Positions 1 to 64,000 of a DNA stretch of 64,000 nt are shown piece by piece. The stretch covers positions 1,694,226-1,758,225 of the forward strand of contig NZ_CM001441.1 of the NCBI RefSeq assembly GCF_000244895.1. The letters are read 5' to 3'. The position numbers were made by a program, and so were the translations under genes. The notes beneath the pieces are model-generated. The model saw only the letters and a list, made by a program, of their open reading frames with translations, made no database searches and was not told the DNA's origin. The stretch comes from Desulfosporosinus youngiae DSM 17734. Its GTDB lineage: Bacteria; Bacillota; Desulfitobacteriia; Desulfitobacteriales; Desulfitobacteriaceae. Each line of letters begins with the position of its first letter. Position 1 is the first letter of the stretch.

Positions 1-2
1 TA

Positions 3-836
3 ATCGGAGTCCATTTGAACGACCTCGAAGTACTTTCCGTTCTTAATGATCTTCCTGAAGCAAGAGATTCTTCGGAAACCATGGAACTTCTCCTGAATCA
101 GACCTGGGTAATTATCAATTTTTTGCCGGTTAAAGTGAAGGATCAGATTGTAGGGCAAGTGATAACTATAAAAGACAAAACAGAAGTGCGTAAAATGGCG
201 GAGGAATTAACAGGTGTCAGGACGTTTATAGAAGCTCTAAGAGTACAAAATCATGAGTCATTAAATAAATTGCATACGATTGCGGGTCTTATCCAGTTAA
301 ACAGAGTACAGGAAGCGATGGAGTATGTTTACAACGTAACAGCGGAACAACAGGAAGTGACCAGATTTTTAAGTCAGAATATCAAACACCCAAGTGTCGC
401 GGGTTTACTTTTAGGAAAGTATAACCGGGGAAAAGAACTAAAAGTCGATGTTTTATTTGAGCATGATTCCAGTTTGGGAGAATTGCCGGAGAGTATTGAT
501 AGTACTGCGTTGACGATTATTTTAGGAAATTTATTGGAAAATGCTATGGAAGCGGTTGTGGGAAAAGAATTATGTGAGGTGCATTGCCGTATAAAGCAAG
601 AGGATACAGTTTTGATTTTCAGCGTTGAAGATACTGGGGGAGGAATCCCCCCGGAGGATCAGATGAAAGTATTTCAATGGGGATTTTCAACGAAAGGAAC
701 CGGAAATCGCGGGATTGGTCTTCCTCTGGTTAAACAGACTATAGAAAGGCTTGGGGGGACGATAGAACTTGAGTCCGGAAACTGGGGGACGCGCTTCGGC
801 GTCAGGCTGCCTCTTAAAGGTGCACATTTATTATAG
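3..836 (+). CDS. CitA/DcuS-type sensor histidine kinase, 5' truncated by window edge
   Basis: Membrane sensor kinase of the citrate/C4-dicarboxylate family; only the cytoplasmic part is visible. The reading frame is open to the window edge, so the TTG at 15 is not a real start. Seen in order: end of a PAS domain, the CitA/DcuS linker with 'AEELTGVR', the phospho-acceptor segment 'QNHESLNKLHTIAGL' (His codon near 252), N box 'LENAMEA', G1 'DTGGGIP' and G2 'GIGLPLVK'. The periplasmic ligand domain and membrane helices lie outside the window. The response regulator follows 45 bases downstream. By family knowledge the ligand is a di- or tricarboxylate such as fumarate, malate, succinate or citrate; which one cannot be read here. 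Confidence 0.93.
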   Translation: MGVHLNDLEVLSVLNDLPEARDSSETMELLLNQTWVIINFLPVKVKDQIVGQVITIKDKTEVRKMAEELTGVRTFIEALRVQNHESLNKLHTIAGLIQLNRVQEAMEYVYNVTAEQQEVTRFLSQNIKHPSVAGLLLGKYNRGKELKVDVLFEHDSSLGELPESIDSTALTIILGNLLENAMEAVVGKELCEVHCRIKQEDTVLIFSVEDTGGGIPPEDQMKVFQWGFSTKGTGNRGIGLPLVKQTIERLGGTIELESGNWGTRFGVRLPLKGAHLL

Positions 837-881
837 AGCGTATGGAACTATACGTGAAGGTTCTAAAAGGAGGAGAAACTT

Positions 882-1577
882 ATGAATCCAATTGACTTAG
901 TCTTAGTAGAAGATGATCCCATGGTGATGGAAGTCAATGAGGGATTTGTTAAACGAATCGGCGGATTTCGAATTTGCGGTAAAGCAAAGACAGGAAAAGG
1001 AGCCTTAGAACTTATTCAAGAGTTAAGACCGCATTTGGTAATTTTAGACATTTACCTGCCGGATTGCAATGGTATTCAAATACTTCGGGAAATAAGACGT
1101 CAGGGGATACCTACCGATATTATTTTGATTACGGCAGCTCAAGATGTGGCAACTGTTCAAGCCGGTTTACATTTCGGCATCGTAGACTATATCATCAAAC
1201 CCTTTAAATTTGAACGGATCGAAGCCGCCCTGAACAATTATCGCTCCTATGCCGAACAATTCAGAAATCGGGGAGAAATGAATCAAGAAGATTTAGACCG
1301 CCTGATCAAAATTCTGCCCAGTCAGGAAAGTTATTACAGAAAGAGCCGTGAACCATTGCCCAAAGGATTGCGGGAGATTACTCTTCAGCAAGTTTATAAT
1401 TTCCTTAAAGAGAGACAAGTCGGGCTCTCAGCGGAGGAAGTCGCTGAAGGGGCGGGTCTGGCACGGGTCACCGCCCGAAGGTATTTAGAGTATCTGGAAA
1501 AAATCGATCAAGTTCTACTGGAAACTCAATACGGATCTGTGGGCAGGCCGATTAACAAATACAAAATTGTACTTTAG
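882..1577 (+). CDS. CitB/DctR-type response regulator
   Basis: DNA-binding partner of the upstream sensor kinase. The receiver domain covers residues 5-120, with acidic pocket E10-D11-D12, phospho-acceptor D56 in 'LVILDIYLP' and the switch lysine in 'IIKPFKFERI'. The C-terminal half (about 165-231) holds a CitB-type winged helix-turn-helix ('LSAEEVAEGAGLARVTARRY'). A strong ribosome site (AAAGGAGGAG) precedes the ATG. The stop codon lies in the loop of a terminator hairpin, so kinase and regulator end as one unit and dctP has its own start signals. Family members activate dicarboxylate or citrate uptake and fermentation genes. Confidence 0.93.
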   Translation: MNPIDLVLVEDDPMVMEVNEGFVKRIGGFRICGKAKTGKGALELIQELRPHLVILDIYLPDCNGIQILREIRRQGIPTDIILITAAQDVATVQAGLHFGIVDYIIKPFKFERIEAALNNYRSYAEQFRNRGEMNQEDLDRLIKILPSQESYYRKSREPLPKGLREITLQQVYNFLKERQVGLSAEEVAEGAGLARVTARRYLEYLEKIDQVLLETQYGSVGRPINKYKIVL

Positions 1578-1593
1578 AGTACAATTTTTTTTA
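1563..1593 (+). terminator. Intrinsic terminator overlapping the response-regulator stop codon
   Basis: An 11-bp perfect stem AAAATTGTACT (1563-1573) / AGTACAATTTT (1578-1588) with loop TTAG, running into a U-run. The TAG stop of the upstream gene (1575-1577) is inside the loop. The last three codons are therefore part of the terminator. Confidence 0.85.
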
Positions 1594-1701
1594 TTAGACC
1601 AATAAGACCAGAAACATCAATAGGACCAAAAGTATTGAGAATAGTCTGAAAATATACTAAACTTAAAACACTTTATATTGACAGATGAAAGGGAGCAACG
1701 A

Positions 1702-2712
1702 ATGGCCGGAAAACGTTGGATTTTAGTTATCATAATCTTGGCTCTGGGATTATCAGGTTGTCATAGCAGAGTTATAGATGGGCAGCAAGTTAATAAGGAA
1801 GACAAAATAATCATTAAGTTTTCCCATGTCGTTGACGAAAACACTCCCAAGGGACTGGCAGCTATTCGCTTTGCTCAGCTTATCTCAGAACGCTCCGGCG
1901 GCTCAATCGAAGTTCAGGTTTTTCCAAACTCTCAATTATTTAAGGATGGCGAAGAATTTGAGGCTTTAAGCCGGGGAGATGTACAAATGATTGCCCCGGC
2001 AACTTCGAAGCTGACTCAGCTTTTCCCTCAGTGGCAAGTTATGGATCTTCCGTATTTTTTTGACGATTTGGAAAGCGTTCATCAAACCATGGATGGCCCC
2101 CTTGGCAAGGCTTTACTCAGTCAGTTGGAAGAAAAAAATATGCGTGGGCTGGCGATGTGGGACAGCGGCTTTAAACACTTGACCAATAATGTCCATCCAA
2201 TTATTAAACCCAGTGATTTTGACGGTTTAAGCTTCAGGGTTATGTCTCCGGGAATTTTGCAGGCCCAGTTTAATAAGTTTGGGGCAGAGGCGGTTTTTCT
2301 TCCGTTTAATGATGTTTATGAGGCTCTCAGTAAAGGAAAGGTGGATGGCCAGGAAAATACGATTTCCAATATTTATACTCAGCAATTTGACCAAGTACAA
2401 ACGTATTTAACCCTTAGCCAGCATGGATTTTTAGGGTATGCCGTGATTGTTAATGCTGAGTTTTGGGATCAGCTCCCCAGTCAGGCCCGTGAACTGTTAG
2501 AGAAGACGATAGTGGAAGTGACGGAGTGGGAGAGAGAAACGGCCGAACGGTTAAATGAAGAACAATTAGAGAAAATCAAGAAACTAAATAAGATCAGCAT
2601 TTATGCCCTGACCAGTCAGGAAAAAAGTACTTGGAAAGCCGATTTTTCCTCGGTCTACTCTAAATTCGAAAAAGAAATTGGTTTGGAGTTTCTTAACGAA
2701 GTGAGGAAATAG
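1702..2712 (+). CDS. dctP: TRAP-type C4-dicarboxylate-binding lipoprotein (DctP family)
   Basis: Extracytoplasmic substrate-binding protein of the TRAP DctP family. The N terminus has a hydrophobic signal and lipobox 'LSGC', so the mature protein is a membrane-anchored lipoprotein. The family core is clear: 'FSHVVDENTPKG', 'GGSIEVQVFPNSQL' and 'GLSFRVM' (the latter includes the conserved substrate-carboxylate Arg region). I start at ATG 1702, which has AAAGGGAG 7-8 bases upstream; the TTG at 1678 has no ribosome site. No dctQ or dctM membrane subunits follow. Its position directly after a CitA/DcuS-type two-component system resembles Bacillus subtilis dctB-dctS-dctR, where a TRAP-like binding protein assists sensing. 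A co-receptor role is therefore as likely as transport. Confidence 0.9.
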   Translation: MAGKRWILVIIILALGLSGCHSRVIDGQQVNKEDKIIIKFSHVVDENTPKGLAAIRFAQLISERSGGSIEVQVFPNSQLFKDGEEFEALSRGDVQMIAPATSKLTQLFPQWQVMDLPYFFDDLESVHQTMDGPLGKALLSQLEEKNMRGLAMWDSGFKHLTNNVHPIIKPSDFDGLSFRVMSPGILQAQFNKFGAEAVFLPFNDVYEALSKGKVDGQENTISNIYTQQFDQVQTYLTLSQHGFLGYAVIVNAEFWDQLPSQARELLEKTIVEVTEWERETAERLNEEQLEKIKKLNKISIYALTSQEKSTWKADFSSVYSKFEKEIGLEFLNEVRK

Positions 2713-2829
2713 AGTGAACCGCAGGGAGGATTTTCAAAGGATTGGTAATTCTCATTTAGGGAGGTGAGGCCGGAACTTGGGAGAGCTCAAGTGAAAAGGG
2801 CACAATTTATTTAAGGAGGAGGGTATTCA

Positions 2830-4059
2830 TTGAAAAAAGCTAAATGGCGCTTGTTAACAGTTTTGGTTTTAATTATGGGGCTTTTAGTCACAACGGCAGG
2901 CTGCGGAAGCCAGAAAACTAAAGGAGCGGCGGAAGCGATTAAAGTGGGAGTTATTCTGCCTCTAACCGGAAGTGAAGCGATTTTCGGAAATATGGAGAAA
3001 AATGCCTTTGAAATGGCTTATGAAGAACTTAAGGCAGCCGGTAAGACAACAATTGGAGGCAGAGAAATCACCCTGTTGTTTGAAGATGATCAGGGTAAAC
3101 AGGATGTAGCCAAGTCGGCCACAGAAAAGCTCATTAATCAGGATAAGGTTTCCATGTTAAGCGGCGCTTACAGCAGTGCCTCAACCAATGTTATTGCCGG
3201 TGCCGCTCAGTCTATGAGCATGCCTTTCCTTATCGCCACCGGATCAGCGGACGACATCACTAAGAAAGGCTGGCAATGGGTTTTCCGAGGGACTGCCGCT
3301 CCGGCAAGCAAATACACTATCTCTCTCTGGCAGATGATTGATCAGGTCGTCAAGCCCCAGTCGGTTGCTATTATCTATGAAAGTACTGATTTTGGCAAGT
3401 CATCAGCCAAAAGCTTTAAGGCTGAAGCAGAAAAAAGAGGGCTGAAGATTGTTTACGATCAACCCTATGAGTCCGGTGCCATCGACTTTAAACCGATGCT
3501 TGCTAAAGTTAAAAATGCCAACCCCGATATGGTTTTTGCAGTCTCCTATCTGATGGACGCGTCCATGATTGTCAAACAATCGAAGGAGCTCGATTTCAAT
3601 ACAAAACTGTTTGTCGGAGGGGGCGCTGGATATACTCTGCCTGAATTCAGGGAAAATGCCGGCGACGCTTCCGAATATATTGCCTCCAGTACTCTGTGGG
3701 TACCCACGGTTACCTGGCCGGGTGCTAAAGAATTCTTTGAAAAGTATAAGCAAAAGTTTGGTAAAGAACCGGATTACCATGGCGCCCAGGCCTATGCTAC
3801 TATGTATATTATCGGGGATGCCCTGAATAGAGCTAAAGAATTTAACAATACAGGCATTCAAAAGGCTCTCAAAGAAACCGATCTGATGACGGTTATGGGT
3901 CCGATTAAGTTTGAGGACTGGGAAGGGTATACCAATCAAAACAAACCCTATTCTTATGTTGTGCAATGGCAGAAGGGAAAGCTGGAAGTTATATGGCCGG
4001 AAGACGTAAAATCGTCACCCTATCTCTATCCGGTGCCTAATTGGAAGGATAGAACATAA
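2830..4059 (+). CDS. livK: Branched-chain amino-acid-type ABC transporter, substrate-binding lipoprotein
   Basis: Type I periplasmic-binding-protein fold (LivK/LivJ family, Peripla_BP_6). The signal peptide ends in lipobox 'TTAGC', so the protein is a lipoprotein. Family blocks: 'IKVGVILPLTGSEAIFG', 'LLFEDDQGKQDVAKSATEKL' and 'HGAQAYATMYIIGDAL'. The start is TTG with AAGGAGG 9-10 bases upstream. At 409 residues it is of normal length. It is first in a five-gene importer operon and separated from livH by a hairpin (4084-4119) that could set higher expression of the binding protein. Family members bind leucine/isoleucine/valine, but relatives bind urea, amides or aromatic acids, so the substrate is not fixed. 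Confidence 0.92.
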   Translation: MKKAKWRLLTVLVLIMGLLVTTAGCGSQKTKGAAEAIKVGVILPLTGSEAIFGNMEKNAFEMAYEELKAAGKTTIGGREITLLFEDDQGKQDVAKSATEKLINQDKVSMLSGAYSSASTNVIAGAAQSMSMPFLIATGSADDITKKGWQWVFRGTAAPASKYTISLWQMIDQVVKPQSVAIIYESTDFGKSSAKSFKAEAEKRGLKIVYDQPYESGAIDFKPMLAKVKNANPDMVFAVSYLMDASMIVKQSKELDFNTKLFVGGGAGYTLPEFRENAGDASEYIASSTLWVPTVTWPGAKEFFEKYKQKFGKEPDYHGAQAYATMYIIGDALNRAKEFNNTGIQKALKETDLMTVMGPIKFEDWEGYTNQNKPYSYVVQWQKGKLEVIWPEDVKSSPYLYPVPNWKDRT

Positions 4060-4083
4060 TTCTCAGGATTTCTACAGCATTGG

Positions 4084-4119
4084 GGCAAATGGAAGAAGTA
4101 TAATCCTCTTCCATTTGCC
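4084..4119 (+). promoter_or_regulatory. Inter-cistronic hairpin between livK and livH
   Basis: Perfect 13-bp inverted repeat GGCAAATGGAAGA (4084-4096) / TCTTCCATTTGCC (4107-4119) with a 10-base loop. There is no U-run after it, so it is more likely an mRNA-stabilising or partial attenuation hairpin than a full terminator. Confidence 0.6.
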
Positions 4120-4162
4120 ATCTCAGCACAGCAAGTGAGATATCGCATTGGGGGGTTAATAC

Positions 4163-5038
4163 ATGATGTTATTTGGCCAGTCGGTTGTATCAGGTATCCT
4201 GCTTGGGTCTATGTATGCTTTAATTGCTCTTGGAATGACCCTGATTATGGGAGTCATGAAAATCATTAACCTGGCCCATGGAGCTATTGTTATGGTGGGG
4301 ATGTACGTTACCTACGTCTGTTTTCAGCAATTTGGAATTGATCCCTATCTTGGTATGTTCGTAGCGATGCTGGTTGCCTTTTTGATTGGCTGCCTCATCC
4401 AGAAGTATATGATTAATATCTTAGTCAAAGTTGAATCCATACTTCCTCAGAATCAGGTTCTGCTTACCATCGGTATCATGCTGGTCTTAACCGAAATTGC
4501 CCGGCTGATTTTCAAGTCTGACTATCGATCCGTTGCCACAGGGTACTCCTCCAACACGATTTTTTTGGCTGATATGTCAATCAGTGTACCCATGTTAATA
4601 GGATTTTTTATTGCCATTGCCTTTACAACTCTGCTTCATTTATTTTTAACGAAAACAGACCTGGGCAAGTCTATCCGAGCTACTGCTCAGGATCGGGATG
4701 CAGCTGTGTACATGGGTGTGAATGCTTCGAAAATTACGGTAATAACCTTTGGGATTGGCTCTGCGTTAGCAGCCGCGGGCGGTTCCCTGCTCTTGCCGAT
4801 TTTTTACTTATATCCGGATGTAGGACAATTGTTTAATGCCAAGTCGTTTATTATCACTATTTTAGGCGGAATGGGCAGTACCATGGGGGCTATAATCGGC
4901 GCTATAATTCTGGGTACTGCGGAATCCTTAGGTGCTACTTATATTTCTATGGGATATAAGGATCTGGTTGGCCTGATCATGTTTATCCTGGTGCTGTTGT
5001 TTTTGCCTGGCGGCTTAAGAAGCTTTGTACGGAGGTGA
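4163..5038 (+). CDS. livH: Branched-chain amino-acid-type ABC transporter permease LivH
   Basis: Membrane permease of the BPD_transp_2 family, 291 residues, about eight hydrophobic segments. Typical LivH motifs are present: 'GSMYALIALGMTLIMGVMKIINLAHG' near the N terminus (shown here only as a family hallmark region, residues 15-40), 'ATAQDRDAAVYMGVN' (coupling loop to the ATPase) and 'ILGGMGSTMGAIIGA' near the C terminus. A GGGGGG-rich ribosome site precedes the ATG pair at 4163. livM begins seven bases after the stop, so the two permeases are translated from one message and form the heterodimeric channel. Confidence 0.94.
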   Translation: MMLFGQSVVSGILLGSMYALIALGMTLIMGVMKIINLAHGAIVMVGMYVTYVCFQQFGIDPYLGMFVAMLVAFLIGCLIQKYMINILVKVESILPQNQVLLTIGIMLVLTEIARLIFKSDYRSVATGYSSNTIFLADMSISVPMLIGFFIAIAFTTLLHLFLTKTDLGKSIRATAQDRDAAVYMGVNASKITVITFGIGSALAAAGGSLLLPIFYLYPDVGQLFNAKSFIITILGGMGSTMGAIIGAIILGTAESLGATYISMGYKDLVGLIMFILVLLFLPGGLRSFVRR

Positions 5039-5045
5039 GTAGGGA

Positions 5046-6008
5046 ATGAAAAATAAAAATTGGCTGTTTACGCTGTTGGCACTTGTCATAGCATTAGTTA
5101 TCCCGCTGCTGATTAAAGCCCCTTATCAACTGCACATGATTATATTAATTCTTATTTGGGCTACCATCGGTACATCCTGGAACTTGCTCGGCGGATATGG
5201 CGGTCAGGTTTCCTTCGGCCATGCAGCATTCTTTGGCTTGGGTGCCTATTCCGCAGGAATGTTAAACCTGTATTTTGAGTTATCTCCCTGGTGGGGTATG
5301 CTGCTTGGCCCTCTGGCTGCTGCCATTATAGCGTTTCCTATCGGGTTGATCTGTTTCCGGCTGAGAGGACCCTATTTTGCCCTGGCAATGCTGGCCTTAG
5401 GTGAGATTTTCAGAATTTTGTTTACTAATTTGTCCGTGACAAATGGAGCCCAGGGAATTTTAATTATGCCGGCAATTACTTCGAAAGCCTGGTATTACTA
5501 TATAGCTCTGGCTATTTTAGTCGTTACGGTCATGACAACCTACAAGATCGTAAACTCTAAAATCGGTTATTATCTGGTTTCAATAAGGGAAGACCAGGAT
5601 GCCGCAACCTCTTTGGGGATTCCCACAACAACCTATAAAATTATCGCTTTGCTGCCAAGCGCTTTTTTCACCGGACTGGCCGGGGCGCTCTACATGAATT
5701 ATGTAGCCTTCATAGATCCGAAAATAGTGTTTAATTTAGTCAACGTATCCATCATGATCATCTTAGTTGTTATGCTGGGAGGTCCTGCCACAACCTGGGG
5801 GCCCACAATCGGGGCAGCCATTTATATAATTTTGGGAGAACTGTTCCGGGCAACCCTTGGAGCGGCCAATGTACTGGTATTTGGTTTGCTTGTGTGTATC
5901 ATCATCATGTTTATGCCTAATGGGATTTTAGGAGCGTTAACGAGTCTGAGGCGATTTGTGAGGCAACAGAAAGGCTGGCCGGGAGGTACAAAACATGAGT
6001 CTGTTTGA
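5046..6008 (+). CDS. livM: Branched-chain amino-acid-type ABC transporter permease LivM
   Basis: Second permease of the importer, 320 residues with multiple membrane helices. The LivM hallmarks are 'LGGYGGQVSFGHAAFFGLGA' (residues about 47-66), the EAA-like loop 'SIREDQDAATSLGI' and 'VVMLGGPATTWGPTIGAA'. Translation is coupled: the livG ATG lies 14 bases inside the end of this gene. It pairs with LivH in the membrane. Confidence 0.94.
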   Translation: MKNKNWLFTLLALVIALVIPLLIKAPYQLHMIILILIWATIGTSWNLLGGYGGQVSFGHAAFFGLGAYSAGMLNLYFELSPWWGMLLGPLAAAIIAFPIGLICFRLRGPYFALAMLALGEIFRILFTNLSVTNGAQGILIMPAITSKAWYYYIALAILVVTVMTTYKIVNSKIGYYLVSIREDQDAATSLGIPTTTYKIIALLPSAFFTGLAGALYMNYVAFIDPKIVFNLVNVSIMIILVVMLGGPATTWGPTIGAAIYIILGELFRATLGAANVLVFGLLVCIIIMFMPNGILGALTSLRRFVRQQKGWPGGTKHESV

Positions 6009-6714
6009 GGCTAAAAGCATTGTGAAGAGTTTTGGTGGTAATACAGCTGTTAATAACTTAAGCTTCACGGTGGAAAAGGGCGAAATTTTAGGTATTATCG
6101 GCCCCAATGGTTCCGGTAAGACCACGGTTTTTAATCTCATCAGTTGTTTTTTCCCTCTTACTTCCGGAGAAATTTATTTCAAAGGAAAAAGGATTGACCA
6201 AGTGCCGGCTCATGATATATGTAAGTTAGGAATAGGAAGAACCTTTCAGGTGGTCAAACCGTTAAAACGCATGACCGTGCTGGAAAACGTGACGGTAGGG
6301 GCATTTCTGCGCACAAACAGCATGACAAAGGCAAAGCTTAAGGCTGAGGAGACCGTGGATTTCTGCGGATTGAGCCAGTTTAAAAACTATGAGGCTAAAA
6401 GTTTGCCCATTGCGCTGCGCAAAAGGCTGGAAATTGCCAGGGCCCTTGCTTCAGACCCGGAATTGATTATGCTGGATGAAACCTGCGCAGGGCTGAACCC
6501 GAGGGAGTCAGAAGAGGCTATAGCCATCATCAAGAGGATTCGTGAGGCAGGGAAGACCATAATTATTGTTGAACACATCATGAAAGTCATGATGGGGATC
6601 TCTGACCGCATTCTGGCGATAAACTTCGGAAGCCAGATCACCATCGGAAAACCGCAGGAAGTAGCGAGACATCCTGAGGTAATTAAAGCATATTTAGGTG
6701 ATGACCATGCTTAA
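5995..6714 (+). CDS. livG: ABC transporter ATP-binding protein LivG
   Basis: Cytoplasmic ATPase subunit, 239 residues. Walker A is 'GPNGSGKTT', Walker B 'LIMLDETCAGLNP' and the switch His is in 'IIIVEHIMKVM'. The signature segment reads 'LPIALRKRLEIARAL' rather than LSGGQ; such divergent LRKRLE-type signatures do occur in LivG proteins, so this need not mean loss of function. GGGAGGT lies 8 bases before the ATG, within livM. Overlap with livF shows tight coupling. Confidence 0.93.
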   Translation: MSLFEAKSIVKSFGGNTAVNNLSFTVEKGEILGIIGPNGSGKTTVFNLISCFFPLTSGEIYFKGKRIDQVPAHDICKLGIGRTFQVVKPLKRMTVLENVTVGAFLRTNSMTKAKLKAEETVDFCGLSQFKNYEAKSLPIALRKRLEIARALASDPELIMLDETCAGLNPRESEEAIAIIKRIREAGKTIIIVEHIMKVMMGISDRILAINFGSQITIGKPQEVARHPEVIKAYLGDDHA

Positions 6715-7411
6715 AGTAATAAATCTTAATGCATCCTACAAAGATCTTCAGGTTTTATGGGACGTTTCATTTGAAGTAAAACAAGGGGAGCTAGTCGTAC
6801 TGCTCGGGGCGAACGGAGCGGGTAAAACCACAATTTTAAACAGTATCTCAGGAATAATACCTGGTACAAAGGGAGTTATAGAATTTCTTGGCACAGACAT
6901 TACTAAGCTGGCAAGCTTTAAGATTGCGGCTCAGGGTATCATTCATGTGCCGGAGGGCCGGCGTCTTTTCCCGGAAATGAGCGTAAAAGAAAACCTGGAA
7001 ATGGGATCACTGCTGCCTGAAGCTAAAAGCAAACGAAAAGAGACTATGAAAAAGGTCTTTGAATTATTTCCGATTTTGCATGAAAAGCAACATCAAGAAG
7101 CAGGTGATCTCAGTGGGGGCCAGCAGCAAATGCTCGCCATGGGCAGAGGATTGATGGCCCTGCCCAAGCTGCTGATATTGGATGAACCGTCCCTTGGGCT
7201 TTCCCCGGTGTTGGTAACTCAGATTTTTGACATAGTGAAAGAGATAAACTCTCAGGGAGTTACTGTGTTGCTGGTAGAACAGAATGTGGCAAAAACCTTA
7301 AGCATGTGCAACCGGGCCTATGTCTTGGAGAACGGCAGAGTCGTTATGGAAGGAGAGGGTAAAGAACTGTTGAACAATGACCACATTAAAGAAGCCTATT
7401 TAGGAATATAG
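6707..7411 (+). CDS. livF: ABC transporter ATP-binding protein LivF
   Basis: Second ATPase subunit, with Walker A 'GANGAGKTT', canonical signature 'LSGGQQQMLAMGRGLM', Walker B 'LLILDEPSLGLSP' and H-loop region 'VLLVEQNVAKTL'. Three in-frame starts exist (GTG 6698, ATG 6701, ATG 6707). I choose 6707 because AGGTGA ends 5 bases before it and the protein then begins 'MLKVINLN', as LivF proteins usually do. The gene overlaps the livG stop by 8 bases and ends the operon before a terminator. Confidence 0.93.
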   Translation: MLKVINLNASYKDLQVLWDVSFEVKQGELVVLLGANGAGKTTILNSISGIIPGTKGVIEFLGTDITKLASFKIAAQGIIHVPEGRRLFPEMSVKENLEMGSLLPEAKSKRKETMKKVFELFPILHEKQHQEAGDLSGGQQQMLAMGRGLMALPKLLILDEPSLGLSPVLVTQIFDIVKEINSQGVTVLLVEQNVAKTLSMCNRAYVLENGRVVMEGEGKELLNNDHIKEAYLGI

Positions 7412-7476
7412 CTCATGGATGGCTTATGGAGAAGTATAAATTGAAATGAGTTGTAAGGTAAAATAAATAGTGTTTA

Positions 7477-7510
7477 AAAGCCCAGTTGTATTTCGCAGCT
7501 GGGCTTTTCC
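7477..7510 (+). terminator. Intrinsic terminator of the liv operon
   Basis: Stem AAAAGCCCAG (7477-7486) / CTGGGCTTTT (7499-7508), extendable by three pairs with one G-U pair, followed by a short U-run. It separates livF from the sigma-54 activator. Confidence 0.85.
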
Positions 7511-7666
7511 AATATTGGTAAAGAAAATTTTGGGGATTCCTTAATTTTATGGTAAAATTAAATCTAATAATTCCAAAAATTATAACAATTCCAGCAGGAT
7601 TTTAAAAATAAGAAGCGAATATTCTAATATCTACAACAATTGTTCAATATTTGGGAGGTATAAAAA

Positions 7667-9364
7667 ATGGCTCGGAAAATGAAAGTGGGTATTGTTGGCA
7701 TGGGCCAAGGAGGGACATCAATCTATAAGACGCTGCGTAGTATTGAACATGTCGAGATTGTTGTAGTTTGCGATTGTATTGAGAGTGCAAAGGGGATGCA
7801 GTTTGCACAATTAGACGGAGTGCAGACTTGTGTGTCAGTCCATGATCTTGCAAAGGTTCCCGGCCTTGATGTAATCATTGAGGCTACAGGACTTGATTCC
7901 ATTCGAGAACAACTTGAACATAATAAAGAGAAATCGACTGCAGTTATTGAGGCTCAAGGAGCCGATCTAATGATGTGTATCATAGAAGAGAAAGAAAAGC
8001 TGGCAGATATCAAGCGTGTTAAAGGAGAACTGGATGCCATTTTGAACTCAGTGCAGGAAGCCATAGAAGTCGCCAGCATTGACGGTATGATTAAATATGT
8101 CAACCCGTCCTTTAGTCGTGTGACATCAATTAACGCTGGTCAACGAATTGGCAGGAATATTTTCGAGGTCTCTCCTAATGGCGCTTTAGCTCGTTCTCTT
8201 CGAACCCATGAAGCAGTGTTCGCCCATCGTGCTGTCGTTGGAGGGGCGGATGTAGAGGTGATTGCCAATGCATCACCCATTGTCGTTGACGGCAAAATGG
8301 AAGGTGCTGTGGTCGTTTTTCAACCCCTGACAGACATTTATAAATTAATGGAGCAATTAAAGGCATCTAATCAAGTCATCAGCGATTTACAAACCCGCAT
8401 TAATCAGATCTCAACCAGCTCATATACATTTGACGACATAATTGGAAGTCATCCTGAATTTGAAAGTGCTCTGGATCTGGCTCGCAAAGCTGCCAGAAGC
8501 AACTCTACGATTCTTATTACCGGAGAGTCAGGTACTGGCAAAGAGTTATTTGCCCATGCTATTCACGGGTCAAGTTTGCGGAGAGACAAACCGTTTATCA
8601 AGGTTAACTGTGCGGCGATCCCGGAAACATTGCTCGAAAGTGAATTTTTCGGATATGAAAAAGGAGCGTTCACTGGGGCGGTGAAAACAAAACTCGGTAA
8701 GATGGAGCTGGCTAATGGCGGAACGATTTTTTTAGATGAGATTGGAGATATGAACCTGTATCTGCAGGCAAAATTACTGCGCGTTTTGCAGGAAATGGAG
8801 TTTGAACGGGTAGGAGGATCGCAAACTATTAATGTGGATGTCCGAGTGATTGCGGCGACCAACCGAAATTTACTGGAGATGGCCCAAAAAGGGGATTTTC
8901 GAGATGATCTTTTTTACCGCCTCAATGTTGTAGAATTGCGTTTGCCATCCCTTAGAAACCATAAAGATGATATTCCGGCCTATGTGCATTCCCTGATAGC
9001 CAAGTTTAATCGCAAATTCGGAAAACATGTTAAGGGGCTGACTGCACAAGCAGAAGAAATATTGATGCAGTATGATTGGCCTGGGAATATACGTGAACTC
9101 CAAAATGTCGTAGAACGGGCTATGGTAACGGTTGACGAAGAAATAATTACCCATAAACAAATTCTTAATCTTGTAGACTCTTCGAGAACACAACACCAGG
9201 AGCAGATCATCGAAGGCATCATGCCCATTGAACAGATGGAAAAAAAGATGATTCGTCTGGCTTTAGAGAGCTACGGTGACTCGGTTGAAGGAAAGAAGCA
9301 AGCTGCAAAAGCGTTAAAGATATCCTTAGCAACACTCTATAATAAATTAAAGGTAATGTCCTAA
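7667..9364 (+). CDS. Sigma-54-dependent activator with N-terminal Rossmann domain and PAS domain
   Basis: Enhancer-binding transcriptional activator, 565 residues. Residues 1-110 form a Rossmann-like nucleotide-binding domain: 'KVGIVGMGQGG' with GxGxxG, then an acidic residue after beta-2 ('VVVCDC') and 'DVIIEATG', as in NAD(P)-dependent dehydrogenases. A PAS domain covers about 125-230. The AAA+ sigma-54 domain covers about 256-490, with Walker A 'GESGTGKE' and the sigma-54 contact loop 'GAFTGA' (about 333). A Fis-type HTH ends the protein ('GKKQAAKALKISLATLYNKL'). GGGAGGT precedes the ATG. It lies directly upstream of the sigma-54 promoter of the frd/sdh operon, its most likely target. Sensing of NAD(H)-type redox state is my inference. 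Confidence 0.9.
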   Translation: MARKMKVGIVGMGQGGTSIYKTLRSIEHVEIVVVCDCIESAKGMQFAQLDGVQTCVSVHDLAKVPGLDVIIEATGLDSIREQLEHNKEKSTAVIEAQGADLMMCIIEEKEKLADIKRVKGELDAILNSVQEAIEVASIDGMIKYVNPSFSRVTSINAGQRIGRNIFEVSPNGALARSLRTHEAVFAHRAVVGGADVEVIANASPIVVDGKMEGAVVVFQPLTDIYKLMEQLKASNQVISDLQTRINQISTSSYTFDDIIGSHPEFESALDLARKAARSNSTILITGESGTGKELFAHAIHGSSLRRDKPFIKVNCAAIPETLLESEFFGYEKGAFTGAVKTKLGKMELANGGTIFLDEIGDMNLYLQAKLLRVLQEMEFERVGGSQTINVDVRVIAATNRNLLEMAQKGDFRDDLFYRLNVVELRLPSLRNHKDDIPAYVHSLIAKFNRKFGKHVKGLTAQAEEILMQYDWPGNIRELQNVVERAMVTVDEEIITHKQILNLVDSSRTQHQEQIIEGIMPIEQMEKKMIRLALESYGDSVEGKKQAAKALKISLATLYNKLKVMS

Positions 9365-9412
9365 GATCCACAGGCGCTCAGGAATTTCTAATTACTAGAA
9401 TTATTCAATACT

Positions 9413-9459
9413 AAATTCTAGAATTTATAAATTGATTGTGTTATTTGTATACAATCAAT
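9413..9459. promoter_or_regulatory. Candidate upstream activator sites (two dyads)
   Basis: Palindrome AAATTCTAGAATTT (9413-9426) and dyad ATTGATTGT-N11-ACAATCAAT (9431-9459). They lie about 135-180 bases upstream of the sigma-54 promoter, a usual distance for activator binding. Assignment to the neighbouring sigma-54 activator is inference. Confidence 0.45.
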
Positions 9460-9592
9460 CCGGATTCGATGGGGTTTTAGACTAGTTTGAATATTAAATA
9501 GTTTCAATCAAAGCTTTCTTAAACCCAGTAAATATGAGGGTATAAATTTTTTAAAACAAATAGTCAGAAAAATTCGTTAATTCAATCTTTAT

Positions 9593-9608
9593 TGGCATGC
9601 TAATTGCT
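9593..9608 (+). promoter_or_regulatory. Sigma-54 (-24/-12) promoter of frd/sdh
   Basis: TGGCATGctaaTTGCT matches the sigma-54 consensus TGGCAYRNNNNTTGCW at every defined position, with the correct GG-to-GC spacing. Transcription would start near 9619, about 100 bases before the sdhC ATG. Confidence 0.85.
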
Positions 9609-9717
9609 ATCTATATAATTAGAACCAAAAAAATGGAGGGAGATTTAAATAGGATGTTCAGTTTCAAGAAACGGGATCTGACTTGGGCAGATAAGTTCGG
9701 AAGAGAGGATGGAGCGT

Positions 9718-10329
9718 ATGAGTACAACGACGCAAACGACTAATCATCATTTTTTAATTCGAAGAGTTCATTCATTATTAGGTCTGGTGCCCATTGGCTT
9801 TTTTCTGATGTTTCACATGGTTCTTAACTTAACAGCTCTTGGCGGAGCAGAACAGTATGACCTGATAATACACACTATGCAAAGTTTCCCTGGTATTTTC
9901 ATTATTGAACTTGTAGTGATTTTTATCCCTATAGCCCTGCATGCCATTTATGGAACCTATGTAGTTTACACCGGGCAAGCCAATGTTTTGAGATACCAAT
10001 ACGCTCGGAATTGGTTCTATATTCTTCAGCGTGTCTCAGGCATCTATTCTGTGGTCTTTGTTGTTGTTCATGTTTATTTGCTGCGCTTTGGCGAGGCCAA
10101 TTTCGCAGCACTATCCCAGTTTTTAAGTCAGCCTTTGGGATTGGTCTTTTACGTTTTAGGTGTACTATTCGCTATTTTCCATTTTACCAATGGTTTGTGG
10201 GCCTTTGCGATTACTTGGGGCCTCACGGTTGGACCTCATTCACAGAAGGTTTGGACATATGCATTAGGAGTCGTTTTTGTTCTCTTGTCCGCAGTTGGTA
10301 TGTCTGACATAGCTGCCTTTCTAAAATAA
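9718..10329 (+). CDS. sdhC: Succinate dehydrogenase/fumarate reductase cytochrome b subunit
   Basis: Single-subunit di-heme cytochrome b anchor of the Bacillus type (type B), 203 residues, five membrane helices. Conserved His residues appear in 'RRVHSLLG', 'FHMVLNL', 'ALHAIYGTY', 'VVHVYLL' and 'FHFTNG', which match the heme-ligand pattern of this family. It anchors the flavoprotein and iron-sulfur subunits to the cytoplasmic face and passes electrons to or from menaquinone. I choose ATG 9718 over 9709 because AGAGAGG is 9 bases upstream of 9718 but abuts 9709. First gene of a three-gene operon behind a sigma-54 promoter. Confidence 0.93.
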   Translation: MSTTTQTTNHHFLIRRVHSLLGLVPIGFFLMFHMVLNLTALGGAEQYDLIIHTMQSFPGIFIIELVVIFIPIALHAIYGTYVVYTGQANVLRYQYARNWFYILQRVSGIYSVVFVVVHVYLLRFGEANFAALSQFLSQPLGLVFYVLGVLFAIFHFTNGLWAFAITWGLTVGPHSQKVWTYALGVVFVLLSAVGMSDIAAFLK

Positions 10330-10410
10330 TCAGAACTTAATCCGGATAAATCGATATTATCTGTACATGAAATAAGAAGTAATTTACAAGAAAGAGTGGG
10401 AGGTCAAGGA

Positions 10411-12147
10411 ATGAGTAAAGTCATCGTAGTGGGAGGCGGCTTAGCAGGGCTGATGGCGACAATCAAGATGGCCGAAGCCGGAACGCGCGTCGACTTATTC
10501 TCTTTAGTACCCGTCAAACGGTCACACTCTGTATGTGCTCAGGGCGGGATTAACGGAGCGGTTAATACTAAAGGAGAAGGGGATTCTACTTGGAATCATT
10601 TTGATGATTCTATTTATGGGGGGGACTTTCTGGCCAATCAGCCTCCTGTAAAAGCTATGTGTGATGAGGCGCCGGGGATTATCCATTTGATGGACAGAAT
10701 GGGAGTAATGTTTAACCGGACTTCGGAGGGACTGCTTGATTTCCGACGCTTTGGAGGAACAAAGTTCTGCCGGACAGCCTTTGCAGGGGCGACAACAGGA
10801 CAACAGCTTCTTTACGCGCTCGATGAGCAAGTTCGGCGGTATGAGGTTGAGGGCTTGGTCCAAAAATATGAACAGTGGGAGCTATTGTCGGTTGTTCTTG
10901 ACGAGGGGGTTTGCCAAGGGATCGTTGCGCAAAATCTTCGTGATATGAGCATTAAATCATTTGCAGCGGACGCTGTGATTGTTGCTACAGGGGGTCCGGG
11001 AGCAGTCTTTGGAAAAAGCACAAATTCTACCATCTGCACCGGGAGTGCGGTATCGGCGTTATATCAACAAGGAGTAAAGTACGCCAATGGTGAGTTTATT
11101 CAGATTCATCCTACGGCTATTCCAGGTGATGATAAGCTGAGGCTGATGTCCGAGTCGGCCCGTGGAGAAGGCGGACGTGTCTGGACTTATAAAGATGGTC
11201 AACCATGGTATTTCCTTGAGGAGATGTTTCCCGCTTACGGCAACTTGGTTCCCCGTGATATTGCGACACGGGCGATTTATGAGGTGGTATTTGACAAAGG
11301 CCTTGGCATTAATGGAGAAAACATGGTTTACCTGGATTTGTCGCACATTGACCCGCACGTACTGCAAGTCAAGCTGGGCGGCATCCTGGAAATTTATGAA
11401 AAGTTTGTAGGGGATGATCCGAAGAAAGTGCCTATGAGAATTTTCCCGGCGGTTCATTATTCTATGGGCGGGCTTTGGGTGGATTATGACCAGATGACGA
11501 ATATCCCGGGGCTTTTTGCAGCGGGAGAATGTGAATACCAGTATCATGGGGCAAACCGTCTGGGTGCCAACTCGTTGCTTTCCGCTATTTACGGAGGTAT
11601 GGTAGCAGGGCCGAAGGCTATGGATTTTATCAATAAAAACAAGAAACAGACCCCCAGCGGCAATGAACCGGCATTTACGAACGAATTAAAACGCCAACAG
11701 GAACAATGGGCAAACATACTGGCTATGAAAGGAACGGAAAACCCTTATCTTTTGCACAAAGAACTTGGAGATATTATGACTCAGAATGTTACTGTCGTAC
11801 GCTACAATAGTAAATTGGCGGAAACTGACGTCGTGCTTAAAGAGCTCATGAAACGCTGGTATAATATCGGAAGAAGTGACAATGTTGAGTGGGGAACCCA
11901 AGAGGGAACGTTTATCCGCCAACTTTGGAATATGCTGGAGTTGGCCAGAGTTATTACTTTGGGAGCTTTGAACCGCAATGAGAGCAGAGGAGCGCACTAT
12001 AAGCCGGAATATCCGGAAAGAGATGATGAGAACTGGTTAAAAACAACGATCGCTGCTTGGACATCCACCGGTCCGGAGCTTAGTTATGAGCCGGTTGATG
12101 TGTCGTTGATTCCGCTGCGTGCCCGCCGGTACGACATTGATAAATAG
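10411..12147 (+). CDS. sdhA: Succinate dehydrogenase/fumarate reductase flavoprotein subunit
   Basis: Catalytic FAD subunit, 578 residues. The N-terminal dinucleotide motif is 'VVGGGLAGLMA'; the covalent-FAD His is in 'RSHSVCAQGGINGAVNT'; the catalytic Arg region is 'VPRDIATRAI' and the second FAD region 'YHGANRLGANSLLSA'. The sequence pattern is the epsilonproteobacterial/Bacillus type-B group. It interconverts fumarate and succinate at the inner face of the membrane; direction cannot be read from sequence, but the strict anaerobe setting and sigma-54 control fit fumarate reduction. Start ATG 10411 has GGGAGGT 6 bases upstream, better than GTG 10396. Confidence 0.94.
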   Translation: MSKVIVVGGGLAGLMATIKMAEAGTRVDLFSLVPVKRSHSVCAQGGINGAVNTKGEGDSTWNHFDDSIYGGDFLANQPPVKAMCDEAPGIIHLMDRMGVMFNRTSEGLLDFRRFGGTKFCRTAFAGATTGQQLLYALDEQVRRYEVEGLVQKYEQWELLSVVLDEGVCQGIVAQNLRDMSIKSFAADAVIVATGGPGAVFGKSTNSTICTGSAVSALYQQGVKYANGEFIQIHPTAIPGDDKLRLMSESARGEGGRVWTYKDGQPWYFLEEMFPAYGNLVPRDIATRAIYEVVFDKGLGINGENMVYLDLSHIDPHVLQVKLGGILEIYEKFVGDDPKKVPMRIFPAVHYSMGGLWVDYDQMTNIPGLFAAGECEYQYHGANRLGANSLLSAIYGGMVAGPKAMDFINKNKKQTPSGNEPAFTNELKRQQEQWANILAMKGTENPYLLHKELGDIMTQNVTVVRYNSKLAETDVVLKELMKRWYNIGRSDNVEWGTQEGTFIRQLWNMLELARVITLGALNRNESRGAHYKPEYPERDDENWLKTTIAAWTSTGPELSYEPVDVSLIPLRARRYDIDK

Positions 12148-12159
12148 GAGGGGTTAATG

Positions 12160-12912
12160 ATGGCTGAACAAAAAACAATACGGTTAAAAATCCGTCGCCA
12201 GGACGGTCCCAATAAACCCTTCCGTTGGGAAGAGTTTGAAATACCCTATCGTGAAAAACTTAATGTAATCTCTTGTCTGATGGAGATTCAGAAAAACCCG
12301 GTAACTGTCAGCGGGAAGAAAACAACTCCTGTGGTGTGGGAATGCAACTGCCTCGAAGAGGTCTGCGGAGCTTGCACCATGAATATCAACGGACAGGGCA
12401 AGCAAGCATGCTCAGCGTTGGTAGACCACCTGGAACAGCCTATTGAACTTGAACCTTTAAGCAAATTTCCCATAGTACGGGATCTGATGGTTGACCGGCA
12501 AATCATGTTCGATCATCTGAAAACAGTTCATGCCTGGATACCTATTGACGGGACTTACAATTTGGGTTCGGGACCACGGATGCCGGAAGTAAAGCGGCAG
12601 TGGGCTTATGAGCTTTCAAAATGTATGACCTGCGGATGTTGTATGGAAGCTTGTCCGCAAGTCAATTCCCGTTCCAAATTTATAGGCCCCTCAGCTATTT
12701 CTCAAGTTCGTCTGTTTAATGCTCATCCGACAGGAGAAATGAATAAACATGAACGATTGGCTCCCTTACTCGAAGAGGGGGGGATCGCCGACTGCGGGAA
12801 TGCCCAAAACTGTGTTCGTGCTTGTCCGAAGGAAATACCGCTGACAACCAGTCTGGCGGACTTGAATAGGGAGACCAATAAATTTGCGCTGAGTCGCTGG
12901 TTAAGAAAATAG
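12160..12912 (+). CDS. sdhB: Succinate dehydrogenase/fumarate reductase iron-sulfur subunit
   Basis: Electron-transfer subunit, 250 residues, with three clusters: [2Fe-2S] ligands in 'CNCLEEVCGACTMNI' plus a downstream Cys ('QACSAL'), [4Fe-4S] in 'CMTCGCCMEACPQ' and [3Fe-4S]/[4Fe-4S] ligands in 'CGNAQNCVRACPKEIP'. It links the flavoprotein to the cytochrome b anchor. AGGAGGGG at 12146-12153 gives 6-base spacing to ATG 12160; ATG 12157 is also possible. It ends the operon; a hairpin follows at 12955. Confidence 0.94.
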   Translation: MAEQKTIRLKIRRQDGPNKPFRWEEFEIPYREKLNVISCLMEIQKNPVTVSGKKTTPVVWECNCLEEVCGACTMNINGQGKQACSALVDHLEQPIELEPLSKFPIVRDLMVDRQIMFDHLKTVHAWIPIDGTYNLGSGPRMPEVKRQWAYELSKCMTCGCCMEACPQVNSRSKFIGPSAISQVRLFNAHPTGEMNKHERLAPLLEEGGIADCGNAQNCVRACPKEIPLTTSLADLNRETNKFALSRWLRK

Positions 12913-12954
12913 ATTGCACCAATAGATTTTAGATCCGGAATTCATTGTATAGTA

Positions 12955-12997
12955 GAAGTCTTAAGGGACTGGCAAAATGCTGGTTCCTTAAGGCTTC
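12955..12997 (+). terminator. Hairpin after frd/sdh operon
   Basis: GAAGTCTTAAGG (12955-12966) pairs with CCTTAAGGCTTC (12986-12997) with one G-U pair. Only a weak T-rich tail follows, so termination may be partial. Confidence 0.6.
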
Positions 12998-13047
12998 TAT
13001 ATGCTTAGTGGTATATTTTTATAGTAGCCTTTCATGCCGCTACCCTG

Positions 13048-13075
13048 AAAAAAGCCTCCTGGGTTAGACAGGAGG
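13048..13075 (-). terminator. Minus-strand intrinsic terminator in the GC-rich repeat region
   Basis: Read on the minus strand: CCTCCTG, 7-base loop, CAGGAGG, then six U (complement of AAAAAA at 13048-13053). No minus-strand gene is recognisable upstream of it, which suggests an untranslated transcript or a relic. Confidence 0.6.
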
Positions 13076-13443
13076 TCGGTTCTACTGCCTGGCTCTGGGG
13101 CGGAGCGCTTATCTGCACGCGTCTGCGAGTTCCGCCGCTGGCTCGCTGGACGATTCGCGAGCGCGTCCGAACCTCTGGGTATTTCTGCATGTGAACCTGC
13201 GGCGCGCTACGGGGACGCGAACCGTCTGCGCTCGCCTTAGCGCGGCTCCACTGACGCATCCGCTTAGCAGACAAGCGCTCCTTCAGCCAGTTTGTTGGGA
13301 ATGTAAGCAGAACTTTGGGGGGAGGCTGGTAAGGCTTCGTGGAATCTTTTTCATCTTCTGATGATGCTGCGGCAGCAGCATAGGCGTTTACCCTGAAAAA
13401 AGACCCTAACGACATATAGAAGAATCCCCAGACCCCGCAAGCA

Positions 13444-13626
13444 GGGCAGCTTCGTCCACAGAAGCGAACCCATTGCATGGAGAGGCGGTAAAAGCCCACA
13501 AGATGGTGCGGGGATACGGAGCCACGGGTTCACATCACGTATTACCCTGAGGTTTGGCGGAGTCCCGCGCCGGCGAGTGGGCAAGCCTCGGAATGCTGCG
13601 GTGAGCGGATGTGGACGAAGCTGCCT
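13444..13626 (-). mobile_element. MITE-like element, copy A
   Basis: About 183 bases bounded by terminal inverted repeats GGGCAGCTTCGTCCACA (13444-13460) and TGTGGACGAAGCTGCC (13610-13625). The interior matches, in inverted orientation, the element at 34029-34247, with only about seven substitutions over some 165 aligned bases. There is no transposase gene. The strand sign gives its orientation relative to copy B. Confidence 0.7.
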
Positions 13627-13841
13627 GCCCCCGGAGCACTCTCGTTTTCATCCTCTCTTCTGCATGTCTTTAGGGTTTGTTTCAGGGGAGGTAATTTGAG
13701 ATTATAGGTGTATATGCTAAGTTTCGAGGAAATTTTTGTTAGTTTTTTTGCACCTTGGATGCCATTTCGTTATAATGAATGGGAATACATAGTGCGCCTT
13801 TTTAGCGTAAAATTGAATTGGGTCAGGAAAGGAACTAAGAA

Positions 13842-14687
13842 ATGATTGACATTGGAAACTATCATCATCTGAGAATTGCAAATTTCACATCCTTTGGTGC
13901 TTATCTGGACGCGGGCACAGGCAGCCGGCACGATAATATTCTTCTGCCTATTAAGCAGATACCGGAGGGCGCTAAAGTAGGGGATGAATTAGAGGTTTTT
14001 ATATATCGTGATTCTGAAGAACGTTTAATCGCCACGACTAGAAAACCATTAGCCAAATTAGGAGATTTAGCCTATTTGAAAGTTAGCTCTAAGACAAAAA
14101 TTGGTGCTTTTCTGGATTGGGGCTTAGAAAGAGGGTTGTTTCTGCCCTTTAGGGAACAGAAGTATCCTATTGAAGCAGGAAAAAGTTATTTAGTCAAAGT
14201 TTATTTAGATAAGAGTCAGAGGCTAAGTGCTACCACAGAGATCTATGAGTATCTGACGTCAGATGCTCCTTATCAAAAGAACGACAAAGTAGTCGGAACA
14301 GTCTATTCAGTGAACCCTCAGCTAGGGGCCTTTGTTGCTGTGGATAATAAGTACATGGGGCTTATTCCGCTCAATGAGTGTTTTTCAGAGCTTAAAGAAG
14401 GAGACCGGGTGGAGGCCAGGGTTATCAGGGTACGGGAAGACGGCAAGCTTGATTTATCGCCAAGGGAACTGTCATATATTCAAATGGAAAGCGATACGGT
14501 AAAAATTCTTCAGGCAATTAAGGACCATGATGGATTTCTGGCTTTAAATGATAAAAGCAGCCCCCTTGAAATCCAGAGTCGTCTTAACATGAGCAAAGCA
14601 GCCTTTAAAAGAGCTGTAGGCAAACTGCTAAAAGAGAATAAAGTGGTCCAAGTAGAAGGCGGTTTGCAAGAAACGCCAATCAAGTAG
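13842..14687 (+). CDS. S1-domain RNA-binding protein, CvfB/YitL-like
   Basis: 281-residue protein of the CvfB family (conserved virulence factor B, YitL in Bacillus). It is built from tandem S1-like OB folds: an N-terminal 'LRIANFTSFGAYLDAG' unit (about 8-60), a second unit ('YLKVSSKTKIGAFLDWGL', about 78-135), a third, S1-type unit ('VGTVYSVNPQLGAFVAVDN', about 148-205) and a C-terminal winged-helix-like tail ('PLEIQSRLNMSKAAFKRAVG'). Binds RNA; the precise role in anaerobes is unknown. Start ATG 13842 with AGGAAAGGAAC upstream. The yaiI/yqxD-like gene starts 51 bases after its stop and may be co-transcribed. Confidence 0.88.
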   Translation: MIDIGNYHHLRIANFTSFGAYLDAGTGSRHDNILLPIKQIPEGAKVGDELEVFIYRDSEERLIATTRKPLAKLGDLAYLKVSSKTKIGAFLDWGLERGLFLPFREQKYPIEAGKSYLVKVYLDKSQRLSATTEIYEYLTSDAPYQKNDKVVGTVYSVNPQLGAFVAVDNKYMGLIPLNECFSELKEGDRVEARVIRVREDGKLDLSPRELSYIQMESDTVKILQAIKDHDGFLALNDKSSPLEIQSRLNMSKAAFKRAVGKLLKENKVVQVEGGLQETPIK

Positions 14688-14738
14688 GGACGATTCAGGA
14701 TTACCCCTATCCGACACCACGGAAAGGTGAGGTGTAGC

Positions 14739-15197
14739 GTGAAGATTATTGTTGATGCCGATGCCTGCCCCAAGTCGGTATTGCAGATTTGTTTTAAAGT
14801 TGCTCGGGACCGCGATATCCCTGTTTGGACCGTGGCCAGTTTTAACCACAACATAGTATCCGACCATCATATAGTTGTGGGTAACTCTTCGCAAGAGGCG
14901 GATATTCGGATTGTAAATATTGCTCTGGCAGGAGATGTGGCAGTGACCCAGGATTGGGGTTTGGCGGCCATGCTGTTAGGTAAAGGAGTCAGGTGTTTAA
15001 ATCCCATGGGGAGAGAGTTTGACCCCTCTACAATTGAGTTTTTATTGGAGGAGCGGGAAGCCAAAGCAAAATTCCGCAGAAGCGGGGGCAGAACTAAAGG
15101 GCCTAAAAAAAGAATGACGGAAAATGATCAGCAATTTGAAGCAGCTCTGCAGAAAATACTTGAAACATTCTTTATGACTTATCAGCATGAAGGTTAA
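14739..15197 (+). CDS. YaiI/YqxD family (UPF0178, DUF188) protein
   Basis: 152-residue member of the UPF0178 family, a PIN/NYN-like nuclease-fold group without an established reaction. Family hallmarks: N-terminal '[12 protein letters not shown]' (acidic residues of the presumed metal site), '[27 protein letters not shown]' (positions about 55-81) and the basic '[13 protein letters not shown]' tail. I choose GTG 14739, with AGGTGAGG about 8 bases upstream, because relatives begin a few residues before the VDADACP motif; GTG 14727 is the alternative. Confidence 0.87.
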
Positions 15198-15301
15198 CTT
15201 AATAAAAGGCTTTGCACTTTTGACCAAATTTGATTAAACTATGGTTAGAGGCTCCGGCTTGCCGGTGCCCCCTACTTATTTAAATACGATGGAGGTTTAC
15301 A

Positions 15302-17149
15302 ATGAGTACGGCAGTAGAAACAAAAGAATTCCAAACAGAAATCAGACAATTATTGGACATTGTTATTCATTCTCTTTATACTGAGCGCGAGATTTTCTTG
15401 AGAGAACTTGTTTCCAATGCAGCTGATGCCATGGAGAAGGTACGTTACACACTGTTAACTGAATCAGGAGTTAAGGATAAAGATGCGGCTTTAGAAATTC
15501 AAATCGATACGGATGACAGCGCCCATACTCTAACTATAACAGATACCGGAGTCGGGATGACCAAAGAAGAGTTAGTCGAAAATATAGGGACCATTGCCCA
15601 TTCGGGGTCCAAAGAATTCATCAAACACTTAAGCAGTAAAGGGGATCAAAAGGATCTTAACCTTATCGGGCAATTTGGGGTTGGATTTTATTCAGCCTTC
15701 ATGGTGGCAGATAAAGTGACGATTCATACGCGCTCTTACCATCAAGAAGGAAAAGGTTATGTTTGGGAATCTGATGGTGTAGGGAGTTATACAATTACAG
15801 AAGGAGAGGACCGGGTTAGGGGAACAAAAATGGTCCTTCACTTAAAAGAGGATGCTCACGAATTTGCTAAGGAAGAAACCATTAAACGGGTCATAAAGCA
15901 ATATTCCAGTTTTGTACCCTATCCAATTACTGTTAATGGGCAGAAAGTAAATACGGTAGATGCCCTGTGGACTAAGAACAAAAGTGAGATTTCGGATAAT
16001 GACTACACAGAGTTTTATAAATTTATTGCCAATGCCTTCGATGAACCGCTCTTTCGTCTGCATTTTTCCTCAGACGCTCCCTTAAACATTAACACCCTAT
16101 TATTTGTTCCTAAAGAAAACTTCGAGCAATTTGGGTTCGGACGCACTGAGCCGGGGGTAAGCCTGTACTGCAAAAAGGTTCTCATCCAGGAAAAGTCTCC
16201 TCTTGTTTTGCCCGAGTGGCTGCGCTTCCTGAGAGGGGTCATAGACAGTGAAGAACTTCCGCTGAATATTTCGCGGGAGACGATGCAGGACAGTGCCCTG
16301 GTCAGTAAGCTCAACAAAGTAGTCACAAGCCGTTTTATTAAGTTTCTTGACGGACAATCAACATCTGAGCCTGAGAAGTTCAAGGAATTTTGGGAGAAAT
16401 TCAACTTCTACCTTAAAGAAGGCGCAGCAAATGACCTTACTCATCAAAAAGAACTTATTAAACTATTAAGATTTGAATCTTCAAGCACCCAGCCGGGTGA
16501 ACTAATATCCTTAGCTGATTATGCAGGCAGAATGAAAGAGGATCAATCCGCTATCTATTACGTTAATGGTCCTTCCCGCGAGGTCATAGAATCCGGTCCA
16601 TACCTGGAAATATTCAAGAACAAAGGGTTTGAAGTGATTTATACCTATGCAGCCATTGATGATTATATCTTTGGAGCAATCAGGGAATATGAGGGTAAGA
16701 GGCTTATATCGGCGGATGAAGCAGACTTGAATTTAGGTGATACCGAACAGCAGAGCAGAAGTGAAGATGCGCTTTCAGAAGAAGATGTTCTGGCCCTTAC
16801 CAACTGGCTTAAAGAGGTCTTAGGAAGCAAGGTCACCGAAGTACGGGAATCCAAACGACTGGTTGATAGTCCTGCAGTGGTACTTAGCCCATATGGCACG
16901 AACAGTATGCAGCGGATGATGCAGCTTGTAAATAAAGACTTTAATAGCGTAGGTCCCAGTGTATTAGAAATAAACTCAGCACACCCAATGATTAAACGCT
17001 TGGATACTGCTCGTAAAAACGAAGATGCTTTCGCCAAAGTTGCGGCAGAGCAAATCTTCGAAAACGCACAAATCGCGGCAGGACTCATTATTGATCCCAG
17101 GGGAATGGTAAATCGTCTTAATGAGATTTTAGAGCGTGCCTTAGGATAA
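15302..17149 (+). CDS. htpG: Molecular chaperone HtpG (Hsp90)
   Basis: Cytosolic ATP-dependent chaperone, 615 residues, a normal length for bacterial Hsp90. The GHKL ATPase domain is evident: 'ELVSNAADAMEK', 'DTGVGMTKEELVENIGTIA', lid region 'GQFGVGFYSAFMVA' and 'GTKMVLHLKED'. The middle domain carries the catalytic Arg segment 'PLNISRETMQD', and the C-terminal dimerisation domain ends near 'NRLNEILERALG'. AUG start with GGAGG upstream. A hairpin GGCTCCGGC/GCCGGTGCC (15250-15269) lies in the leader; I see no CIRCE element. A clear terminator follows. Confidence 0.96.
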   Translation: MSTAVETKEFQTEIRQLLDIVIHSLYTEREIFLRELVSNAADAMEKVRYTLLTESGVKDKDAALEIQIDTDDSAHTLTITDTGVGMTKEELVENIGTIAHSGSKEFIKHLSSKGDQKDLNLIGQFGVGFYSAFMVADKVTIHTRSYHQEGKGYVWESDGVGSYTITEGEDRVRGTKMVLHLKEDAHEFAKEETIKRVIKQYSSFVPYPITVNGQKVNTVDALWTKNKSEISDNDYTEFYKFIANAFDEPLFRLHFSSDAPLNINTLLFVPKENFEQFGFGRTEPGVSLYCKKVLIQEKSPLVLPEWLRFLRGVIDSEELPLNISRETMQDSALVSKLNKVVTSRFIKFLDGQSTSEPEKFKEFWEKFNFYLKEGAANDLTHQKELIKLLRFESSSTQPGELISLADYAGRMKEDQSAIYYVNGPSREVIESGPYLEIFKNKGFEVIYTYAAIDDYIFGAIREYEGKRLISADEADLNLGDTEQQSRSEDALSEEDVLALTNWLKEVLGSKVTEVRESKRLVDSPAVVLSPYGTNSMQRMMQLVNKDFNSVGPSVLEINSAHPMIKRLDTARKNEDAFAKVAAEQIFENAQIAAGLIIDPRGMVNRLNEILERALG

Positions 17150-17158
17150 ATCCGACAT

Positions 17159-17193
17159 GAAAGAGTTACAAACTTTGTAGCTCTTTCTTTTTT
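17159..17193 (+). terminator. Intrinsic terminator of htpG
   Basis: Stem GAAAGAGTTACAA / TTGTAGCTCTTTC with one G-U pair and loop ACT, then a run of T broken only by one C. Confidence 0.88.
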
Positions 17194-17571
17194 ATGATCG
17201 CAATACGATTATCTAATTGATCAATAAGAAATAAGAATTTTACAAGCTTGTTAAAATTCCTTAGACTGATAGTGATAATAAGAACAAATGTGTTCTAAAA
17301 TGCTTACAATACCTAGTCCTTCATTTTAACATTCAGTTATTCGATGCGTTAAAGGAGGGTGCTAAACATAGGTAAAGGTTAATCTTGTTAATGGGGAGAT
17401 GGGACTCCATTTATGTGAAAACGTTCTCAGGGTAAGTCGATGTTGAATAGCGCCATATTCAACATCGACTGAATTGTGTTACACAAAGGCTTCTAAAAAT
17501 GGTGGGATTGAGCGTTCCTGGTAGGAATAAACAAATGGATTCGCTATTTTAGCTACAAGGAGTGGTCAAAA
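17194..17571 (+). other. Leader and promoter region of the dsrMKJOP cluster
   Basis: About 380 bases with no gene. Contains a small dyad AGAACA-N4-TGTTCT near 17280, an orphan ribosome-site word AAAGGAGG near 17352 that is not followed by a usable start, the perfect hairpin at 17435-17470 and a short dyad TTGTGTTACACAA shortly after it (near 17475). No sigma-54 site was found here. Confidence 0.5.
17435..17470 (+). promoter_or_regulatory. Perfect 15-bp hairpin in the dsr leader
   Basis: AGTCGATGTTGAATA (17435-17449), loop GCGCCA, TATTCAACATCGACT (17456-17470). No U-run follows, so it is not a standard terminator; it could be an operator dyad or an mRNA structure ahead of the RsbRD-like gene and dsrM. 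Confidence 0.6.
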
Positions 17572-18105
17572 TTGGACAGAAAGTTTACTGAGATCTTAGC
17601 AGCAAAGAAATCCACCATTTCGAAACGATGGTTAGAGATGATTATCGCATCATATCCCAATGACAATTCAGGGTTTTTAATGAACCAAAAAGATCGGTTT
17701 TCAAATCCTGTAGGCTATACGTTCTCGACAGGGATCGACGGGATTTTGGAGGTCCTTGCCAAAGGGGAAGACTTTGCGGAAAGCGTACAATTTCTCAATG
17801 ATATTATTAGAGTCAGGGCGGTTCAGGATTTCACGCCGGCGAAGGCTATGGCGTTTATTTTTCAACTCAAAACTATAGTACGGGAAGAACTGGAAAAGGA
17901 AATAAGGCAGAACCAGATCTATGGCGCATTATTAGAGTTTGAATCTAAAATAGACGATCTGGCCCTTACTGCCTTTGATATATATGTAAAATGCCGGGAA
18001 CAGATCTACGAACTGAGGACAGATGAGCTTAAACGGATGACATTTACACTCTTAAAGAAAGCGAATTTGATGTCCGAGATTCCTGATCAAGAATTCGAAC
18101 CGTAA
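17572..18105 (+). CDS. RsbRD N-terminal-domain-like protein preceding dsrM
   Basis: 177 residues, mostly alpha-helical, resembling the RsbRD N-terminal (globin-fold sensor) domain of stressosome RsbR paralogues, without the C-terminal STAS domain. Visible features: N-terminal 'KSTISKRWLEMIIASYP', 'FTPAKAMAFIFQLKTIV' in the middle and a C-terminal helix with 'CREQIYELRTDELKRM'. Genes annotated this way are commonly found just before dsrM in sulfate reducers. TTG start with AAGGAG 9-10 bases upstream; dsrM follows after 29 bases. A regulatory or assembly role for the Dsr membrane complex is inferred from position only. Confidence 0.75.
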   Translation: MDRKFTEILAAKKSTISKRWLEMIIASYPNDNSGFLMNQKDRFSNPVGYTFSTGIDGILEVLAKGEDFAESVQFLNDIIRVRAVQDFTPAKAMAFIFQLKTIVREELEKEIRQNQIYGALLEFESKIDDLALTAFDIYVKCREQIYELRTDELKRMTFTLLKKANLMSEIPDQEFEP

Positions 18106-18134
18106 GACCAAAAATAAAGGAAGGAGGTCGTAGA

Positions 18135-19136
18135 GTGAAAGTCTTGTTTTCTTTCCTCGCAGTCATTTTAATCATTCTAGTCGCCGCCATGGGAGCGTTT
18201 ATCACAAATCTGCATTATGTCTTTGGTATTATTATACCGTATTTAGCCTTCGCTATGTTTGTGGGTGGATTCATTTTCCGAATCGTCAAATGGGGGCGCT
18301 CTCCAGTACCGTTCCGTATTCCTACAACAATTGGACAGCAAAAATCACTCCCTTGGATTAAACAAAACAAGATTGAAAATCCCACAAGTGCTTTTGGTGT
18401 TATTGTCAGAATGGCTATGGAAGTGCTCTTTTTTCGTTCGCTGTTCCGTAATACTAAGACCGAATTAAGAGAAGGGCAGAAGGGCCCTGAATTATCCTAC
18501 GGCTCGGCAAAATGGCTATGGTTAGGTAGTTTGGTCTTTCACTGGTCGTTTCTCATCATCATTGTAAGACATCTTAGATTCTTCTTGGAGCCTGTTCCGT
18601 TTTTAGTGCAGGCCTTCGAAAGTGTCGACGGAATCTTACAAATTGGATTGCCCGCAATCTACTTGACAGATGTTTTCATTTTAGCTGCAATTACCTATTT
18701 GTTCTTCAGAAGAATTGTTGTTCCACAGGTTAGATACATTTCGCTTCCTGCAGATTTCTTCCCCCTGTTTATGCTTATGAGCGTAGCAATATCGGGGGTC
18801 TTGATGCGGTATTTCTACAAAGTGGATCTTGTCGCTGTCAAGCAACTGGCAATTGGATTAGCTACTTTTCAACCAGTTCTCCCTACAGGGATCGGCCCTA
18901 TGTTTTTCATCCATATCTTCTTGGTCAGTGTGCTGTTTGCCTACTTCCCAACAAGTAAGCTAATGCATATGGGTGGAATCTTCATGAGTCCTACTCGAAA
19001 TATGATCAGTAATAACCGGATGGTCCGGCACATTAATCCTTGGAATCCTGAAGTTGAAGTTCATACCTATGAAGAGTATGAAGATGAGTTCAGGGTCAAA
19101 ATGAAAAAAGCTGGTATACCGGTAGAAAAGGAGTGA
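18135..19136 (+). CDS. dsrM: DsrM, heme b membrane subunit of the DsrMKJOP complex
   Basis: NarI-like cytochrome b, 333 residues with about six membrane helices. Candidate heme ligands are His residues in 'LVFHWSFLIIIVRHLRF' and 'MFFIHIFLVSVL' plus 'KLMHMGG'. It exchanges electrons between menaquinone and the DsrK iron-sulfur protein on the cytoplasmic side. GTG start with GGAGGTCG upstream. dsrK begins six bases after the stop. The C-terminal soluble tail 'INPWNPEVEVHTYEEYEDEF' is typical of the family. Confidence 0.93.
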   Translation: MKVLFSFLAVILIILVAAMGAFITNLHYVFGIIIPYLAFAMFVGGFIFRIVKWGRSPVPFRIPTTIGQQKSLPWIKQNKIENPTSAFGVIVRMAMEVLFFRSLFRNTKTELREGQKGPELSYGSAKWLWLGSLVFHWSFLIIIVRHLRFFLEPVPFLVQAFESVDGILQIGLPAIYLTDVFILAAITYLFFRRIVVPQVRYISLPADFFPLFMLMSVAISGVLMRYFYKVDLVAVKQLAIGLATFQPVLPTGIGPMFFIHIFLVSVLFAYFPTSKLMHMGGIFMSPTRNMISNNRMVRHINPWNPEVEVHTYEEYEDEFRVKMKKAGIPVEKE

Positions 19137-19142
19137 TCGTGG

Positions 19143-20762
19143 ATGGCACCGAAAGTTAAGCTTCCTAAGCCGGGAGAATTATCTAAGATAGATTTTAAGA
19201 CTCCGGCGACGGATTGGATGGATACACCCGTTGAATTCAAACCGGGTACCTATTGCTGGGGAGCAAAAGAAAAAGATTTACTCACATTAGGCTTACCTAA
19301 CCCAAGACAGTGGTCGCCAGCTGACGAAGACTGGAAAATACCAGATGGTTGGGAAACTACAATCTTAGATGGAATCGCTGAGAGACTTAGTAAGTATCGC
19401 TCCTTTAAACTTTTTATGGATATATGCGTTCGATGCGGTGCCTGTGCTGATAAATGTCATTTCTATATCGCCACTGGTGACCCTAAAAATATGCCTGTCC
19501 TGAGAGCAGAGCTGATACGGTCCGTATACAAAAAATATTTCACAAAATCAGGAAAGTTCCTGGGGCGTTTAGCCGGAGCCAGAGAACTTGATATGAACGT
19601 CTTAAAGGAATGGTGGTCTTACTTTTTCCAATGTACCGAATGTCGAAGATGTTCTGTTTACTGTCCCTATGGTATTGATCAGGCAGAAGTTACGATTATC
19701 GGCAGGGAACTTCTTAATTTAGTCGGATTGAATATCGATTGGATTTCCGGACCTGCCGCAGCCTGTTACATGAAGGGTAATCACCTCGGGTTGGAGCCTC
19801 ATGCAATCACAGGAAACATTGAGTCCATGTGCGATGATATCGAGGATATAACCGGAATACGGGTTAATCCGACCTTCAATAGAAAAGGAGCAGAGATCCT
19901 ATTTGTCACTCCTTCTGGAGACCTTTTAGGTGAGCCGGGGGTTTACACATGTATGGGGTATCTCATGCTTTTCCATGAGTTAGGTCTGGACTACACTTGG
20001 AGCACTTATGCTTCCGAGGGTGGGAATTTCGGTTTCTTCACTTCGAACGACACGGCTAAGAGACTAAACTACAAGATTTATGCTGAAGCAAAGCGACTGG
20101 GAGTTAAATATATCATTGGCGGAGAATGCGGTCATATGTGGAGGGTCCTGAATCAATACATGGATACCTGGCATGGTCCTGCCGACTTCCTCGAAGTACC
20201 GGTATCCCCGATAACTGGTACAGTCTTTGAAAATGCTAAATCGACAAAGATGATTCATATTTCTGAGTTTACCGCTGACTTGATTAAACATAAAAAGCTG
20301 AATCTTGATCCAACCCGCAACGACCATCTGAAGGTAACCTTCCATGATTCCTGTAATCCATCCAGAGGAATGGGAATGCTGGATGAGCCGCGTGAAGTCA
20401 TTAAAGCTGTTTGTAATAATTTCTACGAGATGCCTGAGAACACGATCAGAGAAAAGACCTTCTGCTGTGGAAGCGGATCAGGACTGAATGCTTCTGAAAA
20501 TATGGAACAGCGGATGAGAGGCGGCTTGCCGCGGGCCAATGCTGTTAAGTATGTACGTGAGAAGCATGGAGTTAATATGCTGGCAAACGTTTGTGCAGTT
20601 GACCGTGCAGCACTGCCTGCTCTTATGGACTACTGGAATCCCGGGGTAGGGGTCACTGGTGTGACTGAGCTGGTTGCTAATGCCTTAGTGATGAAAGGCG
20701 AGAAAGAGAGAACGACGAACCTCCGTTTTGAAGATTTACCGGGAAAAGGAGGTAATGAGTAA
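19143..20762 (+). CDS. dsrK: DsrK, HdrD-like iron-sulfur subunit
   Basis: Cytoplasmic catalytic subunit thought to reduce the DsrC trisulfide, 539 residues. Two [4Fe-4S] motifs: 'CVRCGACADKCHF' (about 95-107) and 'CTECRRCSVYCPYG' (about 164-177). The CCG-type site for a special [4Fe-4S] cluster is formed by 'HDSCNPSRGMG' (about 401) and 'FCCGSGSG' (about 440). The N-terminal third before the first cluster is typical DsrK. Its TAA stop shares one base with the dsrJ ATG. Confidence 0.95.
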   Translation: MAPKVKLPKPGELSKIDFKTPATDWMDTPVEFKPGTYCWGAKEKDLLTLGLPNPRQWSPADEDWKIPDGWETTILDGIAERLSKYRSFKLFMDICVRCGACADKCHFYIATGDPKNMPVLRAELIRSVYKKYFTKSGKFLGRLAGARELDMNVLKEWWSYFFQCTECRRCSVYCPYGIDQAEVTIIGRELLNLVGLNIDWISGPAAACYMKGNHLGLEPHAITGNIESMCDDIEDITGIRVNPTFNRKGAEILFVTPSGDLLGEPGVYTCMGYLMLFHELGLDYTWSTYASEGGNFGFFTSNDTAKRLNYKIYAEAKRLGVKYIIGGECGHMWRVLNQYMDTWHGPADFLEVPVSPITGTVFENAKSTKMIHISEFTADLIKHKKLNLDPTRNDHLKVTFHDSCNPSRGMGMLDEPREVIKAVCNNFYEMPENTIREKTFCCGSGSGLNASENMEQRMRGGLPRANAVKYVREKHGVNMLANVCAVDRAALPALMDYWNPGVGVTGVTELVANALVMKGEKERTTNLRFEDLPGKGGNE

Positions 20763-21229
20763 TGTATAAAGGCGGAAAAATAATTGCTTCACTCATTATC
20801 TTTGCAGCTCTTTTCACAATACCCTTCCTTTATAACATGGGAAAGGTTAATGCCGGACCAGATGTAGCATTAGACACACCTGCTATCCAACAACTTACGG
20901 ATAAGCAATGTGTCGAGTCGCCGGAATTTATGAGAGCCAATCACATGCAGCTTCTCAATCAATGGAGAGAGGAAGCGGTTCGAAACGGCCAGACAGTCTA
21001 TATCAATAGTCAAGGTAAGGAATTCGAAATCAGTCTTCAAAATACATGTCTGGAATGTCATGAGTCGGCTTCGAACCCAGTAGTCTTAAGCAACCCAGCG
21101 AACACCGCAGGAGTAAGTAATCCGGCCATTAATGATTCACCTGAATTTTGTGCCTCCTGCCACGATTATTCAGCTGTGAAGCCGCTATGTTGGACTTGCC
21201 ATTTTGAGCCAAAGGAGGCGGTGAAATGA
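20762..21229 (+). CDS. dsrJ: DsrJ, triheme cytochrome c
   Basis: 155-residue exported cytochrome anchored by one N-terminal helix ('IIASLIIFAALFTIPFLY'). Three CxxCH motifs are present: 'CLECH', 'CASCH' and 'CWTCH'. The region 'KQCVESPEFMRANHMQLLN' carries the conserved Cys known as an unusual heme ligand in DsrJ. TAATG overlap with dsrK and ATGA overlap with dsrO mark translational coupling. Confidence 0.95.
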   Translation: MYKGGKIIASLIIFAALFTIPFLYNMGKVNAGPDVALDTPAIQQLTDKQCVESPEFMRANHMQLLNQWREEAVRNGQTVYINSQGKEFEISLQNTCLECHESASNPVVLSNPANTAGVSNPAINDSPEFCASCHDYSAVKPLCWTCHFEPKEAVK

Positions 21230-22026
21230 GTATCAATAGACGACAATTTTTGAGAAGAGCTGGTATGATCACTGCATTGGGATTAGGAAGTTCCTTTGTA
21301 ATCAGCGGTTTCCGGAAGAAGGATGTTGCTGAAGCAGCCGGCTATGCTAAGGCACCTAAAGATTTGCCGGCTAAACGTTGGGCTATGGTTGTTGATATGA
21401 GTAAGTTCAAGACAGAAGCAGATTTTAACCGGGTTATCAATGCTTGTCACAAACTCCATAACGTTCCCAATTTCGGCAATTCGAAAGATGAAATTAAATG
21501 GATCTGGAAAGATGATTATCATCATACCTTTGCCGGTGGATTTAACGAATATTTGGATGAGCATGTGATGCATAGTCCCTTTATCGTAACCTGTAATCAT
21601 TGTGATCATCCGCCTTGTGTAAAGGCATGCCCTACTCAGGCGACATTCCAAAGGCCGGACGGGATTGTGGCAATGGACTTTCACCGCTGTATCGGCTGCA
21701 GATTCTGCATGGCGGCCTGTCCCTTCAGTGCCAGAAGCTTTAATTTCAAAGATCCCAGACCCTATATTGATGATGTTTCAAGTGAGTATCCAACCAGAAC
21801 CCCAGGGGTCGTTGAAAAATGTAATTTTTGTTACGAACGCTTAGCAGAAGGACTTCAGCCTGCTTGTGTAGAACAATCAAATGGCGGATTAATATTTGGA
21901 GATTTAGATGATCCTAATTCAGAGGTGCGCAAGATCATTAGTACACAACTTACGATTCGGCGTAAACCGGAATTGGGAACTCAACCGTGTGTTTACTACC
22001 TAGTAGGAGGTGGCGAACATGATTGA
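21226..22026 (+). CDS. dsrO: DsrO, Tat-exported ferredoxin-like subunit
   Basis: 266-residue extracytoplasmic iron-sulfur protein. The N terminus is a twin-arginine signal ('NRRQFLRRAGMITALGLG'). Cluster motifs: 'CNHCDHPPCVKACPT', 'CIGCRFCMAACPFSA' and 'CNFCYERLAEGLQPACVE', matching the multi-[4Fe-4S] pattern of DsrO. It works with the NrfD-like DsrP and DsrJ on the outer face of the membrane. Start ATGA overlaps the dsrJ stop. Confidence 0.95.
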   Translation: MSINRRQFLRRAGMITALGLGSSFVISGFRKKDVAEAAGYAKAPKDLPAKRWAMVVDMSKFKTEADFNRVINACHKLHNVPNFGNSKDEIKWIWKDDYHHTFAGGFNEYLDEHVMHSPFIVTCNHCDHPPCVKACPTQATFQRPDGIVAMDFHRCIGCRFCMAACPFSARSFNFKDPRPYIDDVSSEYPTRTPGVVEKCNFCYERLAEGLQPACVEQSNGGLIFGDLDDPNSEVRKIISTQLTIRRKPELGTQPCVYYLVGGGEHD

Positions 22027-23179
22027 GAAAGCATTATCGGGCAGCAAAAGGTACTGGATATGGGTTTCGCTGTTACTTGTTGGTATAGCCGTAGGGTTTT
22101 ATGCCTATATGAACCAGTTTAACTATGGTTTAGGCGTAACAGGTATGAGCAGGGATGTATCGTGGGGATTATACATTGCCCAATTTACCTTCCTTGTTGG
22201 TGTCGCGGCGTCTGCAGTTATGTTGGTTTTGCCGTATTATCTTCATGATTTCAAGAGATTTGGCAAAATGGTCATCCTTGGAGAGTTTATTGCTATTCCA
22301 GCGGTGATTATGTGTATGTTATTTATTGTCGTAGACTTGGGTCAGCCAATGCGGATTATGAATGTTATTCTCCATCCAAGCCCCCGTTCAGTGATGTTTT
22401 ATGATATGATCGTGTTATGCGGGTATCTTCTCATCAATCTGGTCGTTGGTTGGACGACGCTCGCTGCTGAGCGTAAGGGATTCCCTTATCCGAAATGGGT
22501 AAAACCAATTATTTACTTATCAATCCCTTGGGCTTTTAGTATTCATACTGTTACAGCCTTTCTATACGCCGGTCTTCCAGGCAGACATCTCTGGTTATCT
22601 GCTATTATGGCGGCACGCTTCTTGGCTTCGGCTTTTGCAGCTGGTCCTGCAATCCTGCTCCTTCTCTGCTTTATCGTCAGGAGGGTCACCAAATTTGATC
22701 CGGATCCCGGTGTGGGAGCAATTCAGTCCCTTGTAAAAATTATCAGATATGCTATGATTGCCAATGTGTTCTTCTATCTCTTAGAGGTGTTCACTGCATT
22801 CTATAGTAATATACCTGAATATAGTGCAGCTTTAAGATACACTCTCTTTGGCTTAAATGGTTATAATAACTTAGTTCCCATTATGTGGACAGCCGTTGTC
22901 TTAGCGTTATTGGGAATTGCCTTACTCATCTTCCCTACACGAAAGAATGGGGTGACCTTGACAATTGCTTTGTTATCGATCATTATTGCTAACTGGATCG
23001 ATAAAGGTATGGTGTTAATTGTTGCTGGATTTGTCCCCAATTCCTTCGAAAGAATCGTTGAATACTCACCGACTCTTAATGAAATATTAGTAACTTTGGG
23101 TGTATACTCAATTGGCTTCTTGTTATTAACAATACTCTATAAAGTTGCGGTCTCAGTCAGAGAAGAGAAAGCAAGCTAA
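22019..23179 (+). CDS. dsrP: DsrP, NrfD-like integral membrane subunit
   Basis: NrfD/PsrC-family quinone-interacting membrane protein, about 386 residues with roughly ten helices and no heme or Fe-S motif, as usual. Recognisable blocks include 'VSWGLYIAQFTFLVGVAASA' (about 44-63 from the first ATG) and 'HPSPRSVMFYDMIVLCGYL' (about 122-140). I place the start at ATG 22019, eight bases after GGAGG, overlapping the dsrO stop; the GTG at 22010 would have the ribosome site inside it. Last gene of the dsrMKJOP run. Confidence 0.94.
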   Translation: MIEKALSGSKRYWIWVSLLLVGIAVGFYAYMNQFNYGLGVTGMSRDVSWGLYIAQFTFLVGVAASAVMLVLPYYLHDFKRFGKMVILGEFIAIPAVIMCMLFIVVDLGQPMRIMNVILHPSPRSVMFYDMIVLCGYLLINLVVGWTTLAAERKGFPYPKWVKPIIYLSIPWAFSIHTVTAFLYAGLPGRHLWLSAIMAARFLASAFAAGPAILLLLCFIVRRVTKFDPDPGVGAIQSLVKIIRYAMIANVFFYLLEVFTAFYSNIPEYSAALRYTLFGLNGYNNLVPIMWTAVVLALLGIALLIFPTRKNGVTLTIALLSIIIANWIDKGMVLIVAGFVPNSFERIVEYSPTLNEILVTLGVYSIGFLLLTILYKVAVSVREEKAS

Positions 23180-23366
23180 GCTTCAATATTGATTTGGTTT
23201 TTGATGCTTGTTTGGGAGGTGAGGGATTAACAATTCTGATCATGCTTAATCAGCACAATAAAACATTAGTCCAAATTATTTAAAGTGCATTAGCAATGAT
23301 CAAATCCGGAATCCTGATCTCAAGCAGTATCAATTTTATAAACACACTTAAGGAGGAATTTTAATT

Positions 23367-23684
23367 ATGGCTCAATTAGTAGTAGGCGATTTAACTGTTG
23401 AACTGGACGAAGACGGTTTTCTAGAGGATTATGCAGTATGGACTGAAGACGTAGCACATGCCCTCGCTGCCACTGAGGATGTAGAAGAACTTACTGAAGA
23501 TCATTGGAAAATGATCAACTATCTACGTGACTATTTCGAGCAGTTTGGTGTTGCACCAATGGTTCGTAAAATGGTTAAAGACACTGGTTATGACCAAAAG
23601 AAAATTTACGAATTATTCCCTGCTGGCCCTGGAAAAGGTGCTTGTAAAATTGCTGGACTTCCAAAACCAACCGGTTGCGTGTAA
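23367..23684 (+). CDS. dsrC: DsrC, sulfur-carrier protein
   Basis: 105-residue DsrC/TusE-family protein. The C-terminal arm 'GKGACKIAGLPKPTGCV' keeps both redox cysteines (penultimate Cys and the Cys 11 residues before it), so it is a true DsrC able to form the trisulfide product of sulfite reductase that DsrK reduces. AAGGAGG lies 8 bases before ATG. It is separated from dsrP by 187 bases, with a terminator of its own, so separate expression at a higher level is plausible. dsrAB are not in the window. Confidence 0.96.
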   Translation: MAQLVVGDLTVELDEDGFLEDYAVWTEDVAHALAATEDVEELTEDHWKMINYLRDYFEQFGVAPMVRKMVKDTGYDQKKIYELFPAGPGKGACKIAGLPKPTGCV

Positions 23685-23720
23685 GTCCTGGATTTAAGTT
23701 GCTTAAATGATGGATCATAG

Positions 23721-23756
23721 AGAGAGCCGATCAGATTTGTGGTCGGCTCTCTTTTT
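23721..23756 (+). terminator. Intrinsic terminator of dsrC
   Basis: Ten-bp GC-rich stem AGAGAGCCGA (23721-23730) / TCGGCTCTCT (23743-23752) followed by a T-run. Confidence 0.9.
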
Positions 23757-23962
23757 AATCTATCAGAATGTAGTAGTAGTTATTAGGCTGATCTGGAAGT
23801 CTTCATTTATCCGCGGTAAGCAACTAGTTTAGGGCAGTTGAAATAAATGTGGGAGACAGGTAGAATAGTTTATAATTTGTTTATAGTCTGTTTAGGGAAA
23901 ATCAAGACACGTGAGTTAGAATATAGTTAAGATCTATCCAATTAATTTAAGGAGTTGACAAG

Positions 23963-25222
23963 ATGAAATTCACAAAGAAGACAGCAGTGCTTGCAAGTTT
24001 TACTGTGGGGGCTTTGTTGTTTGCCACAACTGCTCTGGCTGATATCGCAAGTAAAAGCGGGTATGAGGAGTTTAAGGATGCGATTAAACTAACCGCTGAA
24101 AAAAGCAGTGAGTCATTTGATAGTTTTACTATGGACTTTTCTATGGCAATGAAGGACAGCGGCAAAACCTTGATGAGCAATGACCTAACTGAGAAGTATG
24201 ACAGAAAGACAGGTGCTTCTGAAAGTATAACATCAAATGTAAATCTGAACGGATCAACGTACTCACATCAGATCTACTCAGACACCAAGACTTCGATTCG
24301 TTTGTCTGATAATGATCCTACTTACTATGTAACAGAATATAGTAAAGAACGAAAAAAAGATCCGATTAGCAACCCTTTTAAGGAAGAAGAAGCCGCTGAC
24401 GTGGAGAAAATCGTTGATGCCATTGTTGGAAGTCTCAAAGACCATGTAGTCGTGACGGAAAATGCTGATGGAACTAAAGAGATCGAAGGCTCTCTAACCG
24501 AAGTGCAAATTCCGGCCCTTGTTAACGCAGTCGTTTCTTTTCAATTGAAACAAGAGTTTAATGGAGGTCGTAATCAAAGCAATCTTCCCAAGCTCACCAA
24601 GGATGTCTTTGTTAAAGAGGTCAAAGGGTCGGCTAAACTCAATAAAGATGGCGTCATGGAGAGCATCCTGGGGGTAGCAGTGCTATCAGGTAAGGATGAG
24701 CAAGGGGAGGTCCATGAAATTTCAATAGATGCTTTAATTACCCTATCAGATATTAATTCCACTACAGTCAAAAAGCCTGATCTCACAGGGAAGAAAGTTG
24801 TTAAGAACATTGCCAAAGACTATTCCGCCCCTGAAATCTCCAGTCCGGAGAAGTTCGTTGGGAAATTCAAAAATAACATCTTGATTGAAAAAGAGGGTAA
24901 ATATATAAAAATTGGTGAGAGGATTATCGAGATCACGCAAATGGATAATAAGACTGTGACGGGTCGGTATCATGAGGAGTATAAGTCCGGATTCGAAGAA
25001 TATGCAGCTCAAACGAGTGCTCTCAAATTTAGTGCTGAATTTGTAGAAAACCAAAGAGGTAATGCAGACTTCAAATACACGACTGAATCCGGCGATAAGG
25101 GAGAAGGAAACATTTACTTTGATGAATTTCAAGGAAAAATTAACTTTAATGTCCATAATATGAATATGTCCAATCAAGGTGGTAGAATGTATGACTCAAG
25201 CTTTAGCCCGGTTTTAGATTAA
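23963..25222 (+). CDS. Secreted protein of unknown function preceding an ABC-2 exporter
   Basis: 419 residues with a clear Sec signal peptide ending in 'TTALA-DI' and no lipobox. I do not recognise the family. The N-terminal half, with repeated amphipathic strands around 'SESFDSFTMDFSMAMKDSGK' and 'TSNVNLNGSTYSHQIYSDT', loosely resembles LolA/LppX-like beta-sheet lipid-binding folds, but that is weak. The C-terminal half is rich in Lys, Glu and Asn ('NKTVTGRYHEEYKSGFEEYA'). It lies upstream of an ATPase, a permease, a histidine kinase and an OmpR-type regulator, separated by a hairpin (25250-25275), so it may work outside the membrane with that exporter or be its regulatory target. Confidence 0.7.
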   Translation: MKFTKKTAVLASFTVGALLFATTALADIASKSGYEEFKDAIKLTAEKSSESFDSFTMDFSMAMKDSGKTLMSNDLTEKYDRKTGASESITSNVNLNGSTYSHQIYSDTKTSIRLSDNDPTYYVTEYSKERKKDPISNPFKEEEAADVEKIVDAIVGSLKDHVVVTENADGTKEIEGSLTEVQIPALVNAVVSFQLKQEFNGGRNQSNLPKLTKDVFVKEVKGSAKLNKDGVMESILGVAVLSGKDEQGEVHEISIDALITLSDINSTTVKKPDLTGKKVVKNIAKDYSAPEISSPEKFVGKFKNNILIEKEGKYIKIGERIIEITQMDNKTVTGRYHEEYKSGFEEYAAQTSALKFSAEFVENQRGNADFKYTTESGDKGEGNIYFDEFQGKINFNVHNMNMSNQGGRMYDSSFSPVLD

Positions 25223-25249
25223 GAAAAAATGTCACGATGAACTACTGAT

Positions 25250-25275
25250 GACTGCCGGGATATTTCCCGGCAGTC
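25250..25275 (+). terminator. Hairpin between secreted-protein gene and ABC exporter
   Basis: Perfect 11-bp stem GACTGCCGGGA / TCCCGGCAGTC with loop TATT. The tail is only weakly T-rich, so it may attenuate rather than stop transcription. Confidence 0.65.
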
Positions 25276-25303
25276 GCCTTAGCTTTTCACGACGGAGGTA
25301 AAA

Positions 25304-26044
25304 ATGGAGAACGTTATTGAAATCAAGAATTTAACAAAATCCTACGCAAATGGCCGGGGGATTAGTGATATCAATTTAGACATCTATAAAGGGGATATAT
25401 TTGGCTTTCTGGGACCGAATGGGGCCGGGAAAACGACGGCGATGAAAATTATGACAGGACTTGTCTGGCCTGACCGGGGCGATGTTAAGATTTTGGGCTA
25501 TAGTGTTACAGAACAGTACGAAAAAGCGATGGCCAAGGTAGGTTGTCTGATCGAAACTGCAGAGTCTTATCATTTTTTAAGTGCTTTTGATAACCTGAAG
25601 CAATTGGCTCGCTACTACCCTGAAATTGATGATTCAAGAATTGATGAGGTATTAGAAATTACGGGAATGCTTAAGTTTAAGAATGAAAAGCCGAAAAAGT
25701 TTTCCTTGGGAATGAAACAACGCTTAGGTTTGGCAGCAGCGGTATTATCCCGCCCCCAAGTCGTTATTCTTGATGAGCCTCTTAATGGGCTGGACGTGGA
25801 GGGCATGATCGACATCCGTAAGATGATTAAGCATTTGGCGGAAAATGAAGAAACTACGTTTTTTATTTCCAGTCACTTAATCCACGATGTCGAATTAACC
25901 TGTAATCGTATCGGTGTGATCTACAATGGAAAGATACTTAATGTTGAGAGTACCAATACGATTCTGAAAAACTATGCGACACTTGAGAATTACTTTGTAA
26001 GTGAGGTTGAGAGAAATGGCCGTGTTTCAGGCAGCACTTCATAA
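25304..26044 (+). CDS. ABC-2-type exporter ATP-binding protein
   Basis: 246-residue cytoplasmic ATPase of the BcrA/CcmA-like exporter group: Walker A 'GPNGAGKTT', Q-loop region 'VGCLIETAESYHFLSA', signature 'FSLGMKQRLGLAAA', Walker B 'VVILDEPLNGLD' and switch His in 'FFISSHLIHDVE'. The permease begins inside its 3' end, so the two are coupled. Together with the downstream two-component system it resembles peptide-antibiotic or envelope-stress export modules; the substrate is unknown. Confidence 0.92.
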   Translation: MENVIEIKNLTKSYANGRGISDINLDIYKGDIFGFLGPNGAGKTTAMKIMTGLVWPDRGDVKILGYSVTEQYEKAMAKVGCLIETAESYHFLSAFDNLKQLARYYPEIDDSRIDEVLEITGMLKFKNEKPKKFSLGMKQRLGLAAAVLSRPQVVILDEPLNGLDVEGMIDIRKMIKHLAENEETTFFISSHLIHDVELTCNRIGVIYNGKILNVESTNTILKNYATLENYFVSEVERNGRVSGSTS

Positions 26045-26768
26045 TGAGCTGGAGAAGCTTTATAAAAAGAAAAAGGTCTTAGTAGCTGTTCTGCTGTCAC
26101 TTGCGGTGATTGTCATTGGACAACTGGTGATTGTTGGAGTGAGGAGCGGATTTGGTCTTAGGGGCACAGGGAGTGTCGAGTTTCCAATGCTCGTACTATC
26201 TGTGGTCGTTAATACGATCCTGCCTCTTTTTACAGCTTTAGTCACAATTGACAGTTTTTCAGGGGAATTTAACCAAAACAGTATGCGTATCACTCTCACT
26301 CGGCCAATCAGCCGTTTTAAGGTTTATACAGCAAAAATCATGGCTATTGTGTTGTTTATTTTTGGAGCTCTTCTTCTGCTCCTCGTTTTTTCCCTGCTGG
26401 CAGGATTTATCTTTAATACAAATTCGGCGACCCTTGATTCTTTGGGCAGAACCGTATTTTCCTACCTTGTAAGCCTGTTTCCCATGGCTGTTTTAGCTTT
26501 AGCAATAGCTTTGTTAGCCAATATATTTAAGAGCGGTATAGCTGTCTTTTTTGTATCCATTTTATCATTCCTTGGTCTAACAGTACTTGGAGTGCTTTTT
26601 TCTCAGTATTCAGGCTTATTCTTGACGACTCATCTGGACTGGTATAATCTATTTCTGGTGAATTCTTTTCCAATACTAAAGATTATGCGCCAGTTTTTGA
26701 TTATGCTCGGATATGGAATCATGTTCTTCTCAGCAGGGTTTTATATCTTTGATAAGAAGGAATTTTAG
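26016..26768 (+). CDS. ABC-2-type exporter permease
   Basis: About 250 residues with six membrane helices. 'DSFSGEFNQNSMRITLTRPI' (residues about 75-94) is the conserved cytoplasmic helix of ABC-2 permeases of this sort. I choose ATG 26016 (GAGG 9 bases upstream); GTG 26001 would add five residues. The gene overlaps the ATPase gene and is followed after nine bases by the sensor kinase. Confidence 0.9.
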   Translation: MAVFQAALHNELEKLYKKKKVLVAVLLSLAVIVIGQLVIVGVRSGFGLRGTGSVEFPMLVLSVVVNTILPLFTALVTIDSFSGEFNQNSMRITLTRPISRFKVYTAKIMAIVLFIFGALLLLLVFSLLAGFIFNTNSATLDSLGRTVFSYLVSLFPMAVLALAIALLANIFKSGIAVFFVSILSFLGLTVLGVLFSQYSGLFLTTHLDWYNLFLVNSFPILKIMRQFLIMLGYGIMFFSAGFYIFDKKEF

Positions 26769-26777
26769 GGTGATGAT

Positions 26778-28190
26778 ATGAAGCTCAAAACACGCTTAAT
26801 ATTAGCCAATGCTTCGACGGCAGTAATTCCAATGATTATTGCTGTTCTTGTTGCATTGGCCGCCTTTTTTATATACGGTAAATTATTTGGCAGTAAGATA
26901 TCTTATGAGCATCACCAAAAGCAGTCGATTAAAAAGGTTGAATTGATCAATGAAACCGGCAGCTGGAAACGAACGCCTGAGGTTTTGGAAGACGAAAGTT
27001 ATCAACAATATCTCTTAGATAAGCTCGAAGAACTAGATGGAGAGCTGGTGCTTATCAAGGATGACAAGGTGGTGTTTTCCTCCAGAAAGTTTTCCAAAAT
27101 CGAGGTGGCCAAATGTTTGGCAGCCGGGAATATGACGGGAAAGAAAGAACCCGTAACCATTGATAATGTGGCTTATACAGTCTTCGTGGTGGATCTTAAG
27201 TATAAAGAGAGTTTACTGTTACTTTTGCCTGAGGATCACTGGGAGACAAATTATAAGAGTTTGTTGATACTGGCCTGTATAACCTACATACTGATATTTG
27301 TGCTGACGAATATCTTTGTTTCCTATCAATTTTCCCGAAGTATTATCAAGCCTTTACATAGCTTGCAGAGTGCTGCTGCCGAAATAGCCAAAGGAAATCT
27401 CGATTACTCTATAGTAGAGGAAGGGGACCGGGAGATTCAAGAGTTATGCCGTGACCTGGAGCTCATGCGCATTAAACTAAAAGACTCAGTTCACACACAA
27501 TTGAAGTATGAGGATAATCGTAAGCTGCTCGTTTCAAGTATCTCTCATGATTTAAAGACTCCCGTAACCTCTATTAAAGGATATGTTGAAGGAATTTTGG
27601 ATGGGGTAGCCAGTAACCCGGAGAAAAGAGAACGGTATTTGAAAACAATCTCCTTAAAAGCTCATCAAATCGATCAGATGATTGATGATCTTTTACTATA
27701 TGCTAAACTGGATTTAAACCAGATCCCCTTTGATTTTGAGAGAGTAGATGCGGCAGAATATCTGCTGAATTATATAATAGAAAATGAACCGGAGTTAGAA
27801 CAGGAACAAATTAAGATTGTGTTTAATAATGAGTTGGATCAAACCCAATATGTTTTGATAGATCGTGAACGAATGAAGCGTGTCATGATGAACATCCTGG
27901 ACAATTCCCGCAAGTATATGAGCAAGGGTCAGGGTGAAATCCGAATCTCTCTTAGAGAAACTGCCGCCAGTATTATCGTCGAGCTTCGTGACAATGGCTC
28001 CGGAATCAAAGAAGCGGACTTACCTCATATCTTTAATCGTTTTTATCGGTCAGATGCTGCCAGAAGCAAAGGAAGCGGTTTAGGACTGGCTATTGCCAAG
28101 CAGATCATTGAAGGGCATAATGGAAGAGTATGGGCCGTCAGCCATGGCAAAGAAGGAACCAGTATCATGATCTCGCTCAGTAAGTTGTGA
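26778..28190 (+). CDS. Sensor histidine kinase
   Basis: 470 residues. Membrane helix 1 at about 14-36, an extracytoplasmic domain of about 125 residues, helix 2 at about 164-187, HAMP (about 190-240), HisKA with 'SSISHDLKTPVTSIKGYVEG' (His near 258), N box 'MNILDNSRKYM' (about 372), G1 'DNGSGIKEADLP' and G2 'GSGLGLAIAKQI'. Complete kinase core. It is the gene directly after the ABC-2 permease and is paired with the next gene, so it probably controls export genes in response to an envelope signal. Confidence 0.93.
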   Translation: MKLKTRLILANASTAVIPMIIAVLVALAAFFIYGKLFGSKISYEHHQKQSIKKVELINETGSWKRTPEVLEDESYQQYLLDKLEELDGELVLIKDDKVVFSSRKFSKIEVAKCLAAGNMTGKKEPVTIDNVAYTVFVVDLKYKESLLLLLPEDHWETNYKSLLILACITYILIFVLTNIFVSYQFSRSIIKPLHSLQSAAAEIAKGNLDYSIVEEGDREIQELCRDLELMRIKLKDSVHTQLKYEDNRKLLVSSISHDLKTPVTSIKGYVEGILDGVASNPEKRERYLKTISLKAHQIDQMIDDLLLYAKLDLNQIPFDFERVDAAEYLLNYIIENEPELEQEQIKIVFNNELDQTQYVLIDRERMKRVMMNILDNSRKYMSKGQGEIRISLRETAASIIVELRDNGSGIKEADLPHIFNRFYRSDAARSKGSGLGLAIAKQIIEGHNGRVWAVSHGKEGTSIMISLSKL

Positions 28191-28206
28191 TAAGGGAAGG
28201 AAGACG

Positions 28207-28908
28207 ATGAACAAAAAAATATTAATCATAGAAGATGATTCCAGTATTGCTGAGTTACAAAAGGACTATCTTGAAGTTGCCGGGTTTGATGTAACTGTCC
28301 ATGCCGATGGCTTGGATGGGTTAAGAGCGTTTCAAGAAAATCAGGTTGATCTGCTCATTCTCGATGTTATGCTGCCTGGTATAGATGGGTTAGAAATTTT
28401 GCGCCGTTTGAAAGAGGATAAGGATGTACCGGTTCTCTTGGTTTCCGCCAAAAAGGAAGAAATTGATAAGATTAAGGGATTAAGCTTAGGTGCCGATGAT
28501 TATATAACCAAACCTTTTAGTCCAGGCGAACTAGTGGCAAGGGTCAAAGCCCATTTAGAGAATTACGAGAGGCTAAAGCTTCGCTTTAGTGAAGGGGCCA
28601 GGAAGTCAAACATATTAACAATACGCGGACTTAAAATAGACAAGGATTCACGCAGAGTGTTTGCTCTCGGTAAAGAAGTAAGTCTGGCCCAGAAAGAATA
28701 TGCCTTGCTTTTGTACCTGGCCGAAAACCCCAACAGAGTATTTGGGCGTGAAGAGCTATTTGAGCGTGTTTGGGGCCTGGATGCCATGGGAGACTCAGCA
28801 ACTGTCACTGTGCATATTGCCCGGGTGCGTGAGAAGATTGAAAGTGATTTATCGAATCCCCAATATGTAGAAACTGTGTGGGGCGCGGGGTATAGGTTTA
28901 GAGTATAG
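28207..28908 (+). CDS. OmpR/PhoB-type response regulator
   Basis: 233 residues. Receiver domain with acidic pocket 'EDD' (residues 9-11), phospho-acceptor D53 in 'LLILDVMLPG' and Lys in 'ITKPFSPGELVARV'. The C-terminal winged helix covers about 135-233 and ends 'VETVWGAGYRFRV', as in PhoB-type regulators. GGAAGGAAG precedes the ATG. Last gene of the module; a hairpin terminator follows. Confidence 0.95.
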   Translation: MNKKILIIEDDSSIAELQKDYLEVAGFDVTVHADGLDGLRAFQENQVDLLILDVMLPGIDGLEILRRLKEDKDVPVLLVSAKKEEIDKIKGLSLGADDYITKPFSPGELVARVKAHLENYERLKLRFSEGARKSNILTIRGLKIDKDSRRVFALGKEVSLAQKEYALLLYLAENPNRVFGREELFERVWGLDAMGDSATVTVHIARVREKIESDLSNPQYVETVWGAGYRFRV

Positions 28909-28927
28909 ATACTTGTTAGTAAAAAGT

Positions 28928-28951
28928 GCCTGACATAGAAATATGTCAGGC
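28928..28951 (+). terminator. Hairpin terminator after the two-component system
   Basis: Perfect 9-bp stem GCCTGACAT / ATGTCAGGC with loop AGAAAT, followed by a modest T-rich tail. Confidence 0.75.
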
Positions 28952-29166
28952 GTCCTTTGTTTACGCATGGGAATGGGAATGATGTTTTAAAAGTAAGGGT
29001 AATACAACGGATTTTTAATAATAATGAAATATTATCATTAGCAGAAGTGATTTTGAAATATTATCATCGTGCAGAAGGTATTTACGTATATTTACAGAAG
29101 TTAAAATCATATAGGAGGTCATAGTAATGATTTGAAAGATTTCGAAGAACAAGGGAGGAATCGGTT

Positions 29167-30882
29167 TTGAATTGGATACATAATAGAAAAACAGCCTTTA
29201 AAATCGGAATCATAATTGCTATAATGGCTATCGCTTTAGGTGGAGTAGGATTAATCGGCTATTACTATTTTCAACAAGCGAGTACCGCCCTTAATAATTT
29301 ATATGATCACGATTTAATACAAATTCGAGACATCAATCAAGCCCGTTCGGATAGTAACGCTCTGAAATTTTCAGTTTTGGCCGTCGCCTCATTTCCATTG
29401 GACGATGCAAGTCGGAAACAACAGTTAGATCAAGTGGTGTCGCGTGAAAAATCCATTGATAAGTTTCTGGCAGAATTTCAACCCTTAGCTACAACAAGTT
29501 ATGAACAAGAAAGGATTTTAAAGGCCCTAGATCAGTTTAAAAACTTAAAGGCGGTAATTCAAAAAACTTTAGATTATGAGAAGGCAGGTCAAAAAAGTGA
29601 AGCTATAGATTACTTTTATAAAGCGGGATTTATAGGGCTTGAGGAGTTCCAAACCATTTTGCGTGAACTCGGAATTTTTAATATCCAAGAAGCTAAATCC
29701 CAGGTAGATGCCGACAACCTGCAGATTAAAAGGGCCCAATCGGTTCTGATCTTTTTACCTATTGTGACCATACTTATCGCAGTTTTTATTGGTATTGTCA
29801 TTACTAGAATGATTATTGGTCCATTGAAAAAGATCTTAGAGAGTGTTGAAAAGGTTGCAGAGGGAGACCTTAATGAAGAAATCACGATTAATTCTTTAGA
29901 TGAAGTAGGTCTTCTCGCTGCAGCATTTAATGCCATGATCATTAATCTGCGAAAGTTGGTAACTCAAATATCGGATTCAGCGGAGCAACTTACGGCAGCC
30001 TCACAAGAAACCTTCGCTGCCATGGAACAGAATTCTCAAGTTTCCAATCAAATTAGCTTAAGCATTTCTGAGGTTGCAAACGGTTCAGAACAACAGGTCA
30101 AAGCTCTTACGGAAACTACTGCGACCATTGAAGAGCTTTCAGCCAGTATTGAAGAAGTCGCTTCCAGCGGGAATATTGTGGCAAATACGGCAACTAAGAC
30201 GGTGCAAATTGCCAAAGAAGGTAATATAACGATTAATCAAGCGGTAGAGCAAATGGGCCTGGTTGGAAGTTCAACCGAGCTTGTTCAGAATGCTGTTAAG
30301 AAATTAACCCTTGGTTTTGATAGTATAATCGAATTTATCGATGTCATAACTAATATCTCTTCTCAAACAAACTTATTAGCCCTGAACGCGGCTATTGAGG
30401 CAGCGCGTGCAGGTGAGCATGGCCGTGGTTTTGCGGTAGTAGCCGAGGAAGTACGCAAACTTGCTGAGCTGTCAAGAGATTCAGCTGTTAATATTGTTGC
30501 TACAGTTCAAGAAAATCAAGCAAACATCAGGGAAGCAAGCCTTGCAATGGATAGTGCCGTACGTAGTGTTGCGGATGGTGTTAAGGTAGTAGATACCGCC
30601 GGTAAAGCTTTTGCCCATATTGCGAGCTTAATTGATGAAGTTTCCGTGCAGGTTAACCAGATTGCGGCAGTCGTTCAACAAATGGCTAGTGGGAGTCAAT
30701 ATATCGTTTCTTCCGTCATGTCCATTGATCAGGTAACTAAAGAAACTTCCAATCGAACTATGGACGTCAGCGCCGCGGTTGAAGAACAAACTGCTGCAAT
30801 GGATCAGATCTCAGAGAATAGTAAGAGTTTAGCAAAAATGGCGGAAGACCTGCGCTATATTATTGAAAAGTTTCGTATATAA
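29167..30882 (+). CDS. Methyl-accepting chemotaxis protein
   Basis: 571-residue membrane chemoreceptor. Helix 1 lies at about 10-33; a four-helix-bundle ligand domain follows (about 34-195) with '[20 protein letters not shown]'; helix 2 at about 197-220; then HAMP and a long cytoplasmic signalling coiled coil. The hairpin tip '[20 protein letters not shown]' is the conserved CheA/CheW contact. TTG start with GGGAGG 8-9 bases upstream. Monocistronic. The ligand is unknown. Confidence 0.94.
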
Positions 30883-31201
30883 AGGCTAGAGATACTTTAT
30901 ACTTAATTTAAGTAAAATAAGAAGGCCATGTTTGAACGGTGCTTTTTTACGTAGTCTCCATACCGCTTATGCGACGCCAATTGTAGGGGCAATTCATGAA
31001 TTACCTCTTATTCAGAAACGAATTAGGAAGTTAAATAAGCAAATATAATTACCGGAAAAATGAGGGAGGTGAAAAGCCTGGTTTATGGCAACATTTAGGG
31101 AGGTCTTGCCTTGAATCCTGTAACGTTGCCGCTTGCAAGGGTGAAAGCGCACTTTTCAAGCTTTAGATAGTATTGGTGTGTTTTGAACCAGGCTGTAATA
31201 G
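30883..31201 (+). other. Intergenic region with a REP-like palindrome and a structured leader
   Basis: Holds an imperfect palindrome around GGGGCAATTCATGAATTACC (30986-31005), similar in type to small interspersed palindromes, then an orphan GGGAGGTG and the three-helix leader (31075-31194) described separately. Confidence 0.5.
31075..31194 (+). ncRNA. Structured leader RNA, riboswitch candidate
   Basis: Closing helix AGCCTGGTT (31075-31083) / AACCAGGCT (31186-31194); inner helix GGCAAC (31087-31092) / GTTGCC (31125-31130); and a hairpin GCTTG-c-AAGGGTG (31131-31143) / CACTTTT-CAAGC (31150-31161) with one bulged base. The 3' strand of the closing helix holds the only ribosome-site-like bases (CCAGG) 8-11 bases before the ATG at 31202, so folding would hide the site. 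I could not match it to a known riboswitch class from memory. The downstream genes point to a SAM- or nucleoside-derived ligand, which is a guess. Confidence 0.5.
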
Positions 31202-31852
31202 ATGGATGAACTCTTAAAAACTCGTAAAAAAATAGTTGAGAAGGGGATTGAAATAATCGCTAAAAACCTTACGGTAGGCACATGGGGAAATATTAGTTCC
31301 CGGGTGCCGGGAGAGGGCTACATAGCTATAACCCCGACGGGAATGAGCTATGATATCCTAGTGCCGGAAGATATCACAGCCGTCGATTTAGAGGGAACCA
31401 TTGTCAGTGGGACTCGTAAACCTTCCATTGAAGTACCGCTGCACCTAGCGATCTATAAAGCCCGCGAAGATGTGCAGGCAATCATCCATACCCATAGTGC
31501 GTATGCAACTGCTATGGCTGCAGCACGGAAGGAAATACCGGGAGCTGTTGAGGACTTAGTACAGATTGTCGGTGGAAACGTCAGGGTTAATGAATACGCA
31601 CTGCCCGGAACTGAGCAACTCGGCATGAATACGGTGAAGGCACTGGAAGGACGAAACGCGGTGTTATTAGCGAATCACGGAATGATAGGGGTTGGGCGTG
31701 ATTTAGATGAGGCTCTGAAAGTATGTCAAATTGTTGAGAAAACAGCCCAAATCGTCCTTTTTGCCCAGCTCTTGGGTGGAGTCGTTGAATTATCTCAAGA
31801 GGATATAGACGGAATGCGAAACTTCTACCTTCAGGGCTATGGTCAAAGATAG
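31202..31852 (+). CDS. Class II aldolase (fuculose-1-phosphate aldolase family)
   Basis: 216-residue zinc-dependent aldolase. Metal and catalytic residues are visible: E77 in 'SIEVPLHLAIYK', H96 and H98 in 'IIHTHSAYA', and H159 in 'LLANHGMIG'. Family members cleave fuculose-1-P, ribulose-P analogues, 5-methylthioribulose-1-P or 5-deoxyribulose-1-P to dihydroxyacetone phosphate and an aldehyde. The adjacent S-adenosylhomocysteinase favours a role in salvage of SAM by-products, by inference. It sits behind a structured leader that may gate translation. Confidence 0.88.
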   Translation: MDELLKTRKKIVEKGIEIIAKNLTVGTWGNISSRVPGEGYIAITPTGMSYDILVPEDITAVDLEGTIVSGTRKPSIEVPLHLAIYKAREDVQAIIHTHSAYATAMAAARKEIPGAVEDLVQIVGGNVRVNEYALPGTEQLGMNTVKALEGRNAVLLANHGMIGVGRDLDEALKVCQIVEKTAQIVLFAQLLGGVVELSQEDIDGMRNFYLQGYGQR

Positions 31853-32053
31853 TCAATTCCTTTCCAACTTGATAGAATATTAGATTGGTTGTAGAAAACC
31901 AGTGATTTAGAGTATAATTATTTGAGACAGTATATACTTGCAGTAACTCACGCAAGTTTAAAAAATCGTTCCTGAAGTTGAAAAGCAGAGGATGCAAGTT
32001 GAGAACTTTCCCCGAGTTTGCGCAGAGAAATATTTTGAAAGAAGGTATTGTTC

Positions 32054-33316
32054 GTGGAGTTAAAATACACAATCCGTGATTTATCATTAGCCCCTGAGGG
32101 ACAGCGAAAAATTGACTGGGTCATCCCGCGTATGCAAGTTCTTAACAAGATACGTGAGGAATTCGAGAAACAATTACCTTTTGCAGGAAAGAAAGTCGTT
32201 ATCTGCTTGCATTTAGAGGCCAAAACAGCTTATCTCGCTCAGGTGATCAAAGCCGGAGGTGCAGAGGTTACTGTAGTTGCCAGCAATCCGCTTTCCACCC
32301 AGGATGATGTTGTGGCTGCTCTTGTTCAAAGCGGAATTGGTGCCCATGCCTGGTACAATGCCTCAGAAGAAGAGTATCATTCCCATCTTCAACTGGCGCT
32401 GGATACGGAACCGGACTTTATTATTGATGATGGAGGGGACTTAGTTTCTACAATACACACAACTCGCCCAGAGCTTCTGAAGAACGTCAAGGGAGGAGCA
32501 GAGGAGACGACCACCGGGGTTCTGCGCTTGCATTCTATGGCGCGTGACGGGGTTCTGAAGTTTCCGATGATAGCGGTTAATGACGCTCAATGCAAGTATT
32601 TGTTCGACAATAGGTATGGCACCGGACAATCTGTATGGGATGGCATTATGCGAACGACAAACTTAGTAGTAGCCGGAAAAACGGCGGTTATTGCGGGGTA
32701 TGGCTGGTGCGGCAAAGGGGTTGCTCTGCGTGCTAAGGGGTTAGGAGCCCGGGTCATTGTTTGTGAGATTAACCCGATAAAAGCAAACGAGGCGCTGATG
32801 GATGGTTTTGAAGTTATGCCAATGGTTGAAGCGGCTAGATTCGGGGATTTCTTTATAACGGTGACGGGCAATATGGATATTATAAATAAAGAGCATTTTG
32901 TCCTCATGAAATCAGGTGCGATTATGTGCAATGCCGGGCATTTTGATGTTGAGGTTAATGTGGCCCAGCTGAAGGAAATATCCGTTTCTGAAAGAACTGC
33001 CAGGATGAATATTACCGAGTACACTCTCCCCAATGGCCATCAAGTGTATGTCCTTGCTGAAGGGCGCTTAGTTAACCTTGCTGCGGGGGATGGACATCCG
33101 GCAGAAGTTATGGATATGACCTTCGCTTTACAGGCACTGTCCCTGGAGTATGTTGCTTTAAATCATGATAAACTGTCCCCTGGGGTCCATCAGGTCAATA
33201 CAGAAATTGATGAGAGAGTAGCTATGCTGAAACTTCAGTCCCTAGGGTTATCCATTGATAAATTAACCAAGGAGCAGGAAAAGTATCTCGCATCTTGGAG
33301 TCCGGAAGAGGTCTAA
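32054..33316 (+). CDS. ahcY: S-adenosylhomocysteinase
   Basis: 420-residue NAD-dependent SAH hydrolase, splitting S-adenosylhomocysteine (or S-inosylhomocysteine in some anaerobes) into homocysteine and a nucleoside. Seen: 'HLEAKTAYLAQVIKAGGAEV', 'IIDDGGDL', 'EETTTGVLRL', NAD-binding 'GYGWCGKGVA' and 'ICNAGHFDVE'-like 'MCNAGHFDVEV'. I choose GTG 32054, with GAAGG 8 bases upstream; TTG 32048 has only 2 bases of spacing. The leader carries a short hairpin CTTGC/GCAAG near 31937. It recycles SAH from methyl-transfer reactions. Confidence 0.94.
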   Translation: MELKYTIRDLSLAPEGQRKIDWVIPRMQVLNKIREEFEKQLPFAGKKVVICLHLEAKTAYLAQVIKAGGAEVTVVASNPLSTQDDVVAALVQSGIGAHAWYNASEEEYHSHLQLALDTEPDFIIDDGGDLVSTIHTTRPELLKNVKGGAEETTTGVLRLHSMARDGVLKFPMIAVNDAQCKYLFDNRYGTGQSVWDGIMRTTNLVVAGKTAVIAGYGWCGKGVALRAKGLGARVIVCEINPIKANEALMDGFEVMPMVEAARFGDFFITVTGNMDIINKEHFVLMKSGAIMCNAGHFDVEVNVAQLKEISVSERTARMNITEYTLPNGHQVYVLAEGRLVNLAAGDGHPAEVMDMTFALQALSLEYVALNHDKLSPGVHQVNTEIDERVAMLKLQSLGLSIDKLTKEQEKYLASWSPEEV

Positions 33317-33356
33317 GTAGCTTTTAACAGCTATGGATTTAAGCTCGAATACGGCC

Positions 33357-33386
33357 AGCCCCGAGCACCTTAAGGTATTCGGGGCT
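33357..33386. terminator. Bidirectional terminator between ahcY and the acetyltransferase
   Basis: AGCCCCGA (33357-33364) / TCGGGGCT (33379-33386), with an inner palindrome ACCTTAAGGT. It overlaps the stop codon of the convergent minus-strand gene and serves both. Confidence 0.8.
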
Positions 33387-33939
33387 TTGGTATTTCCCGA
33401 ATGGCCTTACACGGATTCCCCACTGCTACGACATTAGCCGCAAGATCTTTTGTCACGACACTCCCTGCGCCAATAACGCTATTATCGCCAACGGTTACCC
33501 CAGGCAGGATTGATACTCCTGCGCCTATCCAAACATTATTGCCAATGGTGATGGGATAGGCATATTCATAACCCTTTATACGTTGCTCTACATTAAGGGG
33601 ATGTCCTGCGGTATATAGGCCTACATTAGGCCCCAGCAAAACGTTGTCGCCGATTGTAACCTTTGCGCCGTCGAGAATAATGCAGTTATGGTTGGCGTAA
33701 AAGTTATTCCCCACATGAATGTTGTAGCCATAGTCACATTGAAAGGGGGATTCCACCCAGATATCGTTACCGGCTCTGCCAAACAGTTTTTGGAGAAGGG
33801 CATTCCGTTCTTGTTTTTGAGAAGGGCGCAGACTGTTAAAATGAAATAACAGTTCTTTGGCGGACTGCCGGTCTGCCAGGAGAGAATCATCAAAAGCGAG
33901 GTAGAGCAAACCTTTTTGCATTTTTTCGTGTTCAGTCAT
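33370..33939 (-). CDS. Maltose/galactoside O-acetyltransferase-like hexapeptide enzyme
   Basis: 189-residue acetyl-CoA-dependent sugar O-acetyltransferase of the Maa/LacA group. N-terminal Mac domain (about 3-55), then left-handed beta-helix hexapeptide repeats ('VGNNFYANHNCIILDGAKVTIGDNV' region, about 92-116) and 'VWIGAGVSILPGVTVGDNSVIGAGSVVTKD' (about 137-166). The catalytic His is in 'LYTAGHPLN'. The gene is monocistronic and convergent with ahcY. A ribosome site AAGGAG lies upstream on the minus strand. The acceptor sugar is unknown. Confidence 0.9.
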   Translation of the reverse strand: MTEHEKMQKGLLYLAFDDSLLADRQSAKELLFHFNSLRPSQKQERNALLQKLFGRAGNDIWVESPFQCDYGYNIHVGNNFYANHNCIILDGAKVTIGDNVLLGPNVGLYTAGHPLNVEQRIKGYEYAYPITIGNNVWIGAGVSILPGVTVGDNSVIGAGSVVTKDLAANVVAVGNPCKAIREIPKPRIP

Positions 33940-34028
33940 AATTTATCTCCTTAAAGTTTTTTGAAGAGGAGCCGCCCATGCCGCTGATGCGGCATCAGCA
34001 GAGGATGAAAAGGAGCTGTGTCCGGGTC

Positions 34029-34247
34029 GGGCAGCTTCGCCCACATCCGTGCAAGATTAGTTAATTCGTGCGAAGACAGTGTCTTCGTACCGCAGCACTC
34101 CGAGGCTCGCCCACTCGCCGGTGCGGGACTCCGCCAAACCTCCGGGTAATACCTGATGTGAACCCGTGGCTCCGTCTCCCCGCACCGTCTTGTGGGCTTT
34201 TACCGCCTCTCCATGCAATGGGTTCGCTTCTGTGGACGAAGCTGCCC
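34029..34247 (+). mobile_element. MITE-like element, copy B, with nested small repeat
   Basis: 219 bases between terminal inverted repeats GGGCAGCTTCGCCCACA (34029-34045) and TGTGGACGAAGCTGCCC (34231-34247). It matches copy A (13444-13626) in opposite orientation but carries about 36 extra bases (34053-34087) that include the hairpin CGAAGACAGTGTCTTCG. That extra piece recurs at 41813-41840. No coding capacity. Confidence 0.7.
34053..34087 (+). repeat. Small palindromic repeat nested in copy B
   Basis: About 35 bases absent from copy A, centred on palindrome CGAAGACA-G-TGTCTTCG. The same sequence occurs on the other strand at 41813-41840 (one change in the centre and drift at the end), outside any copy of the larger element. 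Confidence 0.6.
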
Positions 34248-34579
34248 TGCTTGCGGGCCTGGCGATTATTCTGCATGTCTTTAATTTTTTAGAGGAGCCG
34301 CCTATGCAGCTGATGCGGTACCAGCAGAGGACGAAAAAGGGAGTCTTCTTCGGGGGAGTAGTTTTACAGTAATGGATACTAGGTATAATTATAGTTTGTC
34401 TGCATATATCAATGAATTTATTCAGAATTCTAAAGAAACAGTGGACGAGAGACCACTTTATTCTGAATTTATAGTATACTATACATGTATTGGATTTATA
34501 GGTGATTTATGGAATATATATAGTGAGTTGTTGATTACTTGTTGTTAATAAAAGGAGAAAGAGAGGCTGGGCTAAGAGC

Positions 34580-36874
34580 GTGGGAAAAACATTAATTATT
34601 GCAGAAAAGCCGTCTCAAGCTCGTGAATATGCTGCGGCCTTGGGGGTTCGGGGCAAAAGGGATGGGTACTTGGAAAATGAGCAATATGTTATTACTTGGT
34701 GTTACGGGCATCTCTTGGAGTTAGAGCGGCCGGAAGCTTATATGGATATTGAGCGGGTCGGAAAACGATGGGGTTTAAAGCGCTTGCCGGTTCTCCCTAG
34801 CTTGAAGGAGTTTCGTAGGGTAGTCAAACCAGGTGCTGATAAACAATATCAAGTGATTCAAAGCTGGCTGAAGTCTTCCGATATAGAAGAGATTATTTGT
34901 GGAACAGACGCTGACCGGGAAGGACAGCTGCTCTTTCAAGAAGTCTGGGACGCTTCTGAGTGCCGTAAGCCTTTGTCGAGGCTTTGGATTTCCTCGCTAA
35001 CGAGTGCGGCTATACGGGAAGGATTGAAAAGTCTTCGTTCCGCAGAATCGGTAGCCGGCTTGGCGGCGGCTGGTAATGGGCGGGCCTTCGCTGATTGGGA
35101 TTTTGGCATGAATTTGACAGAGGGCTTTACAGCCTTATTTGGGAGTTTTGATTCTGTCCGGAAAAAACCTAATGTGATCTCCATAGGAAGGGTGCAGACG
35201 CCGACACTTGCCTTGATCGTAGAACGGGAATGGGAAATTGAACGCTTTGTTGCCCAGCCGTTCTATGAAGTAAAGGCTGAATTTGTTGCTGCCCAAGGAG
35301 AGTATCCTGGCAAATGGTTTGATCCGGCCGAGGATTCGAAGCGGATTACAGACCCCCAAGAGGCTGAAGCCATTGTAACAAGAACCCGGGGTAAATTAGG
35401 CAGCATCGGGGAGTTGGAACAAAAAGAGATTTTAGAACCGGCTCCCCTTCTCTTTGATTTAACTTCTTTGACCATCGCCGGCTCTAAAAAGTATGGTTAT
35501 AGCGCAGAAAGAGTTCTTCAATTAGCCCAATCTCTTTATGAAAAAAAGTCCATTACTTACCCGCGTACGGACTGCGCCTATCTTTCCGAAGATATCCTGC
35601 CAAAGTTGCCGGCTCATTTAAATGCCGTCAGTCAAGAACCCTATAAGGATTTGGCAGAGCAGGCGAGAGGTTTTGGCATACCTAAAGGGAAACGCGTGAT
35701 TAATAAAATTACTGCTCACCATGCCATCATTCCAACAACTGAAAAAGTTATTATGGGGAGGCTCAATCGGGATGAGCAGCATCTTTATGATTTAATTGTG
35801 CGGCGTTTTTTGGCGGTTTGGTTTCCGCCGGCTCGCTATCATCAAACCGATGTGGTAACGTTGGTTGGGGCCGAACACTTTCGCACACGAGGCAAGACTC
35901 TGTTGAGCCCGGGCTGGAAAGAGGTCTATGAATTTGATGAAGGGAAGGAAGATCAGCCTGAAACCTCAAGAGGGCGGAAAAAGCGCGGACCTTCAGGAGA
36001 CAATGAGGAGGCTTCCCTCCCTCCCTTAACCATGGGGGAGGCTGTTCAGATTAAGCAAGTTTTCTGGGAGGAAAAAAGTACAAAGCCTCCTAAACCATAT
36101 ACTCAAGGTGATCTGCTTAAGGCTATGGAAGGTGCAGGAAAACAGATTGATGATGAAATTCTGCGTCAGCAAATGAAAGGGAAAGGACTAGGTACGGTTG
36201 CTACTCGTCCGGCCATTATCGAGAGCTTAATCGATAGGGGGTATATCTTTCAGAAACAAAAGTCTTTGCGGCCCTCGGCAAAAGGTGTCGAATTAATTCG
36301 TTTAATCAAAGAAAAGCTGCCTGAAGCTCAACTGCTCATTAGTGCCGAGATGACGGGGCAAATGGAGTATAATCTTGCCAAGGTTGAAAAGGGAGAACTA
36401 TCTATCGAAGGGTATATGTCAGAGGTTGAAGCCGCTGTCAAACGTATTGTTGCAGAACTTCGTTCCTTTGAGCAATCTCACGGTAAACTGCCTTTAGCCT
36501 ATTCATCTGCTTCTGAGGTTACAAAAAACAGCAAGAAGAAAGAAGAGGGCGTAAAAGCGGTTCGCCGGAAGGAAAATAACAGTAATAGTACTGACCAATC
36601 TTTAGGATACTGCCCGAAATGCGGCGCTGAAGTTATTGAAGGCAAAAAAGGATTTGGCTGTTCCAATTGGCGAAGCGGGTGCCGTTTTGTATTGTGGAAG
36701 ACACCCATTTGCGGTAAAACTCTGACTCTAAACCAAGTCAGACGGCTTTTAAAAACCGGTAAGACCCCCTTGATTAAAGGGTTTAAGTCGAAAGCAGGGC
36801 AATCATTTGCGGCCTATTTGATTTGGGAAGATGCCGCTGAGGCCAAATTGGCATTTAAGTTTAAGTCTTCCTGA
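34580..36874 (+). CDS. topB: DNA topoisomerase III
   Basis: Type IA topoisomerase, 764 residues. N-terminal Toprim domain ('KTLIIAEKPSQAREYA', 'ICGTDADREGQLLF'), catalytic Tyr near residue 327 in 'SITYPRTDCAYLS', and 'NKITAHHAIIPT' and 'GLGTVATRPAIIESL' of the IA core. The C terminus has one zinc-ribbon-like unit ('YCPKCGAEV...CSNW') followed by a topoisomerase C-terminal repeat ('CGKTLTLNQVRRLLKTGKT'). GTG start; AAAGGAGAAAGAGAGG lies rather far upstream (about 13 bases or more). It relaxes and decatenates DNA. Chromosomal- and plasmid-type TopB look alike, and it sits beside a repeat region, so mobility in the past is possible. Confidence 0.93.
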   Translation: MGKTLIIAEKPSQAREYAAALGVRGKRDGYLENEQYVITWCYGHLLELERPEAYMDIERVGKRWGLKRLPVLPSLKEFRRVVKPGADKQYQVIQSWLKSSDIEEIICGTDADREGQLLFQEVWDASECRKPLSRLWISSLTSAAIREGLKSLRSAESVAGLAAAGNGRAFADWDFGMNLTEGFTALFGSFDSVRKKPNVISIGRVQTPTLALIVEREWEIERFVAQPFYEVKAEFVAAQGEYPGKWFDPAEDSKRITDPQEAEAIVTRTRGKLGSIGELEQKEILEPAPLLFDLTSLTIAGSKKYGYSAERVLQLAQSLYEKKSITYPRTDCAYLSEDILPKLPAHLNAVSQEPYKDLAEQARGFGIPKGKRVINKITAHHAIIPTTEKVIMGRLNRDEQHLYDLIVRRFLAVWFPPARYHQTDVVTLVGAEHFRTRGKTLLSPGWKEVYEFDEGKEDQPETSRGRKKRGPSGDNEEASLPPLTMGEAVQIKQVFWEEKSTKPPKPYTQGDLLKAMEGAGKQIDDEILRQQMKGKGLGTVATRPAIIESLIDRGYIFQKQKSLRPSAKGVELIRLIKEKLPEAQLLISAEMTGQMEYNLAKVEKGELSIEGYMSEVEAAVKRIVAELRSFEQSHGKLPLAYSSASEVTKNSKKKEEGVKAVRRKENNSNSTDQSLGYCPKCGAEVIEGKKGFGCSNWRSGCRFVLWKTPICGKTLTLNQVRRLLKTGKTPLIKGFKSKAGQSFAAYLIWEDAAEAKLAFKFKSS

Positions 36875-36893
36875 TTTACAGAAATACTTTGAA

Positions 36894-36935
36894 AATTAAG
36901 TCTTGGTGACTTACATGAGTCATCAAGACTTAATT
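36894..36935 (+). terminator. Terminator-like hairpin after topB
   Basis: 18-bp stem AATTAAGTCTTGGTGACT / AGTCATCAAGACTTAATT with one G-U pair and loop TACATG. The AT-rich end could act in both directions. Confidence 0.75.
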
Positions 36936-37508
36936 ATTTGTGATTGAAAAGTTACAATCTTTAAATTACTCTGAGCTATGCTTTTCGTGGTTTGATAAAT
37001 GGGGCCTGAAAGCTTAGCATAAGTCCTTGAAAATACGTACATAGTCCACTGCTATTAAACTTTCTGAGGTAACATATTGATTTGTGTGATAATTGGCAAA
37101 GAACTTGCAATTAAAGTTGTGGGACAGAAGTTAAGCATTTTATAGAAGGAGGTTTTGATGGTCATTTTAGGGCAATGAAATATTTGAATCAAAGGAGGAA
37201 TAAAAGTAAAGGATTAACGGTATTATTACGCATTTTTCATGATATATCTTTGTAATTCTTACTTAACAAATCATTTTAAACTTTATGCAAGCCTAGTGAG
37301 GTAAAATAGCTATACTAAGGCCGATAACCTAGGGGTCTTAGCGGGCATCAGTATAGGATTGTTTTTCACGGACCTGAAAATACCAAGAAAGTAGTAACCA
37401 AGGATTTTGCTTTCGTAACACATACTATAGATAGACACGTGAATTTATCAGCTGACTTTTCTTCTTAAACCCGGTTCTCAGATTAAATCACAAGAAAGGG
37501 TGAATAAC
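36936..37508 (+). other. Promoter and long leader of the BCCT carrier gene
   Basis: About 570 bases without a recognised gene. Holds a sigma-54 promoter (37094-37109), so the transcript would have a leader of about 390 bases. The leader has AAGGAGG near 37148 followed by a 6-codon frame starting at the next ATG, and a second orphan AAAGGAGG near 37193 with no good start. These may be leader peptides or a decayed gene. Confidence 0.5.
37094..37109 (+). promoter_or_regulatory. Sigma-54 promoter upstream of the BCCT carrier
   Basis: TGGCAAAgaacTTGCA: consensus TGGCAYRNNNNTTGCW matched at all positions but one (A for Y), with correct spacing. Transcription would start near 37120. Confidence 0.75.
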
Positions 37509-39074
37509 TTGTCACAAGAGAAGTCCAAAGGTATATATGCTCGTATTAATCCTGTTGTTTTCTGGGGCAGTGCCATTTTATGTGTTGTGTTATATGCTCC
37601 AATGCTTATTTTTGGTACGGAGCTGCAACCCTATGTTTCAACCATCTTAAAAGCTATAACCTATAGAATGGATTGGTTATGGTTATTATTTGCCTTGGGC
37701 TGTGTAGTGTTTTCACTTTGGTTAGCTTTTGGCAGATATGGTAATGTAAAATTGGGCGGACCGGATGATAAACCCGAATTCTCAGACTTCAGCTGGATAT
37801 CGATGATGTTCACAGGCGGTGTCGGAGCCGGTTTAGTTTATTGGTCTATGGCCGAGCCTATTTTTTATCTTAAGTGGCCTCCTTTCTGGGGTGAGGCATT
37901 TTCAGCACAAGCTGCGCAATTCTCTATTGCTTATGGAATATTTCACTGGGGTATATCGGCCTGGGCTATCTTTGTCCCGGGGGCTATCGCCTTTGCCTAC
38001 ATGATTTACGTAAGAAAAAAACCTTACTTCTATCCAAGCTATGCTTGCAGGGGAATATTGGGGGACAGGGTAGACGGATGGCTTGGCAGAGCTATTGATA
38101 TCTTCGTTATTATCGGTCTGGTAGGCGGATTAGGAACAACCTTAGGAACGGTTGTGCCTATGATGTCGGCCGTAAGCGCCAATATGCTGGGTATTGAGGA
38201 TTCTATGGCGGTAAAAGTTGGGGTCACACTGGTGATTTCGGCTGTATTTGGCTATAGTGCTTACTCCGGTTTAAATAGCGGAATTAAAAAATTGTCGGAA
38301 TTAAATAGTTGGTTATGCATGGGATTACTGGCTTTTGTTATGCTGGTAGGCCCCACCCTATTTATGCTATCCTTTTATGTTGACAGCCTAGGGGTTTGGG
38401 CTACTAACTTTTTACGAATGAGTTTATATACAGATCCGATTACCAAATCCGGTTTTCCTCAGGACTGGACAGTGTTTTACTGGGCCTGGTGGGCAGCATG
38501 GGCCATGTATTTCGGATTATTTGTTGCCAGGATCTCCAAGGGGAGAACGATCAAAAACGTTGTTCTGAATATGATGGTTGTAACGACAATCGGCTGTTCA
38601 CTATTCTTCTTAGTGTTCGGCAGCTATGCAGTAGATCTTCAGCTTAATCAAGGGATAGCACTTGATGTAACTTTGGCTGAGGCCGGTGCCGGGGCAATGA
38701 TTACCCAAGTTATAAATACCTTACCCTTAACTGCAATAGTGATTCCCTATTTCTTATTTGTAATGCTTATTTTCCAAGCTACGACCATCGATTCCAACGC
38801 GTTCATTATTTCCATGATCGCTTGCAAAGAGGTTAGGAACGATCAGGAATCTCCCCGCTGGACGAGACTTTTCTGGTGTTCACTCCTGGCAGTGATCGGG
38901 GTGGCTATCATGATGGTGGGCGGGTTACCGGTAGTTCAGCTTTCATCCGTTGCCACCAGCGTCCCTATTATATTTATTATCATCATCTTAGGGCTGTCCC
39001 TACGCAAGTGGCTCAAGGAGGATTTCGGCCAAGAAGCTAAAGTGCAAGTTGTCGATTATCCGGAAGAAGACTAA
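37509..39074 (+). CDS. BCCT-family betaine/carnitine/choline transporter
   Basis: About 521 residues, twelve hydrophobic segments, secondary transporter for quaternary ammonium compounds. The glycine-rich helix-3 segment is 'FTGGVGAGLVYWSMAEP' and the Trp-rich substrate-site segment is 'VFYWAWWAAWAMYFGLFVAR', both family hallmarks. TTG 37509 has AGAAAGGG 8 bases upstream; GTG 37500 lies too close to it. It is behind a sigma-54 promoter and convergent with a LysR gene. The MttB-family methyltransferases about 3 kb away suggest glycine betaine or a similar betaine as substrate, by inference. Confidence 0.93.
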   Translation: MSQEKSKGIYARINPVVFWGSAILCVVLYAPMLIFGTELQPYVSTILKAITYRMDWLWLLFALGCVVFSLWLAFGRYGNVKLGGPDDKPEFSDFSWISMMFTGGVGAGLVYWSMAEPIFYLKWPPFWGEAFSAQAAQFSIAYGIFHWGISAWAIFVPGAIAFAYMIYVRKKPYFYPSYACRGILGDRVDGWLGRAIDIFVIIGLVGGLGTTLGTVVPMMSAVSANMLGIEDSMAVKVGVTLVISAVFGYSAYSGLNSGIKKLSELNSWLCMGLLAFVMLVGPTLFMLSFYVDSLGVWATNFLRMSLYTDPITKSGFPQDWTVFYWAWWAAWAMYFGLFVARISKGRTIKNVVLNMMVVTTIGCSLFFLVFGSYAVDLQLNQGIALDVTLAEAGAGAMITQVINTLPLTAIVIPYFLFVMLIFQATTIDSNAFIISMIACKEVRNDQESPRWTRLFWCSLLAVIGVAIMMVGGLPVVQLSSVATSVPIIFIIIILGLSLRKWLKEDFGQEAKVQVVDYPEED

Positions 39075-39084
39075 TCATAATGCA

Positions 39085-39122
39085 CCAAAAGAGGGTGGCT
39101 GATCACGGCCATCCTCTTTTGG
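39085..39122. terminator. Bidirectional terminator between BCCT and LysR genes
   Basis: CCAAAAGAGG (39085-39094) / CCTCTTTTGG (39113-39122) with further internal pairing. A/T arms serve both converging genes. Confidence 0.8.
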
Positions 39123-39141
39123 GTAGTGTACGTTTTAGTTG

Positions 39142-40053
39142 CTATTTTGAAATGGGTGTGGAAATTTCACACATAGATTTAAGGACTTCTATAAATTCCT
39201 TTTCTACTTGAGAAACAGCATATCGGTTCGACCTTATTAATCCAACGGTTATGCCTAGACTAACATCACTAATGGGGATAGGTATTATTTCTCCTGATTG
39301 CAAGTATATATCGTTAGTCGACATGAACTTGGGAAAGAAGGAGATAGCAATTCCTTGAGAAACGACTCTTTTGATGAGTTCAAAATTACAGAACCTAAAC
39401 ACCACATTTGGTTCGCCGTACTGTTTCAATATACTTGTAATGCCCCCATTATTCTTTGCAAATTCGTCATTATAGGCAACAAAGGGATATTCAAGCGCTT
39501 CTTTCAAAGAGACTGATTCTTTTGCTGAGAGAGGAGAATCTTTTCCGGCATATATCAAAAATTCATCTGAGAATAATTCCTCTCTGCAAATATCTTTTCC
39601 TTGGATTTCTTTAGTTAAAAGAACGATCCCAAGATCATTCTTTCCAGATTGGATGTTTTGTAAAATGCTAATTGACTCACCTACTGTTAAATTAATATTG
39701 ACTTTTGGGTGTTTATTTTTTAAGTGGTATAAAACGTTAGGTATTATCTTATCTCCCATGCTCGGGATAATTCCAACGGATAGACTGCCGGTTAATGAGG
39801 AAGAGTTGGCAAGCTGTTTAATCTCTTCTACGGTATCAAGAATAAGGCGTGCTTTTTCAATAACCATTTCTCCGATTTCTGTTGGGTAAGCGCCTTGGGT
39901 AGTGCGCTTAAACAGTACTGTCCCTATTTCGTCCTCAAGTTTGCTTATCGAAGAGCTGACTGCAGGCTGAGTAATAAAAGCATGCTCCGCCGCTAGTGAA
40001 ATTGAGTTGTATTTAGCAACCTCAATTAAGAGAGATAACTGTTCTAATCTCAT
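39142..40053 (-). CDS. LysR-family transcriptional regulator
   Basis: 303 residues. N-terminal winged HTH: 'MRLEQLSLLIEVAKYNSISL', 'ITQPAVSSSISKLEDEIG'; effector domain from about residue 90 ('GSLSVGIIPSMGDKIIPNVL'). I set the start at the ATG complementary to 40051-40053 because GGAGG is 7 bases upstream on the minus strand; an upstream in-frame ATG (40086) has no site. It lies 3' of the sigma-54 activator on the same strand, between the BCCT and methyltransferase genes, so it probably regulates one of these; the effector is unknown. Confidence 0.92.
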   Translation of the reverse strand: MRLEQLSLLIEVAKYNSISLAAEHAFITQPAVSSSISKLEDEIGTVLFKRTTQGAYPTEIGEMVIEKARLILDTVEEIKQLANSSSLTGSLSVGIIPSMGDKIIPNVLYHLKNKHPKVNINLTVGESISILQNIQSGKNDLGIVLLTKEIQGKDICREELFSDEFLIYAGKDSPLSAKESVSLKEALEYPFVAYNDEFAKNNGGITSILKQYGEPNVVFRFCNFELIKRVVSQGIAISFFPKFMSTNDIYLQSGEIIPIPISDVSLGITVGLIRSNRYAVSQVEKEFIEVLKSMCEISTPISK

Positions 40054-40111
40054 AAAATACCTCCGACTGCATAAGAAGCTCTTCAAAAGAAGGAGACTTA
40101 TTCTAATACTT

Positions 40112-41578
40112 TTAACTATTTTGACCGGTAGTGCTGCTCTGCTTATAGTTACGTACGATTCGAGTTACTTTACTTTGGCTGATATTCAGAGTGCTTGCAA
40201 CTTTATAAGAACTACGCAGCGTATTATATAACCGTATTATGATAGCCTCTTCGTCACTAGATTTCTTAAGATTCTTCCAGTTTGATAGCTCATCTTGAAG
40301 TAAACTTCTACTGGCGGGAACGGATGGAAGTTTAAATATTTTACTGGGTAAATGTTCAGGTGAAATATATCCTTCGGGAATTGTAACCACTAACCGCTCA
40401 GCTAGATGTTCCATTTCGCGTATATTTCCTGGCCAGGAATAATTTTCTAGAATAGACAGACAACGTTTATCAAATTTATGAGAGTATGCATACATAAGGT
40501 CATATTTCTTTAAAAAGAATTGTAACAAAGGAATAATATCCTCTGCTCTTTCTCTTAAAGGGGGAGTATCTATTTCAATTACGCTTAACCTGTAATATAG
40601 ATCTTCGCGGAACTTACCTTCTTGAATTAATTGAACTAGATTTCTATTGGTAGCTGCAATAATTCGTATGTCAATTTTCTTATGTTCTTTTCCACCGACA
40701 GGAATAAATCGACGCTCCTGAATAAGCTCTAATAACTTTGCTTGGATTGCTAATGGAATTTCACCGACTTCATCAAGGAAAAGAGTCCCGCCGTTTGCAA
40801 GTTCTACCAGACCTACCTTGCCATACTTGTCTGCTCCTGTAAAAGCACCGCGGCAATAACCGAATAATTCTGATTCTAAAAGGTGCTCAGGAATTGTGGC
40901 GCCGTTAATACAGATAAACGGCCCATCTTTTCGACCGCTCATTTTGTGAATATCCATAGCTAAAACGTTTTTCCCAGTTCCGGATTCCCCTAGGATTAAG
41001 ACGGTTGAATTCACAAGGGCTACCCTCTGAACAATTTCCAGGCACTGCTTCATCTTCTCATCACGAAAAGAATATCCTTTAAAATAACTTACTTGTTGGC
41101 TTAACTCTTCTACTTTGTTCTTATAATGGCTAACCAGTTTTTTGGTTTTGTCCAGGTCCTGTTTTAATTGTTCGATTTGCGTAATATCACGACTGTTCAT
41201 AACAATGAACTCTACGTCGCCGTTCTTATTAAAGACTGGGGTAGCGGTCACAACAAGTTTGATGCCATATTTTGTAGTTTGCTCTAATGTAACCGATGAT
41301 TTATCTCGAAAAACAATGGGGGCAAGGGCCGGAGAATAATACCCTTCCTCTAATAAATAATGAAAGTTTTTTCCGATGATCTCAGATGGATCTAAACCAT
41401 AATGTTTCTTACATGCATCATTAACAAATATTACAACTCCTTTGCTGTTGACAACAAAAATCTCATCAAAGGAATTGTTCAATATCATTTTGAAATCGTC
41501 TTTGTCCAAATTGCTATCGTTAAATTCGACCAAATTCAACAACTCCCTTTGTGGTAATTTCTCAAGATGTGTCGTCAT
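40112..41578 (-). CDS. PAS-domain sigma-54-dependent activator
   Basis: 488 residues. PAS domain about 28-135 ('NNSFDEIFVVNSKGVVIFVN'), short coiled coil (about 140-165), AAA+ domain about 170-395 with Walker A 'GESGTGKN', 'GAFTGA' sigma-54 loop, 'GTLFLDEVGEIPL' and the Arg finger region 'FREDLYYRL', then a C-terminal HTH ('SYKVASTLNISQSKVTRIV'). ATG 41578 has no ribosome site; a TTG at 41533 has AAAGGGAG 7-8 bases upstream and may be the true start (15 residues shorter). It is transcribed away from the methyltransferase operon. Sigma-54 promoters lie upstream of that operon and of the BCCT gene, its likely targets. Confidence 0.92.
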   Translation of the reverse strand: MTTHLEKLPQRELLNLVEFNDSNLDKDDFKMILNNSFDEIFVVNSKGVVIFVNDACKKHYGLDPSEIIGKNFHYLLEEGYYSPALAPIVFRDKSSVTLEQTTKYGIKLVVTATPVFNKNGDVEFIVMNSRDITQIEQLKQDLDKTKKLVSHYKNKVEELSQQVSYFKGYSFRDEKMKQCLEIVQRVALVNSTVLILGESGTGKNVLAMDIHKMSGRKDGPFICINGATIPEHLLESELFGYCRGAFTGADKYGKVGLVELANGGTLFLDEVGEIPLAIQAKLLELIQERRFIPVGGKEHKKIDIRIIAATNRNLVQLIQEGKFREDLYYRLSVIEIDTPPLRERAEDIIPLLQFFLKKYDLMYAYSHKFDKRCLSILENYSWPGNIREMEHLAERLVVTIPEGYISPEHLPSKIFKLPSVPASRSLLQDELSNWKNLKKSSDEEAIIIRLYNTLRSSYKVASTLNISQSKVTRIVRNYKQSSTTGQNS

Positions 41579-41641
41579 ATAAAAAAATTGTTATAAAACA
41601 ACTAATATTCAGCTTTTACACTATATTCGGTAGAATCAATT

Positions 41642-41703
41642 AAAAATCCTGCATTCAAAAAAATAAGTCCAATTTGACTTATTTTTTTGAATGCAGGATT
41701 TTT
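41642..41703. repeat. Perfect 28-bp inverted repeat
   Basis: Arms 41642-41669 and 41676-41703 are exact reverse complements (AAAAATCCTGCATTC... / ...GAATGCAGGATTTTT) with a 6-base loop CAATTT. The T-ends would allow termination in both directions, but no gene ends nearby on the plus strand. Confidence 0.8.
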
Positions 41704-41812
41704 AATAACGGTTACAAGTTAAAAGGTGCCTATAGTTTTGATACATTGTTAATTTAGTCCCGAATTGCATGTATTCTCGGCGGATAATTCATTAGAACAC
41801 TTGGCCAGCGCT

Positions 41813-41840
41813 CGAAGACCCTGTCTTCGCACGTAACTTA
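41813..41840 (-). repeat. Small palindromic repeat, second copy
   Basis: CGAAGACCCTGTCTTCG followed by CACGTAACTTA matches the reverse complement of the extra piece inside the element at 34029-34247. Confidence 0.55.
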
Positions 41841-41926
41841 GCAAAAAAGCCTTCAGGTCTAGGCGATCACCATAGCTGCATTTTTCTAATTTAGTACAAA
41901 ATAACTCTTGGACCATTTCCTATTGC

Positions 41927-41942
41927 AGGCATGAAAATTGCA
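41927..41942 (+). promoter_or_regulatory. Sigma-54 promoter upstream of the MttB-family operon
   Basis: AGGCATGaaaaTTGCA: GGCAT-R-N4-TTGCA is intact with correct spacing; only the first base (A for T) departs from consensus. Transcription would start near 41953. Confidence 0.7.
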
Positions 41943-42283
41943 TTATATAATGTTAACTTGCTGAATTGTTTCAATTTTGAACAATTTCCGAAGTCTAGAC
42001 CATCGTCAGCACTTGCTTCTTCTGTAGTATCGAAGATGGCGACTATGGGCTAAATTATGACAATCAATCAATGTGAGGTGGTGTAGAACTAAATCAATAA
42101 TTCGTGGTTTAAAAGGAATTGAACTTAATGTATCTTTTTCTTCCTAGTATTTATCATGTTTAGGAGGGTAATCAAATAGCAAGTCAGTTAGACTCAACTT
42201 AAGTCATCTGACTTATTATAGTAGGCTGATAAGTTGCCTGAAGATTTGCATTAAGTTTCAGTACTATGTGAGAGGGTGCAAAA

Positions 42284-43705
42284 ATGACTTTAAAATCAAG
42301 GTTAGAAGTATTGACGAAGGATGATTTAGTGAGGGTGCATGATGCCACTCTGAAGATTCTTCGGGAGACGGGTGTAGTATTTCATAGTGAGGAAGCAATT
42401 GAGGTTTTCAAAAAACATGGAGCTAGGGTAGAGAATAAAACAGTTTATATATCTCGTGAGATGGTTGACAAAGCTTTAGCTACCGCTCCGCGCAGCTTCC
42501 GAATGCGCGCTCGTAATGATAAATATTCTGTAACTGTTGGTGAAGGATTTTTGATACAGCCTAATGTCGGTCCGGTTTATATTCAAGACTTGGATAAGGG
42601 ACGTCGTGAGGGAACTTTAGAGGATTATGCCAATATCCAGAAACTATGTCAGGCTAGTGATGTTGTTGACTTGGTAGGGACAATTCCGGTTGATCCCAGT
42701 GATGTTAACAGTGATGACAAATATATGCTTATGATGTATCAGGCCCTGAAACATTCAGAGAAGCCAGTGATCGGATTTTGCGCTAATACTCAACAAGTTC
42801 GTCAGCAACTGGACATGGTTGAGATTGCCATGGGTCAACCAGGATTTCTGTTAGATAATCACTGTACTGCGGTGCTGGTAAATTCACTGAGTCCATTAGC
42901 CTATGCTCCTGACACATTGGAAACTATGATCGAATATGCCAAACGCAATCAGGTTATTTTGCTTGCTCCCTGCATCATGGCAGGAGTCAGCGGACCAATA
43001 TCCCTCTTGGGAACGGCAGTCTTGCAAAATACTGAAACTATTGCCGGATTGGTACTAGTTCAATTAATCAACCCCGGTTCGCCGTTAGTATATGCAACAG
43101 CCTCCACCTCGGGATATATGAAGGAGGCTACATATGCGGCTGGTACACCGGAAGCTATGCTCATTAATACAGCCAGCTTACAAATGGGTTTGGATTTCTA
43201 TCACTTACCGGTAAGAACAATGTCTGGAATTACTCACTCCAAAACCGTGGATTGCCAGGCAGGGTATGAAACCATGCAGAGTTTAATGATGGGAATGATG
43301 AGTGGGGCCCACATGTCGGTTCAGAGTTTAGGTGTATTGGACGCTATCATGACTACTTCTTATGAGAAGTTCGTCATTGATGAGGAACTGATCAGGAGAG
43401 TACGAAGAATTTCTCAAGGTATTGATACTTCTGATGAAGCCTTAGCGGTAGATGTTATTCAAGAAGTAGGACATACGGGCACCTATCTAAGTCATATGAG
43501 CACTTTTGAGAAATTCCGCTCTCTGTGGACCCCCACAGTCTCGGATTGGGGAAATTATAGCGACTGGAAGGATTCCGGTTCAGAAGATGTGGTGATCCGG
43601 GCAAATCGTAAGTTCAAACAAATTCTTCAAAGTGCTCCGGATACTTTGTTGATGCCAGAAATAGATAAAGCACTATCAAAGTATATTGATGCTAATTCCA
43701 AGTAG
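42284..43705 (+). CDS. MttB-family corrinoid methyltransferase, non-pyrrolysine (betaine-type)
   Basis: 473-residue member of the trimethylamine methyltransferase family without an in-frame UAG. At the place where MttB has pyrrolysine the sequence reads 'MSGITHSKTVD', aligned with 'VAGG-Pyl-VDSKLPD' in the paralogue at 44568. Family blocks: 'GFLIQPNVGPVYIQDLDKG', 'VNSLSPLAYAPDTL', 'VDVIQEVGHTGTYLS'. Characterised non-Pyl members (MtgB, MtpB, MtcB, MtyB) demethylate glycine betaine, proline betaine, carnitine or gamma-butyrobetaine, passing the methyl group to a corrinoid protein. The nearby BCCT carrier supports a betaine. Ends in UAG. Behind a sigma-54 promoter, with the corrinoid protein gene next. 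Confidence 0.9.
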   Translation: MTLKSRLEVLTKDDLVRVHDATLKILRETGVVFHSEEAIEVFKKHGARVENKTVYISREMVDKALATAPRSFRMRARNDKYSVTVGEGFLIQPNVGPVYIQDLDKGRREGTLEDYANIQKLCQASDVVDLVGTIPVDPSDVNSDDKYMLMMYQALKHSEKPVIGFCANTQQVRQQLDMVEIAMGQPGFLLDNHCTAVLVNSLSPLAYAPDTLETMIEYAKRNQVILLAPCIMAGVSGPISLLGTAVLQNTETIAGLVLVQLINPGSPLVYATASTSGYMKEATYAAGTPEAMLINTASLQMGLDFYHLPVRTMSGITHSKTVDCQAGYETMQSLMMGMMSGAHMSVQSLGVLDAIMTTSYEKFVIDEELIRRVRRISQGIDTSDEALAVDVIQEVGHTGTYLSHMSTFEKFRSLWTPTVSDWGNYSDWKDSGSEDVVIRANRKFKQILQSAPDTLLMPEIDKALSKYIDANSK

Positions 43706-43877
43706 TCATGTGAGCTCTTGAAAGGTTGTTCCAAAGTTATATCCGGCATAAAAAGATGGAATTATACAATAACAGCCATTTATAATATGATCCATTTAAC
43801 AGGACTCCTATATTTAAACTAATGGAATTTAGTAATTAGTTGCGTGATCAGTATCTTTTAGGAGGAGGATTTCAAAA

Positions 43878-44510
43878 ATGAATGATTTCGAACAATTAGC
43901 CGATTATGTTTTCAAAGGTAATGCTGCTGCAGTAAAAGACCTGACCCAAAGAATGGTGGATGGTGGCGGCAACCCCATGGAGATTATCTCTAACGGTCTT
44001 CTGATTGGAATGGATATTGTTACTCCAAAGTTCAAAGCCGGTGATATGTATGTGCCAGAAGTTATGATGTCTGCCAAAGCATTATCTGAAGGTATGAAAA
44101 TCGTGAAACCACTTCTTACAGGATCGGAAATTTCCGTCACAAAGACGATTCTTATCGGGACTGTTTCAGGAGACCTTCATGACATTGGTAAAAATCTGGT
44201 CGTTATGATTTTGGAAAGTGGCGGCTTTAATGTCGTTGACCTAGGAGTCGATGTATCGCCGGAGAAATTTGTTGCAGCAATCAAGGAGCATAATGCTAAA
44301 ATCGTTGGTCTATCAGCTTTATTAACGACCACCATGCTTAATATGAAAGCGACTATTGAACTAATCACTGAAGAAGGACTTCGTGACAGCGTAAAGGTCT
44401 TGATTGGAGGCGCACCAGTTTCTCAAAGCTTTGCCGATGAAATCGGTGCCGATGGTTATTGTGCTGATGCCATGGCTGCAAAAGAAATGGCTACCGCATT
44501 ATTGAACTAG
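43878..44510 (+). CDS. mttC: Corrinoid (methyltransferase partner) protein
   Basis: 210-residue B12-binding protein of the MttC/MtbC/MtgC type. N-terminal helical cap domain (about 5-85, 'VMMSAKALSEGMKIVKPLL') and C-terminal Rossmann-like B12 domain with the cobalt-ligand motif 'GDLHDIGKNLV' (about 98-108), plus 'VDLGVDVSPEKFV', 'GLSALLTTTM' and 'VLIGGAPVS'. Strong TTAGGAGGAGG ribosome site. It sits between the non-Pyl and the Pyl methyltransferase, so it may accept methyl groups from both. The UAG stop is backed by an in-frame TAA three codons later. The symbol follows mttCB gene order and is not proof of trimethylamine specificity. Confidence 0.92.
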   Translation: MNDFEQLADYVFKGNAAAVKDLTQRMVDGGGNPMEIISNGLLIGMDIVTPKFKAGDMYVPEVMMSAKALSEGMKIVKPLLTGSEISVTKTILIGTVSGDLHDIGKNLVVMILESGGFNVVDLGVDVSPEKFVAAIKEHNAKIVGLSALLTTTMLNMKATIELITEEGLRDSVKVLIGGAPVSQSFADEIGADGYCADAMAAKEMATALLN

Positions 44511-44567
44511 GATCGATAAAGATTAATATGATACTTAATAATTCATTACTAAGTAGAGGTGAGAAAT

Positions 44568-46040
44568 TTGAGAACTGATGTTCAAGCAGGAGTTTCTAGA
44601 GTTGAGGGCTTTGGGCTTAATTTATTTTCAGATGATGAGCTTTACGCTATCCACTCCGGGACTTTGGAGGTCTTAGAGAAAACTGGAATTAAAGTAGAAT
44701 CTAAAGAGGCTTTGGAAATCTTCGCTGCGGGAGGAGCTATAGTTGACTTCAAAACCCACGTCGTAAAGATTCCGCCCTATATTGTGGAAGATGCTATACG
44801 TTCAGCTCCCAATACCATCCTATTAGCCGGGCGTAATCCGAAACATGACATCATCTTAGGCGGCAAAAGGGTTCATTTTATTAATTTCGGTGAAGGGGTC
44901 TCAATCATCGACCCGTACACCAAAGAATATCGAAAAACGACTAAGCAGGATGTCGCTAATATCTCGCGTTTTTGCGATGCCATGAGTGAAATGGATGCAG
45001 TTTTACGACCTGTAGCACCTCAGGATGTACCGGCGGAGGCTGCTGTAGTTCACAACGCAGAGGCACTTTTTAATAATACATCAAAGCATGTTTTCATAGG
45101 CACCGAAGGTGGACGTAATTTTAAAAAGGTATTAAAAATGGCTGCAGCGGTTGTTGGCGGCGAGGACAAACTTCGGGAACGCCCTATCTTCTCGTGCAAC
45201 GTCTGTCCTACAAGTCCTTTACAATTGGTGGGCCATTGTACTGAGGTTATTATCGAGGGTGCACGTGCCGGTATAGCCGTTAACTTATTATCAATGGCTA
45301 TGGCAGGGGCCACCTCTCCAATCACTTTAGCAGGCAGTCTTGTTACGCACAATGCGGAAGTATTGAGTGGTATCGTTTTAAGTCAACTCACGCGCAAAGG
45401 TGCGCCAGTGATTTATGGCAGTTCCACGACGATCATGGATTTAAGATTTGCGACAGCTCCGGTTGGATCTCCGGAATTGGGAATGATCAATGCCGGAGTC
45501 GCAAAACTTGCCCAATATTACTTACTGCCCAGTTGGGTAGCAGGTGGATAGGTAGATAGCAAACTTCCGGATGCCCAAGCATCTCATGAGTTCACAATTA
45601 CCGCTATGCTGACCGCGTTGGCAGGGTCCAACCTGATCTATGGAGCGGGTATGTTAGAACTCGGTATCACCTATGATTATGCTCAAATGGTGATGGATAA
45701 CGAGATGGCTAGGATGATCAAGAAAACTGTTTGCGGGATTAGTGTGTCGGATGAAACCTTAGCTATAGATGTTATTAAGCAGGTAGGTACCGCTGGTAAC
45801 TTTATTAGCGAAGAACACACCTTCAAACATATGCGCACCCAATCCAAAAGTAATGTTATCGACCGTCGAATGAGGGATGTCTGGTTGACAGACGGAGGTA
45901 AGGATTTTACAGAAAGAGCCTATGAAGTGGCTAAATCCATTTTGGAAGACTATAAACCTGAGTCCCTGCCGGAAAGTGTTCAAGCTGAATTACGAGCTAT
46001 TGTCGAAGAAACAGAAAAAGAGTATGGTGTCAATAAGTAA
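44568..46040 (+). CDS. mttB: Trimethylamine:corrinoid methyltransferase with in-frame UAG (pyrrolysine)
   Basis: One gene read through an amber codon at 45549-45551. Upstream and downstream halves are in the same frame and together give 490 residues, the usual MttB length. Around the codon the protein reads 'LLPSWVAGG-Pyl-VDSKLPD', matching the pyrrolysine site of Methanosarcina MttB ('LPSFVAGT-Pyl-SDAKIPD', from memory, Pyl near 334); here it is residue 328 from TTG 44568 or 331 from GTG 44559. TTG 44568 is preferred (AGAGGTGAG 4 bases upstream). Family blocks: '[17 protein letters not shown]', '[20 protein letters not shown]', '[17 protein letters not shown]'. Transfers a methyl group from trimethylamine to the corrinoid protein. 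No pylT, pylS or pylBCD is in the window. Confidence 0.93.
45549..45551 (+). other. In-frame UAG codon, predicted pyrrolysine
   Basis: Amber codon inside mttB. The following codons continue the MttB sequence without frame change to the TAA at 46038-46040. The codon falls exactly at the known Pyl site of the family, so a sense-codon reading is far likelier than a nonsense mutation. Confidence 0.9.
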
Positions 46041-46070
46041 GTTAACGACCGAATAACTAAATGTAATGAT

Positions 46071-46115
46071 AGTAATGAGGAGAACGAGCTGACAACTTTA
46101 GTTCTTCTCATTACT
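46071..46115 (+). terminator. Hairpin after mttB
   Basis: 15-bp stem AGTAATGAGGAGAAC (46071-46085) / GTTCTTCTCATTACT (46101-46115) with one G-U pair and a 15-base loop. No strong U-run; partial termination is possible. Confidence 0.65.
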
Positions 46116-46267
46116 AAATAAGCTAAAGTTTGGAAATGGTATTTCATCGAACAATTCCCAGAGTCGCTGGGCAAGATTCTTCTCAATGAGGTCATCTTCT
46201 ATCAACGGCGGCACAGGGTTCATATACATACTGGCAGCAAAACCATTTGAGGAGTTGTGAGTTAATA

Positions 46268-48319
46268 ATGAAAAGAGAAGCATCAACCCAGAAATTATTG
46301 GTATTAGGGGTAGACGGGATGGATCCCAAAATAGCCCGGAAGTTCATGGCTGAAGGAATAATGCCAAACTTACAAAAGTTTCTTAAAAAAGGCTCAGCAA
46401 GAGAAGACATGGGACATTTAGGTTCCGTGCCAACGATTACGCCTCCATGTTGGACAACTTTAGCAACCGGTGCTTATCCCGGAACACACGGTATTACCTG
46501 CTTTTGGCGACAGTCACCACACAGCTTGGACGCCGTTGTATATAATATGGATTCCAGAAACTGCGAAGCAGAACAGTTATGGAATGTAACTGCTGCTGCC
46601 GGCATCAAAACCTTAGTATGGCACTGGCCTGGTTCTGCTTGGCCTCCAACCAGTGACAGCCCTAATTTAAGCGTTGTTGATGGGACACAGCCGGGTTCTG
46701 TTAACATGGGTGTAGCACAGCTTGATTTCGAAAAAATTATTGTTGCTAATGAGGAAATTACAGAAGTACAATATGCTCCAAAACTTGAACGCCCTGCTGG
46801 AGTTGGCTGTATTATTTCTGATCTGGGTGCCATTACTGAAGAAGAGGATAAAGAAGAAGCTACAGATATGCTGGAAATATGGTACGGCGAAGCTGCCATG
46901 AAAGGCGCTGAAATCCGTGAATATATCATGGGACCGGAAAATATGGAAATGGTCATTGAGGCTATCCCTCATTATGATTTAGTCAATTCCCCGTTGAAAG
47001 ATGCGGAAGGTTGGGCAGCTGCACCGGCAGATGCCAGAGAATTCACTATTTTAACCTCTGATGGTATTGTAAGACGTCCGGCTCTTATTTTAAAGAATGC
47101 AGATGGTATCTATGACCGTGTAGCGGTTTATAAAAATAAGAAGGCCGAGAAACCAATTGTAGAATTAGAAGTCGGGAAAATGGTTTCCGGTATTGTGGAT
47201 GACATTAATAAAGATGGTGTATTAAAACCTGCATGTCGTACTATGAGAGTTCTGGAGCTTTCTGCGGATGCTAAAGCGGTTAAAATGTGGATCAGTAACG
47301 CATTGGATATTGCCCAGGATAAATTATGGCATCCAAAAGAGTTGTTAACAGATATCGTAGAAAATGTTGGCCCGGTTCCGCCTGTTAGCTTGGTTGGGGG
47401 AGAAGATGCTTACCTAATTGAGAATATTTTTGAACCGGCCTGGGATTCGTATAGTCAATGGCAGGCAAAGTCTTTAAATCATTTAATTAAAAACAGAGGT
47501 TTCCAGGTAGTATTCAGTCATTTGCATAATATTGACTGTGCAGGTCATATGTTTTTTCATTTAGCGAAAAATCTGGAGCGCTGGAGCTATACTGATGAGA
47601 AAGTAAATCAGGAATTTATCCGAAGGTTCTACATTCAGACAGACAAGTATATAGGTGAATTCTTACATCTGTTAGATGAAGACTGGACAGTTCTGCTTGT
47701 ATCTGACCATGGTTTACTGGTAGGGGAAGAATTCCCACCACAAATTGGTGAATATGGCGGTATTAATATTCAGGTAATGCAGGAACTGGGTTATACCGTT
47801 ATGAAACAGGATGAAAACGGTAAAAATTTGAAAGAAGTAGATTGGGAAAAGACAACAGCAGTTCAGTCCCGAAGTAACTATATTTATATTAACTTAAAAG
47901 GTCGTGATGCTCATGGCATTGTTGACCCAGCGGACAAATATGAACTGGAAAGAAAAATTATGTCTGACCTGTACTCTTATAGATATAAAGGACAACGTGT
48001 TATCGGGCTGGCAATGCGGAATAAAGACGCTGTAGTGTTAGGAGCAAACGGTCCGCAGTGTGGTGATATCTTCTTCACAGTTGATGAGGGATATAGCCGT
48101 TTACATGGTGATGGGTTATCCACTACAGATGGTGCTTTCGATACTTCTGTTATGCCAATTTTTGTAGCAGCAGGAAAAGGAATTAAAGAAAACTTTACAA
48201 CAGTTAGGACAATCAGACAAGTTGATATTGCACCGACTATTGCAACACTAGTAGGTGTAAGAATGCCTGCCCAGTGCGAAGGTGCACCAATCTATCAGAT
48301 TTTAACCGAAGAATTCTAA
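46268..48319 (+). CDS. Alkaline-phosphatase-superfamily phosphodiesterase/nucleotide pyrophosphatase-like protein
   Basis: 683 residues, no signal peptide. Metal-site features of the superfamily are visible: 'LLVLGVDGMDPKIARK' (first Asp), nucleophile-containing 'PTITPPCWTTLATGAYPGTHG', 'FSHLHNIDCAGHMFF' (Asp and His), 'LLVSDHGL' (Asp-His) and a late His in 'GYSRLHGDGLST'. A long insert (about 140-385) separates the first and second metal motifs. ATG 46268 fits the family N terminus. The substrate is not known; its place after mttB suggests handling of a phosphorylated amine or methyl-donor compound, which is only inference. Confidence 0.8.
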   Translation: MKREASTQKLLVLGVDGMDPKIARKFMAEGIMPNLQKFLKKGSAREDMGHLGSVPTITPPCWTTLATGAYPGTHGITCFWRQSPHSLDAVVYNMDSRNCEAEQLWNVTAAAGIKTLVWHWPGSAWPPTSDSPNLSVVDGTQPGSVNMGVAQLDFEKIIVANEEITEVQYAPKLERPAGVGCIISDLGAITEEEDKEEATDMLEIWYGEAAMKGAEIREYIMGPENMEMVIEAIPHYDLVNSPLKDAEGWAAAPADAREFTILTSDGIVRRPALILKNADGIYDRVAVYKNKKAEKPIVELEVGKMVSGIVDDINKDGVLKPACRTMRVLELSADAKAVKMWISNALDIAQDKLWHPKELLTDIVENVGPVPPVSLVGGEDAYLIENIFEPAWDSYSQWQAKSLNHLIKNRGFQVVFSHLHNIDCAGHMFFHLAKNLERWSYTDEKVNQEFIRRFYIQTDKYIGEFLHLLDEDWTVLLVSDHGLLVGEEFPPQIGEYGGINIQVMQELGYTVMKQDENGKNLKEVDWEKTTAVQSRSNYIYINLKGRDAHGIVDPADKYELERKIMSDLYSYRYKGQRVIGLAMRNKDAVVLGANGPQCGDIFFTVDEGYSRLHGDGLSTTDGAFDTSVMPIFVAAGKGIKENFTTVRTIRQVDIAPTIATLVGVRMPAQCEGAPIYQILTEEF

Positions 48320-48329
48320 TTATAAAAAG

Positions 48330-48371
48330 GCAGGCTAATTCACTTAAAATTGACTTCGTGGAATAGCCTGC
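48330..48371 (+). terminator. Hairpin after the phosphodiesterase-like gene
   Basis: GCAGGCTA (48330-48337) / TAGCCTGC (48364-48371), extended by imperfect pairs; a T-rich tail follows. Confidence 0.65.
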
Positions 48372-48407
48372 TTCTATTCTTCAAGCCAGTTTAAAGGAGT
48401 GGAAACT

Positions 48408-48734
48408 ATGTCCTTAGAACAATTAAATGTAAATAGTTTCGAAAAAATTATCTATGATAATGAGGAATCCTGTCTCGTTATTTTCTCTAGAAAAGCCTGT
48501 CACGTTTGTAAAGAGGTTGTTCCTCTTTTGGAGGAGCTTCAACCGGATTACCTAGACAAGTTTGGATTCTATTACGTGGATGTAGAAGAAGATAAAAACT
48601 TGTTCCAAAGATTCTCCTTAAAAGGTGTTCCTCAGATTCTTTTCTTTAAGGATGGGGAATATCAAGCAAAACTGGCAGGGGCCGTTGACGAAGATAAAAT
48701 CATAGATAAGATTGCGGAGGTTCTGGAATCGTAA
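48408..48734 (+). CDS. Thioredoxin-like protein (CHVC active site)
   Basis: 108-residue thioredoxin-fold protein with active site C31-H32-V33-C34 in 'FSRKACHVCKEVVP' and the cis-Pro loop 'LKGVPQILFFKDG'. The WCGPC of standard thioredoxin is replaced by ACHVC, so its redox potential and partners may differ. ATG 48408 has AAAGGAG about 9 bases upstream. The adjacent thioredoxin reductase starts 39 bases after the stop and is its likely reductant. Confidence 0.88.
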   Translation: MSLEQLNVNSFEKIIYDNEESCLVIFSRKACHVCKEVVPLLEELQPDYLDKFGFYYVDVEEDKNLFQRFSLKGVPQILFFKDGEYQAKLAGAVDEDKIIDKIAEVLES

Positions 48735-48773
48735 TCACTATAACATTCTACAGAGAGGAAGTAATTCAGGAAA

Positions 48774-49991
48774 ATGGGAGATGTGGCGTACGATTTAATC
48801 ATTATCGGCGGGGGCCCCGCAGGACTCACGGCAGCTATTTATGGGGGAAGAGCGAAGCTGAGAACTCTGGTTATCAACAAAGGTACGGTTGGCGGTTTGG
48901 TCAATACGACACGAGAAATTGTCAATTATCCGGGCTATGGTCAAATCAGTGGACCCGATCTTATGAAAGACTTTAAAAAGCATGCCGATTCCTTTGGTGT
49001 TGAATTTTCACGAGATGAAGTTGTGAGTGTCAACTTTTCTCAAGAAGAAAAAATCATCTGTACCAAAAAAAAGAAAGAATACACGGCCAAAGCGGTTATC
49101 ATTGCCTGTGGCAGTGAGCCGAGACTATTAAATATACCCGGAGAAAAGCGGCTTCAGGGCAGTGGGGTAGCCTATTGTGCAACCTGTGATGCTGAGTTTT
49201 TTGAAGGGGAAGATGTTGTTGTCGTCGGCAGCGGGGATCAGGCTATTGAAGAAGGCATGTACATTACCAAGTTCGCTCGCAAAGTCACCGTGATTGTACT
49301 CCACGATGAAGGGGTTCTCGATTGCAATAAAGTGAGTGCGGAAAGGGCCTTCCAAAATGAAACGATGGAGTTTGTATGGAACTCCACCATTGAAGAAGTT
49401 CTGGGTGAGGCTAATGTCGAGGGGGTTAAAATCAAGAACTTAAAAACGGGCCGTTCAAGCGAGCTTGCTTGCCAGGGTGTTTTTTTCTTTGTGGGGATGA
49501 TTCCTTCGACTCATTTTCTTAAGGAAAGCGGCATTGGGATGGACAGAATAGGCTATATACCCGTTAATGACTTGATGGAAACGAATCTCGAAGGGGTATA
49601 TGCGGTGGGGGACAATCGGGTTAAATATTTAAGGCAAGTGGTTTCAGCTGCAGGTGATGGGGCAACGGCCGCAGTTGCTGCAGAGCGCTATATTGAGGAA
49701 CTGAATGGGTTTAGTACGAGTGTACTGAAAAGTGACAAAAAGGTTCTCTTGCTTTTCTTCAATGCCTTAAATACTGAAAGCTTGGAGTTCAGCACTTTAT
49801 TAGAAGAGGCAAATCAAGAACTAGCGGAACCCTGCAAAGTGGTGAAAATCGATACGGCTACTAAGAAAAATCTTGCCCAAAAGTATGATGTCCAAATCGT
49901 GCCATCAGTTGTTGTATTGAATAGAGGGCAAGAGATTAAGCGATTGGACTTTTTGCTGGATAAAGAAAAACTAAAAGCTCAACTAAGATAA
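48774..49991 (+). CDS. Thioredoxin reductase-like flavoprotein with C-terminal thioredoxin-like domain
   Basis: 405 residues, about 90 longer than standard TrxB. N-terminal FAD motif 'IIIGGGPAGLTAA', redox pair C-A-T-C (about 135-138) in 'AYCATCDAEFF', NAD(P)-site 'VVVGSGDQAIEEG' and C-terminal FAD motif 'GVYAVGDNR'. From about 322 an extra thioredoxin-like domain follows ('KKVLLLFFNALNTESLEF', 'VQIVPSVVVLNRGQE'), in which the usual CxxC position has no cysteines. It may therefore be a docking domain. The NAD(P) motif GSGDQA is not the classical GGGDSA. Confidence 0.88.
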   Translation: MGDVAYDLIIIGGGPAGLTAAIYGGRAKLRTLVINKGTVGGLVNTTREIVNYPGYGQISGPDLMKDFKKHADSFGVEFSRDEVVSVNFSQEEKIICTKKKKEYTAKAVIIACGSEPRLLNIPGEKRLQGSGVAYCATCDAEFFEGEDVVVVGSGDQAIEEGMYITKFARKVTVIVLHDEGVLDCNKVSAERAFQNETMEFVWNSTIEEVLGEANVEGVKIKNLKTGRSSELACQGVFFFVGMIPSTHFLKESGIGMDRIGYIPVNDLMETNLEGVYAVGDNRVKYLRQVVSAAGDGATAAVAAERYIEELNGFSTSVLKSDKKVLLLFFNALNTESLEFSTLLEEANQELAEPCKVVKIDTATKKNLAQKYDVQIVPSVVVLNRGQEIKRLDFLLDKEKLKAQLR

Positions 49992-50040
49992 GACTAATCA
50001 TTATTGGTAAATAGTAAAACATTAGAAGAGCATATTACTT

Positions 50041-50089
50041 AAAAAGCCAACAAAGCTCAATCCTACAGATTGGGCTTCGTTGGCTTTTT
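50041..50089. terminator. Bidirectional terminator after the thioredoxin reductase gene
   Basis: Arms from AAAAAGCCAAC (50041-50051) to GTTGGCTTTTT (50079-50089), with further pairing in the middle and T-runs in both directions. Also serves the converging chemoreceptor gene. Confidence 0.9.
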
Positions 50090-50166
50090 ATCAATTCAAA
50101 AGGTGAGGGTAGAGTCCACCACCGAAGTCTCTATGTTCAGTTTTAGCTGAAGGAGTTCACTATGAA

Positions 50167-51030
50167 TTAGCTGCGGGCATAATGATCTGTGGTTAGATCT
50201 TTGGCTAATTTGACAATAGAATCGGCTAATTTAGATAGTTCATTGACCGAAGGGGTAACTTCTGTCAGAGCAGCGGCTTGATGATCGGAAACTAAGGCCA
50301 TTTCATTAACAGCAGCATTGATTTGCTCGACCGCTTCTTGAATCTTCTTCAGGGTAACTTGAATATTTTTAGATGAACCCGAACTGGTTTTAGCGAGTTT
50401 GCGAACTTCATCAGCAACTACAGAAAACCCTTGACCATGTACGCCAACACGCGCAGCCTCAATGGCAGCGTTAAGCCCAAGTAAATTTGTTTGAGCGGCA
50501 ATTTTGTGAATATCTCCAATAATCGTATCTGTTTCATCAACTTGAAATTTAGTATTCTGAGAGATAATACCTAATTGTTGACCCGTCGCCGACAGTTCTT
50601 CTGCTTCAGCCGCAATTTGTTGAACATTACTGTCTACAGCCTTAATGATTTTATTTAGAGAATTGGCAATTTCAAAGAGTCGCTCTCTTCCGTCCACTGA
50701 CTGTTGAATAGCAATAGCACCTACGACATCGTCATTTTCAAAGATCGGAATTGCTACGGCTATGTAGGGTACGCCGAATCCTTCTTTACCTACTTCTTTA
50801 ACAACCCGTTTTCGTTGTTGAATGGCATCATAAGACACCCATCCTGGACCTGGTATCTCACCTACATAAGATGCTTTATCCCATTTGAATGTTTTAGGAA
50901 CAATGTCCCAAATAACCTTTTCTGTATCAGAGATGAATAACCCAATATCGTCAATAACAAATTGATTGATAAAGGGCGCAACTGCCAAGAAATGTTGAAG
51001 AGTTTTACAATATGTTTGATGGTCAGACAA
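50167..51030 (-). CDS. Soluble methyl-accepting chemotaxis-type protein
   Basis: 287 residues with no membrane helix. The N-terminal 130 residues look like a small PAS/Cache-type sensor ('[18 protein letters not shown]', '[24 protein letters not shown]' region at about 87-110). The remainder is a short signalling coiled coil with the conserved tip '[20 protein letters not shown]'. Short cytosolic receptors of this layout are frequent in Clostridia. Monocistronic, divergent from the DEAD-box gene. Signal unknown. Confidence 0.88.
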
Positions 51031-51246
51031 TTATCCTATCCCCTCCTTACTAGACAATTCCACTATCATCTTATAGTTTTAATGGAATTGTGTGAAATTA
51101 TAGATAGTTATACCCGGTATAAATTTGAGTGTGTTTACTTATCCTTCAAGTTAGAAAGTCATGCTTTGCTAAAGATATTTCTTATTATCAAAGAGAAAGG
51201 TTATAATGATATCATAATACCAATTTATAGATAGGATGGATAATCA

Positions 51247-52407
51247 ATGAATACCTTCAATCAGCTTGGGCTTGACGAAGCTTTGGTAAATGCCCTGAAA
51301 CTACAAGAAATTCTTGAACCAACTGCGATTCAGGAACAAGCGATCCCTTTTATTTTAGCCGGTAGAGATGTATTGGGTCAGTCAGAAACAGGCACGGGCA
51401 AAACCTTAGCCTATCTATTACCGCTATTTCAGAAAATCGATACACAAAGGAAAGAAACCCAAGCGATGATTCTCACGCCGACCCATGAGCTGGCCATTCA
51501 GATTCAGCGCGAAATGGAAATTTTGGCCAAAAACTCCGGTTTAGCTGTCACGTCGACCGCAATCATCGGAAATGTGAATATAGCACGGCAGATAGAAAAG
51601 CTCAAACAGAAGCAGCACATTATCGTAGGTTCCAGCGGGAGAATTCTTGAATTAATTCAGAAGAAAAAGATTGTTGCTCAGACCGTTAAGACGATCGTTC
51701 TTGATGAGGCAGATCGTCTGCTCGATGAAACTAATGCATCTCTTGTTAAATCGGTCATTAAGACGACCTTAAGCAGAACTCAGCTTTTATTATTTTCAGC
51801 CACATTACCTCCGGCAACTTATCAAAAGGCTTCCGAAGTATTAAAGACGCCTGAAGTCATCCGAGTTACGGATAAAATTGTAATAGCACCTACTGTTGAG
51901 CATATGTTCTTTGCCGCGGAACAGAGAGATAAAATCGAAGTTCTGAGGAAGCTGATTCGAATGCTTGTTCCCACGCGGGCCTTGATTTTTATTAACAAAA
52001 GTGAAGAGATCGAAAAAATGGTGGAAAAGCTTAACTATCATGGCTTAGAAGCTGAAGGAATTTACGGCGGGGCTAATAAGTCGGAGCGAAAGAAAGCTAT
52101 GGATGATTTCAGAAGCGGAAGAAGTACCTTACTGGTAGCATCAGATCTGGCTGCCAGAGGATTGGACATCAAAGGGATTACCCATGTCTTTAACCTCGAT
52201 CTGCCGGAAGATCCGCAGCTCTATTTGCATCGGGTTGGCAGGACGGGCAGGGCGGGGAATAAGGGAATTGCCATATCCATTGTAAACTCAAAAGAGGCTT
52301 TATATTTGAAAAGGCTTGAACGTGCTTATGAAATCAGGATTAATCCTAAAGAGATGTTTCAGGGAAAAATTGTTGCTCCAAGGAAGACGTTAAAGAAGAA
52401 GGGATGA
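51247..52407 (+). CDS. DEAD-box RNA helicase
   Basis: 386-residue minimal ATP-dependent RNA helicase with all core motifs: Q motif near 'LEPTAIQEQAIP', motif I 'SETGTGKT', Ia 'TPTHELAIQ', motif II 'LDEADRLLD', III 'FSATLP', V 'ASDLAARGLDIK' and VI 'HRVGRTGRAGN'. There is no long C-terminal extension, only a short basic tail ('APRKTLKKKG'). Probably acts in mRNA decay, ribosome assembly or cold adaptation; no specific name can be given. Confidence 0.94.
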   Translation: MNTFNQLGLDEALVNALKLQEILEPTAIQEQAIPFILAGRDVLGQSETGTGKTLAYLLPLFQKIDTQRKETQAMILTPTHELAIQIQREMEILAKNSGLAVTSTAIIGNVNIARQIEKLKQKQHIIVGSSGRILELIQKKKIVAQTVKTIVLDEADRLLDETNASLVKSVIKTTLSRTQLLLFSATLPPATYQKASEVLKTPEVIRVTDKIVIAPTVEHMFFAAEQRDKIEVLRKLIRMLVPTRALIFINKSEEIEKMVEKLNYHGLEAEGIYGGANKSERKKAMDDFRSGRSTLLVASDLAARGLDIKGITHVFNLDLPEDPQLYLHRVGRTGRAGNKGIAISIVNSKEALYLKRLERAYEIRINPKEMFQGKIVAPRKTLKKKG

Positions 52408-52517
52408 ATAACATCTTGTTTATCAGGTGGAATCTTATGTTGAACGAGTTCACTCACAGGTAGTATACTTATTAAGTAAATGTTGGGAGGAGATCCAAAG
52501 AAAAGGGGTTTTCTTGT

Positions 52518-53339
52518 ATGTCGATCCATGGAATGCATCGTCAAAATAGGCAGGATAAAACTCAGGAGGTTAGAGTTTTTAACAGTATTGTTCGAATGTT
52601 GGGTACTACGCTCAATGTCTATGCTTATATAGTAGACGGAATGCTCATAGATAGCGGTCCCCACAGACTTCAGAAAGGGATCATGGATTTTTGCCGGCAA
52701 AACCGACCCGATAAAATAGTGCATACTCATTTTCACGAAGACCATACGGGAAATACGGCATATCTGGTAAAAAAACTTCAAATTCCTGCTTATATACATC
52801 CCGAATCATTAAGTATTTGCCGCTATAAAGGGGATATACCGCTCTATCGGTTAGCATTTTGGGGGCCTAGAATAGGCTTTCAAGCAAAGCCGCTGCCTGA
52901 TTTCATCGAAAACGAACATTCCCGCTTTGAAGTGATTAAAACTCCCGGGCATACCACAGACCATGTCGTATTTTTGGAAAGAGAGAAAGGACGGTTATTC
53001 AGCGGGGACCTATTTCTCCATCATAAGACGCGGGTTGTTCGGCGCAAAGAAAATATCCCCCTCCTAATGGAATCTTTACGCTCACTATTGAAGGAAAACT
53101 TTGACACCATATATTGTGCTCATGGAGGAAAAATTGAAAACGGATATCATTTAATTGAGCAGAAGCTCGCTTATCTGGAAGAACTACAGGGTCAAATCCT
53201 GACTCTTTTCCAGAAAGGCCTGAGTATTAAAGAAATTTCCAAAGAGATCTTTCCTTTAACCCCAACAATTGCATATTTTAGTCTTGGTGAATTTTCTTCT
53301 TATAACTTGGTCCGATCACTTATTGAAGATAGGATGTAA
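52518..53339 (+). CDS. Metallo-beta-lactamase-fold hydrolase
   Basis: 273 residues with the MBL metal motif 'HTHFHEDHTGN' (about 74-84), 'TPGHTTDHVVF' and 'GDLFLH', and a final metal His in 'YCAHGG'. The overall pattern resembles the glyoxalase II/RNase Z-like hydrolase group; a C-terminal helical extension ('SIKEISKEIFPLTPTIAYF') is like that of LACTB2-type proteins. Substrate unknown. The MoxR-like gene follows closely, so it may share that operon. Confidence 0.85.
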   Translation: MSIHGMHRQNRQDKTQEVRVFNSIVRMLGTTLNVYAYIVDGMLIDSGPHRLQKGIMDFCRQNRPDKIVHTHFHEDHTGNTAYLVKKLQIPAYIHPESLSICRYKGDIPLYRLAFWGPRIGFQAKPLPDFIENEHSRFEVIKTPGHTTDHVVFLEREKGRLFSGDLFLHHKTRVVRRKENIPLLMESLRSLLKENFDTIYCAHGGKIENGYHLIEQKLAYLEELQGQILTLFQKGLSIKEISKEIFPLTPTIAYFSLGEFSSYNLVRSLIEDRM

Positions 53340-53359
53340 ACGATATGGAGGAAACTGAG

Positions 53360-54238
53360 ATGATGCTGACATCTCCCTTAGATTTAGCTAAAGAACTTGA
53401 GGATGAAGGCTATCTTATAGATCAAGAGGCAGCAACCACCTTGTTCCTTGCCTTGGCCTTAGAAAAACCTTGTCTCATTGAAGGACCGGCCGGAGTAGGC
53501 AAGACACAATTGGCCTTAGCACTGGCACGAGCGGAAAAGCGGCGATTGATAAGGTTGCAGTGTTATGAAGGTCTTGATATAAGTAAGGCCCTATATGATT
53601 GGAATTATGCTAAACAGCTTTTGCGCTTGCAGCTTGCTAAAACGGAAGACTGGGATGAGATAAAATTTGATCTTTTTTCAGAAGAGTTTCTGCTTTCCCG
53701 GCCCCTTTTGGAAGCAATCCTCTCTCCCGAACCGGTTCTGTTACTCATTGATGAATTAGATAAGAGTGACGAAGAGTTTGAGAGCTTTCTCCTGGAGTTA
53801 CTTGCTGAACAACAGGTTTCAATTCCTGAATTGGGGACCTTAACTTCAAAAACAAAACCTGTCGTCATCTTAACCAGTAACAATTCCCGGGACTTTAGTG
53901 ATGCACTAAGACGGCGCTGTATCCATATCTATTTGTCGTACCCATCTCTGGAACGGGAAATATCCATTCTTAGTTCCCACGCGCCTGAGCTTGCGGAAGG
54001 ATTGATTAAGGATGTTTGTGAGTTTGTTGCCAAGGTAAGGAAATTACCTTTGCAAAAGCTTCCCAGTGTTTCTGAAACCATTGACTTCGCCCGCTCCTTA
54101 AGCGCTCTGCATAAAGAGCAATTGAACTATGGAGATCTGATGGGAACCCTCAGCGTATTGCTGAAATATCCAAAGGATGTTGCTAAACTAGAGGAGCGTC
54201 TGAAAAAATGGGAGAGCGAAACACTAAATAGACGTTAA
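53360..54238 (+). CDS. MoxR-family AAA+ ATPase
   Basis: About 292 residues. Walker A 'GPAGVGKTQ', Walker B 'LLLIDELDKSDEEFE', sensor 1 'VILTSNNSRDFSDALRRRC'. I choose ATG 53360 because GGAGG (53347-53351) lies 8 bases upstream; ATG 53345 overlaps that site. MoxR ATPases usually act with a VWA protein as metal-insertion or protein-remodelling chaperones, and a VWA gene follows here. The client is unknown; no molybdenum hydroxylase or CO dehydrogenase gene is nearby. Confidence 0.9.
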   Translation: MMLTSPLDLAKELEDEGYLIDQEAATTLFLALALEKPCLIEGPAGVGKTQLALALARAEKRRLIRLQCYEGLDISKALYDWNYAKQLLRLQLAKTEDWDEIKFDLFSEEFLLSRPLLEAILSPEPVLLLIDELDKSDEEFESFLLELLAEQQVSIPELGTLTSKTKPVVILTSNNSRDFSDALRRRCIHIYLSYPSLEREISILSSHAPELAEGLIKDVCEFVAKVRKLPLQKLPSVSETIDFARSLSALHKEQLNYGDLMGTLSVLLKYPKDVAKLEERLKKWESETLNRR

Positions 54239-54327
54239 ATCTTGGCATTGTATACTGATGCAGGGTGCCTTTACCCCGAACCTCGTGCCTCGAACTTCGA
54301 ACCTCGCTAAATAAAGGGATGGAAACT

Positions 54328-55686
54328 ATGAATGGATGGGTTTTTATCAGGCTAGTAAATGCTCTTAGACAGGTTTCTATATCGATTTCTTCGCAGGATA
54401 TTTTTGATGCGCGAACTTGCTTGGAGCGATATCCAACCTTACCTCATAAACAAGTTATAAAATCATTATTTATTCATCGGCCCCAAGACGCTGCCATCTT
54501 TGAGACGGTTTGGAAAATCGTCGTTGAAAATGCTCAATTCTCCGAACCGGAGAATTCTCGAAACGGGACCTCTGAAAAGAGGATTGCTGAAAACAGTGAT
54601 AGTCAAGGAATAGGCGGTCAGGGTGTGGGCCGTGGTACGGGAGGTATCAGCCTGACGTCTATAGGGGATAGGCCCGATCTTTTTCGAATTTCTAATTTGA
54701 TCCCCTTTTCCCGGCTTGAGGAGTTAGCGGGAAAAGGGATAGAGTTTGAAGAGATTGTCAAAGCAGTTTTGGCAGACATTGATTATTATACTTGGATTAA
54801 TTCCTTTGACTTAGCGTATCAGAGAGGTATTCTTTCTGAGGATGAATGGTTCAGCCATCAAAACACCCGGGCTTCTATCCTGAGTGAAATCCGGCAGAAG
54901 GTCTTGATGAGCCAGGTTACGCTTGATAACAGCTGGCAGCCCCTTGTTCGTCAGCATTGGCTATTTAAACCGTTAAGTACCCTAACAGAAGAGGAAAAGG
55001 AGCTTGTTAGATCAAGTATTCGAAGATGGGCTCGGAAACTAGCCTTACGGCCAGGGTTGCGCTGGAAATCCCATACTAAAGGGACGATTGACATTGCTAG
55101 AATCGTTCGCCAAAGTGTTCAGTGGGATGGACACTTTTTTGACTTGTGCTATCGGTATAGAATTCCCCATGCACCAGAATTGGTGGTACTTTGTGATGTT
55201 TCAAATTCCATGGCTTCCTTTGTAGAATTCTTAATCTATTTGGTGACATGTCTAAGAACTCGTTTCCGAAAAATACGGGTATTCTTTTTTATCGATTCAG
55301 TTTGGGATGTTACTGAGTATGTTTGGGGGGATGATCTCAGCGGGGTAAAGCAAGAGATTAAGAGCTGGGGGCATAAAGTGAGTTTGGGGTTTTCAGATTA
55401 TGGAGCGGTCTTTAAGGAGCTTGCCGAGTACAAACTTAGTGAGATATCATCACAGGCAATCCTCATGATCATGGGAGATGGTAAGAACAATTATCGTCAG
55501 GCTCAGCCGGAATACCTAGCACGGATTTCTGAAAAAGTACATAAAGTGTTTTGGCTGAATCCCTTAGAACTGAAGGAGTGGTCAGAGCCGGATAATGTCA
55601 TGAAAGAATACCAAGCCTATTGTTCCAAAGTTTACCGCTGCCGCTCTGCCAGTGACCTGCAGAGAATTGTTAAGGATGTATTCTAA
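54328..55686 (+). CDS. VWA-domain CoxE-like protein
   Basis: About 452 residues. The C-terminal VWA domain has the MIDAS motif 'LCDVSNSMASF' (DxSxS) and 'ILMIMGDGKNNY'. The N-terminal part is helical, and a Gly-rich linker ('GIGGQGVGRGTGG') lies between. I choose ATG 54328 (AAAGGG about 9 bases upstream); upstream in-frame codons lie in a stretch of short CCTCG repeats and are unlikely to be coding. Partner of the MoxR ATPase directly upstream, as in CoxD/CoxE pairs. Confidence 0.87.
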   Translation: MNGWVFIRLVNALRQVSISISSQDIFDARTCLERYPTLPHKQVIKSLFIHRPQDAAIFETVWKIVVENAQFSEPENSRNGTSEKRIAENSDSQGIGGQGVGRGTGGISLTSIGDRPDLFRISNLIPFSRLEELAGKGIEFEEIVKAVLADIDYYTWINSFDLAYQRGILSEDEWFSHQNTRASILSEIRQKVLMSQVTLDNSWQPLVRQHWLFKPLSTLTEEEKELVRSSIRRWARKLALRPGLRWKSHTKGTIDIARIVRQSVQWDGHFFDLCYRYRIPHAPELVVLCDVSNSMASFVEFLIYLVTCLRTRFRKIRVFFFIDSVWDVTEYVWGDDLSGVKQEIKSWGHKVSLGFSDYGAVFKELAEYKLSEISSQAILMIMGDGKNNYRQAQPEYLARISEKVHKVFWLNPLELKEWSEPDNVMKEYQAYCSKVYRCRSASDLQRIVKDVF

Positions 55687-55749
55687 GAGTTTGTTGCCTT
55701 GAATATGCGTTCATTAAGTGTAAATTGATATGGTTGATACATTTAGCGG

Positions 55750-55787
55750 GCCAGTTGCTTCCCAGAAGCGACTGGCTTTTCGTTTTT
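55750..55787 (+). terminator. Intrinsic terminator after the VWA gene
   Basis: 12-bp stem GCCAGTTGCTTC (55750-55761) / GAAGCGACTGGC (55765-55776) with one G-U pair and loop CCA, then a T-rich tail. Confidence 0.9.
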
Positions 55788-55948
55788 GGTTCATTTCCGA
55801 CCTGAGTCTTTGGGCCAAGCTCATGTGAAAGGTAAGTATCAGACACAAAGAATTAAAGTCTGGTATATATTCCTTATAACTAAAATACTAAATATTACAT
55901 GGCTACATAGTTACATAGGTAATTATTACAGAGGGGTGTGAATAACCA

Positions 55949-57001
55949 GTGACCAGACACACGGTTAAAAAAGGGGAGACGCTCTATATAATTGCTAAGA
56001 AATATGGAATAGACTTAAGCTCGCTAGTTTCGGCCAACCCAACTATCAAAAACCCTGGCATGATTATGCCAGGCCAAGTGATTAACATACCAAGTACCGC
56101 GGCTCAGAGAACGATAGTAATTCCCAGAGAGAGCTACGGGTATAATGAAATGCAAAATGATCTTAATAATTTGCAAGAAATCTATCCCTTTATCCAGATC
56201 ACATCTATCGGATCAACCGTAATGGGACGGTCTATTCCTGCTGTGAAGTTAGGGCATGGGAACAAAGAAGTGCATTACAACGGTTCGTTTCATGCCAATG
56301 AGTGGATTACAACCTTATTATTGATGAAGTTTATCGAAGTATATGCCAAAGCCTATGCTTCAGGGAAGAAAATTGGCTCCTTTAATATTAAAAGCTTATT
56401 TGACAGTGCTTCTTTATGGGTTGTTCCTATGGTCAATCCAGATGGTGTACAGCTAGTGCAGGGAAAAATCGATACGAACACAACAGTCTATACCAACGCC
56501 GTACAAATTAATCGCGGATCCCGGGATTTTAGTGGCTGGAAGGCTAATATTCGAGGTGTGGATTTAAATGATCAGTTTCCTGCTTACTGGGAAACCGAAG
56601 TTTCCAGACGAGCGTCCTCAAGCCCATCACCCAGAGACTATCCGGGTACTGCCCCTCTTTCCGAGCCTGAGTCCAGGGCGATGGCTCAGTTTACCAGGTC
56701 ACATAATTTTCGCTTAGTAAGTGCTTTTCATACTCAAGGTGAGGAGATTTATTGGGGGTATAGGGGATTAGAGCCAAGTGAATCACGGCAGATCGTAAAT
56801 CGGTTCGTTGAAGTAAGTGGCTACGAAGCCATACAGTATGTGGAAAGTGATGCAGGGTATAAAGATTGGTTTATTCAGGAATGGAGACGGCCAGGATTTA
56901 CAATCGAGTGCGGACACGGAATTAATCCGCTGCCGATTTCTCAGTTTTGGGAAATTTGGGGCAAGGTAATCGGCATTTTCTTAATGGGTATTTATGTCTA
57001 G
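55949..57001 (+). CDS. LysM-M14 peptidoglycan-type metallopeptidase
   Basis: 350 residues. LysM domain at residues 3-48 ('HTVKKGETLYIIAKKYGIDL', 'PGQVINIP') joined to an M14 zinc carboxypeptidase domain with 'FHANEW' (His and Glu ligands), the Asn-Arg-like substrate segment 'INRGSRDFSGW', third ligand His in 'SAFHTQGE' and catalytic Glu in 'FTIECGHG'. This matches gamma-D-glutamyl-L-diamino-acid endopeptidase I of spore formers, which cuts peptidoglycan stem peptides. There is no signal peptide: LysM begins at residue 3, so action may be in the forespore or mother cell. GTG start after GAGGGG. Confidence 0.9.
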   Translation: MTRHTVKKGETLYIIAKKYGIDLSSLVSANPTIKNPGMIMPGQVINIPSTAAQRTIVIPRESYGYNEMQNDLNNLQEIYPFIQITSIGSTVMGRSIPAVKLGHGNKEVHYNGSFHANEWITTLLLMKFIEVYAKAYASGKKIGSFNIKSLFDSASLWVVPMVNPDGVQLVQGKIDTNTTVYTNAVQINRGSRDFSGWKANIRGVDLNDQFPAYWETEVSRRASSSPSPRDYPGTAPLSEPESRAMAQFTRSHNFRLVSAFHTQGEEIYWGYRGLEPSESRQIVNRFVEVSGYEAIQYVESDAGYKDWFIQEWRRPGFTIECGHGINPLPISQFWEIWGKVIGIFLMGIYV

Positions 57002-57126
57002 AGCCCCCCTAGCCAAAGAACTTCTTTTGATTTTAATTCTAAAAAAGTAATTTCTATAAGGAGGAAAATTGCTTTTTTTGGAGAATACTAATACATAGAC
57101 AGGTGAATGAAGCGGAGGGGTAAAAC

Positions 57127-57510
57127 ATGACAAACTTAAGAGATTTATATGTATGTAAGATTTGTGGAAATGTGGTAGAGGTTGTTCATACGGGAGCACC
57201 GGCATTGGTCTGCTGTAACCAACCTATGGAGAAACTAGAGGCGGGTACCCAGGATGCGAGTTTAGAAAAACATGTACCAGTCATTGAAGGGATAACCGGC
57301 GGGATCAAAGTTAAGGTTGGCAGCGAAGCTCACCCCATGGTAGAAAAACACTTTATTCGATTTATCGAAGTTCTGACAAAGGAAAAGGTTTTGAGAGCTG
57401 AACTTGAACCAGGTCAAGCACCCGAAGCGTCTTTCCTGGTTGCAGAGGACGAGGTTCTTGAGGTCAGAGAATATTGCAATATTCATGGTCTTTGGAAGAC
57501 TGGCAAGTAA
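57127..57510 (+). CDS. dfx: Desulfoferrodoxin (superoxide reductase)
   Basis: 127-residue two-iron superoxide reductase. N-terminal desulforedoxin domain with 'CKICGN' and 'VCCNQP' (four Cys for FeS4), and C-terminal catalytic domain with 'EKHVPVIE' (His; the Glu and Lys of the EKHxP motif), 'AHPMVEKHFIRFIEV' (two His) and 'CNIHGLW' (Cys and His), the complete ligand set. Cytosolic enzyme that reduces superoxide to hydrogen peroxide, typical of sulfate reducers. Monocistronic, with its own terminator. Confidence 0.97.
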   Translation: MTNLRDLYVCKICGNVVEVVHTGAPALVCCNQPMEKLEAGTQDASLEKHVPVIEGITGGIKVKVGSEAHPMVEKHFIRFIEVLTKEKVLRAELEPGQAPEASFLVAEDEVLEVREYCNIHGLWKTGK

Positions 57511-57540
57511 TTTTATTAGCCATCGCCGCTAAGAGATAAT

Positions 57541-57571
57541 AAGATAGGCAGGAAAAGTCCTGCCTATCTTT
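57541..57571 (+). terminator. Intrinsic terminator of dfx
   Basis: Perfect 13-bp stem AAGATAGGCAGGA / TCCTGCCTATCTT with loop AAAG, T-rich tail. Confidence 0.9.
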
Positions 57572-57705
57572 ATTCAAGTTTTCGGCTCGAATTTACATCC
57601 CTTTGAGGGCAAGCCAAATGACAGCTGTCTTAATATACTTGACACATTCTAAAGGATATTCTATAGTTTTTTCTGATGGGTCAACTGAAGGGAGATATAA
57701 TAACA

Positions 57706-58596
57706 ATGACACTAACGAAAGATACAACAATTATTGGCTTTGTAGGTATAGGAGTTATGGGTAAAAGCATGGCTGGTCATTTGTTAAAAGCTGGTTACCA
57801 GGTGCTTGTATACAACCGGACTAAAGCGAGCGCTGAAGATTTAATTAATACAGGAGCAGTTTGGCAAGATACAATTGCTGAGCTGGCTGGAAAGAGCAAC
57901 GTTATCATCACCATGGTAGGCTATCCAAAAGATGTTGAGGAAGTATACTTAGGAACCGATGGAATTATCAATCATGCTAAAAGCGGAAGTTACTTAATTG
58001 ATATGACAACTTCATCGCCGGATCTCTCGAAGAAAATCTATGAAAAAGCCTTGACCTTAGGAATGTATGCGCTTGATGCCCCGGTATCCGGCGGAGACGT
58101 TGGTGCAAAAGAAGCCCGCTTAGCTATTATGGTGGGCGGAGATAAAGATGCATTTGAAGCAATGCTTCCTATTTTTAATTGCTTGGGAAAAAACATTGTC
58201 TTACAAGGAAAGGCGGGAGCCGGACAATATACAAAAATGTGCAATCAGATTGCCATAGCCTCCAATATGATTGGAGTTTGCGAAGCAATGGCATATGCTC
58301 AAAAAGCTGGTTTAAGCCCGGAAACTGTTTTGAAAAGTATTGAAACAGGAGCAGCCGCAAGTTTTTCTTTGAGTAATTTGGCTCCGCGTATGTTAGTCAA
58401 TAATTTCGAGCCGGGTTTCTATGTTAAACATTTTATCAAGGATATGACGATTGCCTTAGAATCTGCTGAACAAATGGGCCTGTATACTCCAGGGTTAGCT
58501 TTGGCAAAGACCCTCTACGAGAAATTGGCGGATCGGGGAGAAGAAAACAGCGGAACACAAGCCTTATTTAAACTTTATCTGGAAACTGAGAGCTGA
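57706..58596 (+). CDS. NAD(P)-dependent beta-hydroxyacid dehydrogenase
   Basis: 296 residues of the 3-hydroxyisobutyrate/tartronate-semialdehyde reductase family. N-terminal Rossmann motif 'GFVGIGVMGKSMAGHLLKAG', substrate motif 'DAPVSGGDVGAKEA' and the catalytic Lys segment 'GAGQYTKMCNQI'. ATG 57706 follows AAGGGAG at slightly long spacing; ATG 57676 has no site. Substrate within the family is not determined. It is monocistronic, with a hairpin terminator downstream. Confidence 0.9.
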   Translation: MTLTKDTTIIGFVGIGVMGKSMAGHLLKAGYQVLVYNRTKASAEDLINTGAVWQDTIAELAGKSNVIITMVGYPKDVEEVYLGTDGIINHAKSGSYLIDMTTSSPDLSKKIYEKALTLGMYALDAPVSGGDVGAKEARLAIMVGGDKDAFEAMLPIFNCLGKNIVLQGKAGAGQYTKMCNQIAIASNMIGVCEAMAYAQKAGLSPETVLKSIETGAAASFSLSNLAPRMLVNNFEPGFYVKHFIKDMTIALESAEQMGLYTPGLALAKTLYEKLADRGEENSGTQALFKLYLETES

Positions 58597-59369
58597 TATT
58601 TTATAAGCTTCAAGGAGAGTTGGCATCTAAAATGCACAACTCTCCTTAATTATTGGCCCAGTTACACATGAAGTTTCTCTATAGCAGGGGGCAGGCAAAG
58701 CAAAAAAAAATAATAACCGGAAGGAATTCTTGGGGTAAATGTAGAAGATATAAGTATATTAGGAATTATATGGGTTAATTTCGCAATCAGTCTGTTTAGA
58801 GCTATTGATTATTGTCGATTTTTTCAATTAAAATCCTTTACCCCAACAGAAAAAAGAATACATATACCAATCAAAATTTAAGGTTGATTATAAGATTCTG
58901 AATGTTGAGAAGGTTTAAAGCGGAGAAGAAGAGGCTATGACTGGAAATTCGGGCAGATATTCCGTGCCAAGATCGAAGAAAAATACAATAAAATTTCTTA
59001 ATTATCGCCATATTGACTAATTACGACCAGAGTGCTAGTCTTATTTTGGAAGTAATAATTTTACATACATTTTACATACTTTGTGCATTTTATTACGTTT
59101 AGTTTTGTTTTATGGACATACCCTTAGACGAGTTGTCATATATACATATGTGAAAGAAATCATATTCCCTTAATGGATTACAATTAAGACTTGGAAAAAG
59201 CTTATTTAGATAGCGGAGTATCCTATATTATTCCCCAAAGTACTAATAAGAAAGCAAATATCTCCTATTAATCATAGGAGGAATGCTATAAGGTTGGATC
59301 GAGGAATCCTTGTTCCAACTGACTCGGTGAATTCCGAGAGTTTTATTGACATATAAGGGAGGTAGAAGG
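58597..59369 (+). other. Long intergenic region upstream of qmoA
   Basis: About 770 bases. After a terminator (58612-58647) it is AT-rich with no recognised gene; one 27-codon frame near 58937 has a purine-rich upstream stretch but no known relatives. Close to qmoA are three small hairpins: TCCTAT/ATAGGA near 59263-59280, GTTGGA/TCCAAC (59293-59319) and CTCGG/CCGAG near 59323-59337. They suggest a structured leader. No sigma-54 site was found. Confidence 0.5.
58612..58647 (+). terminator. Hairpin terminator after hydroxyacid dehydrogenase gene
   Basis: AAGGAGAGTTG (58612-58622) / CAACTCTCCTT (58637-58647) with additional GCAT/ATGC pairing and an AT-rich tail. Confidence 0.75.
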
Positions 59370-60611
59370 ATGGCGCATAAGAGTATTTTAGTGGTCGGAG
59401 GGGGAGTAAGCGGGCTTACAGCCGCTGTTGAAGCTTCCGAAGCAGGAAGTGAGGTCTATCTGGTTGAACAAAAATCCTACCTGGGTGGTAGAGTGGCCCA
59501 GATGAACCAGTATTTTCCTAAGTTGTGCCCCCCGAACTGCGGGTTGGAGATTAATTTTAGACGGATTAAGCAAAATCCCCGGATCAAATTCTTCACTTTA
59601 GCCGAGATTGAAAAGATTGACGGTGTAGAAGGAGATTATACAGTAACAATTAAATTAAATCCCCGTTATGTAAATCAGAACTGCACAGCTTGCGGTAAAT
59701 GTTCCGAAGTATGTCCTGCAGAGAGGTCTAACGAATTTAATTATGGGATGGATAAAACCAAAGCTATTTATAGGGCTCATGAGTTCGCTTTCCCAATGAA
59801 GTATGTTATAGATGGTGAGGCGTGTTTAGGAGCAGAATGCGGAAAATGCGTTGAGGTATGTCAATACGCCGCTATTGAAACGGATATGGCGGCAAAAAGC
59901 TTTGATTTGAATGTTGGATCGATCGTTTGGGCGACGGGTTGGGAACCCTATGATGCCAAGAAGGTTGATTATTATGGTTTTGGTAAGCATCAAAATGTTA
60001 TTACGAACGTTATGCTGGAGCGTCTAGCTGCTTCAAACGGTCCTACTGCTGGAAAGATTGTTCGTCCTTCCGACGGAAAAGAAGTTAAAACAGTTGCTTT
60101 TGTTCAGTGTGCCGGTTCACGTGACGAAAATCATCTGCCCTATTGTTCCGGAGTTTGCTGTATGGCTTCGCTAAAACAGGCAACCTACGTCAAAGCAATG
60201 TATCCGGATTCAAAGGTTTATATGTTTTATATAGATGTCAGGGCTATGGGTAAACACGAAGAGTTTTATACCAAAGTCCAAGATGACATTACTATGATCA
60301 AGGGAAAAGTTGGCGAAATCTCCGAAGACCCGGAAACTAAAGATGTAATCGTTCAAGTGGAAAATCAGTTGACTGGTGAGATTATGAAGGAAACCGTCGA
60401 CATGGTTGTACTTGCAACAGGAATGGTACCAGCTACTTCGAATGTACCGGATGCAATAGCCTATGATGAGGATGGCTTTGTTGTTTCCGATCCACAACAA
60501 CTAGGGATTTATGGCGCAGGATGTGTTAAAAAGCCGTTGGATGTTTCCTCATCGGTTAAAGATTCTACTTCTGCAGCTCTTAAAGCCATTCAATCTACGG
60601 TGAGGAGGTAG
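59370..60611 (+). CDS. qmoA: QmoA, HdrA-like flavoprotein of the quinone-interacting APS-reductase-associated complex
   Basis: 413 residues. FAD motif 'ILVVGGGVSGLTAAVEASEA' at the N terminus, ferredoxin-type cysteines 'CTACGKCSEVCP' and 'CLGAECGKCVEVCQ', and HdrA-type 'FVQCAGSRDENHLPYCSGVC'. It transfers electrons between the quinone pool (through partner subunits) and APS reductase. GGGAGG lies 5-10 bases before ATG 59370; the TTG at 59346 is less likely. qmoB follows after four bases. aprBA and sat, often next to qmo, are not in the window. Confidence 0.93.
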   Translation: MAHKSILVVGGGVSGLTAAVEASEAGSEVYLVEQKSYLGGRVAQMNQYFPKLCPPNCGLEINFRRIKQNPRIKFFTLAEIEKIDGVEGDYTVTIKLNPRYVNQNCTACGKCSEVCPAERSNEFNYGMDKTKAIYRAHEFAFPMKYVIDGEACLGAECGKCVEVCQYAAIETDMAAKSFDLNVGSIVWATGWEPYDAKKVDYYGFGKHQNVITNVMLERLAASNGPTAGKIVRPSDGKEVKTVAFVQCAGSRDENHLPYCSGVCCMASLKQATYVKAMYPDSKVYMFYIDVRAMGKHEEFYTKVQDDITMIKGKVGEISEDPETKDVIVQVENQLTGEIMKETVDMVVLATGMVPATSNVPDAIAYDEDGFVVSDPQQLGIYGAGCVKKPLDVSSSVKDSTSAALKAIQSTVRR

Positions 60612-60615
60612 CCCA

Positions 60616-62838
60616 ATGGATAAAAAAACAGGTGTTTATATCTGCACTGGCTGTAGTATCGGAGAATCCTTGAAAGTAGAGAGCCTGTCCAAGGTTGCCA
60701 CCAAGGAAGGCAAGGTTCCGGTTTGTAAAACACACCCCTTTCTCTGCGGAGCAGAAGGGGTTGCACTAATAAAGAATGACATTGAGAGTGAGGGCGTCAA
60801 TACTGTTCTTATAGCTGCTTGCTCACCACGTGTTAATTACGATGTTTTTGAATTTGACAGCTCAGTTATTATGGAAAGGGTCAATATCAGAGAGCAGGTC
60901 ATCTGGAGTCAACCGGCTAATGATGAGGATACTCAGATGATGGCTGAGGATTATTTGAGAATGGGCCTTGCTAAAGTGAAACATATCGATGTGCCTGAAC
61001 CTTACCAAGGTGTGGATATGGTCAAAACCCTGCTGGTAGTCGGCGGAGGTTTGACAGGTATGAGCGCAGCACTCGAAGCCGCAAAAGCAGGGTACAAAGC
61101 AGTTTTAGTTGAGAAAAGCCCAGTTCTTGGCGGCTGGATGAACGGCTTGTTTAAGCAGGCTCCTCGGAAAGTACCTTTTACAACTCCTGAAGAGGTTGAT
61201 ATCGCTGAGTGGATTAAACAGGTTGAAGCTCATCCGGACATTACAGTATACACTAGCGCTGAAATGTTAGAAATTGCTGGTTCACCAGGTATGTTCGATG
61301 CATCGATCAGTCATAATGGCGCTACAGTGAAGGAAAGAGTCGGTTCTGTGGTTCTGGCTACAGGTGCTGTCCCTTATGATCCGACAAAATTAGACTATCT
61401 TGGCTATGGTAAATATGAAAATGTTATTACTTCACAACAAATGGAAGAACTGGCTTCTAAGGGCAAAATTGTTCGCCCGGACGGAAAAGAAGTACAGAGT
61501 ATTGCCTTTATCCAATGCGCTGGCTCACGGGATCCCGAACATTTACCCTATTGCTCGGCAACTTGTTGTGTAGAGTCCTTAAAACAGGCGTCTTATCTTA
61601 AGGAGCAAAATCCGGAAGCTAACGTATTTATTTTCTACAAAGATATGCGGGCAGCCGGTCAGTACGAGCGTCTCTATCAACAAGTGCAAAAAGATGGAGG
61701 TATCTTCGTTCGAGGAGAAATTAATGGAATTACCGAAGATGGGGATAAGAACCTTCTCATCGAAGCAACAGATGTTCTATCCGGAGCAACGATTGCGACT
61801 GAAGGCGTAGATATGGTGGTCTTGGCCAATGGTATGGTTCCCACGACAGCATTTGGTGAGGATATAGCTGCTAAGGCTGATGCAGAAGAAGATGCTAAAG
61901 AAGAAGATGGTCCGAAGCCGGAAATTATCCGCAAGTCCAATCTTCTGAATCTTGCCTATCGTCAAGGTCCGGAGATGCCTACATTAAAATATGGTTATGC
62001 AGATTCCCATTTTATCTGCTTCCCTTATGAAACTCGCCGTACAGGAATTTATGCAGCTGGCAGCGTCAGAGCTCCGATGGATGAGTTATCCTCCGTTGAA
62101 GATGCTGCCGGAGCAGCATTAAAGGCTATTCAATGTATGGAATCAAGCGCCAAAGGTGTGGCTGTACATCCTCGTGTAGGGGATATGTCTTTCCCGGACT
62201 TCGCAATGTCAAGATGTACCCAATGCAAACGCTGTACAGTGGAATGTCCCTTCGGTGCGATTAACGAAGATGATAAATTCAATCCGTTGCCAAATCCTAC
62301 ACGTTGCCGCAGATGTGGAATCTGCATGGGAGCTTGTCCGGAACGGATTATTTCATTTAAGAACTACTCGGTACCTATGATCGGTAACCTTATTAAAGCA
62401 ATCGAAGTCCCTGATGAAGATGAAGAAAAACCAAGAATCCTCATCTTCGCTTGTGAAAATGATGCTTACCCAGCTTTGGATATGGCTGGTATTAATCGGC
62501 TGAATTATAACGCTTGGGTTCGCGTTATCCCGCTAAGATGCCTTGGCTCATTAAGCTTGGTCTGGATTGCTGATTCAATGTCCCAAGGAATTGATGGGAT
62601 CTTCCTATTAGGCTGCAAGCATGGTGATGATTATCAATGCCACTTCATTAAAGGTAGTGAGTTGGCTGAAATCAGGTTATCAAAAGTGTCAGAGACCTTA
62701 AACAGGTTGGATCTGGACTCTGAACGTGTGCGGATGGATCAAGTCTCCATTACGGATTATGACAAGATACCTGCTATGTTAGATGACTTCGCTGAGAAAC
62801 TGAATGAACTGGGCCCCAACCCCTACAAAGGGTTCTAA
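60616..62838 (+). CDS. qmoB: QmoB, HdrA/MvhD-like flavoprotein
   Basis: 740 residues. N-terminal Cys-containing segment ('CTGCSIGESL'), second region with FAD motif 'LLVVGGGLTGMSAALEAAKA' (about 137-156), HdrA-type 'FIQCAGSRDPEHLPYCSATC', two [4Fe-4S] motifs near 535-580 ('CTQCKRCTVECPFGA', 'CRRCGICMGACPE') and a C-terminal MvhD-like domain with 'LRCLGSLSLVWI' and 'FLLGCKHGDDYQC'. An acidic insert ('ADAEEDAKEEDG') lies in the FAD part. Works with QmoA; the MvhD part hints at contact with an electron donor protein. Confidence 0.94.
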   Translation: MDKKTGVYICTGCSIGESLKVESLSKVATKEGKVPVCKTHPFLCGAEGVALIKNDIESEGVNTVLIAACSPRVNYDVFEFDSSVIMERVNIREQVIWSQPANDEDTQMMAEDYLRMGLAKVKHIDVPEPYQGVDMVKTLLVVGGGLTGMSAALEAAKAGYKAVLVEKSPVLGGWMNGLFKQAPRKVPFTTPEEVDIAEWIKQVEAHPDITVYTSAEMLEIAGSPGMFDASISHNGATVKERVGSVVLATGAVPYDPTKLDYLGYGKYENVITSQQMEELASKGKIVRPDGKEVQSIAFIQCAGSRDPEHLPYCSATCCVESLKQASYLKEQNPEANVFIFYKDMRAAGQYERLYQQVQKDGGIFVRGEINGITEDGDKNLLIEATDVLSGATIATEGVDMVVLANGMVPTTAFGEDIAAKADAEEDAKEEDGPKPEIIRKSNLLNLAYRQGPEMPTLKYGYADSHFICFPYETRRTGIYAAGSVRAPMDELSSVEDAAGAALKAIQCMESSAKGVAVHPRVGDMSFPDFAMSRCTQCKRCTVECPFGAINEDDKFNPLPNPTRCRRCGICMGACPERIISFKNYSVPMIGNLIKAIEVPDEDEEKPRILIFACENDAYPALDMAGINRLNYNAWVRVIPLRCLGSLSLVWIADSMSQGIDGIFLLGCKHGDDYQCHFIKGSELAEIRLSKVSETLNRLDLDSERVRMDQVSITDYDKIPAMLDDFAEKLNELGPNPYKGF

Positions 62839-62865
62839 GTAGATCTTAGGAAATAAGGAAAGGGG

Positions 62866-62973
62866 ACACATCCTCCTAATTAATGATTAACTTCGGGTGG
62901 GAGGTATGTCCCCAATAGATACACCTCCTAATTAAGCCTTAAACTCCGGGTGGGAGGTATGTCTCCATTAGAT
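62866..62973 (+). repeat. Two tandem hairpin repeats between qmoB and the Hdr-like gene
   Basis: Two direct copies of 55 and 53 bases (62866-62920, 62921-62973), each with CCTCCTAATTAA at the left and GGGTGGGAGGTATGTC at the right. CCTCC pairs with GGAGG within each unit. The first copy has extra outer pairing (GGGGACA / TGTCCCC). Each unit hides a ribosome-site-like GGGAGG in a stem. Confidence 0.75.
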
Positions 62974-62990
62974 AGCAAAGGAGCAGTATT

Positions 62991-64000
62991 ATGGATGAAA
63001 TAAAAGAAGTATCTCTGGAGATGAGAGAATATATTATTTCTTCAGGGGCTGAAACGCTCAACTGGTGTATGCAGTGCGGTCTCTGCACCAATCTATGTCC
63101 TTATCGACAGGTTCCCGGTGAGCTTAGCGAAGTATTTAATATCCGTAAAATGCAACGACAAGGTCAGCTGGGTTTAGAAGGTTTTGATGATGAAAGTGTG
63201 CTTTTTGCCTGTGTTACCTGTGGCATGTGCCAGTCGAATTGTCCGAGAAGCGTAGAAATTATTAAAAATGTACGTTCTATGCGCAATACCATCGTTGGAG
63301 CCGGCATCTTACCGGGACATTTACGGCCTGTTGCCGGAAGTCTTCATGCTAATGGCAACCCATGGACTGGTCCTTCGGAGAAGAGAGCTGATTGGCTTGA
63401 AGGTTTGAATGTCCCAGCATTTTCTGAAGACACTGAATATCTGCTTTATGTCTGCTGTACGTCATGTTTTGACACTCGCAGCCAAAAAATCGCTAAAAGC
63501 GTTGTGAAACTCTTACAAAAAGCTGGAGTTAGTTTTGGAGTTTTGACAGGTGAAGAGAAGTGTTGCGGTGAGACCATTCGTAAAATCGGGGATGAGGAAC
63601 TCTTTACAAAACTCGCTGAATCAAATATTAACCTGTTTAATGGAAAAGGCGTTAAGAAAATCATCACGACTTCCCCACATTGCCTCTATGCCTTTAAAGA
63701 GGATTATCCGGAGCTGGGCGGAGAGTATGAAGTTATGCATTATGCCGAACTTCTGAGCAGTCTTCTAAAAGATGGAAAGCTTTCTTTACCTGGGGAACTA
63801 GCCAAGAAAGTTACATTCCATGATCCTTGTTACCTAGGACGACACAATTTGGTTTACGATGCTCCAAGAGAACTTCTCCAAGCAGTTCCGGGGGTAGAAT
63901 TTGTTGAATTAGATCGTGCTAAGAATAAGAGTCTTTGTTGCTCAGGCGGCGGCGGACGGATTTGGGCTGAAGTACCCTTTGGGGAGCGTTTCGGTGAGTT
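62991..64000 (+). CDS. HdrC-HdrB/HdrD-like iron-sulfur protein, 3' truncated by window edge
   Basis: At least 336 residues; open frame to the window end. N-terminal HdrC-like part with two [4Fe-4S] motifs, 'CMQCGLCTNLCPYR' (about 24-37) and 'CVTCGMCQSNCP' (about 75-86). Then HdrB-like CCG modules: 'YVCCTSCFDTR' with 'EKCCGETIRKIG', and 'HDPCYLGRHN' with 'SLCCSGGGGRIW'. AAAGGAG lies 7 bases before ATG 62991. It takes the place where QmoC would be, and the visible part has no membrane helix. Gram-positive sulfate reducers are known to have HdrBC-like genes instead of QmoC; this one is an HdrC-HdrB fusion. Confidence 0.9.
   Translation, partial: MDEIKEVSLEMREYIISSGAETLNWCMQCGLCTNLCPYRQVPGELSEVFNIRKMQRQGQLGLEGFDDESVLFACVTCGMCQSNCPRSVEIIKNVRSMRNTIVGAGILPGHLRPVAGSLHANGNPWTGPSEKRADWLEGLNVPAFSEDTEYLLYVCCTSCFDTRSQKIAKSVVKLLQKAGVSFGVLTGEEKCCGETIRKIGDEELFTKLAESNINLFNGKGVKKIITTSPHCLYAFKEDYPELGGEYEVMHYAELLSSLLKDGKLSLPGELAKKVTFHDPCYLGRHNLVYDAPRELLQAVPGVEFVELDRAKNKSLCCSGGGGRIWAEVPFGERFGE

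Follow-up and report, generated by a model that had tools for sequence, protein, structure and literature searches.

An mttB gene of Desulfosporosinus youngiae is interrupted by an in-frame TAG, and it raises the question of how this triplet is read in a genome that also uses UAG to end its genes. The gene lies in a window of 64,000 nucleotides, C1:1694226-1758225 of a one-contig 5.66-Mb assembly (coordinates below that lack a prefix are those of the window). Comparison of the gene with its relatives, together with the pyl genes of the genome, leads us to judge, with a probability of roughly 95%, that the TAG serves as a pyrrolysine (Pyl) codon within an intact gene, a figure that does not extend to the possible cis element considered in the later sections. 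On this reading the window mttB would be a classic example of a naturally expanded genetic code, and standard annotation would cut the gene into two pieces.

The in-frame UAG of the window gene

Codon 45549-45551 is TAG and corresponds to residue 328 of the mttB frame (44568-46040, plus strand). As the first-pass annotation had claimed, the frame is otherwise open: with the TAG read as a residue it encodes 490 amino acids without any other stop, continues for 162 sense codons beyond the TAG (about 163 in the earlier count) and ends in TAA at 46038-46040. It begins at a TTG (44568) that is preceded by a Shine-Dalgarno-like AGAGGTGAG (44555-44563, plus strand), and the sequence around the UAG residue, PSWVAGG-O-VDSKLPD, has the flanks originally described. 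Gene calling with table 11 yields two ORFs in place of mttB (44559-45551 and 45606-46040), just the split that had been foreseen for an automatic annotation. The full-length product belongs to the trimethylamine:corrinoid methyltransferase family and scores 761.9 bits against TIGR02369 (curated cut-off 525) and 348.8 against PF06253 (cut-off 25); the former score indicates that the frame across the TAG is not a product of chance.

The nearest structures, by sequence as well as by predicted fold, are those of Methanosarcina barkeri MttB (7xcl, 7xcm and 7xcn; E 5e-127). Homology is full-length, the fold search aligning 490 columns at about 45% identity, and an AlphaFold model of the window protein (pTM 0.84) has 7xcl as its top match in the PDB (TM 0.87). 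The UAG residue sits in the same place in both proteins: residue 328 aligns with the modified/non-standard residue X334 of 7xcl, which is Pyl334 (PMC9842639), and the assignment of the UAG to the known Pyl site of the family is thereby upheld. The active-site residues Gly110, Met249 and Tyr364 named in the same study are kept as G108, M243 and Y358, whereas the window protein has a Glu where M. barkeri has Thr111. The substrate of the window enzyme is probably trimethylamine, judging from its annotation.

Unlike its M. barkeri counterpart, the window gene has a non-Pyl paralogue of MttB and a BCCT transporter for neighbours. Just upstream of it is the gene for a cognate-type corrinoid protein (MtgC/MtbC/MttC-like; 43878-44510, plus strand), and before that the MttB-family paralogue (42284-43705, plus strand), which by alignment has no stop at the homologous site; both genes terminate in TAG. 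Farther upstream lie a sigma-54-dependent PAS/AAA+ activator that is likely the local regulator (40112-41578, minus strand), a LysR-family regulator (39142-40086, minus strand) and the betaine/carnitine/choline transporter (37500-39074, plus strand), a plausible route for methylamine or quaternary-amine uptake. All five of these assignments come from profile matches. A non-Pyl MttB paralogue lies close by in the same operon for three of the four UAG-mttB genes of the genome (42284-44510 in the window, and two further loci), an arrangement that suggests paired methyltransferases.

In all 20 mttB orthologues that were fetched, from several genera, the aligned codon is TAG and the frame has no further stop; the closest of them (93-94%) are from Desulfosporosinus species. 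For the close orthologues from Desulfosporosinus, pn/ps amounts to 0.05-0.11 before the UAG and 0.04-0.17 after it, and these low values, similar on the two sides, indicate that the 3' part of mttB is translated and functional. The notion that the TAG is a disabling mutation or a sequencing error and the downstream part a relic agrees with the two ORFs of table 11 calling, but it is ruled out for practical purposes by the conservation of the TAG in all 20 orthologues and in three paralogues of the same genome, together with purifying selection on the downstream codons that resembles that on the upstream ones.

The pyrrolysine system and the two uses of UAG

The first-pass annotation had predicted pyl genes elsewhere in the genome and had named their absence as an outcome that would count against Pyl. 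A search of the one-contig genome instead found pylT (CUA anticodon), one pylSc, three copies each of pylSn, pylB and pylD, and two of pylC. The tRNA-Pyl gene (C1:667618-667689) is located just upstream of pylSc (412.7 bits; cut-off 178), and ARAGORN detected no additional pylT among the other loci that were fetched. This pylT-pylSc locus (C1 0.668-0.678 Mb) has its own UAG-mttB, followed downstream by pylB, pylD and pylSn. A pylB-D-Sn operon at about 4.388 Mb on C1 adjoins another UAG-mttB, a pylB-C-D-Sn operon is found near 1.67 Mb, roughly 22 kb ahead of the window, and a solitary pylC lies at 2.898 Mb. The three pylB-(C)-D-Sn operons have diverged (pylB 60-75% identical) as against a single pylT and a single pylSc, and pylC is absent from two of them (0.668-0.678 and 4.388 Mb). 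Together with the conserved TAG of the orthologues, this full pyl set supports the proposal that the UAG is decoded as pyrrolysine.

MttB with Pyl is already known, as are pyl genes in Desulfosporosinus, with split-synthetase systems in D. orientis and D. meridiei (PMC3639795) and a PylRS from Desulfosporosinus sp. I2 (PMC7615293), and trimethylamine use by bacteria has also been described (PMC7593587). The present genome resembles such systems, including the pylTSc...BCDSn arrangement of Desulfitobacterium hafniense, in having pylT beside pylSc, a pylB/D/Sn cluster and UAG-mttB genes near. It differs from them in its three diverged pylB-(C)-D-Sn operons per one pylT/pylSc, and in the position of pylC outside the pylT-pylSc locus. 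Some relatives (G022, G006 and G012) encode two or three types of PylSc (about 95%, 72% and 50% identical to the one found here), each with its own, different tRNA-Pyl, and it is possible that several Pyl synthetase/tRNA pairs operate within one bacterium.

The genome has 13 MttB-family genes, and an in-frame UAG occurs at the same alignment position in four of them (the window gene and three paralogues). A TAA within an MttB match at C1:430088 was considered as a recoded stop and rejected, since it sits upstream of the real start and not at the Pyl site. The fifth Pyl gene encodes the dimethylamine methyltransferase MtbB and carries an in-frame TAG (C1:3492281-3493639, minus strand); it is flanked by genes for a corrinoid protein and a methyltetrahydrofolate-type methyltransferase. 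No MtmB was found in the genome. Other MttB paralogues have a Gln (or Ile/Val) codon exactly at the Pyl position, several of them adjoining UAG-mttB genes, and such genes may either have left Pyl use behind in evolution or have preceded it.

According to the proposed mechanism, the split PylSc/PylSn synthetase would charge tRNA-Pyl(CUA) with Pyl made by PylB, PylC and PylD, and the charged tRNA would insert Pyl at residue 328 of MttB. The pyrroline ring at this residue would then activate a methylamine, probably trimethylamine, and the methyl group would pass to the corrinoid protein encoded just upstream. A suppressor tRNA might instead read the UAG as a canonical residue such as Lys or Gln, and Gln does stand at this place in related non-Pyl paralogues. 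Given a dedicated tRNA-Pyl(CUA) beside pylSc, three operons for Pyl biosynthesis and the presence of Pyl at this site in a solved family member (PMC9842639), however, such a reading is highly improbable.

UAG is both a stop and a Pyl codon in this genome. Of 145 ORFs of at least 150 amino acids in the sampled genome regions, about 40 terminate in TAG, not counting the four Pyl genes; the two genes that directly precede the window mttB, for the corrinoid protein and the non-Pyl MttB, are among them. With roughly one in four sampled genes ending in UAG, decoding must discriminate between the two meanings of this codon, and Pyl insertion competes with release. A non-Pyl mttB at C1:3657270-3658676 (minus strand) ends in TAG and is followed, in frame and nine codons on, by the ATG of the next gene, for a corrinoid protein, such that readthrough would yield an MttB-corrinoid fusion. 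The pylD of the pylT-pylSc locus (L016:14686-15543) also ends in TAG, and readthrough there would add 49 codons overlapping pylSn.

The frequent use of UAG as a true stop gives some credit to the view that it is a regulated terminator in mttB as well, with a 327-residue product made most of the time and full-length MttB only when Pyl is available. Published work on mtmB did find an amber-truncated product alongside the full-length protein (PMC2933860). The truncated MttB would, however, be without its catalytic residue and its final third, and its sequence holds no hint of a function for the 327-residue form. We therefore consider this view improbable, and it departs from the reading of UAG as a Pyl codon in degree only.

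Synonymous constraint 3' of the UAG

If UAG is read as pyrrolysine, signals in the mRNA could contribute to the choice between its two meanings, and the codons that follow it are constrained in a manner consistent with such a role. Three independent orthologue groups of Pyl-mttB, sited in different operons, were compared: W, which contains the window gene (11 sequences), F (15) and B (6), the latter two having about 50-60% protein identity to W. Across the 40 codons following the UAG (45552-45671 in the window, plus strand), synonymous divergence is about two-fold lower than in the gene as a whole, with ps values of 0.27 vs 0.53 in W, 0.26 vs 0.54 in F and 0.23 vs 0.55 in B, all taken as pairwise NG86-type proportions and not from a codon model on a tree. 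The dip is also seen at four-fold degenerate sites alone (p = 3e-4 in W, 4e-6 in F and 1e-5 in B), and random codon sets matched it in 0 of 20000 draws, a type of test that ignores autocorrelation. As to its position, the 33-codon window of lowest ps opens at codon -5, -2 or -1 relative to the UAG in W, F and B, and the lowest 40-codon window at +16, -3 and 0.

Two sets of paralogues served as controls. The first, NP, consists of the non-Pyl mttB genes of the same operons from nine genomes, and lacks a dip at the homologous codon (0.75 vs a gene mean of 0.64). The second, Q, consists of tandem paralogues that have CAG/CAA for the UAG within a near-identical protein motif, and comes from four genomes that also supplied four B-group members. 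No dip is present in Q (0.55 vs 0.50), whereas the matched Pyl partners in these four genomes give 0.19 vs 0.53. Its absence from both controls links the constraint to the UAG, and across the sequences compared the nucleotides 3' of this codon are synonymously constrained only when it is UAG. The four-fold sites and the Q group also exclude amino-acid composition as the source of the dip. The W, F and B groups freeze different synonymous codons, which argues against one preferred codon set; third-position G+C is raised at +21..+40.

Among other Bacillota, most orthologue pairs have the dip, oftenest at +21..+40 (for example 0.07 vs 0.62, 0.22 vs 0.83 and 0.36 vs 0.69), and some pairs are without it. 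Orthologue groups A (3 sequences) and E (2), which are underpowered, gave no significant dip, nor was one apparent in a distant orthologue set near saturation.

RNA folding and a candidate cis element

The stretch from the UAG onward (45549-45648, plus strand) matches the Rfam covariance model PYLIS_3 (RF02510) with 90.2 bits (gathering threshold 38). We do not take PYLIS_3 to be a folded element here, since the match is one of sequence only: covariation at its pairs is no higher than in shuffles, and 7-13 of 22 distinct sequences are unpaired at four of the eight pairs. RNAalifold found no common pairs in the region 3' of the mttB UAG, and a common hairpin at 36-117 nt was rejected because every group folds there, each differently. 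One pair in the F group covaries (G-C, A-U and G-U, none broken), but codon-column shuffles for those windows are weak. Such shuffles over +12..+40 gave z values of -1.9 for W, -1.3 for F and 0.0 for B, and the segment -12..+16 of W reached -3.3, among 57 windows tested. In a codon-permutation test of folding energy, control windows were nearly as extreme as the post-UAG ones, probably through mixed base composition. Earlier work similarly reports no common structure after the UAG of mttB (PMC3639795), and mtmB was found to do without its PYLIS (PMC2933860). Reviews portray Pyl insertion as simply competing with termination, and PYLIS as dispensable and little conserved (PMC9499178, PMC2933860).

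The constrained segment nevertheless shares its site with PYLIS, as described for mtmB and modelled for mttB by RF02510, in that both occupy about 100 nt directly 3' of the UAG. The evidence differs in kind, being a synonymous-rate dip that is strongest at +21..+40 in some lineages and not a shared fold. The bacterial SECIS is likewise a signal within a coding region, placed 3' of a stop codon that is recoded; the analogy is one of action only, and no conserved hairpin emerged for mttB. We know of no SelB-like factor for Pyl.

We suspect, with somewhat better than even confidence, that in bacterial Pyl-mttB genes of several Bacillota lineages the 120 nt or so 3' of the UAG contain a cis-acting RNA element tied to this codon. 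Such an element would tip the ribosome towards Pyl, and would differ in sequence and fold between paralogue groups. PYLIS-like in its position, the element may either raise Pyl insertion or lower termination, and so promote or tune the decoding of UAG. Alternatively, the constraint may be real and unrelated to decoding, reflecting codons that assist co-translational folding, an internal promoter or small RNA, or local gene conversion. The lack of a conserved RNA structure, the higher third-position G+C at +21..+40 and the similar amino-acid motifs around the site in all paralogues are each compatible with this. It does not readily account for the absence of the dip from same-genome non-Pyl and Gln-codon paralogues, the latter with a near-identical motif, or for its recurrence in groups that occupy separate operons and conserve different synonymous codons. 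Gene conversion in particular is unlikely because same-genome paralogues are scarcely more alike in this region than cross-genome ones. Taken together, we find an origin of the constraint outside decoding to be the less probable account, though a serious one.

The literature searched, the coverage of which was incomplete, contained no account of a synonymous constraint linked to UAG in bacterial mttB, and we make no claim to priority. The synonymous minimum that follows the UAG and is lost in paralogues with a sense codon nevertheless reopens the question of a cis signal for bacteria, and it names the 120 nt in which to look. Should a cis element indeed reside there, it would account for how the two meanings of UAG are told apart in bacteria where this codon also serves as a stop.
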